The position numbers and the translations under genes were made by a program. 64,000 nucleotides of DNA, taken from Siniperca chuatsi (Eukaryota > Chordata > Actinopteri > Centrarchiformes > Sinipercidae). Numbering within the stretch: position 1 is the stretch's first letter; every line of letters starts with the position of its first letter. The stretch covers positions 4,354,333 to 4,418,332 of the forward strand of contig NC_058045.1 in assembly GCF_020085105.1 (NCBI RefSeq), in the 5' to 3' direction. This document shows positions 1 through 64,000 of the stretch, one piece after another. A model generated the notes under the pieces. The model worked only from the letters and a program-made list of their open reading frames with translations, searched no databases and was not told the DNA's origin.

Positions 1-1911
1 GCGACACACAAAATCCCTATGGGACTACTATGGAGGAAAGTTCAGTATAAGGTTACTATAAAGTCACTACTGGATTGCACATGCACACTGTAAAAAAGGT
101 CACAAATTGGAAAAGTGAAGGTAATAATATGCTACTACCTTGTTCAGTACAGTATGTACAGTGGTAGAGAAGCCTACCCCAAGCAAAACTTCAACTTAAC
201 TCTTTAATGTTTTCTATATGTTGGCTGATATGTTACAAGTTGAAACTGCAGTACAAAAATGCCAAATATATGTTTGTGGTAGTTTAGAACCAACATCTTC
301 ATTAAATAGTTTGTCCTCCAGAAAGCACATTTCAACTGTAAAATGTCCCATTCAGTAAATATCTTGGTCGCAGGGATCCTCATTGGTATGTGTTTATGAA
401 TAAAATAAATATCTGATCAATAACATAATTATGAGATTTTTAAATTATATGTATTTTTAATGGCTGTTTCTTACTACTTGTAGCCATTTTACAGACTAAA
501 AGAAAATCAGTTAATCCTCACATTTAAGAGGCTGGAGTGTATTTTCTCCAGTATTTCTTTAGGGCTGAAACAATTTGTTGCTTAATCAATTAGTTGATCA
601 ACATTAATTGCCAAGTACTTTGATAATCAATTAATCATTAAAGTTATTTATAAAGCAAAGATGTCTAACATTTGTCTTTTCCAGTTTCTCAAATGTACGG
701 ATCTGCAACTTTTCTGTTTAATATCTTTGTAAATGACATTAAACTTTATATTTTTGGGTTTTAGACTGTCGATTAAACAAAACAGGTAATGTGAAGAAGC
801 TACCCTGAGCTCTGTGAACTTTTAATAGCGTTTCTTACTACTTGGAGCCATTTTACAGACTAAAAACGATTAATCAGTTATTCGACATCTGTCAGATTAA
901 TCGATAATAAAACTGAAAATAACTGTTGTTTTCGTACAGTATTTGAACAAACAAGAAACAACTTGCAGGTTCCTGGAACAAACAATGATACTTAGGGAAA
1001 AAAGTTTCATACTTGCCATTTAAGGGGAGGCAAAAACATCGTTTTGTACTGGTAAATTTTGAGATTTTGGGCTAATTTGTTTCCATAACATGTCTTCTTT
1101 CAGACTAGTGGAAAGAAAACGCCCAAAATACACATGTATGTGTTTGTTACTACACTTTGTTTATTTGCGTCTGTAGATTTCTCCTAAATTCACCCTAAGT
1201 TAAAAAAAATAAAAATTGTCTTAATCAACTGGGGGAGTTTCATGGTTATATCTATCTATCTAGTTAAAAATGTTACCCTATTCACCAGTAGTGTCTCTGT
1301 GACCCTGTCTAGAAAATGTACTGTAATGGGGATTTGAGTTTTAAAAAAACGTATCCTGGTTGGGGTTTTAAAGTGTGATCTGGAGACCTTTAATGGCCTT
1401 GCAGCCACCACACTACTAAAATGAGTAATAGTTTATATAATTTCAACGTTGCACAGCCATAATATGTTTAAGGATCATTTTGTGGTGTACACAAAACATC
1501 AAATTGCGTCTAGTGCATCACTCTGGATGCAGCTTCCAACTCTGTATGTACAGAAACAGTAAAAAAAACAACAACAAAAAACATTTAACACACTGTTTTA
1601 TATCTTGATGTCATCATGCAAACATAAAACAAGCAGCTCTTGTGCATGTCATGTCTGTTTACAGCGCCCGATCTGTCAGTTTGGTAATTTCTCGAATAAT
1701 TATAGCACTTGTTTTCCTGCTATTTTGCGAGCTATGCTAGGTAAAAGTAAAGTCAAACTATTTTAACAAGCCCAACTCTATAAACGTTTACCTCACACCA
1801 ACTGAAACAAACATACGAGACTAAGTTGGATTTCTGACATCGACAAAAAAAAAAAAAAAAATGTTAACGTCTGTTTTTAATGTTTCTAGAAGAATATTAG
1901 CATCCTCCTAC
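1..1911. other. No recognisable exon; presumed intron 1 of the left-edge gene with one repeat
   Basis: This A+T-rich stretch would be intron if the exon at 1912-2021 is real. I find no exon-like block on either strand. It holds an 'ATTAATCGATTA' family repeat at about 560-928. A 38-base segment at about 467-506 (TTTCTTACTACTTG followed by AGCCATTTTACAG) recurs directly at about 829-868, so the repeat appears partly duplicated. Confidence 0.5.
560..928. repeat. Teleost 'GGGCTGCAAC...ATTAATCGATTA' MITE-like repeat
   Basis: It begins with AGGGCTGAAAC, continues through TTAATCAATTAGTTGATCAAC and ends in blocks of ATTAATCGATAATAAAA. This arrangement is shared with the copies at 29266-29610 and 36345-37022 in this window. 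I recognise the family as a very common percomorph interspersed repeat with self-complementary ends; its formal name is not known to me. Confidence 0.7.
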
Positions 1912-2021
1912 CTTTCCTCGGTGTTCAGCATGATAGCTTCGAGGAAACACGGATCTTTAGGTCCTTTTTCACAACTAAAACTATTACTGTTGGATAAAAA
2001 CTCCACAGAAAAGTTCACCAT
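1912..2021 (-). CDS. Putative first coding exon of an antizyme-like gene (partial, rest outside window)
   Basis: On the minus strand an ATG at 2021 opens a 36-codon frame that reaches a good splice donor (AG|GTAGGA, GT at 1911-1910). The peptide begins MVNFSVEF and has a second in-frame Met near codon 31, followed by LNTEE; that second ATG has an A at -3. The two-start layout, the central 'CEKGPKDP' stretch and the length resemble ornithine decarboxylase antizyme N-termini: OAZ1 starts MVKSS and has a second Met about 33 codons later, and OAZ2 starts MINTQ. OAZ2 lies near PPIB and SNX22 on human 15q22, which supports the guess. A TATA-like element lies about 130 bp upstream. No second exon, and no antizyme +1 frameshift site, is visible in 1-1900, so the identification rests on weak similarity and position. 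It could instead be another gene's first exon, or non-coding. Confidence 0.35.
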
Positions 2022-2144
2022 CCGTAAATTAAGACAAAACCTTGTTGCACTAAAAGTCTGGTGCGACTATTTGTGGGGAGACAGGCTAGCCTTCACAGCT
2101 TCGCTCTACAGCAGTGAAATCTACGGTCTAGTGACGCACGGCGG

Positions 2145-2205
2145 GGGTATTTATAGCTGCAGCAAGGCATCATGGGTAATCCACCACAGGAAGTGAGACT
2201 TCTTA
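2145..2205 (-). promoter_or_regulatory. Core promoter of the left-edge minus-strand gene (TATA plus ZNF143-like and ETS-like sites)
   Basis: Read on the minus strand the block holds an ETS-like CACTTCCTG, then ATTACCCATGATGC, which resembles the ZNF143/Staf core (ACTACAATTCCCANNATGC), then CTATAAATAC as a TATA box, all within about 60 bp. It sits some 130 bp upstream of the ATG at 2021. The motif order fits a minus-strand transcription start near 2120. The motifs are seen directly; promoter function is inferred. Confidence 0.4.
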
Positions 2206-2574
2206 AAGTAAACAAACTAACAAAACGGTTAAAACTCACAAATAATAAAAACAATCACAGCAGCATTTATATGATCATATATCATCATGTCATGACCTTT
2301 TACATTAAGTGTACTGTAACTTTATCACACTAATGGTAGTTTTAATGAAATGACTGTAATATTCCAATATACATTCAGGAAAGAAAAATCTTTATGTTGT
2401 ACTTACTTGGGTATGGTTATATATTTTGTGGCACTTTATAGGTCGATTTTAACCCCTCCAGGCTACATTTCAGAAGAAAATTATGTACTTTATACTGGAT
2501 ACCTGTTTGATGGCTGAACAGGCATTTTTGTTTCTCTTAACTTTAGTCATGGAAGACATGGGCTACCTTGATCT

Positions 2575-3010
2575 ATTACTTTAAAGTAAAAATAGCAATA
2601 CCACAAAATAAACATACTCCATTACTAGTAAAAGCCCTGCAGTTAAAAGATTACTTAAGTAAAAGTACAGTATTAGCAGCAAAATGTAATTATTGTATCA
2701 AACATAAAAGCAGGCTACTCATTTGGCAGTAGAATGGCCCCTCTTGGTGTTATACTTAGTGTTAGATAGTTTAATCTATAATCATGTCATTTTTGATAAA
2801 TCTGTCACAGATTTTATGTAAAATTCTAATGTGCAAAGTAACTGGTAACTATAGCTGCCAGCTAAATTTAATGGAGTAAAAAAAGTACAAAATTTTCCAG
2901 CTGAAATGTAGTGGAATAGAGGTAAAGCATAAAATAGAGATACACAATTAACCTCAAAGTACATCAAACTTGTACTCAAGTACAGCTTGTACTTATGCTT
3001 CACCACTGCT
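2575..3010 (+). repeat. 'CAGTGGTGGAA' family MITE-like repeat
   Basis: The segment has the layout of an abundant percomorph repeat: TAAAGTAAAAATAGCAATACCAC near the left, AGTTTAATCTATAA in the middle, and near the right GGAGTAAAAA-AAGTACAA, GAAATGTAGTGGAATAG and a final CACCACTG. Copies at 9615, 10615, 22206, 23909 and 49235-51185 share these blocks. The terminal CAGTGGTGG/CCACCACTG inverted ends suggest a non-autonomous DNA transposon. A further fragment of the same sequence is visible at about 3155-3240. Confidence 0.75.
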
Positions 3011-6000
3011 TGATTTTAAACAGTCTTCATTCATAATGTGACATATGTCAGTTGAAACTAATCAACAATAAATTATATATATATTGTATATAAAAGGTAT
3101 AGTCAGATCTAGCATCACTTGGACCAACTACAACATCAACATGATTACATAGGCTAACAAAGTACGTTTATTCAAGTACTGTTCTTCTACTGTTTTGAGT
3201 TACTTGTACTTTGAGTGTTTCTACTTTGAGTGAAATGAAAAAATATAGTAATGTCAGTGCATTTCTAAATCAATTCAGGGGCACCCCGTGACCTTGACCC
3301 CTGACCCCTCTGAACAAAAACCTGTGTAGGGATCGACAGTGACAGAGATTTGAAAAAAAACAGGCTTAATACGCCTCCTGGAAGTGACCTGAGAGTCCTG
3401 TTCTTCCTCTAAAACTGTCCGTCTGTCCCTCGCAGTGGTCAGCCTTTTGTCCAGAGTCTCAGCTTGAATCTGAACATAGACCCGGTTATGTAAGGAGGAA
3501 TGGAAATGGGCCCCCGTGCTAAACAGATTATCCGATTAGTAACAAGATAGCAGCCCAGCTACTTGATCCTGGCACATCACAGCATAAATGTTGGCGGTCC
3601 AGCTTGCCTGGGTAAGCAGGGGACATGGGGGTCATTGCCACCTGCCAGCCACCATGGAACAGCACCCTCATGATGTAACAGTGAGTGAAACCCAGCGAGG
3701 GAGTCTGTGTCGTGTAAATGACCACATCAGTGTCCAGAGTGACTTACAGCAAGTTTAATAATAGAATAAGCTTTATTTCTTGTTGTCTCTGGAAATATAC
3801 ACTGAATATGAGTAAGTAAGTAAGTCTTCCTGACATTTACATTGCAGAATCCACATCTCAAATAATTAGTTAGGCGTTAGGAGATCCTGCGTAATTCGTC
3901 TCCATCTCTTGATCTACATCTCCTCCTCCTTGAGTGGTAGAGATTTACTAATGGTAATTAAGGATAACGTTTATTTCCAAGATTCACAACCTCAGTGCAC
4001 GTCATGAGAGGAGGCAGTGTCCCAAACAATCAGAACCTAACGAAAGAACGAATGAGACATAAGGGGATACATAGATTGGATTTGGGTCATTCAGTGAGGA
4101 GATGTAGGGTATTTAATCAGAAGATCAGAAAGAGTCTTGATACTTGATGTGGCTGGTTTAAAGACCAACTGTGAAAAAACGGTTAGATGGACAGCCCTTG
4201 AGCTGCCCTTGAGCAAGGCCCAGCAGCCACTGGTGGAAGATTGTGGTTGTACTGGGCAGCTCCCAGAGTGAATGTAGTTAATCACAACTGTTTTTTGCCA
4301 GCTGAGAAAAGTCCTGACTGCGCTGTTTATCAGGCAGAGCACAGTGTGACAACAACTGCTGTTTGGCAGACAACTGATAGATCAACGGAAATGATTCTAA
4401 CTTTGAAAAGAAGCTACTGTGAGAGCATTTATGTTCAGTGAAAACTTTCCTAATTTTGCCATTTTAACTTCTCTGACATTTACCACCACTCAGGTATTGT
4501 CATTCATTTTGTACATTAATGTCTGTGAACAATGAATACCCTTTCTCACCCTCCACTAAGTTAAAACTAAAGCTTTTTGTAAGAGCCAAGCAAAGAAAAG
4601 CTAAAGCCACGTGTCAAGTTAAGCCTTCAGCAAGTTTAAAAGGTTTTCATATTTTAATAAAAACACACATAGAAGTTGAAAATATGAGTTTTCTGCATAA
4701 AATGAAAAAATAGTCATTTCAGTGCATTTCCAAATCAATTCAGATTTTCAACACCACTGGATGTTAATGTTGTTTAACAGAGAAACCACTTATATCTGTG
4801 GCATTCACATTTACCTTGTCCTATAATGAAAATATAAAACACAATAACATAACTGAGAAAAGCATATTAAGGGGCACATTTGAAGGTATTTGTCAGCCAT
4901 TTGCTTATTCAGTGTCATTATCTGAAATACAGACTGATCATACCGATGCTATGAAGAGGATATGTTCTTGCAAAAACACGATTAATTAATAATTTGACAG
5001 TATTAAACAAACTCATTAACAAGTTCACACATGAATGAGACAAGCAGACTGATGCCCGGCCTATGTCTGCCTCAGGAGAGAGTCTGCGAGACGTTTTTAA
5101 TTCAGACCGAGACTGCAAACAAATGCTTAGGCCGAGGTCAAATTCTTGGCCTCATTATTTTTAATGCAAAGAAATGTGCTGAGATGCTGTTTCCCTACTG
5201 CCCTATTTGAGTTGTTTTCTGTCTCAAACACTGATGGATTGCTGCTGTTTCCACATGACAAGCTTAAACACAACATGACTTTAGTGGGGTTTATGGCAAT
5301 ATAGCGTAGCTGAAAGAATATTTGTTGCATGAAAGTGAGATGTGTTCGGTATGAATTCAGTTCAGATTAGTATTTCATTTATTACAGGTGAAAACAAACA
5401 TTTCTAATGACAAATAATAAACAGTACAGTAACCCATAAAGAGAGATTAGACTGATTACTGGATTAACATTTAACACATTTTAGCGCTAAATGGCAGCAT
5501 GCACACAGAGCTTGAGCAGTTCATATACTGTATGTTTTGACTGTAATTATAATATTTTGCAATTTTCCAGTTCAGAAATCTTAAATGCTTTAAGTACAAA
5601 TGTGTTTTCTCTTCAGTTTTACCAAATTAACATACGGAGAATATCCAAAAACGAGACTGAGAGTCTACAGTCATGCTAGCGGTTCTGTGAGGCTGGGGAG
5701 TGCGTCTCTGTTCCCCAGCTCAATATCCTCTGAATATGACACATTAAGGAGACCTTTCAAGGGGTTTTATGTTCTCAGCTATCTTTGTTTGGGTCAATAT
5801 GTTGAAACTGCATTTTAAACGTCCATCTCCCTTTGTTCTTTTTCCGTTTGAACTGCAAATATAGCCCTTACTTATAGCCCTTTGACATAGGACCCTGGCA
5901 ACATTGGGATGAGCCCGTGAAGCTGTACTTGAGCTAAATGCTAACATCAGCATGCTAACATGTTCACAATGACAATGCTAACATGTTGACATTTTGCAGG

Positions 6001-9000
6001 TGTAATATTTACCATGATCACCATCCTAATTTCTTAGAATGCTGCCTGTTTTTTGTTTTTTTTAATAAATGTGCCACATATGACCTTTTCCACTGCTTAT
6101 ATCAAGTCTTTTGTAATCATCTGACCAAACTGGCAACAAACATTTCATCACAAAACAGACAAATGAAAATAAAATGAAGTCAGTTGTTTTACTGTTTGCA
6201 GCACACAAAAGCAATCCGAGCCAGGGCTGACGCTCAAGTGAACACTGAGCATCTTAGTTTCCAGGACAAACTGTCCTTCAGATGCCCTTCATGAGCTCCA
6301 ACGTAGCGTCACAGAGCCGCACATGAGATGCTGGCTGAAAAACAAAACATCTCTCGTGTTTCAACCTGTCACCTCGATGCTGTTTGAGACCGACACCCCC
6401 CCTGACATGGAGCTCCTCACACCGAAGACAAAAGGCATATCGTGTGAACAGCACGGGACACTCTATCTCTGCTTTTGGGATAAAATATTCAGCTGGAGCT
6501 CGGTGGGGAAGGAGACTGAAAAACTGCTGCTTAAGGAGCGTCCTCCTGTTGTTACCAGATGTTGATGTTTGATTATAGAAATGGGTCTAATCAGAGGTGT
6601 TATCAGGGCTGAAGGATGTGTGAGACAGAGGATAGGTCGGGTTATTTATCATTCAAATAATACTATTTCTGTGCGAGCGTGCCCCTGTCTCTCTTTTTCA
6701 CATGGTTTTTTCGGTAAATATGTGACGTGCAGAGAAATGCACTCAAGTCAGACGTTTTTGCTCGATTGCAGTAATTTGCCCGAATGTCCAAAGTTGTTTG
6801 GAGTCGGTTTGAATGGATTTACAGGCTGGAATGACATTCCAGTCATCACAGTCTGCCAGGGAAAGTACAAAAATGTATCTCCAAAAAAAGACTTGTTATG
6901 CAGCCACTTAGATTCATGTTCAAGGAGGTATTTCGCCTCCTTGTTTTCTCTGTTGTTCTTCTCACTGGCTTGAAGGGGGCAGGTCTCAGACGGAGGTTGC
7001 TGATGTCATGTACCTCTGTGCACCAATCAGGATTTAGCAACCTTAGAATCAGAATCTGATGACACTTAGTGGGTTGCCTAGTTACTGTCAGTCAAATTTG
7101 ATCAAGCCACACCCACACAATCCTGATGTAGCCGATTAGCTAAATTAAAATCCTAATAAAAAATAATTAAGATGTTTTTTCCCCCAAAGTTTGATTGTTG
7201 CTGATTCAGTGATGAATATTAAATGTGATAAATACTTTGATTTGAAACTGTGCTTTCAGAGGGTTTAAAAACCTGGAGCCGGTTGCACCAGCTAATGCAA
7301 GTGGAGATTTACATCACTAAATAAAAACTAAAAAACTAGAGATTAGATGTTACTAAATATTTACACCCACTAACTGCCAGGTGTAACTGTTATGTAGCTA
7401 ACTGACAAAACTAACATTAGCTTGCTAATATATGACCCGTTTAGAGTTAAGAGTAAAAGCAGTAATATGGAATACGGTCGACATATCTGACCTGAAACCT
7501 GATAAATGCTGTTTAATAATAATGTAAATCTTGAAGATTTTAAACTACATTTCACAAAATAACACAATACCCCAAAGTACTAAAAGTTATGCCAATAACA
7601 TTTGACTAAATAGTAAAAAACAACAGTTAGGTTAGCATAATGAGATATTCATACTCATTCTAAACTGTATGAATACTACTTACTCTGAGACACATATATT
7701 TCACCATGATTGCAGACACAAAACAAAGTAATACCTACATTTACAAAAGAAATATCTTTCACACCTCAAAAACTGTAATTTTTGGAAGGTATGCTAGCTT
7801 ACGATCCTACAGTGACTTCCTGTTTACATAGCTGATTGCTCTTGATTGGACAGCGCTAAAGATGTTTCCTCGCAAAGTCTTAGCTACGACATTTTTTAAG
7901 TTTTAATAGTGAAACCTGATTTAGTAAATTACTAGTTTGAAATTTGTAGTTACTAAGAACGTTAAAACTTAGCAATGTATTTATGAATAGCTGGTGCAAC
8001 ACCATCCTGGCTACAACCTGCTCTTGACCATTTCTGACCCTGCAGTTAACTTTTGTTGTGGCCTCAGCTCATCCCTTTTCTTGAAAATGTGTCACATATT
8101 AGATGCTGATGTGACTGTTGTGGTTTTTATTCGAATAGAGGCATGTCTCTGAAATATTTCTTCTATCTATAAGTACATGATCTCACAGTGCAGCCTGCAG
8201 GTGGTGTACAGGTTCAGATTTTGGTCTTTTGATCTTAACCCTGCTGAAAAATAAAAAGATCCTATTTCCTTGTTTACATTGTTTGTAAAAAAAAAACCCC
8301 AACAACATATGTGTTACAATCGGAGGGAAAACATCATAACTGGGACGCAAACTTCTGAATATACCTGTCTTCAGGTTTCATGCTTGTAGCTAAACTATCG
8401 CTATTACAAAGCACAAGAAAGAAAAGAAATGCTTGTGTAGTTTTGTGTATCTGTTTCTGTATGTGACTGTGTGTGCTACGACAATGCCGGCACAAACTCT
8501 TGATCTAATTAAAGTTCCCATTGTTCCTGTCTGGCAGCGTCCCACATTCTGTGTGGGGAAAGGTTGATTTACTCATGCAGGTATTCACAACAAACACAAG
8601 GACACATTAAAGTTCATGTCCAGAATTCCTATACTTCCCCACTTTTTGTTTTCATGTCCACTGGCATAAATACTGTATATCGACAACTGTAGTCCTGACT
8701 AAAATTGTTTTTTTGTAATATGCAGATAAAAAGACAGCGACTGTGAGTTTGGATAAGAACAGCCCATCGCTCTTTGCCAAATCTTCAGTTGAAGTTATGA
8801 TGATGATAGTGAGTGTTGTGAGCGAGGCCCTCATTAACAATGGAGCCAAGCGTGTAGGCGTCCACAGGAACGAGAAGTTGTCTGCTTTTGTTCTTCCGAT
8901 GATTTGAGATTGTTTACATGTACTTTTGTGAGTCGCATGGCGGATGCTGTTATGCAGAGCAGCTGATAGTGTGTTGTTTTGGGGGCTGATCTACAGGGTG

Positions 9001-9614
9001 TGGATGAATCCTTGTACATACTATGTGGCTTTCCACTCCAACTGCTACCCCACATACTAAAATAATAATGCAAATCATCACTATTCACCATGTCCTGGTA
9101 CTACTACGAAATCAAGCACGCTACATTGTGCCTCTTTCACTCAGTCCACTTGGAGGATGGAGTAACAACCACCTGAACTGGCCGAGTGACACTCAGGCAT
9201 TACATACTCATTGTATCTGGAGGTGAGAGTGGAAATATAGTGGCGTTTTCTGTGTAGAGTTTAACCTGATTCTGTAGTGATGGCATGTCCATGTCAGATA
9301 AAAATAGTCGATGCATTAATCACTTTTTAACATGTTTCGAAGAAGTGGTGACTAAAATTACCTCAAGACATGATAAGAAACAATCAAACAGTGAGTATTG
9401 ATTTGACTTAAAGATTGTGGCAGCTTTTAAAAAATGTGCAATTTTTAAAAAGAAATTACCTGGGAGGGGAACTCCTGAGTCTACCTGCTGCTAATCCGCT
9501 ACTCAAGTCCAACATACAGACTGATGCATCTGCAGGGTCCAAACATTGTATTTTCTCGACAAAGAAAAAGCATCCAATAATCAATATTCAATCATATTTA
9601 GGGTGCATAATTTG
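3011..9614. other. Gene-free intergenic DNA
   Basis: I find no exon with convincing splice sites or recognisable protein similarity on either strand. The longest frame (about 6569-6973, plus strand) has no family resemblance and its codon use looks random. Repeat fragments are present: the 'CAGTGGTGGAA' family near 3155-3240 and the 'GCTAACATGC' family at about 5925-6035. Regulatory or unannotated non-coding transcripts cannot be excluded. Confidence 0.5.
5925..6035 (+). repeat. 'GCTAACATGC' family interspersed repeat (fragment)
   Basis: The segment carries GAGCTAAATGCTAACATC, then AGCATGCTAACATG, and continues into ACCATGATCACCATC. The same order of blocks (GAGCTAAATGCTAAC, GTTCACCATCTTAG) occurs at 13586-13830. 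This is a well-known teleost repeat whose units contain repeated GCTAAC/GTTAGC. Confidence 0.6.
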
Positions 9615-9866
9615 CAGTGTTGGAATGTAACTAAGTATATTTACTCAAGTACTGTACTTTACTTGAGTATTTCCATTTTATGCTACTTCATACTTCTACT
9701 ACATTTCAGAGGCAAATGTACTTTTTACTCCACTACATTTTTTGACAGCTTTAGTTGCCAGTCACTTTGCAGATTCAGATTGTTAACACAAAGTATAAAT
9801 CAACTAATACATTTGGATATATTTTTATAGATTAAGCTACCTAGCAGTATATAAAGTAGCTGTGTC
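9615..9866 (-). repeat. 'CAGTGGTGGAA' family repeat, half copy, reverse orientation
   Basis: It begins CAGTGTTGGAATGTAACTAAG and continues through ACTCAAGTACTGTACTTTACTTG, TACTTCTACTACATTTCAGAGG and ACTTTTTACTCCACTACA. Its reverse complement matches the right half of the copies at 2575-3010 and 22206-22960. The opposite half of such an element is found about 750 bp away at 10615-10812 in the other orientation. Confidence 0.75.
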
Positions 9867-10614
9867 ACAAATAGGAAAACAATCCTCCTTAAGTTTTCTT
9901 TTGCATCCTCCCTTGCATTCACTTTCTTTCAGTCAAATCAGGACGTGGGATTTAATCAAAAATCAATAAAAAAATACTCTGATCTGCCTTTAAATGTAGC
10001 ATCCAATCAGTAAAGAAATGCTGTTGAATGAAAGCTGCACTGTTTTCAAGAACAGAGGTTAAAGTCTTGCTGTCTGTTCAGAGGGAAAGTGTCAGACTGG
10101 AGCTGACTGTGATATCCTTTACACTTGCAGGGTGTTGGAAATTCGGGGAGGAGAAAATGTGGTTCCAGTCCTGCCGATCCCACACGTGTCACCTTGTTTT
10201 TCTCAGGAAGTTGCCTTCACGTGATACAACTCTCAACGCGTGCTGAGTTCACGTCTGAAAGCCATGCTGTTCTCTCTCTGCAGTCATACTCAGCACCTTT
10301 ATAAGCTGATTGTCTCTCTGTAATGCAGCCCTGCAGGAGTGTCTCACTGTTTCCAGGTAGAGCTGTCGGCGTGCCCTGCAGCTGACTTGATCTTCAGACA
10401 CATAATCTGCCCTACAAAGGCAGAGAGCAGTAGCTCCAGAAAAGCTGAAGTTGAGCAAAAAGGGTTTAAAGTTTTCAAGCTGACTGGGTGAACTGTAACA
10501 GATGGAGAGGATGTAATTGCTTTATTTTATGTCTTTTCGGACTTATTATTTTACCACCAAAAAATAATTGACCTTTTGAAAAACTTCAGGGAACATGATC
10601 GAGGGGACTCATAT

Positions 10615-10812
10615 TAGTTTATATTTTGTATTATTAATCTGAATCTGCAAAGTAACTACAGGTATCAGATAAATGTAGTGGAGTAAAAGTACAATATTTC
10701 CCTCTGAACTGTAGTGGAGTAGAAGTATAAAGTAGCATAAAATAGTACTTGTAGCCTACTTACATTTAGTAGCCTACTTGAGTAAATGTACAAAGTTACT
10801 TTCCACCACTGA
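10615..10812 (+). repeat. 'CAGTGGTGGAA' family repeat, half copy
   Basis: The segment reads TTAATCTGAATCTGCAAAGT, then AAATGTAGTGGAGTAAAAG, GTAGTGGAGTAGAAGTATAA and ends TTACTTTCCACCACTG, the right-hand terminal of the family. It is inverted relative to the half copy at 9615-9866. Confidence 0.75.
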
Positions 10813-11160
10813 ATTTTGTCAAGTCTTGCTGCAAGCATGGAAGTTAGATGTTGCATATATTATTTTCATTGAGTATTGTAAATAGTGGACCCAAGCAAGA
10901 GAAGCTATTGCTGTAACAACAGCTAATGGGGACAACAACAATAAACGGGTGCTGGCTATCATGGAAGTTCTTATGTTACATGTGTAAGAGACACATCTGT
11001 AAGCTCTTTTCCCTAGGCCCCATATGTAGAAATATGGTCAACAGATAAGAGACAGAAACATGGCTATAGTCACTTAGGAGTCACTTAATCACTTGTATGT
11101 TCTTTGCCATAGTTCACTATACTAACTCCTGCCTCTGTCAGTTCAGGCTAGGGAAGAAAA

Positions 11161-12118
11161 CCTATTGATTACACCAGTTTCCATCCAGGGGGTCAGTGTG
11201 GACATTGTAGAGGACTACAAGTACCTGGGAGTACGCTTAGACAATAAACTGGACTGGGCTAAGAACACTCAAGCTCTGTACAGGAAGGGCCAGAGCCGCC
11301 TCCATTTTCTGAGGAGGCTGAGGTCCTTCAGCAACTGCCGGACAATGCTGAGGATGTTCTATGAGTCTGTGGTGGCCGGTGCTATCCTGTATGCTGTTGC
11401 ATGCTGGGGCAGCAGGCTGAGGGAAGTGGACGCCAACAGACTCAACAAACTGATCCGTAAGGCCGGTGACATTGTGGGGGTGGAGCTGGACTCTCTGGCG
11501 GTGGTGTCAGAGAGGAGGATGCTGGCCAAACTACACGCCATCTTGGACAGCGTCTCCCACCCGCTCCATGACGTGCTGGTCAAACAAAGGAGTATGTTCA
11601 GCGGAAGACTCATCCCCCCACAATGCACCACAGAGCGCCACAGGAAGTCACTCCTGCCTGTGGCCATCAGATTCTTTAACTCCTCCCTCTAACATCACTG
11701 AAATACCTGAAATATTGTGCAGTATTCTCTGTTTAATACTCCTGTGCAATTACTATGTTTTCTGTTTAATATTCCCTATTTATTAATATTTATTCATACT
11801 TATATTACTGCTGTGCAATATCCACCATCTAATAATCTGGTTAATCTGCTACATTTAACTTGACAGTACTCATTATTGCACTATTACTTATTACTTATAT
11901 TATTACATTGTATTATACCGTACATACTTATCAAACTGTAAATCCACTTTTGTACTTACATTTATTTTAGCTTTTATACTTATATCCACTTTGTCCTTAA
12001 TTTATCTTAGCTGTATTATATTTTGATTTGCTTAGTACTTCTATTCCTGTGTGCACTGACGTGATAGTAAGCAGCTGTAACGAAAGAGTTCAATAAAGTA
12101 TTTCTGATTCTGATATGG
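11161..12118 (+). mobile_element. 5'-truncated non-LTR retrotransposon (L2/jockey-like LINE), RT C-terminus plus 3' tail
   Basis: An open frame at 11165-11692 encodes the last 175 residues of a reverse-transcriptase polyprotein: DYKYLGVRLDNKLDW, LHFLRRLRSF, MFYESVVAGAILYAVACWG, CTTERHRKSLLPVAIRFFNSSL-type motifs. It is followed by an A+T-rich 3' UTR ending at about 12118 in TTCAATAAAGTATTTCTGATTCTGAT. The same C-terminus occurs on the minus strand at 41180-41527 and the same 3' tail at 40720-40815 and 62658-62765, so one LINE family has inserted here at least three times. The N-terminal endonuclease and most of the RT domain are missing, as expected of incomplete reverse transcription. The copy cannot be active. 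Confidence 0.85.
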
Positions 12119-13585
12119 CCAGTAAAGAGATAAATATTGTGGATCAGGAAGAGACTTGGTTTCGGCACTGTACAGTCTCCTTGGCTGAGCCTCATTAAAC
12201 ATTGCTGTGTAAGACATCCAGAGTCTCGGAGTAGACCAGCTCACATCAATCTTTCCATCACACTGGCATCATTCACGACAAACAGCATGTTCACTCCCAC
12301 CAATCTGTTTGCACTTCTCTCAAACCAGTAGTCTCACAGAACAGCAGCACTGGTTTAACTGTAGGATTATGGTCATCTTGGGGCGGCAAGGCAGGAACTG
12401 TGTATGTGGGTACTCTCTCAGTGGGCTCCATATCTGACTGGATGCTGCCTTTTCTAAAAGAAGCCCATCTTGCCCCTCAGCTCTGCACTTTATTACATAA
12501 GTCTTGCTGTCCCATTTCCACCCAGCATCCTGTATGTACACCACAGAGGAGGAGACTTTTAGTGTAAATATTGCAAGTTATAGTTCCTTCCTTCAGTGTG
12601 TGGGCCCATAAATATTGGATTAAATTTTACACGCTTACTTTCACTCTTTCATGCATTATATGCAGACTTATTTTCTCTATTCCTCTCAACGCACATATCA
12701 ATATAACTTGAAAATCTGGCACCAGGTCCATAGCCTGAGGAACTACAGTAAGATGAATATTTCACACTCTTACACAACCCCCTCAATTAGCTAGTCAGCA
12801 TAACCCAGTGCCACTGCAATTACCCAGCTACATGAGGCGAGCAGGAACGCAGCAGCTCTTTTATTGTCTCTGGCAGAGCACTTAACAGTGTCCCCATGAC
12901 ACAGCTTTATCGTTTTATCATGTCACCAAAAATATGCAACCAGGCCGGAGGGGGAAGTGACTTTAATTAACCAAGTTCCCTGCACCGAGCGTACAGAGCA
13001 TTAAGGCCACCTGGTCTGTACAGAGCAAATGGAAAGCTATTATCCCCTGTGATTTTACTTATTAACTACACTTAATCCTGAGGCTGAGATGGAGAAGATG
13101 CAGAGAAGATGAGGTAAAGATGGGTTTTAAAGCCTCAAGACAATTTATTAAAAGTGAAAGATGGAGAAAAATGCAGTATGATTAAAGTTTGTCTTTTTAG
13201 TTTTGGTGGCTTAACAACAAATGGTACAAAAAGCTGTAGATCAAATGCATGCGAGCACACACAAGAGCTACTGTATATATGTACTACAGTGTTTCCTTAA
13301 TTTATGGTGTACCACAACAAAAAAGAAATGCTCAAGAGACTGTAAGAGAAAAGCAGTCGAAATATTTAATAAGTAATGATTTTGTTATGATTAAAAAACA
13401 TTTTAGAGCTACAGCAGTGACCCATTCGGGAAAATTAGGAACTGTTTTCCAACCGTTCTGGCTTGTGACCATTTAACAAAGACTTTGAAGTGAAGATTTT
13501 CCCTTCTCAGACTTCATTTGAATGATGTTTAGAGGCCTGAAGAGGTAGAAATATCACCTCTCTAAGTCTGTACTTAGCCACAGTT
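12119..13585. other. Gene-free intergenic DNA
   Basis: No exon, RNA gene or recognised repeat is evident. Short frames on both strands lack family features and splice context. Confidence 0.45.
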
Positions 13586-13935
13586 TTGTGCTTTGAGCTA
13601 AATGCTAACATGCTGATGTTAGCAAGTATAATGTTTATGTTATGTTCACCATCTTAGTATAGTGTGTTAGCATGCTAATATTTGCTAATTAGAACTAAAC
13701 ACAAAGGACAGCTGAGGCTGATGGGAGTAATTAGTCATAAACCAAAATATTGGACAAATGTAAATGTTGACCTGCTTGTCGTGCTTGAGGAAAAGTCAGG
13801 GGATCACCAAAGTCAGTAGGCTTCATCCTCTGGGTTTATTCTTTTCTTTCCTATCTTGTTCATCATTTTGCGGCCCCTCAGAATTCTCTGACGAACACTT
13901 AAGGGGTCCTGACCCCCAGGTTGGGAACCACTGTC
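13586..13935 (+). repeat. 'GCTAACATGC' repeat abutting a 'GGTTGGGAACCACTG' MITE terminus
   Basis: The left part has GAGCTAAATGCTAACATGC, TGTTAGCATGCTAATATTTG and GGGGATCACCAAAGT, all hallmarks of a common percomorph repeat. The right part ends GACCCCCAGGTTGGGAACC ACTGT, the terminal sequence of a separate fish MITE whose inverted end starts CAGTGGTTCCCAACC. The two repeats are juxtaposed, probably by insertion of one into or beside the other. Confidence 0.6.
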
Positions 13936-14820
13936 TTTTTGGATAAAATTAAAGAGGAAGCACTGCTGCTGTCTAACCTCTAACCTTGACCTAACCTCCT
14001 TCTCTGGAAAATGTTCTCACTGGTTATGAAGATATTTCCTATCTTTCCATCCTTAGAAGTACATTTATGTCTCACAAGTTTAAAGCATGCACACACATTT
14101 ACTGGTGATGAGCTTCAGAGAAGATACAGGCACATGATCGTTCACGTAATTCCCATTTAAGACAATAGAAACCCAGCAGAGCTGGCCTAAATTAGCACAC
14201 ACTCTCAGTGGCCTTGTTCCACCGTCTTCCTGTTCAGAGCGGTGAGCAAGCAGTAACTCTGGAGGAAGGGCAGGAGATCGTGGGAACTCTAGCGTGTCAC
14301 CGCAGCCTCGGCCACGTCCCGTAGAAAGCTCCTTCCAGAGAACAACGTGACAAACTCTGCAAGCAGCAAAGGAGGGGAAAAGAAACCAGAGAGGAAACTG
14401 GAGAACAATGAAGAAATGGATGTGACACCACTGCTCGGCTATAGGTCTGGGTGGGAACCCAAAAGTCTCTTGTACTGGAGTCAGAGCCTGGCTTTCTAAA
14501 ACTCATTGACAAAAAACAAGGCCCAGTTCCCACAGTGACCTTTCCCACGCTGCTGCTCGTGTTGTATATTTATACTTCTCTTGTCGAACTGTTTCCCCTC
14601 TGATTTGTACACTCCATGTTTGTGTTTCCTTATCTTTGTGGACGTGCTTCGGCTGTTGTTATTTTGAACTTGATCCCGGCGTTATTCAGGCCTTTCAACC
14701 TGCAGTTGTCGACTGTCGCCCCCCCCCTCAACAAAAAGCACTGAGTGGGGAAGGGAAAGTATAGCTTTTTTAAAGAATCCTTTGCCACTGAGTACAACAC
14801 CTGGCTTCTTAGAATATTTT
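13936..14820. other. Gene-free intergenic DNA
   Basis: I see no supported gene. The 83-codon minus-strand frame at 14297-14548 has no recognised domain and no splice context. Confidence 0.4.
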
Positions 14821-14847
14821 ACTCAATCTGTCCCTCTGTCCCTGTCT

Positions 14848-15200
14848 TCAGCCATGTTACTACTTCCCCAGGCCCCTGATGCCCAGAGACTTTCCCACCT
14901 GTCCCAGTGACCTGCTTCCCCCTCACCTGTTTCTCATTCCTCCAATTACCTGTCAGTATTTATACCAGCCCCTTTCCCACAGTCAGTTGCCAGATTGCCA
15001 ATGTTATGTTGCGCATAGCCTTTGCTTTCCAGCCTCTGTAACCTGAACCTGAATCTGTACCTGTCTGCCTGCCTGCACCTTTTTCCTGCCCCATTCCTGT
15101 TTACCCGTGGACTCTCACTTACTTCTGTTAGGACTTTCTACCCATGCCAGCAAGCTTATGGATCTTCACCTTTTCAATAAATCACTCAACTGATCCCGTC
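14848..15200 (+). repeat. LTR-like interspersed repeat (possible solo LTR)
   Basis: A C+T-rich block is followed by CACCTGTTTCTCATTCC, then TATTTATACCAGCCCC (TATA-like), then TGCCTGCCTGCACC, and finally TTCAATAAATCACTC (polyadenylation signal-like). This promoter-to-polyA order is what a solo LTR shows, and the sequence style matches Gypsy-type LTR remnants I know from fish genomes. The termini and target duplication are not clear, so the class is tentative. Confidence 0.4.
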
Positions 15201-15354
15201 TTTTTCTTGAGATGACTGGAACTTGACTGGAGTACCACTGTGGCAAATTCTACGAACTAGACATGAAATTCAAACCAACCCATGAAGCCCACGCAACCCT
15301 CCGCACACCTCTGAGATAAATTGTGTTCGGGTATAGATAATAAATTGCTTAAGC

Positions 15355-15800
15355 ACTAAAAAGGCCCCTGGGAGCACAGTGAGCTCCATCAGGAATATGA
15401 AACCACCAAGACTCTAGAGCTTGAAATCTGACCAGTAAAGTGACGACTTCTTCTGCAGAGGTTGGAGAACCTGCCAGAAGGAACACGATCTCTGCAACAA
15501 TCCACCATTCAGGTCTTTGCTACAAAGAGAGTGAGAGAGTGGGGAGAAGATTCCAATTTCAGCACAACAATGATGAAAAATACAAAGAAAGACACCACTG
15601 GAGTAGCTTTAGGACAAGCCCCTCAGTATCCTGGAGAACCCCAGCTAATGAACCCTGTGACCTAAAATCTGTAGAGACCTGAACATCGCAGTTCATACAA
15701 ATGATGCTCCCAATCCAGACTGACAGAGCTACAGAGGATATTCTGCACAAAGAAAGAATTGGGAGAAAATGTCCTGTTTTAAAGAACAAATCAAAAAATG
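15355..15800 (+). mobile_element. Eroded, internally deleted Tc1/mariner transposon remnant
   Basis: Successive segments match the usual order of a teleost Tc1-like transposase gene. First come AGAGCACAGTGGCCTCCATC-like and GAAACCACCAAGACTCT-like text (15370-15415), then TTCTGCAGAGGTTGGAGAACC (15450-15480) and AACAATCCACCATTCAGG. Last, near the C-terminus, a TCCAGACTGACAGAGCTACAG block (15713-15735) encodes a degraded form of the S-N-L-T-E-L motif that follows the DDE region. Between these the frame has stops and shifts, and several hundred bases of the catalytic core are missing. The terminal inverted repeats are not recognisable. The copy is dead. Confidence 0.6.
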
Positions 15801-18060
15801 CCTCAATACAAATAGGAAATATATATTTGAGTGTTTTATTTTTTATAAGTCTGCAAAAAGAGACATTTCATCTATTTTAAAGCAGCATTATTCCTTTTTT
15901 TTGGCCACATGCTGAAAAAGACACACGTTTGACATATTATTGCTTTATAATGTTGTTAGCAAACAACTATTTGGCATTAATTAACATTAGCATAAATTTG
16001 GAATTGCGTTTGTGACCACCCAACAAATGTAGGTCCAATATTCACTCTCGCCCGCCTCAGTTCCACCCATGGTCCACATCTGTGCCCATTTTTGGATGGT
16101 GTCGGCTGGAGCCACCACACTGGCTCTTCAGAAACCTATGGGTGGAAAACGACGATATCTCTGGTTCTGCTGCATCGATTGTGATACTCTTTTTATATCG
16201 TCCATCGTGAGTTTGACAATGTTAAAAGACTGAATTGCTAAATGAGTGGAGTTCTCTTAAAACCAAAACGATGAGCTGAAAGATGCTAAAATGCTCTGTA
16301 AAGCTGAGGAAAGAGAGTCGAGTGACAATTTCTGTGGGTTTGCCGCTACGAGCGACACCTTTCACATACTGTACATGTAGTCATTTGATCCATTGTTAAT
16401 ACAAAATGATCAATTTGTGAAGCTTTAAGTTAACAGAAAAACAGATGAAAGGCTCTACTTTCTGAAGCTACATATGAAAAACGCTACAAGGCCTACTCTT
16501 GACCTTGCAAGAATCCATCTTCTCATTGAGTAATCTGACTATATTCTCGGAGGATTCCAGACATTAAAAAACAGCAGATGCACCTGTTCTGTATCAGCTA
16601 CATTCAAACTTTCAAATATGCTCCACTGGTCCCTGAAAGGATGGCAGGATGCGGACGTTCGATCCTCCAGTGTGACAGAATACCTCCACGCTTGGTGTTG
16701 TGATTCTCTCCAGTGTTCTTTTAATCTCGTTGACAAAGCCTCTTGCAGGAAGCTATGCCAGAAATGTCCGGCCCATCACGGCTTTTCCAGTAAAGCCAGT
16801 AAGTGAAGAATAACACTGTTTCACTGGACAATCCCCAATCGCCACAAACAAGGCCAAACCGAACAACAGAGGGTTTAACCAAGACCACGGTTGTGCCGAC
16901 TCCAGGGAATTCTTTCCATATTTTCCTTCTGGTGAGTCACTCGATGCCTGAGTGAATCTGGGCAAAACAAGGACTGCAGTGCATAGACCTGCTTTCTGTG
17001 TTTTTCTTGGCTGGATTGTTGTTCAGCGATCCTGAAGCATATTTCCCCTCAATCACTTGTTACAAAACATATATTTAGGAATTTAAAGTTGTAAACCCCT
17101 TGAAGCACAATATCCATTTTAACAACTTTAAACTCCTTTCAAACTTAAATTACAGCTCATCAAAGCAAAAGTGGATTCCATCATTTCATATTATAGTGGG
17201 ATAATCTTTCCAAATGATGCTCTGATCATAGTGTTCACACACTCCTCTGTAATTATGCAACTTCATACTAAACCATGTCTGAAAATAAAGATGGACTTTC
17301 ACTGTGTGGGAAGTTTTTTCAGTCAGGGTGTGTACCTACAGTATTACAGGAACTTAGCATGGAAACATTTAACTGCTTGTCAAAAACTCATATTTAAAGA
17401 TGCGATTCTAATCCAATACATGTCTTTTTTGTCTAGCTGTCCGTTCAGTGTGTGTGCTGAAAAAACATCTGGTGTGTGTACACAGCCCTGGCTCTGTAAA
17501 TGGGAAATAAACAAAGTGGCTCAGACCGAGCCACACAACACTATGCCAGCAATGATTTGTGTGTCAGGTAACGTTAAATGACTTGCCCACGGACATTCAG
17601 TTTACTTTCTAGTTTGCCAAGATGTGCTGTTGTTGTGATGTTAGCTATAGCAGCAGGAGAGTTGTGAGTATCGCTGTCTGGAGCTGGTGGAGCTGAGTTT
17701 CCTAACCCACAACCTAGCTAATGTTAGTTCCATTACTTGCTGTGTTGTTGTTCGCGCTATATCATGGTATTTGTTATGGTATTGGATTTCTCCAGAACTG
17801 CATACCCCACCTTTGATGTCTGACTCAGATGATTGTGTACATTTATGAAACTTATTTGGGTTTCTGATGGCTGAGGCTGACTCTGGAGCATAATGACTGA
17901 TCGACTGTGATCGACTGTGCTAGTACCCGAACTGAAACCCCATGAAGAGTCCCCCATTTTATCACATACCGTCTCCCCACCATTATACTTGTCTGGATCA
18001 AATCTGAAGCTCGACACAATTAGTGGCTCACCTAACATATACAGTCTGGGACTGAAATCA
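15801..18060. other. Gene-free intergenic DNA
   Basis: No recognised exon or repeat. A 136-codon plus-strand frame at 17171-17581 is the longest. It lacks any known motif and its composition looks like translated A+T-rich non-coding DNA. Confidence 0.4.
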
Positions 18061-18084
18061 GATCGTTAACACTTCATAATGCGG

Positions 18085-18660
18085 CCTGCAACGTACAGTG
18101 AAATGTTTTGTGTGCTGTGCAGTGTACTAGTACAGTACAAACATACATGTAAGCACAAGGGAACAAGATGAGATGTTAGGGGATAACACTTCAGAACTTT
18201 GGCTTCTTCTGGGTTTTTTTTATAAAAACATGTGGCCACCAGCACCAGTACAGTACGTACCGACACATACAATACTGTAGGGTTTATTTTTTACCTATTC
18301 TAATATTATGGGGAACAGAATCAACTACCGAACAACAATCTGGCATTTGGAGGGAAAGAGAATTTATACTGTAAGGGGGCGGCACGGTGGTGCAGTGGTT
18401 AGCCCTGCTGCCTCACAGCAAGGAGGTTCTGGGTTCGGCCCTTTCTGTGTGGAGTTTGCATGTTCTCCCTGTGCCTGCATGGGTTTCCTCCCACATGTTT
18501 TTTTTGTAAAAAACCCAGAAGAAGCCAAAGTTATGAAATGTTATTCCCTAGCTTCTCATCTTATTCCCTTGTACCTACATGCATGTATCAGTTTGAACTG
18601 TACTGGTACAAAAAATTACACTGTAAATTGGGAAGAATTACACTGTACGTTACGTTGCAG
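18085..18660. repeat. Fold-back repeat: two inverted arms of about 150 bp flanking a SINE-like segment
   Basis: The reverse complement of about 18085-18236 matches about 18491-18660 closely. Both contain AAACCCAGAAGAAGCCAAAG, then a TGAAATGTTAT-like block, CTTCTCATCTT, TTCCCTTGT and a CATGTAT-TTTGTACTGTAC-like block, and end with CACTGTACGTTGCAG-type sequence. The roughly 250 bp between the arms contains a tRNA-derived SINE-like sequence at 18377-18490. Such a layout can fold into a long hairpin and is typical of fold-back or MITE elements. Confidence 0.65.
18377..18490 (+). mobile_element. tRNA-derived SINE-like fragment
   Basis: The text GGCGGCACGGTGGTGCAGTGG followed by TTAGC, then GGTTCTGGGTTCGGCCC, then GTGTGGAGTTTGCATGTTC, is a sequence repeated very widely in fish genomes. 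The GTGGTGCAGTGGTTAGC and GGGTTCGGCC blocks sit about 35 bp apart and look like the A and B boxes of a polymerase III promoter, which suggests a tRNA ancestor. It is not a functional tRNA: no cloverleaf can be completed. It is cut at the right, where the inverted arm begins. Confidence 0.6.
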
Positions 18661-19444
18661 TGTTACCAAATTATCATTTGAAACATCACAAATACATTTA
18701 TGGACTTTCCTAAGTAATTCATTCTTAACTAGAGGGCATTACAAAAACATGTGCATTAATATCCCTACAGATTCTTTACATTTCCAATAATCTGCATTGT
18801 CTCTGAGCTTGAGCTGAAACATTTTGAACAGGGTCCAGTAAAAAATATTTTGTATCTTAAACTGAATCAATCTCATTTCCAAATCAGACCAGTTTCAGGC
18901 TATTTACATCTCCAGCAAAGAATAGAAAGACACAAACAGATTCACTTTTCCGGCTTCGGATTTGAAACTGGGAACACATTTCAGATTACCTTCTGTCTGC
19001 AGATGAGTTGACAAAAGCAGATGAGGTCAGTTATGTTTAGGAATACCATTCCCTCACCCAGCACTGTTCCCATGGCCTCCACATGTTTCCACACACTGCT
19101 TCTAAAAATGGCTACATGGGAATAAATTGCATTATATTACAGTTATATCAGTTATTATCAGGGTCATTGTTTGGGGGTAGCCCAAACCTGAAGAGGGTAG
19201 CTATAACATATTGTAAATATCATAGTTTTTATGGTGTAAGAGCCCTTAGTAAGCCCCAAAGTTATGTTTATGTCGCTGATCATTATACAGAGACAGCTGA
19301 TATTTTTATAATGTATTCCCATATTGCTACTATACTCAAGCACAAAGGCATTTTATGCAGCTTATGCACAATAATGAACTCCTTATTTATGCACTTCACT
19401 CTGTTAGTCTCTAATATATCCTCATGCTGATTCTGTGGTAGTTT

Positions 19445-19865
19445 TGGTGTTATCACTTCCTGTTTTATTTTGGTAGTATTCTCCTTCCCTTGTGTGTCTT
19501 GTGTTTTTACTTCCAGTCTGTGTTTTCCCTCCAGTTTTGATTGTTGGTCCTCCCTTGATTGTCGGCACCTGTGTCTTGTTATCTCACCTCCCCTAGGGTA
19601 TTTAGTCTTGGTCTTTTCTTTGTTCTGTGTTGGATTATTGTTGTACACATGGTGTTGTTCCTTGTCTGTGAGTTTATCGTGGATTCTTTGTTCTCCGGTG
19701 GACCTTGTTTGGATTTTAGATTTTGTCTGCTCATTACCTGTCTGCTCACCTCTGCCTGTTCTTGCCTGCATTCCACCCCACAATAAATACGGTAGTTATC
19801 CGGCTACTTCACCCTGAGACCGCTTCCTCGTCATCTGCTTTTGGGTCCACATACCTCCATACAGC
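19445..19865 (+). repeat. LTR-like interspersed repeat (possible solo LTR)
   Basis: It starts TGTTATCACTTCCTGTTTTA and contains CACCTGTGTCTTGTTATCTC, CCTAGGGTATTTAGTCTTGG and, near the end, CCACAATAAATACGG followed by CTGCTTTTGGGTCC. I recognise the combination CACCTGTGTCT, TATTTAGTC and TTTGGGTCC as a recurrent fish LTR-type repeat, probably Gypsy-like. It starts TGT and could end ATACA, consistent with TG...CA ends. No target-site duplication is obvious. Confidence 0.45.
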
Positions 19866-20164
19866 ACCTCGCCTTACGACAGATTCAGTGTGAAACTAGA
19901 ATTACCGCCCCGCGGTTGTATGCCTCTGCCAACCAGTCAAGTTGCAGTTTACTTCCATGTCTGTCCAGACTCACATATGTAGTGGAATTGAATAAAAGGT
20001 ATAAACTGTATTTTTTTGGTTAAATGTAAGTTATCACTATATTGAAGTGAATATACATTGTTGAACTGATTAATGAAGGATGATCATAGATGTATTGAAA
20101 CAGATACACATGTACTTGATTACTATGTAAAGATGGATTCTTATAGAGTATAGCTACACAAAAA

Positions 20165-20835
20165 GTGGTGCTTTTATTTTGAAGCCTGTTATTCTTGGCG
20201 CCTCCAATACGGCGTTTGCAATCGTGATTCCAATTCGAAAGTCAGAATGAGGCAGGAAGTGAAAGGCAGAATGGACGAGATGGAGGAAAGCCCGTACTGT
20301 GCTAGTTATTGTTTACTCATTGTGTCGTCCCAGTCAACACGTGTGTGAAACCTGGAATCGCCCAGTTCATTCTTAAATTATGGCTAAAAACCTATTTTGA
20401 GGTCACAATGACCCTTGACCTATCAATCAAAAGTGTCACCTATTCAGTGTCCGACCCACTGTGGAGTACGGTCACAATCTCCCCTTCTGTTCCTGAGTTA
20501 TGGTGTTGAAGAGTGGCCAAAAAAGTGTTCTTCCAGGACATTATGAATGTGACCTTTGACATTTTGGGTAAAACATTTCATCACTTGTATCCCATTAAAC
20601 ATTTGTGTGAAATTTTGTCATAATTACCTCATTAATTCTTGAGTTATGGCCAAAACCTTTGACAACCAAATTCTAATCATATCATCCTTGAGTCCAAGTG
20701 GACATTTTTGCCAAATTGAAGAAATTCTCTCAAGGCGTTCCTGAGACGTCGCGTTCTCGAGAATGGGACGGATGGACGGACAACCTGAAAACATAACGCC
20801 TCCGGCCACGGCTATCGCCCGAGTGGAGGCATAAA
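20165..20835 (+). repeat. 'GTGACCTTTGAC' teleost interspersed repeat
   Basis: The segment contains AATGTGACCTTTGACATTTT, GAGTTATGGCCAAAACC, CCTTGAGTCCAAGTGGACAT, CTCTCAAGGCGTTCCTGAGA and GAATGGGACGGATGGACGG, then AACGCCTCCGGCCACGGC. These blocks appear in this order in a very abundant percomorph repeat. A GGCGCCTCC near the left end and GAGTGGAGGC near the right could be remnants of inverted termini. It is non-coding. Confidence 0.7.
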
Positions 20836-21027
20836 GACAGACCCAGCTGATCTGGAAACCATTTTTGTATCCTCGGTTGTATAATTATAAAACAGGTGAA
20901 TAGTCACTGTAATCCACAATCTACTGCTAATTATCACCCAAAAACAACATCCAGTCCAGGGCTCAAGACCAACCTTTTCCACTGGTGGCACAGGTGCGCC
21001 TAACTTTTTCATTTAGGTGCACCTAGG

Positions 21028-21310
21028 GCTGGGCGGTATGGCCTACAATTTATATCAGGGTATAATTTAAAGCATGGACGATAACGGTATATATCCTTTT
21101 CTTAAAATTTCACCATAAATGCTTCTGAAGCGGTAAAGCACTGGTATGGCAACTGCATGGCAGCTATTGCTGTACTCTTAACTGTATTACTAGGACATTT
21201 TTCACATAGCACAGGAGCATTTTAAGAACATTTAGTGTGCAAAACTGCAATAATAAATAGAAAAAAATACAAAACCTTTTATATCTGTCTATTGAAAATA
21301 TTATAGCCTA
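21028..21310 (+). repeat. 'GGGCTGGGCGGTATGG' MITE-like repeat (partial)
   Basis: It begins CTAGGGCTGGGCGGTATGGCC and runs into A+T-rich sequence with ACGATAACGGTATATATCC. This start is typical of a common fish MITE. A related, more degraded start (GGGATTGGACAATATATG) occurs in a dnai4 intron near 57895. Confidence 0.5.
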
Positions 21311-21478
21311 TATATATTATTTGAAAGAATACATTAGTCTATTTCAAGAAGGTTATTTCACCATTTTAGATCTTCTCTCTCCCTGTATGTCTGCACTGTT
21401 GGCTTTCTTCGTCAGCAGTATGTTCTTTCACTCCATGTGGAGGCTTGTTGTTAATAACCCTCTGAGGCTACTTAGGAC

Positions 21479-21516
21479 CAGGGACCGGGGGGACCGGGGG
21501 ACCGGGGGGGGGGGCA
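21479..21516 (+). repeat. G-run mini-array (GGACCGGGG units)
   Basis: A GGGACCGGGG motif is tandemly repeated about three times and ends in an 11-G run. There are at least four runs of four or more G on one strand, so a G-quadruplex is possible. Confidence 0.7.
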
Positions 21517-21628
21517 GGTGGCGGTTACCTCTGCCGATGATGACGGGTCTGGGCTGGGCCTTTCAGGCCGGGGACAGGTGGGAAGGCCACCGCAGCATTT
21601 TCCTTGACGAGGAGTACAGGGGGCGGTG

Positions 21629-21648
21629 TCACACACACACACACACTT
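21629..21648 (+). repeat. (AC)n microsatellite
   Basis: A pure CA run of about nine to ten repeats (GTCACACACACACACACACA). Confidence 0.85.
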
Positions 21649-22205
21649 GACAGATTTTTGGTCGCAGTCAAGCAGAACATACTGTAAGAAAAGGCAACAC
21701 GCCCGACCTTTGTTGTCTGCAAAGTGTTTGTTTTAACATGGAGCTCCAGATGGGAGTGGATTTGCCACAAGATCAGACAATCACAGGAAGGTGTGTTTAA
21801 CGTTTCTTTTCTGTATTTATTCCTGATGCACTGAAATCCACCATTCGTCGCAGGAGAGGACAAAAGCAAATACTGATGACTCTTGTGCAAACGACTTGCT
21901 TTCCCCGCAGATAATATGTGACAGAAGTGGAACAGACAAGTGGGAAGCCAGAGGAGCCATTTTATGTCCTCGACAATCCTGAGAGACAGAGGACCACAGA
22001 AACGCACTAAAATCACATGTGAAACCACCGGCATGGACTGCCTCTGGTCTGCGGTGTGAGGGGGCCCTCTGCAGCTCACACGGAGGCTGTAAAGGTCTGC
22101 GCCGCGGAGTCCGGAGCTGCCACTGAGTGTTCGAGTGTCCTTCGCAAAATAAGGAGGAAATAAACGTGTCAAACATGAGCTTTATAAGGTGAATGTTGTA
22201 TTCAG

Positions 22206-22960
22206 AGGTGGGAGAAGTACTCAGATCTAGTACTAATACCAGCAGTAATACCAGTGTAGAAATGTTACAAGTAAAAATCCTGTATTCAGAATTTTAAAAG
22301 TCCAAAGGCAGAATGGCCCTTTCAGAATAATGTATATTATATTACTGGATTATAATTATTGATGCATTAATGTTTAGAACTTTAATGTTGCAGCTAGTAG
22401 AAGTGGGGCTAATTTTAATTACTTTATGTACTGTTGGGGTAGTTTAATCTATTCTAATAAACATTTTTAATATTGTTAACATGGTTCCCACATTAAACAT
22501 CAAATTCAAGGACTTTCTTAGGATAATTACTGTTACAACACTGGAGAATTTTTATAATGAGAACTAGCAGGCTTTACAGAAGCTCACAGACAATTAAAAC
22601 GAGAGAGGCTTGAATGTGTTAGTGATGTTACTTTAAGTTAAAAAAAAAAAAATTTAAAATATCAAAAGAACTTCAATTTCTATTCTTGCACAAAATATAT
22701 AAATTCAAGAACTTTCAATGGCCCATGTCTATTTTCAAAAACTGTCAAGGCCTTGATCCCCACCCCCTTAAATTCCCAAACTATCAAGGATTTCAAGGAC
22801 CCGTGGGAACCCTGTATTAATCTGAATCTGCAAAGAGTCACTGAAGTTATCAGATATATGCAGTGCAGTAAAAAGTACAATATTTCCCACTGAACTGTAG
22901 CGGAGTAGAAGTATAAAGTACCTCAAAATTGTACTTAAGTAAATGCACTTTCCACCACTG
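22206..22960 (+). repeat. 'CAGTGGTGGAA' family repeat carrying a nested MITE
   Basis: The left end AGAGGTGGGAGAAGTACTCAG and right end GCACTTTCCACCACTGG, with the internal AATGTTGCAGCTAGTAG and CTGAATCTGCAAAGAGTCAC blocks, identify this family. Its middle is interrupted at about 22481-22814 by another repeat with GGTTCCCAC/GTGGGAACC inverted ends. Confidence 0.75.
22481..22814. mobile_element. Nested MITE with GGTTCCCAC inverted ends
   Basis: The segment starts ATGGTTCCCACATTAAACA and ends CAAGGACCCGTGGGAACCCT. It has TTCAAGGACTTTC-like text near the left and its inverted counterpart (ATCAAGGATTTCAAGGAC) near the right. It has no coding capacity and lies within the repeat at 22206-22960, so it inserted later. 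I know similar CAGGGTTCCCACGGGTCCTTG elements from other fish genomes. Confidence 0.65.
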
Positions 22961-23447
22961 GTTTTAAGCATGTATCAATTATTACTGTTGCTATATTATG
23001 ATTATTACTATCAAAGCTGGAATACTTTCCTAATATACATTGACTCTTTGTAGAGTGGGGATCAGAACAGGTCAGAACAGGTCCAGCAGGTGAAACAAGG
23101 TTAGAGGATTAGAGTCAAATCTCCCAAATTACAAAACACACTTCGTATATGCCTACTTATCTCTAGCGGTGTCGAACCACCAAGGGTAGGTAGCCGAGCC
23201 AGAAGGCTAAATCCTACATTATCTTACAGTCGACAGATCGGTGTAGGCATGTCTGTGTGATAGGTAGCTGTTAATTAAAAAGGTAACTGCAGTACAGAAA
23301 TGCCAAAGAAATGTTTGAGGTAGATGTGATGAGTTTTAAACTTGAGTTGCGTAAATGGCATTTAAATTTCAGAAGAAAGAAATGTGAGAAGAAACTTCCC
23401 TTTAGGTGTAATGAAATTCACTCAGCAATTTAACAAAACTTGAAACC

Positions 23448-23453
23448 TTTATT
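23448..23453 (-). terminator. Polyadenylation signal of ppib
   Basis: AATAAA on the minus strand, about 250 bp downstream of the ppib stop codon. It is the first canonical signal after the stop, so the transcript probably ends near 23430. Confidence 0.55.
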
Positions 23454-23700
23454 TTAGATTTCATTTTTTACAAAAAAAAACCCAACAACAACGAACAGTT
23501 AAGTGCACCTTGGAATGCTCGTTGGTAAATGGACCCAGAGCGTCGTCATGATTGCTCTTCTGGTGCTTTAAGACGGCAGCCACGGACACCGAATGACCCA
23601 AAGCCCCTTCTCCAGGACCACAGGGCTGTTAGTGATAAAAACAAGGTGGCCTGCACGATTTCCCCCAAGTCCTGTTCTCCCTGTACTCCCCAGCAGCACT

Positions 23701-27844
<4,144 letters not shown>

Positions 27845-27893
27845 CAACAAGAATAATGAGCAGCCCGGGGGACGGCCTGTTAGTCGCGCTATC

Positions 27894-28065
27894 TTTATAT
27901 GAGCCGGGGGTAAGAGTGTGGTATCCGGGGTGGAGACTGCCGCGGCGGCCGCTCCGAGCTCCAGGCTGAGCTGCCTCCACGACACAGGGGCCGGGCTTCA
28001 ACGCAGCGCGCAGACGCACGGGGATCTGATTGGTTCACGTGCAGGAGCGTTTTAGCCAATCAGAT
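27894..28065 (-). promoter_or_regulatory. ppib promoter: TATA box, inverted CCAAT boxes, ERSE-II-like element
   Basis: On the gene strand a TATAAA lies at 27899-27894, about 50 bp upstream of the ATG. Further upstream is G+C-rich sequence, then ATTGGTTCACG at 28029-28039 on the plus strand, one mismatch from the ER stress element II consensus ATTGGNCCACG and overlapping a CACGTG E-box. A second CCAAT box (plus strand) lies at 28055-28059. ER chaperone genes are often driven by such ATF6/XBP1 sites. Function here is inferred. Confidence 0.5.
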
Positions 28066-28080
28066 GCAGACGCGTAATGC

Positions 28081-30914
28081 CGTTTTGTCCGATGTCCAGC
28101 AATCTCAGCAATATAAAAGTAAAGGACATACAGTATGTTTCCATGTGTTCATATCATGTTACCCTTCAATACACAGATATTTGATTAAAACAACAGTAAA
28201 AATCTACATCAGAGACGTCCTTTTAAATGCTTCATTGATATGATTTGGTACAAGAATGGCAATCCATTCATACTGTGTATATACTGCAGAGACTTAACAG
28301 CTCAAAAGATCAAAATAGTTAATTTGGATACGTTTGTGCACTTCTACTACTCTCAGATTTATAAAATACTGTTTTAACTAATAAATACTATTTTTATAAC
28401 TACAAATTTTGCCGCATGGGATCTCCCCCAAGCATGGCCAGATAAACCCACGTGGGGGCCCTGGGGTACCCTGCACCACCACCATCTCTCTGTACATTGT
28501 GTATGTATCCTGTCACATTCAAATAAACAAATTAAACCGATTTATTTAGCAATATACACCATGTCAGCACAGTATATCTAGTCTAGACAGGGACCTGTTT
28601 CACCAAATTTGTGACATGGAACCTGCAATTTGAAACATTACTTTTTCTTTTTTTTTTATCTTGCACTGATTTTGACACTTTTTACAAAACAAATGTTTTA
28701 CTTGTGACTCATGGCTGAGCATGTGACAGCCCTGTAGGACTTTTGAATTTAGCCACTATTTGCGAGCAACAGTCATTTGTGAAACATGATGCTGTCACCA
28801 TTTGTGATCTGAGTGAGCGAACTGCTTTTGTGAAACGACCCCCAGGGCCTCACGATTAATGCAAGGCTCAGTTAAAGGACCTTGTCATTTCAATTTCAGT
28901 AGAAATTTACTGATACATATTCCCGAACACGCTGTTGAACCCACTGCTGTGTGGCAGCTGCCCGCTTTTGTCAAATTGGTAATCCAGCCTGGCTCCGAAG
29001 GACTCACTAGGCTAATACACAGGCAATGTTCTGTATATAAGTAGAGAAACACTTATTTTTATCATCTTTAGCCCACACATTATTAATAAACCTTTTAACA
29101 GAACAACTAATGTTGGTAGCGAACTCTTTGTTACATCACATCCTGTACTTCTGACTCACTGAGCTGTTTTTGCTGAACCCTTTGAACAGCTTTTTAATCT
29201 ATTCAACATCAAACAAATGTAGATTGCTCAGAATAGTTTCTATCCAATTACCACTTGCTCTTTTAAGTTGGGTTGCAACTGACGGTTAATATTATTAGCA
29301 ATTAATCTATTGATTATCTTTCAATTAATTGTTTAGTCAATAAAGTGTCAGAAAATAGTTTTAAAAAGCCCCATTACTATTTCTCAGAGCACTAGATGAC
29401 ATCTTCAAACATCTTGTTTTGTTCGTCTAACAGAGTTTAAAACTCAAACTTATTCACTTACACTGATATAAAACAGAGAAAATGACCAAAGAATGTTTGG
29501 CATTTTTTCTTGACAAATGATTCTAAAATAGCTGATTAATGTAAGTCAATCAACAAATCGATTTTTTTTTTCAATGAATCATTTCAGCAGTTCTTTCAAC
29601 ACTGACAAATAATGCGCAATAATCTGCAGCACCACAATCAAGCCAAGTGCTACTCTCCATACATATTTTAATGACAAACTACAAGTAAATGAAACTTGTT
29701 GACAGCTACAAATGTTAAAAACATGAATCACAAACTATGAAATGAGCAAAGTTGAATAGATTGTACTTGCTAAAAATAAAGAGGGGTTCGGAGTTAAGGT
29801 TACATTCACCTTTGCAGGCACACCTGCCACTTCCTACTAGTGCAAAGAATTAATTCTGCTAAACGAAATGCCATACATCTTTTTGTTGTACGTTTGCATT
29901 AAGACTCCATTATTGCATGCCTTCGGTGGCCATGTGAGGTATACAAATACATTGTTCTGACCGTTACATCAGTTGTATACTGTACATCTAACATGATGCA
30001 GGCGTTCCCAAGTAAGCTCAGAAAAAAAAAACAAAGACGACAAACAACGAACCCGTGAAAAAGCATAATGTACCTTTATGCTAGAATTTGAATCAGAAAT
30101 CTTTTCTTGCAGTATGTTACACTGGCCAGCTTTTAAGGGTTTCCAGCCAATCATGTTACATAATCACATTTTAGAAGTAAGGGAAAACAGTAACTGAAAA
30201 GTTGTACAAGCAAAAAGTAAACAAACAAGTACAGTAACCCTGATAACATATGTCCTACACCTCATTGTGAAGTTTTATTTTTATCTTTAATTGCCAACAG
30301 AACCTTTAGGTCAACTAGCTGGCATCTAATTGTAAACTGAGCTTTACTGCATAAAGAAGGATCCCCCCTCAAAACCACATTTAACTTTGCATTTATAAGT
30401 GTGACATTTGATCAAAATGGTATACAAACGCTGCATCAGAAATGTATAATGTAGAGCAGGTAACAGAGATTATAATAACCCTATAATTATAACTGTTGTT
30501 TGTGCTATGCAGAGTTTCCAAACTTAAACATCATCATAGTGGGAGTGTTTAGGCCAAAAACTGAGAAAACAAACTTTGTCTCACACGTATTTTTATCCTC
30601 TCAGGACAAATAACAAAAATGTCAAGTATATCTAGATAACAGTTATTACACATAAAGAAGTCAGGACACCCATGGGAGAATGAGCTTTCAGTGATCTAGT
30701 AACTATTTGACGTGGACGTACCTTGTAAAGTTGAAGAAACACAGAACATCAATAATACCACTTAGATTCTACAATATAGTAAGACGTTCATCAGTTTCCA
30801 GTCAAACACATTTGTTTATATGTGTTGGTGTGTGTCTATATATCTATCTCAGAAGGTAACTGATTTGATGCTTAATTTTGAGTTTGTCTGGATCTGAAAT
30901 ATGAATAAAATATT
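28081..30914. other. ppib-adpgk intergenic spacer
   Basis: No exon or RNA gene is evident on either strand. One recognisable repeat ('ATTAATCGATTA' family) lies at 29266-29610. The rest is unremarkable A+T-rich DNA. Confidence 0.5.
29266..29610. repeat. 'GGGCTGCAAC...ATTAATCGATTA' MITE-like repeat
   Basis: It starts AAGTTGGGTTGCAACTGACG and contains AGCAATTAATCTATTGATTA, then TTTAGTCAATAAAGTGTCAG, CAAACATCTTGTTTTGTTCG and, near the right end, AAATAGCTGATTAATG. These blocks and their order match the copies at 560 and 36345-37022. Confidence 0.75.
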
Positions 30915-30935
30915 TAATAATAACTTGGAAATTCT

Positions 30936-30941
30936 TTTATT
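30936..30941 (-). terminator. Candidate polyadenylation signal of adpgk
   Basis: AATAAA on the minus strand, about 420 bp past the adpgk stop codon. Further AATAAA-like hexamers lie downstream near 30275, so the true 3' end is uncertain. Confidence 0.35.
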
Positions 30942-31359
30942 TTCTCAAGGCACAAAGTAAATTTGGTGAGCCTGGTGAACAAAACTCTTTGGAGTTTGTG
31001 AAGATGGCTTTGAGCTGCGCCCAGTGCATAGAGTCAGGCCACCTCACAGCCCGGTCAGATCCACTTCTGTACAGCTCTGCCTCAGATCGGTGTCTGCTGG
31101 AAGATTAGAGGAGGGAGAACAGAGGAGCCCAGAGCAGGCTGGAGGAGTCATCAGGCAGGATTTTAAAACTATCGCCATCGATCACATTCTTAAACTCAGC
31201 GGAGCTTCGGGAAGGAAGACACAGAACCTGATTCAGGACTCGGAGGTCTGAACAAGTTTAGAAACATGACTCCCACCCAACAACCACAGCTGCAGGTGAA
31301 ACTTCACTGGGTCTTTTCAGCGCTTCCCATCAACGTGGAGTGTCAGATTCAAGCAAACC

Positions 31360-35439
<4,080 letters not shown>

Positions 35440-36344
35440 GATGCTCCCACACACTCCTGCAACAAAGGAAACCAGTCAGTTATCTCTCTCATATCAACCA
35501 TTAGCATTCAAAACTGATTATTCAAAAGTGAAAGATTTATTGCGGTTATTGGTAATGGCATTGGAGAGCTGCATAGCAGTGTTCAGAGATCAAACACATA
35601 CACAAGTATGAAATAAATCATAAAATAATCAAACTGGTGTTCCACCGTTATGTATAACATCAGAAAGATGTGGGGCATTCCGTCAGAAATCAATCACTTT
35701 CTCACCTCAACCCTTTAGACTTTATTTCCTACATGTTGAGCCACATGGAGTGTGTGAATGAGGTTTGATCAACCAGAATGGCCGATCATTCAGGAGACAG
35801 GGGCCCTCAAAGTCGACCCATATTAGAGTCCCACCCCACCTAAAGACACAGATATCTTCTTCAAGAATAAGCAGTACGCTTCTCTGATTATCGGAAAACT
35901 TACAAACACAGTTATCCACAATTTCAATACTTTTGGTCCAAAATTAATGATTTTTTTTGTCCTTAAACCTTAATTTGCAAATAACGCGTAACCACCTTTT
36001 GTATGTTACAGGGTAGACACTCCTTTACATCTCCTGAAGTTTTGTGCCCGCTATCGGTTGAGCAACAGCAGACTTCTAAGTACATGGTGGGTAGGTCAGT
36101 CTTACGCATGATCATGGTCATCCTGGTTCATCAAACCACGTTCTAGCACTCTCTTATACAGGTTAACATGTAGGACAAAATTCATTCAAATTGAAAGGGG
36201 TGAGGTCAGAAAGACTTCTGACAGAATGTCCCCCAAACCTTCAACTAATTTTGTCAAGTCTTTATTTACAGCTCACTTGTAAGACCGTAATTATCTTGGA
36301 CAACGGAAATTTGTAGAAAGATGACATGATATCATATTATCATA

Positions 36345-36765
36345 TGATTCGGCTGGAAATTGATAAAATCGATAAAAAGATTTTTTTTTTTAAATTTGCT
36401 ACTTTTCTTGGTCTCACATCATAGTAAATTGAATATTTACGGATAGTCGGACAAAAAAAAATAAAAAATGACAGGCATTTGATGACATCACCTTGTGCCC
36501 TTGGATTATGTGATTTTTCAGTTTTCTGATGTTTTATAGACCAAAAGATGAATCGATAAAATAGTCTGCAGATTAATTGATAATGAAAATAATCATTAGT
36601 TGCAGCCTTAGTTTGAATTACAGGAATGTGTTAAGCAGAGGTGGTGAGCCACGCAGATCCTGATGCGCCTCCTATTCATCTGCCGATAATCGTTTGGTCC
36701 ATAAAACATCAGAAAACTGTGAAAGACGCCCATCACTCTGTCCTTGGGCTCAAGGTGACGTCATC

Positions 36766-36814
<49 letters not shown>

Positions 36815-37022
36815 GGTGTTGTTGTCCAAACCCCCCAAAATATTCAATTTATTATGATGTAAGACCAAGAAAAGCAGCATATTCTCACATTTGAGAACCA
36901 GGAACCATCAAATGTTTGGCATTTTTGCTTGGAAGATGACAAACGATTAATCGATTATCAAAATAGCTGCTGATTTTATTTAGAACGACTTATCGATTAA
37001 TCTACTTATCATTGCAGCCCTA
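36345..37022. repeat. Two inverted 'ATTAATCGATTA' repeats with an internal TG microsatellite (adpgk intron 1)
   Basis: The copy at about 36345-36612 runs in reverse (it ends CATTAGTTGCAGCCTTA) and the copy at about 36680-37022 runs forward (it ends ATCATTGCAGCCCTAC). The two share ATAAAACATCAGAAAACTG, AAATATTCAATTTA-TATGATG and GACCAAGAAAAG blocks in mirror order. The forward copy contains the (TG)n run at 36768-36812. The pair lies inside the presumed first intron of adpgk. Confidence 0.75.
36768..36812 (+). repeat. (TG)n microsatellite
   Basis: An uninterrupted GT run of about 22 repeats, followed by a short G run. It sits within the forward MITE-like copy where other copies of the family have ordinary unique sequence. 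Confidence 0.95.
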
Positions 37023-37580
37023 CATGGCACATTATGTAGTTCAGTGATGAGGAAGTAGCTATGAAATTAAATAATTCAGACTGTATATAATCAAAATGAA
37101 TGAATGAGATGTATGAGTGAACTTTCGCCTATTTTAGTATTGTAGTATTTTACAATACTACAGATAATCTCACTACACTTGTCTTTGATGAGCTCGACAT
37201 TTACACCCGGATGACAGTGCAGGTTTAAAACTAAGTCTTCATGTTCCCTAATACTACACAGGAGTACTGGGATGATCAGAATAAGTGGCATTACATTGTA
37301 CTTTATGGTACAGTATACGGGGGTTAAGTTACTGCTAACGTGGACACACACAGTTTGTTAGCTAACATGCTAGCATCAGCACACAGGGGTGACGTTATTT
37401 TAGGCTTCAGTTTATCAAAGCTAATCTGAGAGTAGCAGTTAGCTTCCAGCTCGGTTTAGCAAGCAATCTGATTTAGAGACGAGGCTGACAGCCACAGACT
37501 TCCTGTTTACACCTCAGCTTAACAACAGCTTTCTTTAAAATCGAAGTAGCCACAGCTTCACATTTGTTAGCAGCACGTAC

Positions 37581-37812
37581 CGATAATGTGCTGGCTTCAA
37601 GTTTGTTAGTCCGGGAGAGGATCCTGTTTGCTGGTAAATCACATTAACAGCCTTTAGTTTGCACAATACTGCCGGTGGAGGAAGAGGTGACTGAAGAAGT
37701 CAGGGTTGGTACAAGTCATTGAAGAAGTGGTGATTGGGAAAGACAGCAGCCGGAGACCGCAAACGTTATACATCCACAGCCAGCGCACAGCAGCGGCTTC
37801 CGTGTCCCGCTC
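37581..37812 (-). other. adpgk: Probable non-coding first exon (5' UTR) of adpgk
   Basis: The adpgk start codon follows a splice acceptor (TTTGTTGCAG) at about 35455, so a 5' UTR exon must lie upstream. At 37581 on the minus strand there is a good donor (TCG|GTACGTG), preceded by about 230 bp of higher G+C sequence running back to an NRF1-type site at 37814-37823. That makes this the best candidate. The exact start is not determined, and the link depends on a 2.1 kb intron that I cannot confirm without transcripts. Confidence 0.45.
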
Positions 37813-37813
37813 C

Positions 37814-37823
37814 GCGCATGCGC
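37814..37823. promoter_or_regulatory. NRF1-type palindrome in the adpgk promoter
   Basis: A perfect GCGCATGCGC palindrome matches the nuclear respiratory factor 1 consensus (YGCGCAYGCGCR core) and lies in the only G+C-rich block upstream of adpgk. Binding is inferred. Confidence 0.5.
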
Positions 37824-37829
37824 TTCCAC

Positions 37830-39779
37830 AGGGCGCATTCACAGAACAGGTCCTGGAGGGAAAACGGGTTCAAGTCCTGATAAAAAGTAACAACTTGAAG
37901 TACTTGCATTTTTTGGAGCCTGTTACTTATTAAAAAATGCATCTATGGTTTAAACTGCATACATTTCACCTTGGACTGGAAACTGTAAGTGTATAATCCT
38001 GGTGAAATATAGATATTATGATAAACTACTCAACTGTTGAGGGCCTTTGGCACAGCTGGATTCATTATTTTGGGGGCCCTGGTGGCAAAAAGGTTGCTGT
38101 TGGGCCCCTATAGGCCTTTTTAGCGGAAGATATTTTGACATTTCACGAGCCAGGTTTCCGTTCAAATGTAGCGCAAATTTTAACAAAATGTCCAGAAAAT
38201 CGACAGAAGAAAATGCGAATGTATACATGTTTCCATATTAGGAGTTAGGCTGTATTCCATTTAGGTAAGTTTGGGGTACCCTGTACATTTTTTCACTCAC
38301 ATAGTTCTCAGTCTGTCTAGAAACACTAGGTTTGGTGGTTGGTGCCACCTCTGTAAGTTTAGTTTAGTTCTTGTTGTAGTAAAGACAATTGAGCCTTTTT
38401 GTTTGTACTTGTGTTTCTAGAGGTAGCTTAGCTAAGGCTGGGTTTGTTGTATTGTTTCACCTCATTTTGTTCGGCACAACAGACCCTGTCCAATCCTCAC
38501 CCACACTTTGAGAACCTTTTGTAGTATGTTCTTGGTATTTTGTTGTAAGTAAATCACTTTGTCTCTGCAACTTTGACTTGGTTGCCTTGATTGTCGTGTT
38601 GTTGTCTTTTTGTTAAGATAAATTAACAAGGGATGTAACAATCTTTATTTATTTGTTTGCACATTAAAATATACAATTATGGGCACAAAGACACTTACGT
38701 ATATACAAACACACTTTTACCTACATATACTGAGAAATACATGAATCCAAAATAAACAAGAGGTTGTGCAGGAGAGGTAGGAAGCTAAAAGCTTATACAA
38801 AGACCTCCCCTAAAACACTCAAGGCAAGAAACAGAATTACACTGAATAAAGATACAGAGCTGGTAACCTCACTTTGATGACTAAACTCTTGGAAGTCACT
38901 GCATCTGGCTAAGAAATAGTCCGCGACACAAAGCTTCTTGGTCAGATAGCTTCAGACCCCCCCCCCACACACACCTTTCTAAAGTCGGATTAGGGTGGGG
39001 GTCTCTCACAAATACCCCAACTTTATGAAAGTGCTGGAGTTCCCCTTCAAAGTTGGACGCAGATTTCACAAAAATAAATCTAGTGTTCAAATAAAGGTTG
39101 CACTCATAAAGGGGGGAAACTGGTGACACAGAATACGGTGAAACATTATCCTCCACAGCACTGGAGCAATTTAAATCTTTACGGCTGGATGTTAGGTGTG
39201 GCATTTTACTTGTAATTAGCCACAGCCACATTATTGCTGTAAGTGAGTAGTCTGAACTTCGAGACCTTTTTAGAAACATTAATGAAGAGTTTTACTTTTT
39301 AATCACTAATAGGCTGCTTTAACTCTTTGACCTTCCATTCTTAAATAAGTGCAGTTCCAGCTTCCTCACACAGCATCCAGAAAATGTACCTTTCTGGCTT
39401 GATTATGTTCCTCTTAACTATTCAAAGAGGGAACAGGTCCAACCAGATCTTGTAAATTAACCCAACAGGAGGCCAATTAGAACACCAACTGAATAACATA
39501 ATTAAAGACTCAAACTCCTTTCTTCCTGCCTTTTCTCCTTCAGGCAAATATGCGTGAATGTTCTGCCTGAGCTTCATGTTGCTGCTTGTAAGCTATTTCA
39601 CTCGAGGCTGAGGTGAGGCATAAACAGTAACCAAATATTCTTAGAAGAGTTTTTCTTTATCACCAAATTGACTCTGTTAGGTGGATGGCCCATGTTGGTA
39701 CAAAACTCATAGCTTCTCTAAGCAGAAATAACTGACTTTTGCTACAAATTCAATGCTGCACTATTTGTTTCTCTTCTTT
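37830..39779. other. adpgk-snx22 spacer, left part
   Basis: No exon is supported. A 127-codon minus-strand frame at 38896-39279 has no recognisable domain. A TTTGG-rich block near 38330-38620 has the look of eroded repeat, but I could not assign it to a family. Confidence 0.4.
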
Positions 39780-40715
39780 TGCATAATATTTATGTCGTGA
39801 GGGATTCTGGTATGTGGCATTGAAATTGAACATTTAATAGTGTTTCCACAGAAGCCTTCATTATCGGACCATTATTTAATAACTCCTATTACTGGACTAC
39901 ACGCCATTAGGCAGCTCCTACTCTAGATGTCTATCTGATAGTGCTGTAGTTAAATTTAAGGAAGCAGTTCCATCTGCATGTAATTCAGTGCTAATTTCAG
40001 CCACTCCCAAATTGACCATCTTGTTGATAGCGCTGCAGGCACACTGCGAACGACATTCGATTCTATCGCCCCTCTAAAAGAAGATAATAAAACAATGAAG
40101 GTCACCTCCATGGTATAACCCCCAAACCCGCAAGTTAAAGTAAACATCGAAAACTTGAAAGGAAATGGCGTTCCAACAACCTGGAAGAATCTCATTTAAT
40201 ACCTTATTACCCCACGAGGACAATACGCCCCAAGGATGCAGGGTTACTTGTGGTTCCTAGAGTCTCCAAAAGTAAAAAAGGGGTCAGAGCCTTCAGCTAT
40301 CAAGCTGCTCTCCTGTGGAACCAGATCCCAGTTTGGGTTTGGGAGGCAGACACCATCTCCACATTTAAGAGTAGGCTTAAGACTTTCCTCTTTGATAAAG
40401 CTTATAGTTAGGGCTGGCTTGGGCGAGTCCTGAACCATCCCTTAGTTATGCTGCTACAGGCCTAGACTGCTGGGAGACTTCCCATGATGCACCTCTTTCC
40501 TCTCTCCTTCTCTCCCTCTCCGTCTGTATGCATTTTCATCCCATTACTGCATGTTATTAACTCGACATCGTCTCTCTCCCGTAGTTCTGTGCTTTCTCGT
40601 TTCTCTCCTCTCTCCTTCTGTCGCTTTCAGCAGGTATTTCTGCCTCCGGAGCTGCAGAGTCTGGATCTGTGGTTGTGGGCCACCTGCTGCCCCCGTGTTC
40701 CTGCTCGACAACTGC

Positions 40716-41589
40716 TATCAGAATCAGAATCAGAAATACTTTATTGATCCCCGTAGGGAAACTCTTTGTTACAGTAGCTCGTCTTTACGTCAGTGCACAC
40801 AGGAGAAAGTACTAGAAAACGATATGATACACTATAAACACTATAAACAGGTCAGAAATAAATTAAGTATCATGTCGTTATAAGTATAAGATAAACTAAG
40901 TGTCAAGTACCAAGTGGGTTTACTGGTTGATGATGAAAGTACAGTCTAACACAATGTAACTCCTTATGTAATAAATAATATTAATAAGCGGGCGTGCATG
41001 TACTGTCGAAGAGTAATTGAGGTATATAGTATCAGTAGCAATAAATAAGAAAAACTAACAAGGGAAAACTAATATTGCACGTAAGTAGAACACAGAATAT
41101 TGCACAATTATTATTAATTATGGCGGAGATGTAATGCTAAATGTCCAGTTTAGTGACCTAGGGTCAAACAGACTAACCCTTAGAGGGAGGAGTTAAATAG
41201 TTTGATGGCCACAGGCAGGAGTGACTTCCTGTGGCGCTCTGTGGTGCTTTTTGGTGGTATGAGTCTTCCGCTGAAGGTGCTCCTTTGTTTGACCAGCACG
41301 TCATGGAGCGGGTGGGAGACACTGTCCAAGATGGCGTGTAGTTTGGCCAGCATCCTCCTCTCTGACACCACCGCCAGAGAGTCCAGCTCCACCCCCACAA
41401 TGTCACTGGCCTTGCAGATCAGTTTATTGAGTCTGTTGGCGTCCGCTACCTTTAGCCTGCTGCCCCAGCGTGCAACAGCAAACAGGATAGCACTGGCCAC
41501 CACAGACTCATAGAACATCTTCAGCATCGTCCGGCAGATGTTGAAGGATCTCAGATGTTGAAGGACCTCAGCAACAGATGTTGAAGGAC
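40716..41589 (-). mobile_element. Second LINE (L2/jockey-like), 5'-truncated, inserted in antisense
   Basis: The 3' tail is at the left (AGAATCAGAATCAGAAATAC, TTTATTGATCCCCG) and the RT C-terminus at 41180-41527 on the minus strand (MFYESVVASAILFAVARWG, DANRLNKLICKASDIVGVE, ERRMLAKLHAILDSVSHPLH, TTERHRKSLLPVAIKLFNSSL-type motifs). It is about 85 percent or more identical in protein to the copy at 11165-11692. Flanking CTCGACAACTGC (40704-40715) and CTCAACAACTAC (41590-41601) look like a target-site duplication with two mismatches. Near its 5' end a roughly 20-bp unit is present three times (41533-41589). Confidence 0.85.
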
Positions 41590-41746
41590 CTCAACAACTA
41601 CAGTTGTTTTTATTAGTCTTTTTACTATTATTATCATTGTTATTCCTATCACTATCATTCCTCTTATTATTATTTTATTAATATTACCACTACCATTACA
41701 CTATTATTATTTTAAAATTCTAGGTGGAACTTGCATTGTGCTTCCC

Positions 41747-41802
41747 CCTCCCTCCTCCTCTCTCTCTCTCTCCCCCCCCTCCCTCTCTCTCTCTCTCAAC
41801 AC
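41747..41802 (+). repeat. Pyrimidine-rich CT/CCCT tract
   Basis: A low-complexity run of CCTCC, (CT)n, CCCCCCC and (CT)n again, within the 3' UTR of the outer LINE. Confidence 0.8.
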
Positions 41803-42008
41803 GGCAGCGGCAGATGGCCGCCCACCCTTAGTCTGGTTCTGCCTCTTAAAGGAAGTTTTTTCTTTCCACTGTCGCCAAGTGCTTGCTCATGGTGGGATTT
41901 GTTGGGTCTCTGTAAATAATATTGTAGAGTACGGTCTAGACCTGCGCTATAGGAAAAGTGCAAACTTCTTTTATGAATTGCCGCTATATAAATACAACTG
42001 AGTTGAAA

Positions 42009-43719
42009 TTATCTATCACAGGAGGATTTCATAAGTATGTTTTTTTTAAACATTTTGAACATTATAAAGTAAATCACAATGAGGTTTTGGAATTAGTTCC
42101 CTTTTTCGTTTCCCTGTCTCGCTGTGTGCACATACGGTAGAGTTTAAAGGTCCTGAAAACCTATTTTCTCAACCAGCTTCTTACTACTGACATGCAATTT
42201 TCTGCCAAAGTTCAAACTGTTTTTTTGTTGTTTTTTTTTTTTTTTTTTACATGAGACATTCCTTTCTGTGCTGTTTTTGTCTCTCACTGGTTTTAAGAGG
42301 CCGCGGCTCTCTGGGATAAAAAGTTGATGATTTAACAACTTTTCAATCATAACCTGACGACATCCACACAGTCCTGATGAAGCAGATGAACTGAGTTTTT
42401 GACTGAGTTAAATTCTTAATATATAATCAGTAAGGAAGTTTTTTTTTCCAAACGTAAACTTTGATTGTTGCTTGTTTAGTCACGAATATTTAATGTTATA
42501 GAGAAATACTTTGAATCCACTTTTACCAAGTTGTCAGGGACTTTACGGTAATTTAATTCTACATATACAGTATATATGTTTTTTAAATAGAACAATTTAG
42601 AAAAGTTGACCAGGCAGTCTAAATTATATTACAGGCTACAGTGAATCTATTCATTTCTATTGGTTAATAAGGTCTGAAATAACCAGTATGAAACACTTTC
42701 CAACGCTTTTTACACCAGTGATCATATTTCCTCATGCAGTGGGGGAACTTGGTCATGACTATCAATAAGATAAGATAGAACTTTATTTATATAGAGGGAA
42801 ACTGAATTGTGAATGTATTCACAACCTGGCTGCTTGATTCATGACTATAACAAAAGTGTTTTGTTTGTGTCCAAACGACATCTCGTGCCTTTAGTTTCTC
42901 TGACAGAAGAACATTGATCATCTTGTTCTATAGCTCAGCTTTAAATAAAGACATCACAAGGGATGAGTCAGGTTTGACTCTTTATTATAATTTATATGAT
43001 ACAAAACTACATATATGCCAACTACAAAACATGTTTACACTAACAAATTGCTTCAAAATACCATAGCCTTTGCAGCAGTACTTGGCCGGAGCCATCAAAG
43101 GCTAGTTTGACTTACTTACAAAAATGACTATAAATGTATATGTATGTAAGAAACTGTCACTTCTATATTTTTTTGTCCCACTTCTCTTGTGTCTGTATCA
43201 ACTGTGACAAACAAGAATATCTTTAAAAAACTAAACCCTATTTGCCCCTTGGATTTCAAGTCATTTTCTACACTCCCACACTGCTCCTTTATTTTAAAAT
43301 TAAATTAAGCTACAGTATCGCTAAAATGAATAAAAGACACATTTGCCTGTGGCCACATATCGTTGCCAACGTCTTCATTAAAAACAGTTTGTATGCAACT
43401 TAAACTAACACCCGTCTTCATGACTAAAAACACAGACACATATTCTGAGTGACTAGTTTTAAGATGACTTGTGGTGTTTGGCCTCAATGTGAGATTCTCA
43501 AAGGGCTGTAATAAGGTTGAACTATACAACAGGAGGAGTATCAGAACAACAAAGCCTGGGTTTTGGGTTTAAATCCCACTGAGGATCCTGGCATCCTCCC
43601 TGTGACCTATTTCTTCTGCATCATGCAAGTGCATGCCTTCATTCATCTTTCTTGCTGTCATTATGTATTTGACTGTAATGTACATTCTATTTAAACATTA
43701 AATCTTACAAACTATAACT
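42009..43719. other. LINE-to-snx22 spacer and snx22 3' UTR
   Basis: The part next to 43719 is the snx22 3' UTR. AATAAA signals on the minus strand occur at about 43288-43293 and 42981-42986, and either could end the transcript. A long T run lies at about 42220-42248. No further gene is visible. Confidence 0.45.
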
Positions 43720-46700
43720 TCAGGCCTCTATAGAAGTGGTGGGGTCGGGCTCGGTGAGAGTGGGGGCAATGAAGCTGACCCGGACTTCCCGGGTGTAAAA
43801 ACCCCGAAGAACCCCGTCCACAACAACATCTGGGAGGTCTGCAAGACAGAGCTCAGGCTTTATACTGTGTCGGCAAGGTTGTCATGCCTTTCAATGCTTT
43901 TCAATTCAAAGTTACAGAACCAAACAAGGAAATGCACACAAAAGTACGGAGTCAGTAGCTGTTTGTCAGTGTTGAAGCAGTCTGTTCTTTCCTACCTGAT
44001 GTGCAGTCAGAGAGATAAGGATCCTGAAAAAATCCCAACACTCGCTGATGTGGTAACTGATAACTGAGGAAACAAAGGCAAAATGTGATTGATTAGTCCA
44101 ACGCAACTGGAATGTTTCCTCAAACATCAAAATTATGTGTGGACCAATAATAACTTTTATCATTGGTGTGAAACACATTAGTATAACTGCACTAGCGCAC
44201 TGTGTCATTCAGTTATGTGCACATTCTGGTTCAGTTTGTGCCAGAAACATGATAAGGGGGCTGGGTGCTGACACAGATCTTTTAATGATATAAACAGGAC
44301 CGAGCCCGTCCTTAAGGGGGGAATGGAGTCAATCCAGCGCCCTGAGCTGGGGGGCGGCCCTAAAGTGCAACACACACTGACCGTGTTGTGAAGCGTCATG
44401 TCATTCGATGCAGGTAAATTAACGCCTGCAACACTCACCGGACAGGACAGATATGGACAGAAGAAGTCAAAAAATATGGCAGCCTGGATGTGTCGCTAGT
44501 GTGTCAGCTTACATAAAAAATAATACATGCAGGTGTTGCTCTTTACAGTGATTGTATATATATTTTAGTTTTTTTTCACGCCTCTTGGGTTTTGAATTAG
44601 GCTTTATATGAAACCTGCAGGACTCCAAAGAAATAAAATATTCTCAAAAGGTAAGATATAGCAAGTGTTATATTGTAGTCATTATAATGCATCTGTCATT
44701 ACTGAAATAATGGTGCTGTAGAGACAAGAAGAAAGTGGAGGCAACTCAGATTAATCTCCTGTGTACAGGGCTCAGTATTCATACAGTAGTAACATCCCTT
44801 CTAGTAGACACAGTACAGAAAAATGGGAAATGCTAGTAAAGATCTTACCTGTAATCCTGACTGTCCAATTCATCAAATGATCTGAAATTAGCATAAATAA
44901 GTATTACAGATTTCCTGTCAAAATAAAGGTTGCTATACATGTTTACAACTCTAAAGGCTACTCTATGGTACAGAAAGTAACTTCCTTTTGTTTATAGTTA
45001 CAATATTTTTTTATAAAGAGGATAATCCAACTTGCCCACATACTGTCCACTACTCTACAGAAAAAAACAAAGAGTAGCCTGGACTGAACTGAAGATTTAA
45101 ACCTACAACACTGAAAAAAACACACCCACAGGAGTACTGTTATGTTATGTATCTGTACATTTCTCCTTCCTTGATCATTAGCTATATTGCTATATTGTGG
45201 GTTAGTCAGTGCTGCTGCTCCACTCCACTGTGAGAAATGTGTTCAAAGTTTTTTATTATGTTGCTGCATTGCCCCCAATCCAAAAATAGAGGACCTAAAT
45301 ATAGCAACATGTCAGAGGTCTCTAGATGCAGTCACAGGAGTCCGGGCTGAAGGACTTACTCCATGCTGCTGATCTTGTTTCCTGTGTGAAAGTGTTTAAC
45401 ATGGAGGAAGTCCAGCAGCACCTGCGGCACGTCTTCATTTTGATAGATGATCTCCTGGCCAACAGAGAACAATCTAACTTGTAAAATGGTATTTTTGTCA
45501 AGCAAGATGTCAAAGCTTGTGCCTTTGAAGGTTTATGAATGAATAAACTGGACAAGGGGCAAAACACAAAACACATTTTCAATATACTGTACATCAGTGA
45601 AAATCGTATGTTTAAGATTAAAGTAAAATTCACTCTAAAATGTTTGTTTTGTGCAGTTACACTCCTTAATATAATAATACAAAATAATCACGTGTAGACT
45701 TTTGATATCATATGACTCTTTATTTTATTACTTACTTATTCTCTTATTTCTCCTTGTTTTATATGTTGCCTTCTCTATCTCCTTATTTTGCTTTTCTTAT
45801 TCCTGTAAAGCACTTTTTTTTTATAACTTCTGTTTTGAAAAGTTCTATATAAAGTAAGTTTGGTTGCTTGCTTACTGATGGCAGAAGGGGCAGTTCAGCA
45901 GGACAGAGGCTTGCTGCTAAAGGATATCGGATTGAAAGACGAGGGCTGACTCTGCGGGAACACCTGGATGTCTTACCTGGATGTAGTCTTCCAGCTCCTG
46001 CCTCCTCTGCTCCAGAGGTTTGGTCCTCAGATGGGTGTTCCTTTTGTTTGGGAAATCAGGAGTCTGGATGATTTTCCTGAGCTGCAGGTGACACGAGATA
46101 CAACATGAACCTTTAAATCACCTGTAATGAACAGGCCACGATGGCACACGACACATAAAATGGCCGAAATTAAAGCTACCTTGTGGAGTTTTTGACCACT
46201 AGTAGCGCTATAGAGCAATGTTTTATGAATGGGTCCCCTGTTTTGCACGTGTGAGCACGATTCACATCTTGCTGTTGGTTTCACACTATTCCACTGATTG
46301 TAAGCTGGAGGCAGTAATGTACCAAGAAACACAGCAATGCGCCAACAAAGGCAGGGAAGAAGAAGACTGCTAGCCAGCAAATATGGATGCAAACAATGCA
46401 CGATTCAAAATATTTGAAAAATTATCTTCGCAAAGAAGATCCTTGTTCACTACTACCTCAAGTTTTTGCACTACAACTTGCATATTACACTAATATTTGT
46501 GTATAATTTATATATATGTGTGTATGTATGTATATGTATGAAATTAGTTAGCCAATTCTCCGTATTATAATATCCATCTACAAATATTTCAATAAAATAA
46601 CTACAATTTTCAAATTTTCCTGTTTCTGTTTCCCCAAACATCACGGTTATTGTAAATTCCAATCACGATGGTTAGAATATATTAAATTTGAAGAATAGAA

Positions 46701-49700
46701 ATATTTTTGACCTCAAGTCGATGTGCAAAATTTTCGGAACTTTTCCTTATCTTGTTTCAAACCCCAATACATACATTCACAAATGCAAGAGACCATCAAA
46801 GTGAAGCTTCCTTGTGATTTTAAATTCATGTAACATGTCTTACTTTATGTTACAAAGAAATCAGTCATTCAGTAACACCGTATTAATCATATTAATTGTG
46901 ACTGTGGCTGTAAAGTAAGTTCTATATACATACTTTTCTGTGCAGAGTCTGGAATTCTCTGCTTCTTCTGAGCACAAAATGTTTCCTCCCGTTAAACAAG
47001 ACTTCAACTCGGAAAAGCTGCAAAGAAAAGACAGAGGGAGACACACAGAGGATTTATTCACAATCTGTCATTTAGTGAATTTAATGTTTGCCAGGTTGAA
47101 CATTTAAAGTGACCAGAAGTGTGTCATGCTTTTCAAAATGATGGTGAAAATAAACCCAATATATTTTTGCTTAATCATCAAGTTCATTCTTTAAACAGAC
47201 ATGGTTCAAGAAGGAATATCATTTAGTTTTTCCACTTTATAGTGTGTGTGTGTGTGCTGTAATATACATTTACCGCCACATTTAAAACAACATAATCCCA
47301 TCAGGTGAAGACAGACATTTGGCAACAATCAAATATATCAGGTATCCAACTATAAATGCAACTTTTTGTGCTGAACTAACAGCTTTAACTAATACTCTAG
47401 TACAGATTTCTCTCTAAATACCACATACAAGTTTGTCATACTGCTGAGCTAGTTTTTTGTAAAAAACAGTGTTATAAAGCCAATTTAAATTAATTTCAGA
47501 TTAAGGACTTTAATCATCTTGCAGCAAAAAAAAAAAAAAACATGTCTTGAGATTCTTACAATCATATTTAGCAATTCTGGGACCCATTTCAAACTCTGTG
47601 TTTTAGTGTGTTATTCCTTAGAAGTTTGCATCATGACACGACAACATCATTTCTCCACCAGGAAGAGGCACAGAGCGTCAGCTTTCATTCTCAAGAAATC
47701 CGTGTCAACAGAAGAAAGGCCTGTTTATTACAGCTATACACATGAATGACACAATCACTGCTGTTAGGTTCCTGTGATGTTGTGACACACTGCTGAAAAA
47801 CCAGTTTTAATACATATTTAATACCTAATAACACACGGCATGTATGCTAGGATGTACACTACTGTTTATCATGTCCGTGGGTTTACATGATTATTTCTGA
47901 TTTCTCAGGTGGTTATCCAGCATGGATTCTTCATTTTAAAACATTAAGATAATCATTGAGATATTACTTGTAATGGTTTACTGTAAACAAATCGCTGCAC
48001 TTTTATAATAACATCTTGGATTTTGAACAAACTGGCCAAAGACCTTTGTGATAAAACTAGTTTCAAAAAGGGTAAAAGCTTTGTCAGTAAACTTTAAGGT
48101 TCAGTGTCTGTGTTGTCTTTCAGTGAACCGCATTTGATCTGCAGGAGCTTTTGTTGTTTTCACAATAGAACTGGTCAAAGCATATAATTTAGGTTAAAAT
48201 AGTACAGTATTTCCCAGGCAGATGGGAAGAACCTCAGTTCTGCAAACATAACTCAACATTTATATTGATCAAGAAAATGGTTTCATGTCAAACTTGCGCA
48301 TCGCTGCGCCGTGAAAATACTAAATCTGAACACAGACTGAAATATTTTAACAATTCTTTTAAAGCAGACACTTTAGTTTAATGTCCTTATATACACTTAA
48401 GTTGACATTTATCTCAGCCTTCCCTCCTCTTGCAACAGATGCCCAATTAAAACCTTTTCAGACGACTGCAGTGCAACATCAGATGTATTTCATGCTGTCC
48501 TCACTTACAGATGAATGAATTGGGTGGCAAAAAAAAAAAAATCTAAACATAATAGAGAATAATCAGGAATAAAAACTAATGAAAAGAGCGTTGTGCTGCC
48601 GGGGGAAACTGAATACTTGAGGGTTTGTGCAGAACAAACTGCAGGATGTCGTCCTCGTACCGTTACAGCTGAACAAAAACCAAACTGAGGTCAGTTCAGC
48701 ACACTACAGCCCTTCCTCTTCTTCGTGAGTCAGCTGGAACAAATTCCCCAGGCTGGTGTCAATTTTTTTTACTATTTTAAAATGTAGGTGGGAATACGAT
48801 TTATTACAAATTCATAACTAGGTGACTGTTCTCTGGAAGTCTGTTCAATGCTAAGTTACACTTCAGCCCCATGCATTTAACTTGAGTTTATAATCACACC
48901 AATAAACAAGCATCGCAGAAAGGTTTAGTAATACATTAACAGAGTTTAGACACCATATTTGTTCATTTTACCCTGTGCCTTCCCTTAATAAGCCTTTAAA
49001 CAGGATGCACCCAAGTCTGTGGTTCCCACTGTAGGGTACTGTGTGTCAGAGTGTGTGTGTGTGTATTCAGGCAGAGGGGGGAACGTCAGTATAATGTCAC
49101 CAATGTTTTACAGCTTTCTGCACTAATTAGTGTTTGAAAAGGGAGCAAAATAACATTATATACCCAACTACAGAAAACCTTCTCAGACAAAGGTCACAGG
49201 TAAAGAAACATTTTGAAATGATGTATATTATGGCCCTTAGATACTTGAGTACATTTACTAAGGTACAGTTTTAAAATATTTTCCATAACTATTTCTATCT
49301 TGTGAGACTATGTACTTTTACTTAAGTGCGTTTTAGATGAATATTATCTGACAAATGTACCACTTTGGTTCACTGTTTATTTAAACTGGTCAGCAGTGTA
49401 CAGTCCTATCTAGAGCCAGTGACTGGTTTGTCCGTTCTGGGCTACTGTAGAAACATGGCGGTGCAACATGGCGGCCTCCGTGGAAGGGGACCCGCTCTCT
49501 CTGCAGAGACAAACGGCTTATTCTAAGGTAATGAAAACACAACGATTCTTATTTTCAGGTGATTATAGACTAATGAAAACATACTTATAAATATTATATT
49601 CCATTTCTGCCAACAGCTCCTCCTAAATGTGACACACTGGACCTTTAAGTAAAAGTACTAATACCACACTGTGAAAATACTACAAGGAAAAGTCCTGCAT

Positions 49701-51518
49701 TCAAAACTTTACTTAAGTAAAAGTATGTTAGTATTCTTAGCAAAATTTACATAAAGTACCAAAAGTAAAAGTACTCATTCTGCAGTAAAATGGTCCCTGT
49801 CAGTGTTTTACTGTTATATCTGATGTTCCTGGATTAATATTACTGCTGCATGCTTAATGCTTAATGTTGCATTTTACTGCTCTAGTTGTTTAAGGTTGAG
49901 CTCATTTTAACTACTTTATATACTGTTGGGTAGTTTCATCTACAGCAATGCATCATGGTCTAAAAGATCATCAATTTTGTAGCGTCGCTGTCCTGTGAGA
50001 ACCACGTATCTCTAAAAAGTCAACTTTTCATGAGCTCAGAAAAACAGCCCTGTTTTCAGCTTTGTGCTGATGCATTTTCCAGCTGATCCAACTGGGGTTC
50101 AATTGTTTATATAGCTTAAGAAGTAAGTTTTTCTCAACCCATAAATGAACACTTCATCCTTCAGTTTATCAGAAAAATTCAAAATCACAGAATTTGGAGA
50201 TACATGGTTTTCACTGGACAGGAAGGGTATGAAAAGTTGTAATCTTAAAAGTAACTAAAGCTGTCAGACAAATGTAGAGGAGTAAAAAGTAGAATATTTG
50301 CCTCTGAGATGTAGCGGAGTAGAAGTACAATCTTGAGCTTCCATTTTATGCTACATTATACTTCTACTCCGCTACATCTCAGAGAGAAATATTGTACTTT
50401 TTACTCCATTGCATTACTTTTACTTTTGATCCTTTAAATACATTTTGCTGACAGTAATTTCTGTACTTGCAATTATGTATGAATGCAGGACTTTTACTTG
50501 GAATTGAGTAACTGCTGTATTGTTACTTTAACTTAAGTAACAGAATACTTCTTCTACCATAGGAAGTACTTTGAGTACACGGTTTCCTCCTCCTGCTCAA
50601 ATGCATGCCTGGAGGTGTGTGAGCAACTGAGGTCATGCGTGTAAATATATTTACAACAAAGTCCATATTACGTCTCCGTGTAGAAAGTCTTCAAAGTTCA
50701 GTTTTGAAGTACTTGTACTCCACTATATTTCAGAGGACAATATTGTACTTTTTACTCCACTACTTTTTTGACAGCTAAAGTTAATAATTACTTTTTAGTT
50801 TAAGATTTTACACACTAAAACATATGATGACATCATAAAAATGTGATATTGTTGAATTGTTACAGATTCAACTACCCAAAAGTATATAAAATGTATGTAT
50901 GTTAAAATGAGCTCCACCTCACCAACTGCAACAATAAAGTACTGCTTACATGTTGATGCATCAATAATAAGATCCAGTCATATAAAAGAATAACCTGACA
51001 GGGCCCATTCTGTATAATGAGTACTTTTACTTTTGATATTTGAAGTACATTTTGTTGCCAATTCTTCTGAACTTCTAGTTAGTAGAATTTTGAATGCAGA
51101 ACTTTTACCCGTAATGGAGTATTTACACAGTGGGGTATTGCTACTTTTACTCACTAAATTATCTGAATACTTCTTCCACCACTGAAACTTTTGCTAAGCA
51201 AAATTCAAATGCAAAAGTTCATTTTTATATTGATAGATTTAAAAGATGTGAGGTTTTTTCTTGCACCTCTGGATAGAAACCGGAGAAAGGCTGTGCTGAC
51301 TCACTTTCACTCTTCCTGCAGGTTACCTGGCTCACCTGGCGTCGCAGGTCACCTTTACTGCCAAACTATAAAGATGAGGTATAATAACACTGCAAAAAAC
51401 CAAAACAAGAGGTAGTTATGGAGGAATTATAAGTTAAAGTGTTTTTACGTCCTCACCTTTTTGGATTTTCCCGACTCATCCACCTCCTCTGCATCGATGG
51501 TATCGACACTTCAATCAT
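43720..51518 (-). CDS. snx22: Sorting nexin 22 (PX domain), apparently frameshifted in exon 1
   Basis: Exons on the minus strand are 51457-51518, 46934-47017, 45977-46081, 45360-45454, 44849-44881, 43996-44063 and 43720-43838, about 188 codons (human SNX22, 193 aa). Exon 1 begins MIEVSIPS, like human MLEVHIPSV. Later exons give FRVEVLFNGRKHF, TPDFPNKR, LEQRRQELEDYIQ, LLDFLHVKHF, VLGFFQDPYLSD and LPDVVVDGVLRGFY, the SNX22/SNX24 PX domain and tail. Exons 2-7 are mutually in phase. Exon 1 is not: the start frame reads IPSMQRRW and runs into TGA at the junction, whereas the acidic DAEEVDESGKSKK needed to join exon 2 is in another frame, consistent with one missing base or 3n+1 missing bases. The invariant PX motif R-R-Y-S-E-F reads R-R-S-R-E-F, losing the Tyr. 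PX proteins bind phosphatidylinositol 3-phosphate on endosomes. Possible pseudogene, sequence error or strain allele. Confidence 0.88.
49235..51185. repeat. Cluster of direct and inverted 'CAGTGGTGGAA' repeats
   Basis: Successive segments show the family's blocks. There is a fragment at about 49235-49360. A forward copy lies at about 49645-50335 (AAGTAAAAGTACTAATACCAC ... TGTAGCGGAGTAGAAGTAC). A reverse half lies at about 50340-50570 and a nearly complete reverse copy at about 50705-51185, which starts GTACTTGTACTCCACTATATTTC and ends ACTTCTTCCACCACTG. The arrangement creates long inverted repeats. Confidence 0.8.
50279..50407. repeat. Near-perfect inverted repeat (49-bp arms, 31-bp loop)
   Basis: Bases 50279-50327 are the reverse complement of 50359-50407 with three mismatches in 49. 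Both arms contain CTGAGATGTAGCGGAGTAGA or its complement. It arises where a forward and a reverse copy of the same repeat meet end to end. Confidence 0.9.
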
Positions 51519-51547
51519 CGGGAAATCTTCCTCCAGCACCATCGGAC

Positions 51548-51555
51548 TTTATAAA
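51548..51555 (-). promoter_or_regulatory. TATA-like element upstream of snx22
   Basis: TTTATAAA lies 30 bp upstream of the annotated ATG. That is very close for a TATA box with a start codon at 51518, so either the 5' UTR is only a few bases long or the match is chance. An additional in-frame ATG lies at 51542. Confidence 0.25.
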
Positions 51556-53814
51556 CTGTCTGCGATTAACTTTCCACAACTGGTTAGGAACTGAAAAGGA
51601 ACTTCACACGGGTTTCTCCGCGTCCAGGAACTGAAAAAAAACGTGTCCTAGTGTGTGTTGTCGCTCTCCGCTCGGTTTCCTCCTGTGCTCCACCTACGCA
51701 CTACTTTGACAAACCCATCCACCAGGAGCATCCAGGGCCATTAAAGGTGCAGTCAACCATTTAGGACTAAAAGTCCAGTCCGTGGCTGCTGCTGGACATA
51801 ATAATAATAATAAGCATGAGTTTAGTGCACATGAACGACACAATATCACAGGGCTGGAGTTTGTTGTCTCACGTTTAGTGGGCGGAGAGCATGTTGGCAA
51901 ACAATGTCAGAAAGTTTAATATCACTGTGTTACTGGTTGGCATGCTCTTAAGTTGTGTCATGTTCTAGTTCCAGAACTCTGTGTGCAGTCACATTTTTTG
52001 TGGTTTTAACACCTGTGGAAAAATGATTTGAAACTTCTACCCATGCACAGGGCCTTAGCCATTTTTACAAATAGTGAGTCCCCCTAAACCCTTGAAAACT
52101 TTGACCGGACATCAAAAATAAAGTCTGAAATAGATTTGAAATGATTTGGATCTTCCATATTTTACTTTTTCAATTCACTGTTCAATTACACTTTCTATAA
52201 ATCTTTCTATTTCTATTTGTTTCTATTTCTCAACATGACCATCTCCTTTTAGCTCTGTTTTGTTCTCCACCGTCTGAGAAAAATATCTGGCTCCTTAGCT
52301 ACGAAATGCTCCACTATGTTCACCAGCTAGTCGCTAACTGTGTCTGCCGATTGGGGCTGAACAGGTAGTGTACAGTGGATCAATCAGCGATGAAAGCGGT
52401 GAGACTGAACCAAAACAATAAAGTTGTCAGATATGACCTCAGCGGTGGATGTGTTCAAGCCCATGTTAAAGTAATAAAAGTAGGCAAATACTCAACTGCA
52501 ATTAAAAGTTCTGCATTCTGAATTTTTAAACTAGGTACATAAGTTTTAGTAGTAAAACGTGTAGTATCATCAGTAAAAGCCTACATATTGTGAAAAATGA
52601 GTGTTGAATCATGTATTAGCTGTATTTTAATGTAGTTGGTGGTCAGAAAACAATCCTTATATTCAGTAAAGGACAGCTCCACCATCAAAAATACAAATTC
52701 ACATGACACACAAACATCTGGATGGCCTAAATATTCATCTTCTAACACAAAGACTGTCTATCTTACTAAACTACTGATACAGAAATTAATAACAAAGTGA
52801 GTAAACTAGTGAACAGCCAACAAAATATCAGCTGTATTTTTCTGATTAAAAATGTAAATAAATAATCAAATTAAATTTTTTTTTTCCCACAAAGAAAGAC
52901 ACATATAACTTAAATCATCTAATACTTATTACTTTAATATAAATCTATAACAGCCTATCAGAGGTGAGTGAACTGTATTTTCTGAGTAAAAAGTTGAATA
53001 AACTCAAGACCATTGGGTTTAAAACTAACAGACAGACTTCAGAAACGTCACTTTCAAATCCAGGTTCACTTCCCACTGTGCTTGAAACACAAAGTAAAAC
53101 AATTTACTGGATATAAAAGGGATGTAAATCCAGACCACATAACACAACGCTGTACTCACATCCCCTCAGGCCCACTGCTCAAAATTCAAACCAAACTTTG
53201 TTTAGTGAGGAAAAAGTAATGTTGCACAAAGTGCTTCACAAACTAACAATTCTCAGCCATTTTTCCTGATTCACAATTTAAATACCACTTACAGCTCATT
53301 TCCCATGCCTCAACCAGAATCACATGCTCTGCCTGTGACCTGTCACCATGTGATTTATATCTTCCCATCCCTGTTGTTGCTCACTGTGTTTTAATTTAAG
53401 CAGGCAGCAAGCAGCTCTTTGCCAGGATATGTGACCTTACAGAGTCATAGATCACAGCAGGGTAAAAATACAGCAGTGATTTGCTCGTCGCGTTGCGTCA
53501 GCACCGTGTCTTACTACGGCTCATGTGAATCCGTGCCCTGCTGGTGAACACTCATTGTGTCTGAAATCACACTGTCAGCAGAGACACCAACCACCAACTT
53601 TTGTACATATTAACAAAAAGGAAGTCTACCTTGAAAATAACCTTTGAACATATTTTAAAATTGAATCATTCAGTTTTTCGTGTTGGACACTGGTCTCATT
53701 AAAAATATTAGTTTTTTATGCTGTCTTGTTTTTAGTTGTGTCTGTCTTACAGTATTTTTCAAATGATTCAATTTGAGTTTAAAGGAGTTTTATAGGACGG
53801 CAAGAATTTCACAC

Positions 53815-54260
53815 ATCAGAATCAGCTTTATTGCCAAGTAGATTTACACATACAAGGCATTTGCTTTGGTAAACATAGCAGAAATATGAGAAATATAAAG
53901 TACTGCAGGTCAAGAATCATAAATATAAAATTGACAATAAGATATTAAAGAATATAAAAAATATTATAAGAAAATAATAAAGAATATGTACAAATTACAG
54001 TTTATGCAATGTGCAAAATATTTACATGGGAATGTACAAAAGGTTACAGTATGAGTGTACTGTACTATAAGTGGGGAGTTGGGGGGGTGTGAGAGTCAGT
54101 GGCAGTGTTGATGAGGCCGGCTGCAGACGGAAAGAGGCTGTTTTTGTGGCCTGAGGTTTCGGGCGTGATGGACCGCAGCCTCCTGCCGGAGGGGAGTGTC
54201 TGAAACAGTTTGTGTCCGGGGTGGGAGGGGTCAGCCACAATCTTTCCTGCACACGTCATA
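53815..54260 (-). mobile_element. LINE 3' fragment of a second tail family
   Basis: At the left is AGAATCAGCTTTATTGCCAAGT, the tail of a common fish LINE in reverse orientation. At the right, the block GGCCGGCTGCAGACGGAAAG, CCGCAGCCTCCTGCCGGAGG and ACAATCTTTCCTGCACACGT is from the same element's 3' coding end. The tail differs from the TTTATTGATCCCCG tail at 40720 and 62658, so this is another family. Confidence 0.65.
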
Positions 54261-54471
54261 AAAGACGTGTAATTCTTCTAATCTACGTTATGAGGTTTTG
54301 AACACGACATCAGTTATCTGCAAGTCTGTGTATTTCTTGGCTAAAAGATCGGGCAGTATAATAGCATTTCACTATTACATGTTGCTTCAGTACTGTGAGC
54401 CTTGAGTATAAATTGATACATTTTCGAGTGGTGTTTATTGGTGTCAGGTTTAGTTAGAAACAAGGTCATCT

Positions 54472-54690
54472 TGATTTAAAGGAGTAGTTGGACATTTTGG
54501 GAAATGCACTCATTCGCTTTCTTTCCGAGAGTTAGATGAGAAGATTGATACCACTCTCATATCTGTCCATTAAATATGAAACTACAGCCAGGAGACGGTT
54601 AGCTTAGCATAGCATAAAGACTGGAAACAGGGGGAAACAGCAAGCCTGGTTCTGTCCAAAAGTAAAAAAACAACACCTACCAGTAATCAT
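54472..54690 (+). repeat. 'GACATTTTGGGAAAT...GGGGGAAACAGC' teleost repeat
   Basis: It contains GGACATTTTGGGAAATGCAC, TTTCCGAGAGTTAGATGAGA, ATTGATACCACTCTCATATC, GACGGTTAGCTTAGCATAGC and GACTGGAAACAGGGGGAAAC, followed by AGCAAGCCTGGTTCTGTCC. This ordered set of blocks is a highly repeated percomorph sequence, probably a SINE or MITE. Confidence 0.75.
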
Positions 54691-55705
54691 ATGCCTAGGC
54701 TTTTTGGACCTTTTGCCTCCCTGCCTTGCTCCTTTGCTTTGTTTACCTCTTTGGATTTTAACCTGATGCCATACCAGTAAACCTTGATGTAACTGACATG
54801 AATTGAAGTTGTAACTTAATCTTGTGAACAAGATGCATCAGTATCTAAATCAGATAATTTGAAATCTGAAATCAGGAAGAACAAGAGTTTCAACATTACA
54901 CATATACAGTATTTGGACTTTTGAATTCCCTTTTCTGAAACGAGTAGAAAGTGAAGGCAAGTCTTCAACTTCACACACTGGAGTTTGTCATTTATAAACA
55001 TACCAGCTGGTCTGGGGAGTGTGATGCAATTTGTCCGAGCCAGTGTGTGAATGAAAGACAGCACTGTCATCCAGAATAACTGTGTTAGCTGACGCATTCT
55101 TGAGTTCTGCACACAGTTCGACTGTGATGTTTACTGCTACAAACATTAAGTAGTTCATCCACATATACAACTCCTCATACAGACCAACAAAACTACACTA
55201 ATATACATAATAGAAAAATTATGCATTAACTGTCTGCCTAAACAATTTTGGCATAAAATCAATGCTTAATATGGACTTCAACAGATTTTCATTTAAATAT
55301 GTTTTAAGCTTTTGTTGTTTCTTGTCTCTTGTTAAAATCTAATTCAGTTCTAGTTATCTAATTTGTTCTGACCTGTTTCATCTTGGTCGTATTTCTTATG
55401 TTTATCTTCATATTGTTGGTTTATGCTTTCTTAAAGTGACAAAATAAAAAATACATATTTTTCCTCTTACCTGTAGTGCTATTTATCCATCTAGATTGTT
55501 GCAGAGTTTGAGATATCGGCCGTAAAGATGTCTGCCTTCTCTCGAATATTATGGAACTATATGGCACTTGGCTTGTGGCGCTCAAAGTGCCAAAAAATAC
55601 ATTAGAAAAACTCAACAGCAATGTCTCTTTCCAGAAATCACGACCCGGTTACTCAAGATAATCCAATGTATTTCTTTGGCACTGCATGAAACATCAAATG
55701 AAATA

Positions 55706-55711
55706 TTTATT
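55706..55711 (-). terminator. Candidate polyadenylation signal of dnai4
   Basis: AATAAA on the minus strand, about 195 bp after the dnai4 stop codon, consistent with a short 3' UTR. Confidence 0.5.
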
Positions 55712-55905
55712 TCATACCTTTCTAGATACTTTTCTAAAATTTCCCAAATTTTCTTAATAACTGGCAATAATTAAATTAACCACGATAACACAAACCTAAA
55801 GTGGCTCTCAAACAAAAGGCCAGCCTTGGTAGAATTACAAGTATACTGTTTGATATTTTTAATATGACAAATGGATTTAAACTTTTACATTGCAGTTTTT
55901 CAAGT

Positions 55906-58900
55906 CTAAAGCTTCCTGGAAACTGCAGAGTGAATGATGTCTTCCAAACTGTCCACCTGAAAGAAAGAGCAAGAGAGACAGTTTGCCCTGTGTACAGTGT
56001 ACTAATTGTTTTACCCTACACTGATTTGTTTTCTTCTACTCCTCTTCTCACTCATACATTTTCTAAAATGTGATAGAAAATCGCTATCTTGAATCTCATC
56101 TTTGCTTCTCTGGGTCTTTGTTCCAATGACTGGCTGATGCTTCAGAAACCCTGTACCAGAGCAGATCTATAAAGAATGCTTTTACTTTTAGCGCTCTGCA
56201 AAGCCACCTGGCCAAAATAAATCACTTACACTCTCTGTAACAGCAAGACCTTTCTCAATAGCTGTCTTATAGCCTGCCTGTAACTACTTGTTTGCTTTGC
56301 TGTAAAATAGCTTGTATGCTCAGCAAACCTCATTGAAACCTCAAGAATAAATACATGAATAATAAATAAAACAAATGAATATATGCATGTGGTTAGGTAA
56401 TTTAGGTGTTTTGCAATAGGTGCCATGTAGAATATCACATAGGCCACCTCAGTTTTACCTGCTTGCCTTCACCCACACTGAGGTTCTTGAGCTGGTAGAC
56501 AGTTACTCGTCCATCACTATCCCCTACCAGGACACAGTCTGTCCCTCTGGCAAACAGCAGGAACGTCACGTCCACACCAGGAACAGCATGGTGCACAATG
56601 GTTGGGTTCAGGCTAAAAGGAGAGGTTTATATTTAGTGAACACAGGATTATTTCTGGCTCATGTTTCAAATCAGATAAAAACATTAAATGAAAGTGAACG
56701 AGACAGAGATGGAAACTCACATGCTTGAATTCAGATCCCAGATCTCCACCTGTCGTCCATTAATGGCTGCAAATATTGTGGACCAGTTTGGGGACCACCT
56801 GACGGCATACACGGCCCTCTGGGTGGATGTGAAGCTCAACACAGGTGTTAAGCGGTCCTGCTTCCACAGCTGGATGGTCCAGTCAGAGGAGCAGCTCAGG
56901 AACACATCAGAACAAAATGGAGACCACTCAACGTGGTTCACAGGGCACTGAGAGAGGGAGCAAGATGTGATATGGAGTGAGTATACTGCAATAACCGCTA
57001 TATTTTTACAATTTTTTTATCTTTGGCTCCTTTTAAATAATTTTAAATCAAATTGTAGTAAATGGATAGCTGCATCACTGAAGTCAACACAACAGGCCGC
57101 TAGTCTTTTGTGTTACACAGATATTGCTGAAAACCACTCTTATCATAGAGAGGTATTGGAATACACATTTCAAATATCATTGATTAGGTTTTATCCAGAA
57201 AGACTTACAAAGTGCTTTTGGTAAGTGTCCAGAAAATGCTGACTGTTGGAGACGGAGCACTTGTGGACGAGGCCCTCCCATGTACCAGTCAGATAGATAC
57301 TGGAGTCCTGCAGGATAAGAGCAAACCAGGAGAAATGTGTGATGTATTTTGAAGTCAGAGTCAGAGAAACGTAATGTTGACCCTGTGAATACTGACTGCC
57401 TAGATGAAAGAACAGCTTCACAGCCAGGTGAAAATGTTATTTTTTCCCCACAGAAATAAGCTTTTTAGCCTGAGGACTAGTCTCAGTTAAAACCAGCCTA
57501 GAATCAACTTGATTTCTGTGGCCAACTCACTATTGGATGGAAGTCAACACAAAGACCAGGACTCATTGCTGACAGAACACTTTCTGTCGTCTTCTTGTTT
57601 CCTGCAGCCTTCTTCTTACAATTCTGACTCCTCTTTAGCTTCATCAGGTCTGAGAACAGATGTTTTAGAAAAGCTACATAAATTATGATTATTGTGTTAG
57701 AGCACTGCTATACAGGGTTAACCTGTAAATAATTTACATGAGCATTCTCACAGTAAATTAACTGTGGAAAAACATAACTAAACTTGGTGGTATTTTGTGT
57801 TGCCAATTGCCTTTAAGGGCATAATGAATAGGATTTTCCTAAAAAAAAATAGACTCATGCAAAAATAATCCCTCTCAATCATCGCTTATGACTAGGGATT
57901 GGACAATATATGATTTTATTGCGGGCTGGGATAAAAAAACACTCAAGATAAGATGATTGCGGTGAATTTCCATTATTGGGATAATTGGGAATCGGAGTAA
58001 TCGGGAATATGCTCACGAGTGACTTGAAAAGCCCAAAGCCAGTTGGACTTTATTTTTGTTAAAGGATCATTCCTGTATTTCTTAAGTCAGGGGTAAATAT
58101 ACTGATGCAATTGATGAAATTGTCGTCTGTACCATTTGACATCATGGTAGAGAAGTGAAAAATAAGAGCCTGATTTAAAAAATACAGGAATTATCATGTA
58201 AAACTCACACACTGTTGCTATTTTTACATTATTTATTTACTCTTTATTTATGCAGGGGGACCTTATCATTTATGATTACCTTATTTAAGATTGTTTGATT
58301 GTTTGTTTTTCACTAAAAAGAATGCTCACTAAAAAGCTGTGTATCCTATCTGTGATGCAAAAAAAATATTTATTTCTTAACAAAATGTAAGGTAAAGTGA
58401 TTCCAGCAGGTTTTAGTGCTTAAGTGCTTTAAGAGTTTTAAACATATTTTGATGATTATTGGGATAATGTCGTGAATATTTTCATTTCCTATAACCTACT
58501 TATGACCCACTGGAAGTGTATGGCGGTGTCTGTATCTACAGACCCGACTGTCTGCCTGTATTTTCTTATTATTTTGCTGTGTTCGGGGCATTTCTGGGTG
58601 CCAACCTTTGGGCAGCACGCAGGGTGTGAGGTCGGGACTCTATAAAAACGCAGTGACGGCCTGTGTGTATTTCTCTGATTCACTGCTTTGTTCTCGCTAA
58701 CGCTGCTCCCTCTCTTCATTCACTCCCTAGCTTGCTTGACCACTGCTCCTCTCTCTCTCGCTCGTTGAGCTGGGGAGGGAGGCCAACATTGAATCGTGTG
58801 TTTACAAACAGCAACCAACAAATCCTACTCATTACGCCTTTAAAGTTCCAAAGTGGTAAAAATAATTAACCAACATTTTTTTTTATTATTATTCATTGGA

Positions 58901-61900
58901 AAGGTTATTATATAAAGTCATTTTCAAGTGATAGAATTGATAGAGATTTGTTGTTTCCCTGCCTTTTAAACTCAAAGCTCATCTGAGCATGTTTTGCTAA
59001 TCAATGATCAAAAATAAAATTCAAAATGAAATGTTTTGTGAAATCATAGCCTCTGCAACAGGCTATGATTTCACAAAACATTTCACCACAGTACCTATGC
59101 AGTCAAGACCATTGCTGCAGAGGCGCCACTTGGTAATCCTGCCATCTGCCGACACAGAGACGAGAGCTTCCACCCTCTCCTCCCCTGATAATCTCATCTC
59201 TTGTTTGGTCCAGCTGACCTGCCACACTGGATGCAGGTGCTTTTTGGAACACTCACTACAAAACAAAAATATTAGGGTCCAGTAGTCATCGTTTTTCTTC
59301 AACATGTGATGTGAGAGTTTATTTTCATGTCCACACACACACACACATACAGTCCTAACCTGCTGTTGGCAATACATGCCTTGTTGTTTCGACTCTGGAC
59401 ATTGTAGATGGCTATAGTGCCATCGTACAGCCCCACAGCCAGCTGGCCAGGGTTGTTGGCTGAGAAATCAAGGGATGTCACACAACTGTGACAGTGGAAG
59501 TAAAGCTCCGGCCACTGCCCAGGGGACACATTTAGAATCAGTCACTCCCAAAATAACTTCACTGGTAAATGGGCACTTTAGTACTTTACAACTATGTGAA
59601 CATGAAAAGCCACCCGCCAACCCTGCGATCAGTGGATGACCCGCTCTACCTCCCGAGCTACATCACAGCCATGAATTCAATATTTACTTTTTTAATTAAC
59701 ATTTTTTTAACACACAATAGACAAAAGCTTTTCTAATATGTCCTATTACCACTCAATTTTGGTTGTACTAGCAAGTTGAGACAGAGCACTGGAAGATGAT
59801 GGCTAAAGGGAGATAAAGGGCAAAAAAATTATAAATATACCGTAGGGTTTTTGAGGGACCAGCAGCAGATCAAACCTGGTTTCTGGTTCCTGGAGTCATA
59901 GTCACTGTAGCCCACGGCCAGGAGATCCTTACAGAGAGTACAGAGCACAAACAGACCTGTACAAGAAGCATTCATTCAACAACTTTTTAAACAAAGACTA
60001 GTAACAGAAGAACCTTAAAAAAGTAAATGTTTGCCCATTAGAATTCTAAGTAGCTGTATTGAATGTTGCTTATGAAGGCAGTTCAGGCAACTTCAACACT
60101 GAACAAAGAAAACAACACAAAATGACAATGACGGTGTTGTGTAGAATCTGTTCGGCTCTGTTCTGGTCTTTGGCCTGTGTTACCGGGTTCTCCTTGTTCC
60201 AGGCCATGCTGGTAATGCTGCATCGTCTGGTGAGCTCGCAACTGAAATCCCAGAGGCGTTCCAGAGTTGGAGATGAAGAGCTCTCCTCACCCTCATCACT
60301 CTGTTCCTCAGTCCCAGGCTTCACCATGGTGTCAGGGTCTAACACAATCAACATTACTACACTGTATACAGTATTTATTCAAATACACTTACATTTTATA
60401 ACTGAGCAAATTTTTTGTTGAAGCAGAAAGGACAAAGGCCCTAAGTTTAAGTCCACGGGCTGATGCACCTGCACCAACAATATAAGAAAGCAGTGATAAC
60501 CTGAGCTTACCTTCAAGTATGGGCAGCTGTCTATAAGCAGCCAGCTTGGGTTGAAAGATGTTTGCAACGATGCTTCTCTCCATTACTAATAAGCTTTGTT
60601 GGAATGACTCTGACAACATAATCAGCTGTGGGTTGGGCTCAGCCTTTGAACTGTTCCCACATATTTCCACTTCTAACAGTGAGCTAATGGTACTGTCTGA
60701 GGAAATGAAATATAAGAAAATGCGTGTTATTGCAAAATAAGCTTTAATAAACAGCAAAAAATGATATATCTGTCAGAATATATATAGGATCTAATACTAA
60801 GAATAGCTTGAGAACAGACATGTTGGTTTATTTTAACAATATTCTCCAGTCTAAAAGACTTGCTTGTCAATGTTCTCCCAGTTACTGTTACCTGTGCTGA
60901 CTGTGCTGCTGCTGCTCTTCTCTCCTTTCTTCTCTTGACCTTTGCTGATGTTCACAATACTCTCTGGATTGTCAGCCTTCTCACTTTTAGGGGTTTCATT
61001 TTGGTCACAGAAAGAGTCATAGATGTCCCAGAGAGTAGCATTCGTATCTGTGGACATGAGAGACTTTGAACTAACTGTCCACTTTGATAATAACCCTGCA
61101 CCAAAGCATTGGTTCCATCTAGATACCTTGGAAAAACCTTGGTGGATTGTGATGCAACAGTCTGAGCTTGGAAAGCTACAACTACAACAAATCTGACATC
61201 TGAAATGATAACAATTGATTATCACATTAAGTTTGAGGTGTTTCTTTTCACTAAAACAGACCTGAACTTAGAGAATTAAGAGAGAATTAAGTTTAGACTT
61301 TGAAATAAATGTCATTTTTTTAACCAGTGCCTTACTATCAAGTTTACATGTGTTTAATTATTGAGGCTTCAACATCAGACAAAACCTTTGAGTTACATTG
61401 TAAGCTTAAGGTTTAAGTAAAAGTAAAAGTAAAGTCTACTTGAGAAACAAACATTACCAAAAAACAGTACACAAAGAGGATAATTAAGCCTAACCTTTAT
61501 CCACCATGACAATCGCGTCACTCTGGCTCTGTTTGTTTTTAGGTGCTCCATCGAATGTCTGCATTGATCGTACCACATACTTATCATTGCCCATTATGTT
61601 CTTGCAAAGTTCAGCATAGTGAATGTTTTTCTCTCTGTAAGAACAAGGTGAAAATGTCAGCTTGTCACAACCAAAGAGTCACTGGCTGGCATGTTTGCAC
61701 AGAACATAAACTAACGTACATCTTCACACATACTCTACAGTGTGTGACAGGCGGTTCCCAAGTTAAATACATAAAGTACCACTTCCTATGCCTGCTGCTA
61801 TGCATTTCAGATCTTGCCTAATAATATTTAAGGGAACCAACAAGAAGAGGACTTTACTCACTTAATAGCTTGTGCATCATCAGCATCCTTTGACACAAAG

Positions 61901-63775
61901 GTGCTGGGTATGTCCAGCAGTGAAATGGTATCTGTCTCAGAGAGGCAGATATCTACTACCTCATTCAACATCTCTTCTGTCACATGTTGTTTCACAGTGT
62001 CTCGTTTCCTAGGTACCTCTGGCAGGGAACAAAAGACAAAAAACAATATATAAAAAATGAATATACATGTATAAAATACATATAAAAAGAAAATCTGCAG
62101 CAAAAATGTAATTTCATCATAATAAGATGCTGTAGATTTAAGTGTATTCTGCTGCTAATGGCAATATTTTATTGCATATAACAATGTAACACTGTATTGT
62201 CAATAAATTATCATACTATACATATTAAAGACTAACTTTAAACAATGGAGGATATGATTATCACCAGGAGGAAACAGTGATAATAATAAACATAATGACT
62301 ATATATATATTAAAAGAATAGTAACCGCATAGAGCTGGGGGGTTTATTGGTGTGTCCAGTTTAGGAACACCGTCCTCAGTCTCCTTAGTCAGTGACGCTT
62401 TAGACAGGCTGGATGGTCGACTGCTCCCCATAAATGAGCTGCAAAACAATGTCATTATTGAGTTACTGAGTACATTTTTGTGGTCAGAAATATGTGGCTA
62501 TGTTTGATCTAACAAGCCAAAAATGTAACACACAGTCATCATATGTAATAAAAGAAAATTTGCAAAACATAACCATATCCATATATATATATATACATAT
62601 ATATATGAACAATACATCTGTACACAAGACTACTGAGTAGTGGATTTGTTCATATTTAATCAGAATCAGAATCAGAAATACTTTATTGATCCCCGAGGGG
62701 AAAGTCTTTTGTTACAGCAGCTCACTATCACATCAGTGCACACAGGAATAGAAGTACTGGTGGTAAGGTAAAATGTTGCTTTACTCAGTTTTTTCCTGAA
62801 TTCAAGTTGTACCACAACAAATGGGCTGCACACCTTCCACAAAACCCTTCTCAAATCAGATCCACACCTGCTGTTTGATCTTCAAATCAGAAGGTGTATA
62901 TGAATGTTACCACCTGGTACCTGGTAGAGGGCACATTGAAGCTTGCAGTGGATTTCAAGTAGTCTGATCCTGAGCTGGAAAACATTTCATCCAGAAATAA
63001 TCTGTCTGGTTTGGACTGCGTGTCTCCTGGCTCTGCGTGATACAGGGACAGAGGAGCGACGTTATTGCCGGTTTCATCCAACACCTGCAAAGACGGGAAC
63101 CACAGCCAGAATCAGTTAAGCATTTACTCTATATTTTCCTTTTACTTATTGTTTACCTGTATAATATTTTTTACTATAATTGTTATTCTTATTTTTATTA
63201 TTACTTATTTGTTGATTTAAATATAAGGCTAAACTTGAATGTTTATTTACACAACAATGCATCAAGTAGGTAGCTGCTGAACTATTGAAGGATGTCTCTG
63301 TTTGTTAATATCATTAAACAAATTACAAAAAAAGAGGGGACCATCACTAACTACAATTTTACTATTGTGACAGGAAATGAGATGTTTAAGAATACATTTA
63401 GCCTATTAAGATGAAATAGATACCCGAACTACTCTGGGAGCTTGATTGGCTCTCCTAAGTTTGCTGTTGCTGCCACCGACCAGGATGGGACTTATTTGGG
63501 TTTGTGAACCTGTGCAGCTCCTGTGTATTGAACTTTGACTGACTGGGTGAATTCCTGAATTATTCATTGCTCGAGAAGATCTAGGAGAAAGCAAAATAAC
63601 ATTAAAACATTAAAATAACAGGTAGGCTAAAATAGCCACCACTAGCTTAGGTAAGCTAACTAGCTTATGCCTTTCTCTTCAGCTAAAACACCGGGTGTTG
63701 AAAAAAAAAATCACTTGTTGTGAAATTATTAACTTACGAACTAGTTTTCTTCATTTTTTCCCCAGGGGTCCACAT
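55906..63775 (-). CDS. dnai4: Axonemal dynein intermediate chain 4 (WD-repeat protein 78)
   Basis: Seventeen coding exons on the minus strand: 63738-63775, 63424-63580, 62921-63084, 62326-62438, 61862-62018, 61495-61634, 60892-61047, 60511-60696, 60184-60338, 59841-59927, 59360-59514, 59095-59255, 57531-57649, 57209-57307, 56721-56947, 56459-56612 and 55906-55956. Phases close perfectly to 772 residues plus stop (human about 850). The N-terminal half is Ser-rich and partly disordered, with the conserved ETDTISLLDIPS and SMQTFDGAPKNK stretches. The C-terminal half (about 390-756) carries WD repeats: AWNKENPDLLAVGY, DFSANNPGQLAVGLYDGTIAIYN, VSVSADGRITKW, FLSCSSDWTIQLW, VRWSPNWSTIFAAINGRQVEIWDL and DCVLVGDSDGRVTVY. 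DNAI4 takes part in building single-headed inner-arm dynein f in motile cilia. Wdr63/dnai3 is the nearest alternative, but the motifs fit dnai4 better. Confidence 0.88.
57890..58060 (+). repeat. Degraded 'GGGCTGGGCGATATGG'-like repeat in dnai4 intron 12
   Basis: ACTAGGGATTGGACAATATATG followed by GGGCTGGGATAAAAAAACACTC resembles the start of the MITE at 21028. It lies in the 1.4 kb intron between exons 12 and 13 (57650-59094), whose other sequence shows no exon. Confidence 0.35.
59331..59346 (+). repeat. (AC)n microsatellite in dnai4 intron 11
   Basis: A run of eight CA repeats, 14 bp beyond the splice donor of exon 11. Confidence 0.8.
62658..62765 (-). mobile_element. LINE 3' tail fragment in dnai4 intron 3
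   Basis: It starts CAGAATCAGAATCAGAAATA, then CTTTATTGATCCCCGAGGGG and TTTTGTTACAGCAGCTCAC, and continues CACAGGAATAGAAGTACT. It is the same tail as at 40720-40815 (reverse) and 12030-12118 (forward). Only the last 108 bp of the element is present. Confidence 0.85.
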
Positions 63776-63914
63776 GTTTGTGTTCTGTATGTCCTCCCTA
63801 CAGTACCGTTAGAGAAAACGCGTCTGTGTCTTTTATTAGCAAACTCTATATATTTCGCTATCGACATGTAACAGCGGAAGATCTTCTAACGTCTCAAAGC
63901 TAGCTTTGCTCCAA

Positions 63915-63928
63915 GTTGCCATGGCAAC
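63915..63928. promoter_or_regulatory. RFX X-box in the dnai4 promoter
   Basis: GTTGCCATGGCAAC is a perfect palindromic match to the X-box consensus (GTNRCC, 0-3 nt, RGYAAC). It lies 140 bp upstream of the dnai4 ATG. RFX factors drive many ciliary genes through X-boxes placed within about 150 bp of the start, so it supports the identification of dnai4 as a motile-cilium gene. Binding is inferred from the motif. Confidence 0.75.
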
Positions 63929-64000
63929 GCGACGACCCTCGCGCCCTTGTCACTTATTCCAGTCTATGGTTACTCCCAGTTCTAGGAGACATTTGGAGGT

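Follow-up and report, generated by a model that had tools for sequence, protein, structure and literature searches.

Gene content of the locus

The minus strand of the window (the whole stretch of 64,000 nucleotides that was analysed) carries snx22, a small gene of membrane trafficking, which has seven exons, six GT-AG introns and a coding sum of 566 nt; the genome is probably that of a fish. Its exons, and those of the syntenic neighbour that served as a control, are placed as follows.

51457..51518, minus strand: coding part of snx22 exon 1, 62 nt, running from the ATG at 51518 to the donor; its head resembles that of human SNX22
46934..47017, minus strand: snx22 exon 2, 84 nt, start of the PX domain, beginning with LF
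45977..46081, minus strand: snx22 exon 3, 105 nt
45360..45454, minus strand: snx22 exon 4, 95 nt
44849..44881, minus strand: snx22 exon 5, 33 nt
43996..44063, minus strand: snx22 exon 6, 68 nt
43720..43838, minus strand: snx22 exon 7, 119 nt, TGA stop included
23704..27844, minus strand: ppib, five coding exons (span of the tblastn matches)

Exons 2-7 form a single open frame, joined at five canonical GT-AG junctions that are all in phase, and inspection of these exons (504 nt of coding sequence) revealed no stop, frameshift or broken splice site. Their frame encodes a PX domain (PF00787, E 8.9e-9, 36.2 bits against a cut-off of 21.6).

Upstream of snx22, at about 55900-63600 on the minus strand, lies a relative of dynein axonemal intermediate chain 4 (dnai4), with 8j07_k2 as its best match. 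Elsewhere in the window, 11126-11689 on the plus strand and 41183-41590 on the minus strand encode similar peptides, which by eye resemble the tail part of a reverse transcriptase of LINE type.

Identity and copy number

The best solved relatives of the protein encoded by exons 2-7 are human SNX22, a PX-only sorting nexin (PDB 2ETT, 102.2 bits), and human SNX24 (98.4 bits), and the PX region shares 47 of 85 residues with the former and 45 of 85 with the latter. The assignment to snx22 rests mainly on synteny with ppib, whose human counterpart PPIB adjoins SNX22, and on the presence of snx24 as a distinct gene elsewhere in the same genome, on contig C18.

A 241-nt query covering the exon 1 region matches the 718.8 Mb assembly once. 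With the exon 2-7 protein as query, six genomic matches were obtained from nine scored candidates: five fall within snx22 (E 1.1e-17 to 4.6e-8) and the sixth (E 0.28) is exon 2 of snx24, so that no second snx22 copy is present among the scored candidates, which are the best ones of the genome search. As assembled, and among these best scored candidates, the disabling lesion described below is thus present in a single-copy orthologue. Searches for relatives of the same protein gave 5 pattern matches in viral contigs and 105 in prokaryote genome contigs, none of them confirmed in either set, as expected for a vertebrate gene.

The start codon and the PX domain lie in different frames

The snx22 start codon is out of frame with the PX domain. 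The frame that it opens enters exon 2 one step off and, in the spliced message, runs into an early stop.

46027..46029, minus strand: TGA in exon 3, codon 67, first stop of the snx22 ATG frame in the spliced message

The product of the ATG frame matched no Pfam family at E 0.001. The PX frame, for its part, has no AUG in exons 1-3, and its first AUG lies in exon 4, behind the part of the domain that is matched by Pfam. The exon 3 TGA (46029-46027) sits 249 nt upstream of the last snx22 exon junction; messages with a stop at that distance are expected to decay, and decay would therefore be expected of the snx22 message.

A sequence-only reading of this DNA had already described much of this conflict. 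Translation of the spliced frame bears out its claim that the exon 1 ATG gives MIEVSIPS and diverges thereafter, the human SNX22 head being MLEVHIPS (in part also visible in the structure match). The PX-matching frame of exon 1 has, as it had stated, a TGA upstream, close to where the exon begins, and lacks an ATG; its exon total of 566 nt, one short of a multiple of three, was re-derived, and the in-phase state that it ascribed to all other junctions was found at five of five from exon 2 to exon 7. It had erred in having the ATG frame meet a TGA at the splice junction: that TGA is intronic, and the spliced frame stops at 46029 in exon 3.

The paralogue snx24 provides an internal control for the affected junction. 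Its exon 1 measures 69 nt (MHPVRVSIPSFRSENNSIERGYT, then gtaagc) and ends in phase 0, and its exon 2 measures 84 nt, begins with VF and also ends in phase 0. The second exons of the two genes have the same length and begin at the same position in the alignment (VF in snx24, LF in snx22), and a phase-0 end is therefore expected for snx22 exon 1, from which its 62 nt depart. That we have misread an exon boundary or the identity of the gene, and that there is no frame conflict at all, is accordingly very improbable. The shortness of exon 1, and nothing else, speaks for such a misreading; against it stand the phase and position of the same junction in snx24, the strong donor of snx22 exon 1 (AAG/GTGAGG, score 7.1) and the distance from MIEVSIPS to exon 2, which is similar to that between the snx24 head and its exon 2.

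Alternative splice sites and first exons

The frame conflict would vanish if snx22 still worked by way of a first exon that has escaped annotation, a different splice site or initiation at a non-AUG codon of the PX frame. The intact exons 2-7 can still be recognised as PX, which suggests that selection acted on snx22 until recently, and both alternative promoters and multi-exon leaders are compatible with the sequence. The enumerated sites point the other way. Five GT sites lie between the ATG and the end of exon 1, only one of which is in phase 0, with a score of -4.1 where the real donor reaches 7.1; the donor at 51336 is strong (score 7.2) and in phase 0 but stands behind an in-frame stop. 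Acceptors were scanned from 120 nt before exon 2 to 80 nt inside it, and all those in this stretch that restore the phase lie at least 32 nt into PX coding sequence. Acceptors inside exon 1 have at most 10 pyrimidines out of 20.

The search for new first exons covered single first exons, starting at 55950, close to where dnai4 ends on its 3' side, and going down to exon 2. At a donor score of at least 2 it gave three phase-0 ATG-to-donor candidates, none of them resembling the head of a sorting nexin, with 5 and 7 candidates in the other two phases, exon 1 itself among them. The phase-0 count depends on the donor cut-off, rising from none at 5 to two at 3.5 and three at 2. Donors were scored with a simple matrix, under which two real snx22 donors reach just 2.1 and 1.9, so that weak real exons could be missed. 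None of the enumerated donors, acceptors and ATG-to-donor candidates is convincing as an alternative splice site or as a single first exon, and we regard a functional gene of this concealed kind as unlikely.

Nature and place of the indel

There is good support for an indel that shifts the frame within snx22 exon 1. A net loss of 3n+1 bases and a net gain of 3n+2 bases fit equally, and the deletion of 1 or 3n+1 bases proposed by the sequence-only reading is thus sound as far as the loss goes and too narrow in admitting deletions only. The same reading had placed the lesion at 51480-51500 on the strength of an expected acidic linker. In global alignments the acidic linker scores 3 against human SNX22 and 1 against human SNX24, and the linker of the ATG frame scores 0 against both; between 29% and 53% of shuffles reach each of these four scores. 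Similarity to the human proteins accordingly failed as a means of telling the two candidate linkers apart, and the narrower site is not established. Because the linkers score no better than shuffles, the indel is to be sought anywhere from about codon 8 to the exon end, an interval that includes two short homopolymers.

51458..51469, minus strand: runs A4 (51466-51469) and A5 (51458-51462) at the end of snx22 exon 1, possible site of the indel or of a consensus error

These runs bear on whether the lesion exists outside the assembly. There is a substantial possibility that the true gene is intact and that exon 1 is 3n+1 or 3n+2 bases too short or too long through a consensus or assembly error: snx22 is otherwise intact, with one small indel as its sole defect, and the A4 and A5 runs fall inside the interval in which that indel may lie. 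The runs are short, however, and the adjoining ppib is in phase at all four of its junctions. The assembly is also contiguous (718.8 Mb in 65 contigs), although contiguity is a poor gauge of base accuracy and says little on this point.

Two further neighbours were joined less completely. For adpgk, the script joined three of five junctions; at the second, the only GT donor that it offered left extra residues in a poor join, and a clean join is obtained with a GC donor, and at the third it found no join, where a weak GT donor would fit by eye. For dnai4, three of four junctions were joined in phase (from six anchor pairs for four junctions), and the one leading from SADGRITKW to CPVNHVEW was not joined, probably through the absence of an exon from the pieces used.

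The adpgk gene, on the minus strand, has an apparent GC-AG intron (AAG/GCAAGA) that runs from the donor at 33776 to the exon start at 33659. The exon before this intron matches ADPGK of PDB 5ccf.

Conservation of the PX domain

Conservation is lower in the PX domain of snx22 than in that of its paralogue. Identity with the human orthologue is 47/85 for snx22 and 68/85 for snx24 of the same genome. At the 48 PX positions that are identical in human SNX22 and SNX24, snx22 keeps 33 residues and snx24 keeps 44 (Fisher p 0.009), in a comparison of two human sequences with two from the genome of the window that cannot separate faster functional evolution from relaxed constraint. The shared residues lost in snx22 include the Y and S of RRYSEF and the W of the loop that follows.

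The R/K-R-Y-S-E-F motif common to human SNX22 (RRYSEF) and human SNX24 (KRYSEF) is kept in snx24 of the same genome and is absent from snx22, where exon 2 reads RRSREF at 46952-46969 on the minus strand. The tyrosine of the PX motif packs on the lipid. A study of PX domains describes a canonical site that binds PtdIns3P through an arginine and a lysine, and lists SNX22 among the domains that prefer PtdIns(3,4)P2 (PMC6449406).

Discussion

The explanation that we prefer, and hold tentatively, is that the snx22 frameshift is a real loss-of-function lesion of recent origin, either segregating or fixed, in a gene under weak constraint. A small indel in exon 1, somewhere past about codon 8, would have left exons 2-7 untouched, and a message initiated at the ATG would be a target of nonsense-mediated decay and would encode 66 residues, with no PX domain among them. 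The lower conservation of snx22 relative to snx24, together with the lack of a second copy among the scored candidates, points slightly towards a genuine lesion in such a gene. Intact exons 2-7 argue against old decay: the other 504 nt hold no second lesion and their splice sites are intact, and any decay of snx22 can therefore not be old. Of the three possibilities that the sequence-only reading had left standing, namely decay, an allele or an assembly error, old decay is the one opposed by the state of exons 2-7, and the exon 1 indel common to its proposal is supported by the phase-0 exon 1 of snx24.

A more far-reaching version, that this lineage recently lost snx22 once the gene's lipid-binding motif had already changed, and that snx22 stands at the beginning of a lineage-specific loss in which snx24 is left to take over, strikes us as doubtful.

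If the lesion is real, it would represent one more natural knockout of the sorting nexin SNX22, and it might reveal in vivo whether SNX24 is able to stand in for SNX22. Should the frameshift be a consensus error, it matters for annotation alone. A review calls the function of SNX22 'almost completely unknown' (PMC8280035). Among the matches listed in literature searches that combined snx22 with fish, teleost and pseudogene, the titles and abstract openings contain no report of snx22 loss in fish. The frameshift itself is nothing out of the ordinary: it would be a broken allele or a slip of sequencing, and no new kind of feature.

Among known systems, the real lesion that we prefer is closest to a unitary pseudogene or a loss-of-function frameshift allele, with which snx22 shares a frame-disrupting indel near the start and no second copy found. 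It differs from a unitary pseudogene in having one lesion only, which could be a consensus error; further stops, frameshifts and splice lesions are absent from exons 2-7, which carry only amino-acid changes, at positions where human SNX22 and SNX24 agree. Human SNX22 (PDB 2ETT) is the best solved relative, and the gene shares with it the ppib neighbour and a similar head. It differs from human SNX22 in that its ATG frame disagrees with its PX frame, in the change from RRYSEF to RRSREF, and in the replacement of NW in the following loop by HL. To snx24 of the same genome it is alike in the 84-nt exon 2, in the residue at which that exon starts and in the phase-0 end expected of exon 1, whereas in snx24 the 69-nt exon 1 is in phase and the KRYSEF motif has been kept.
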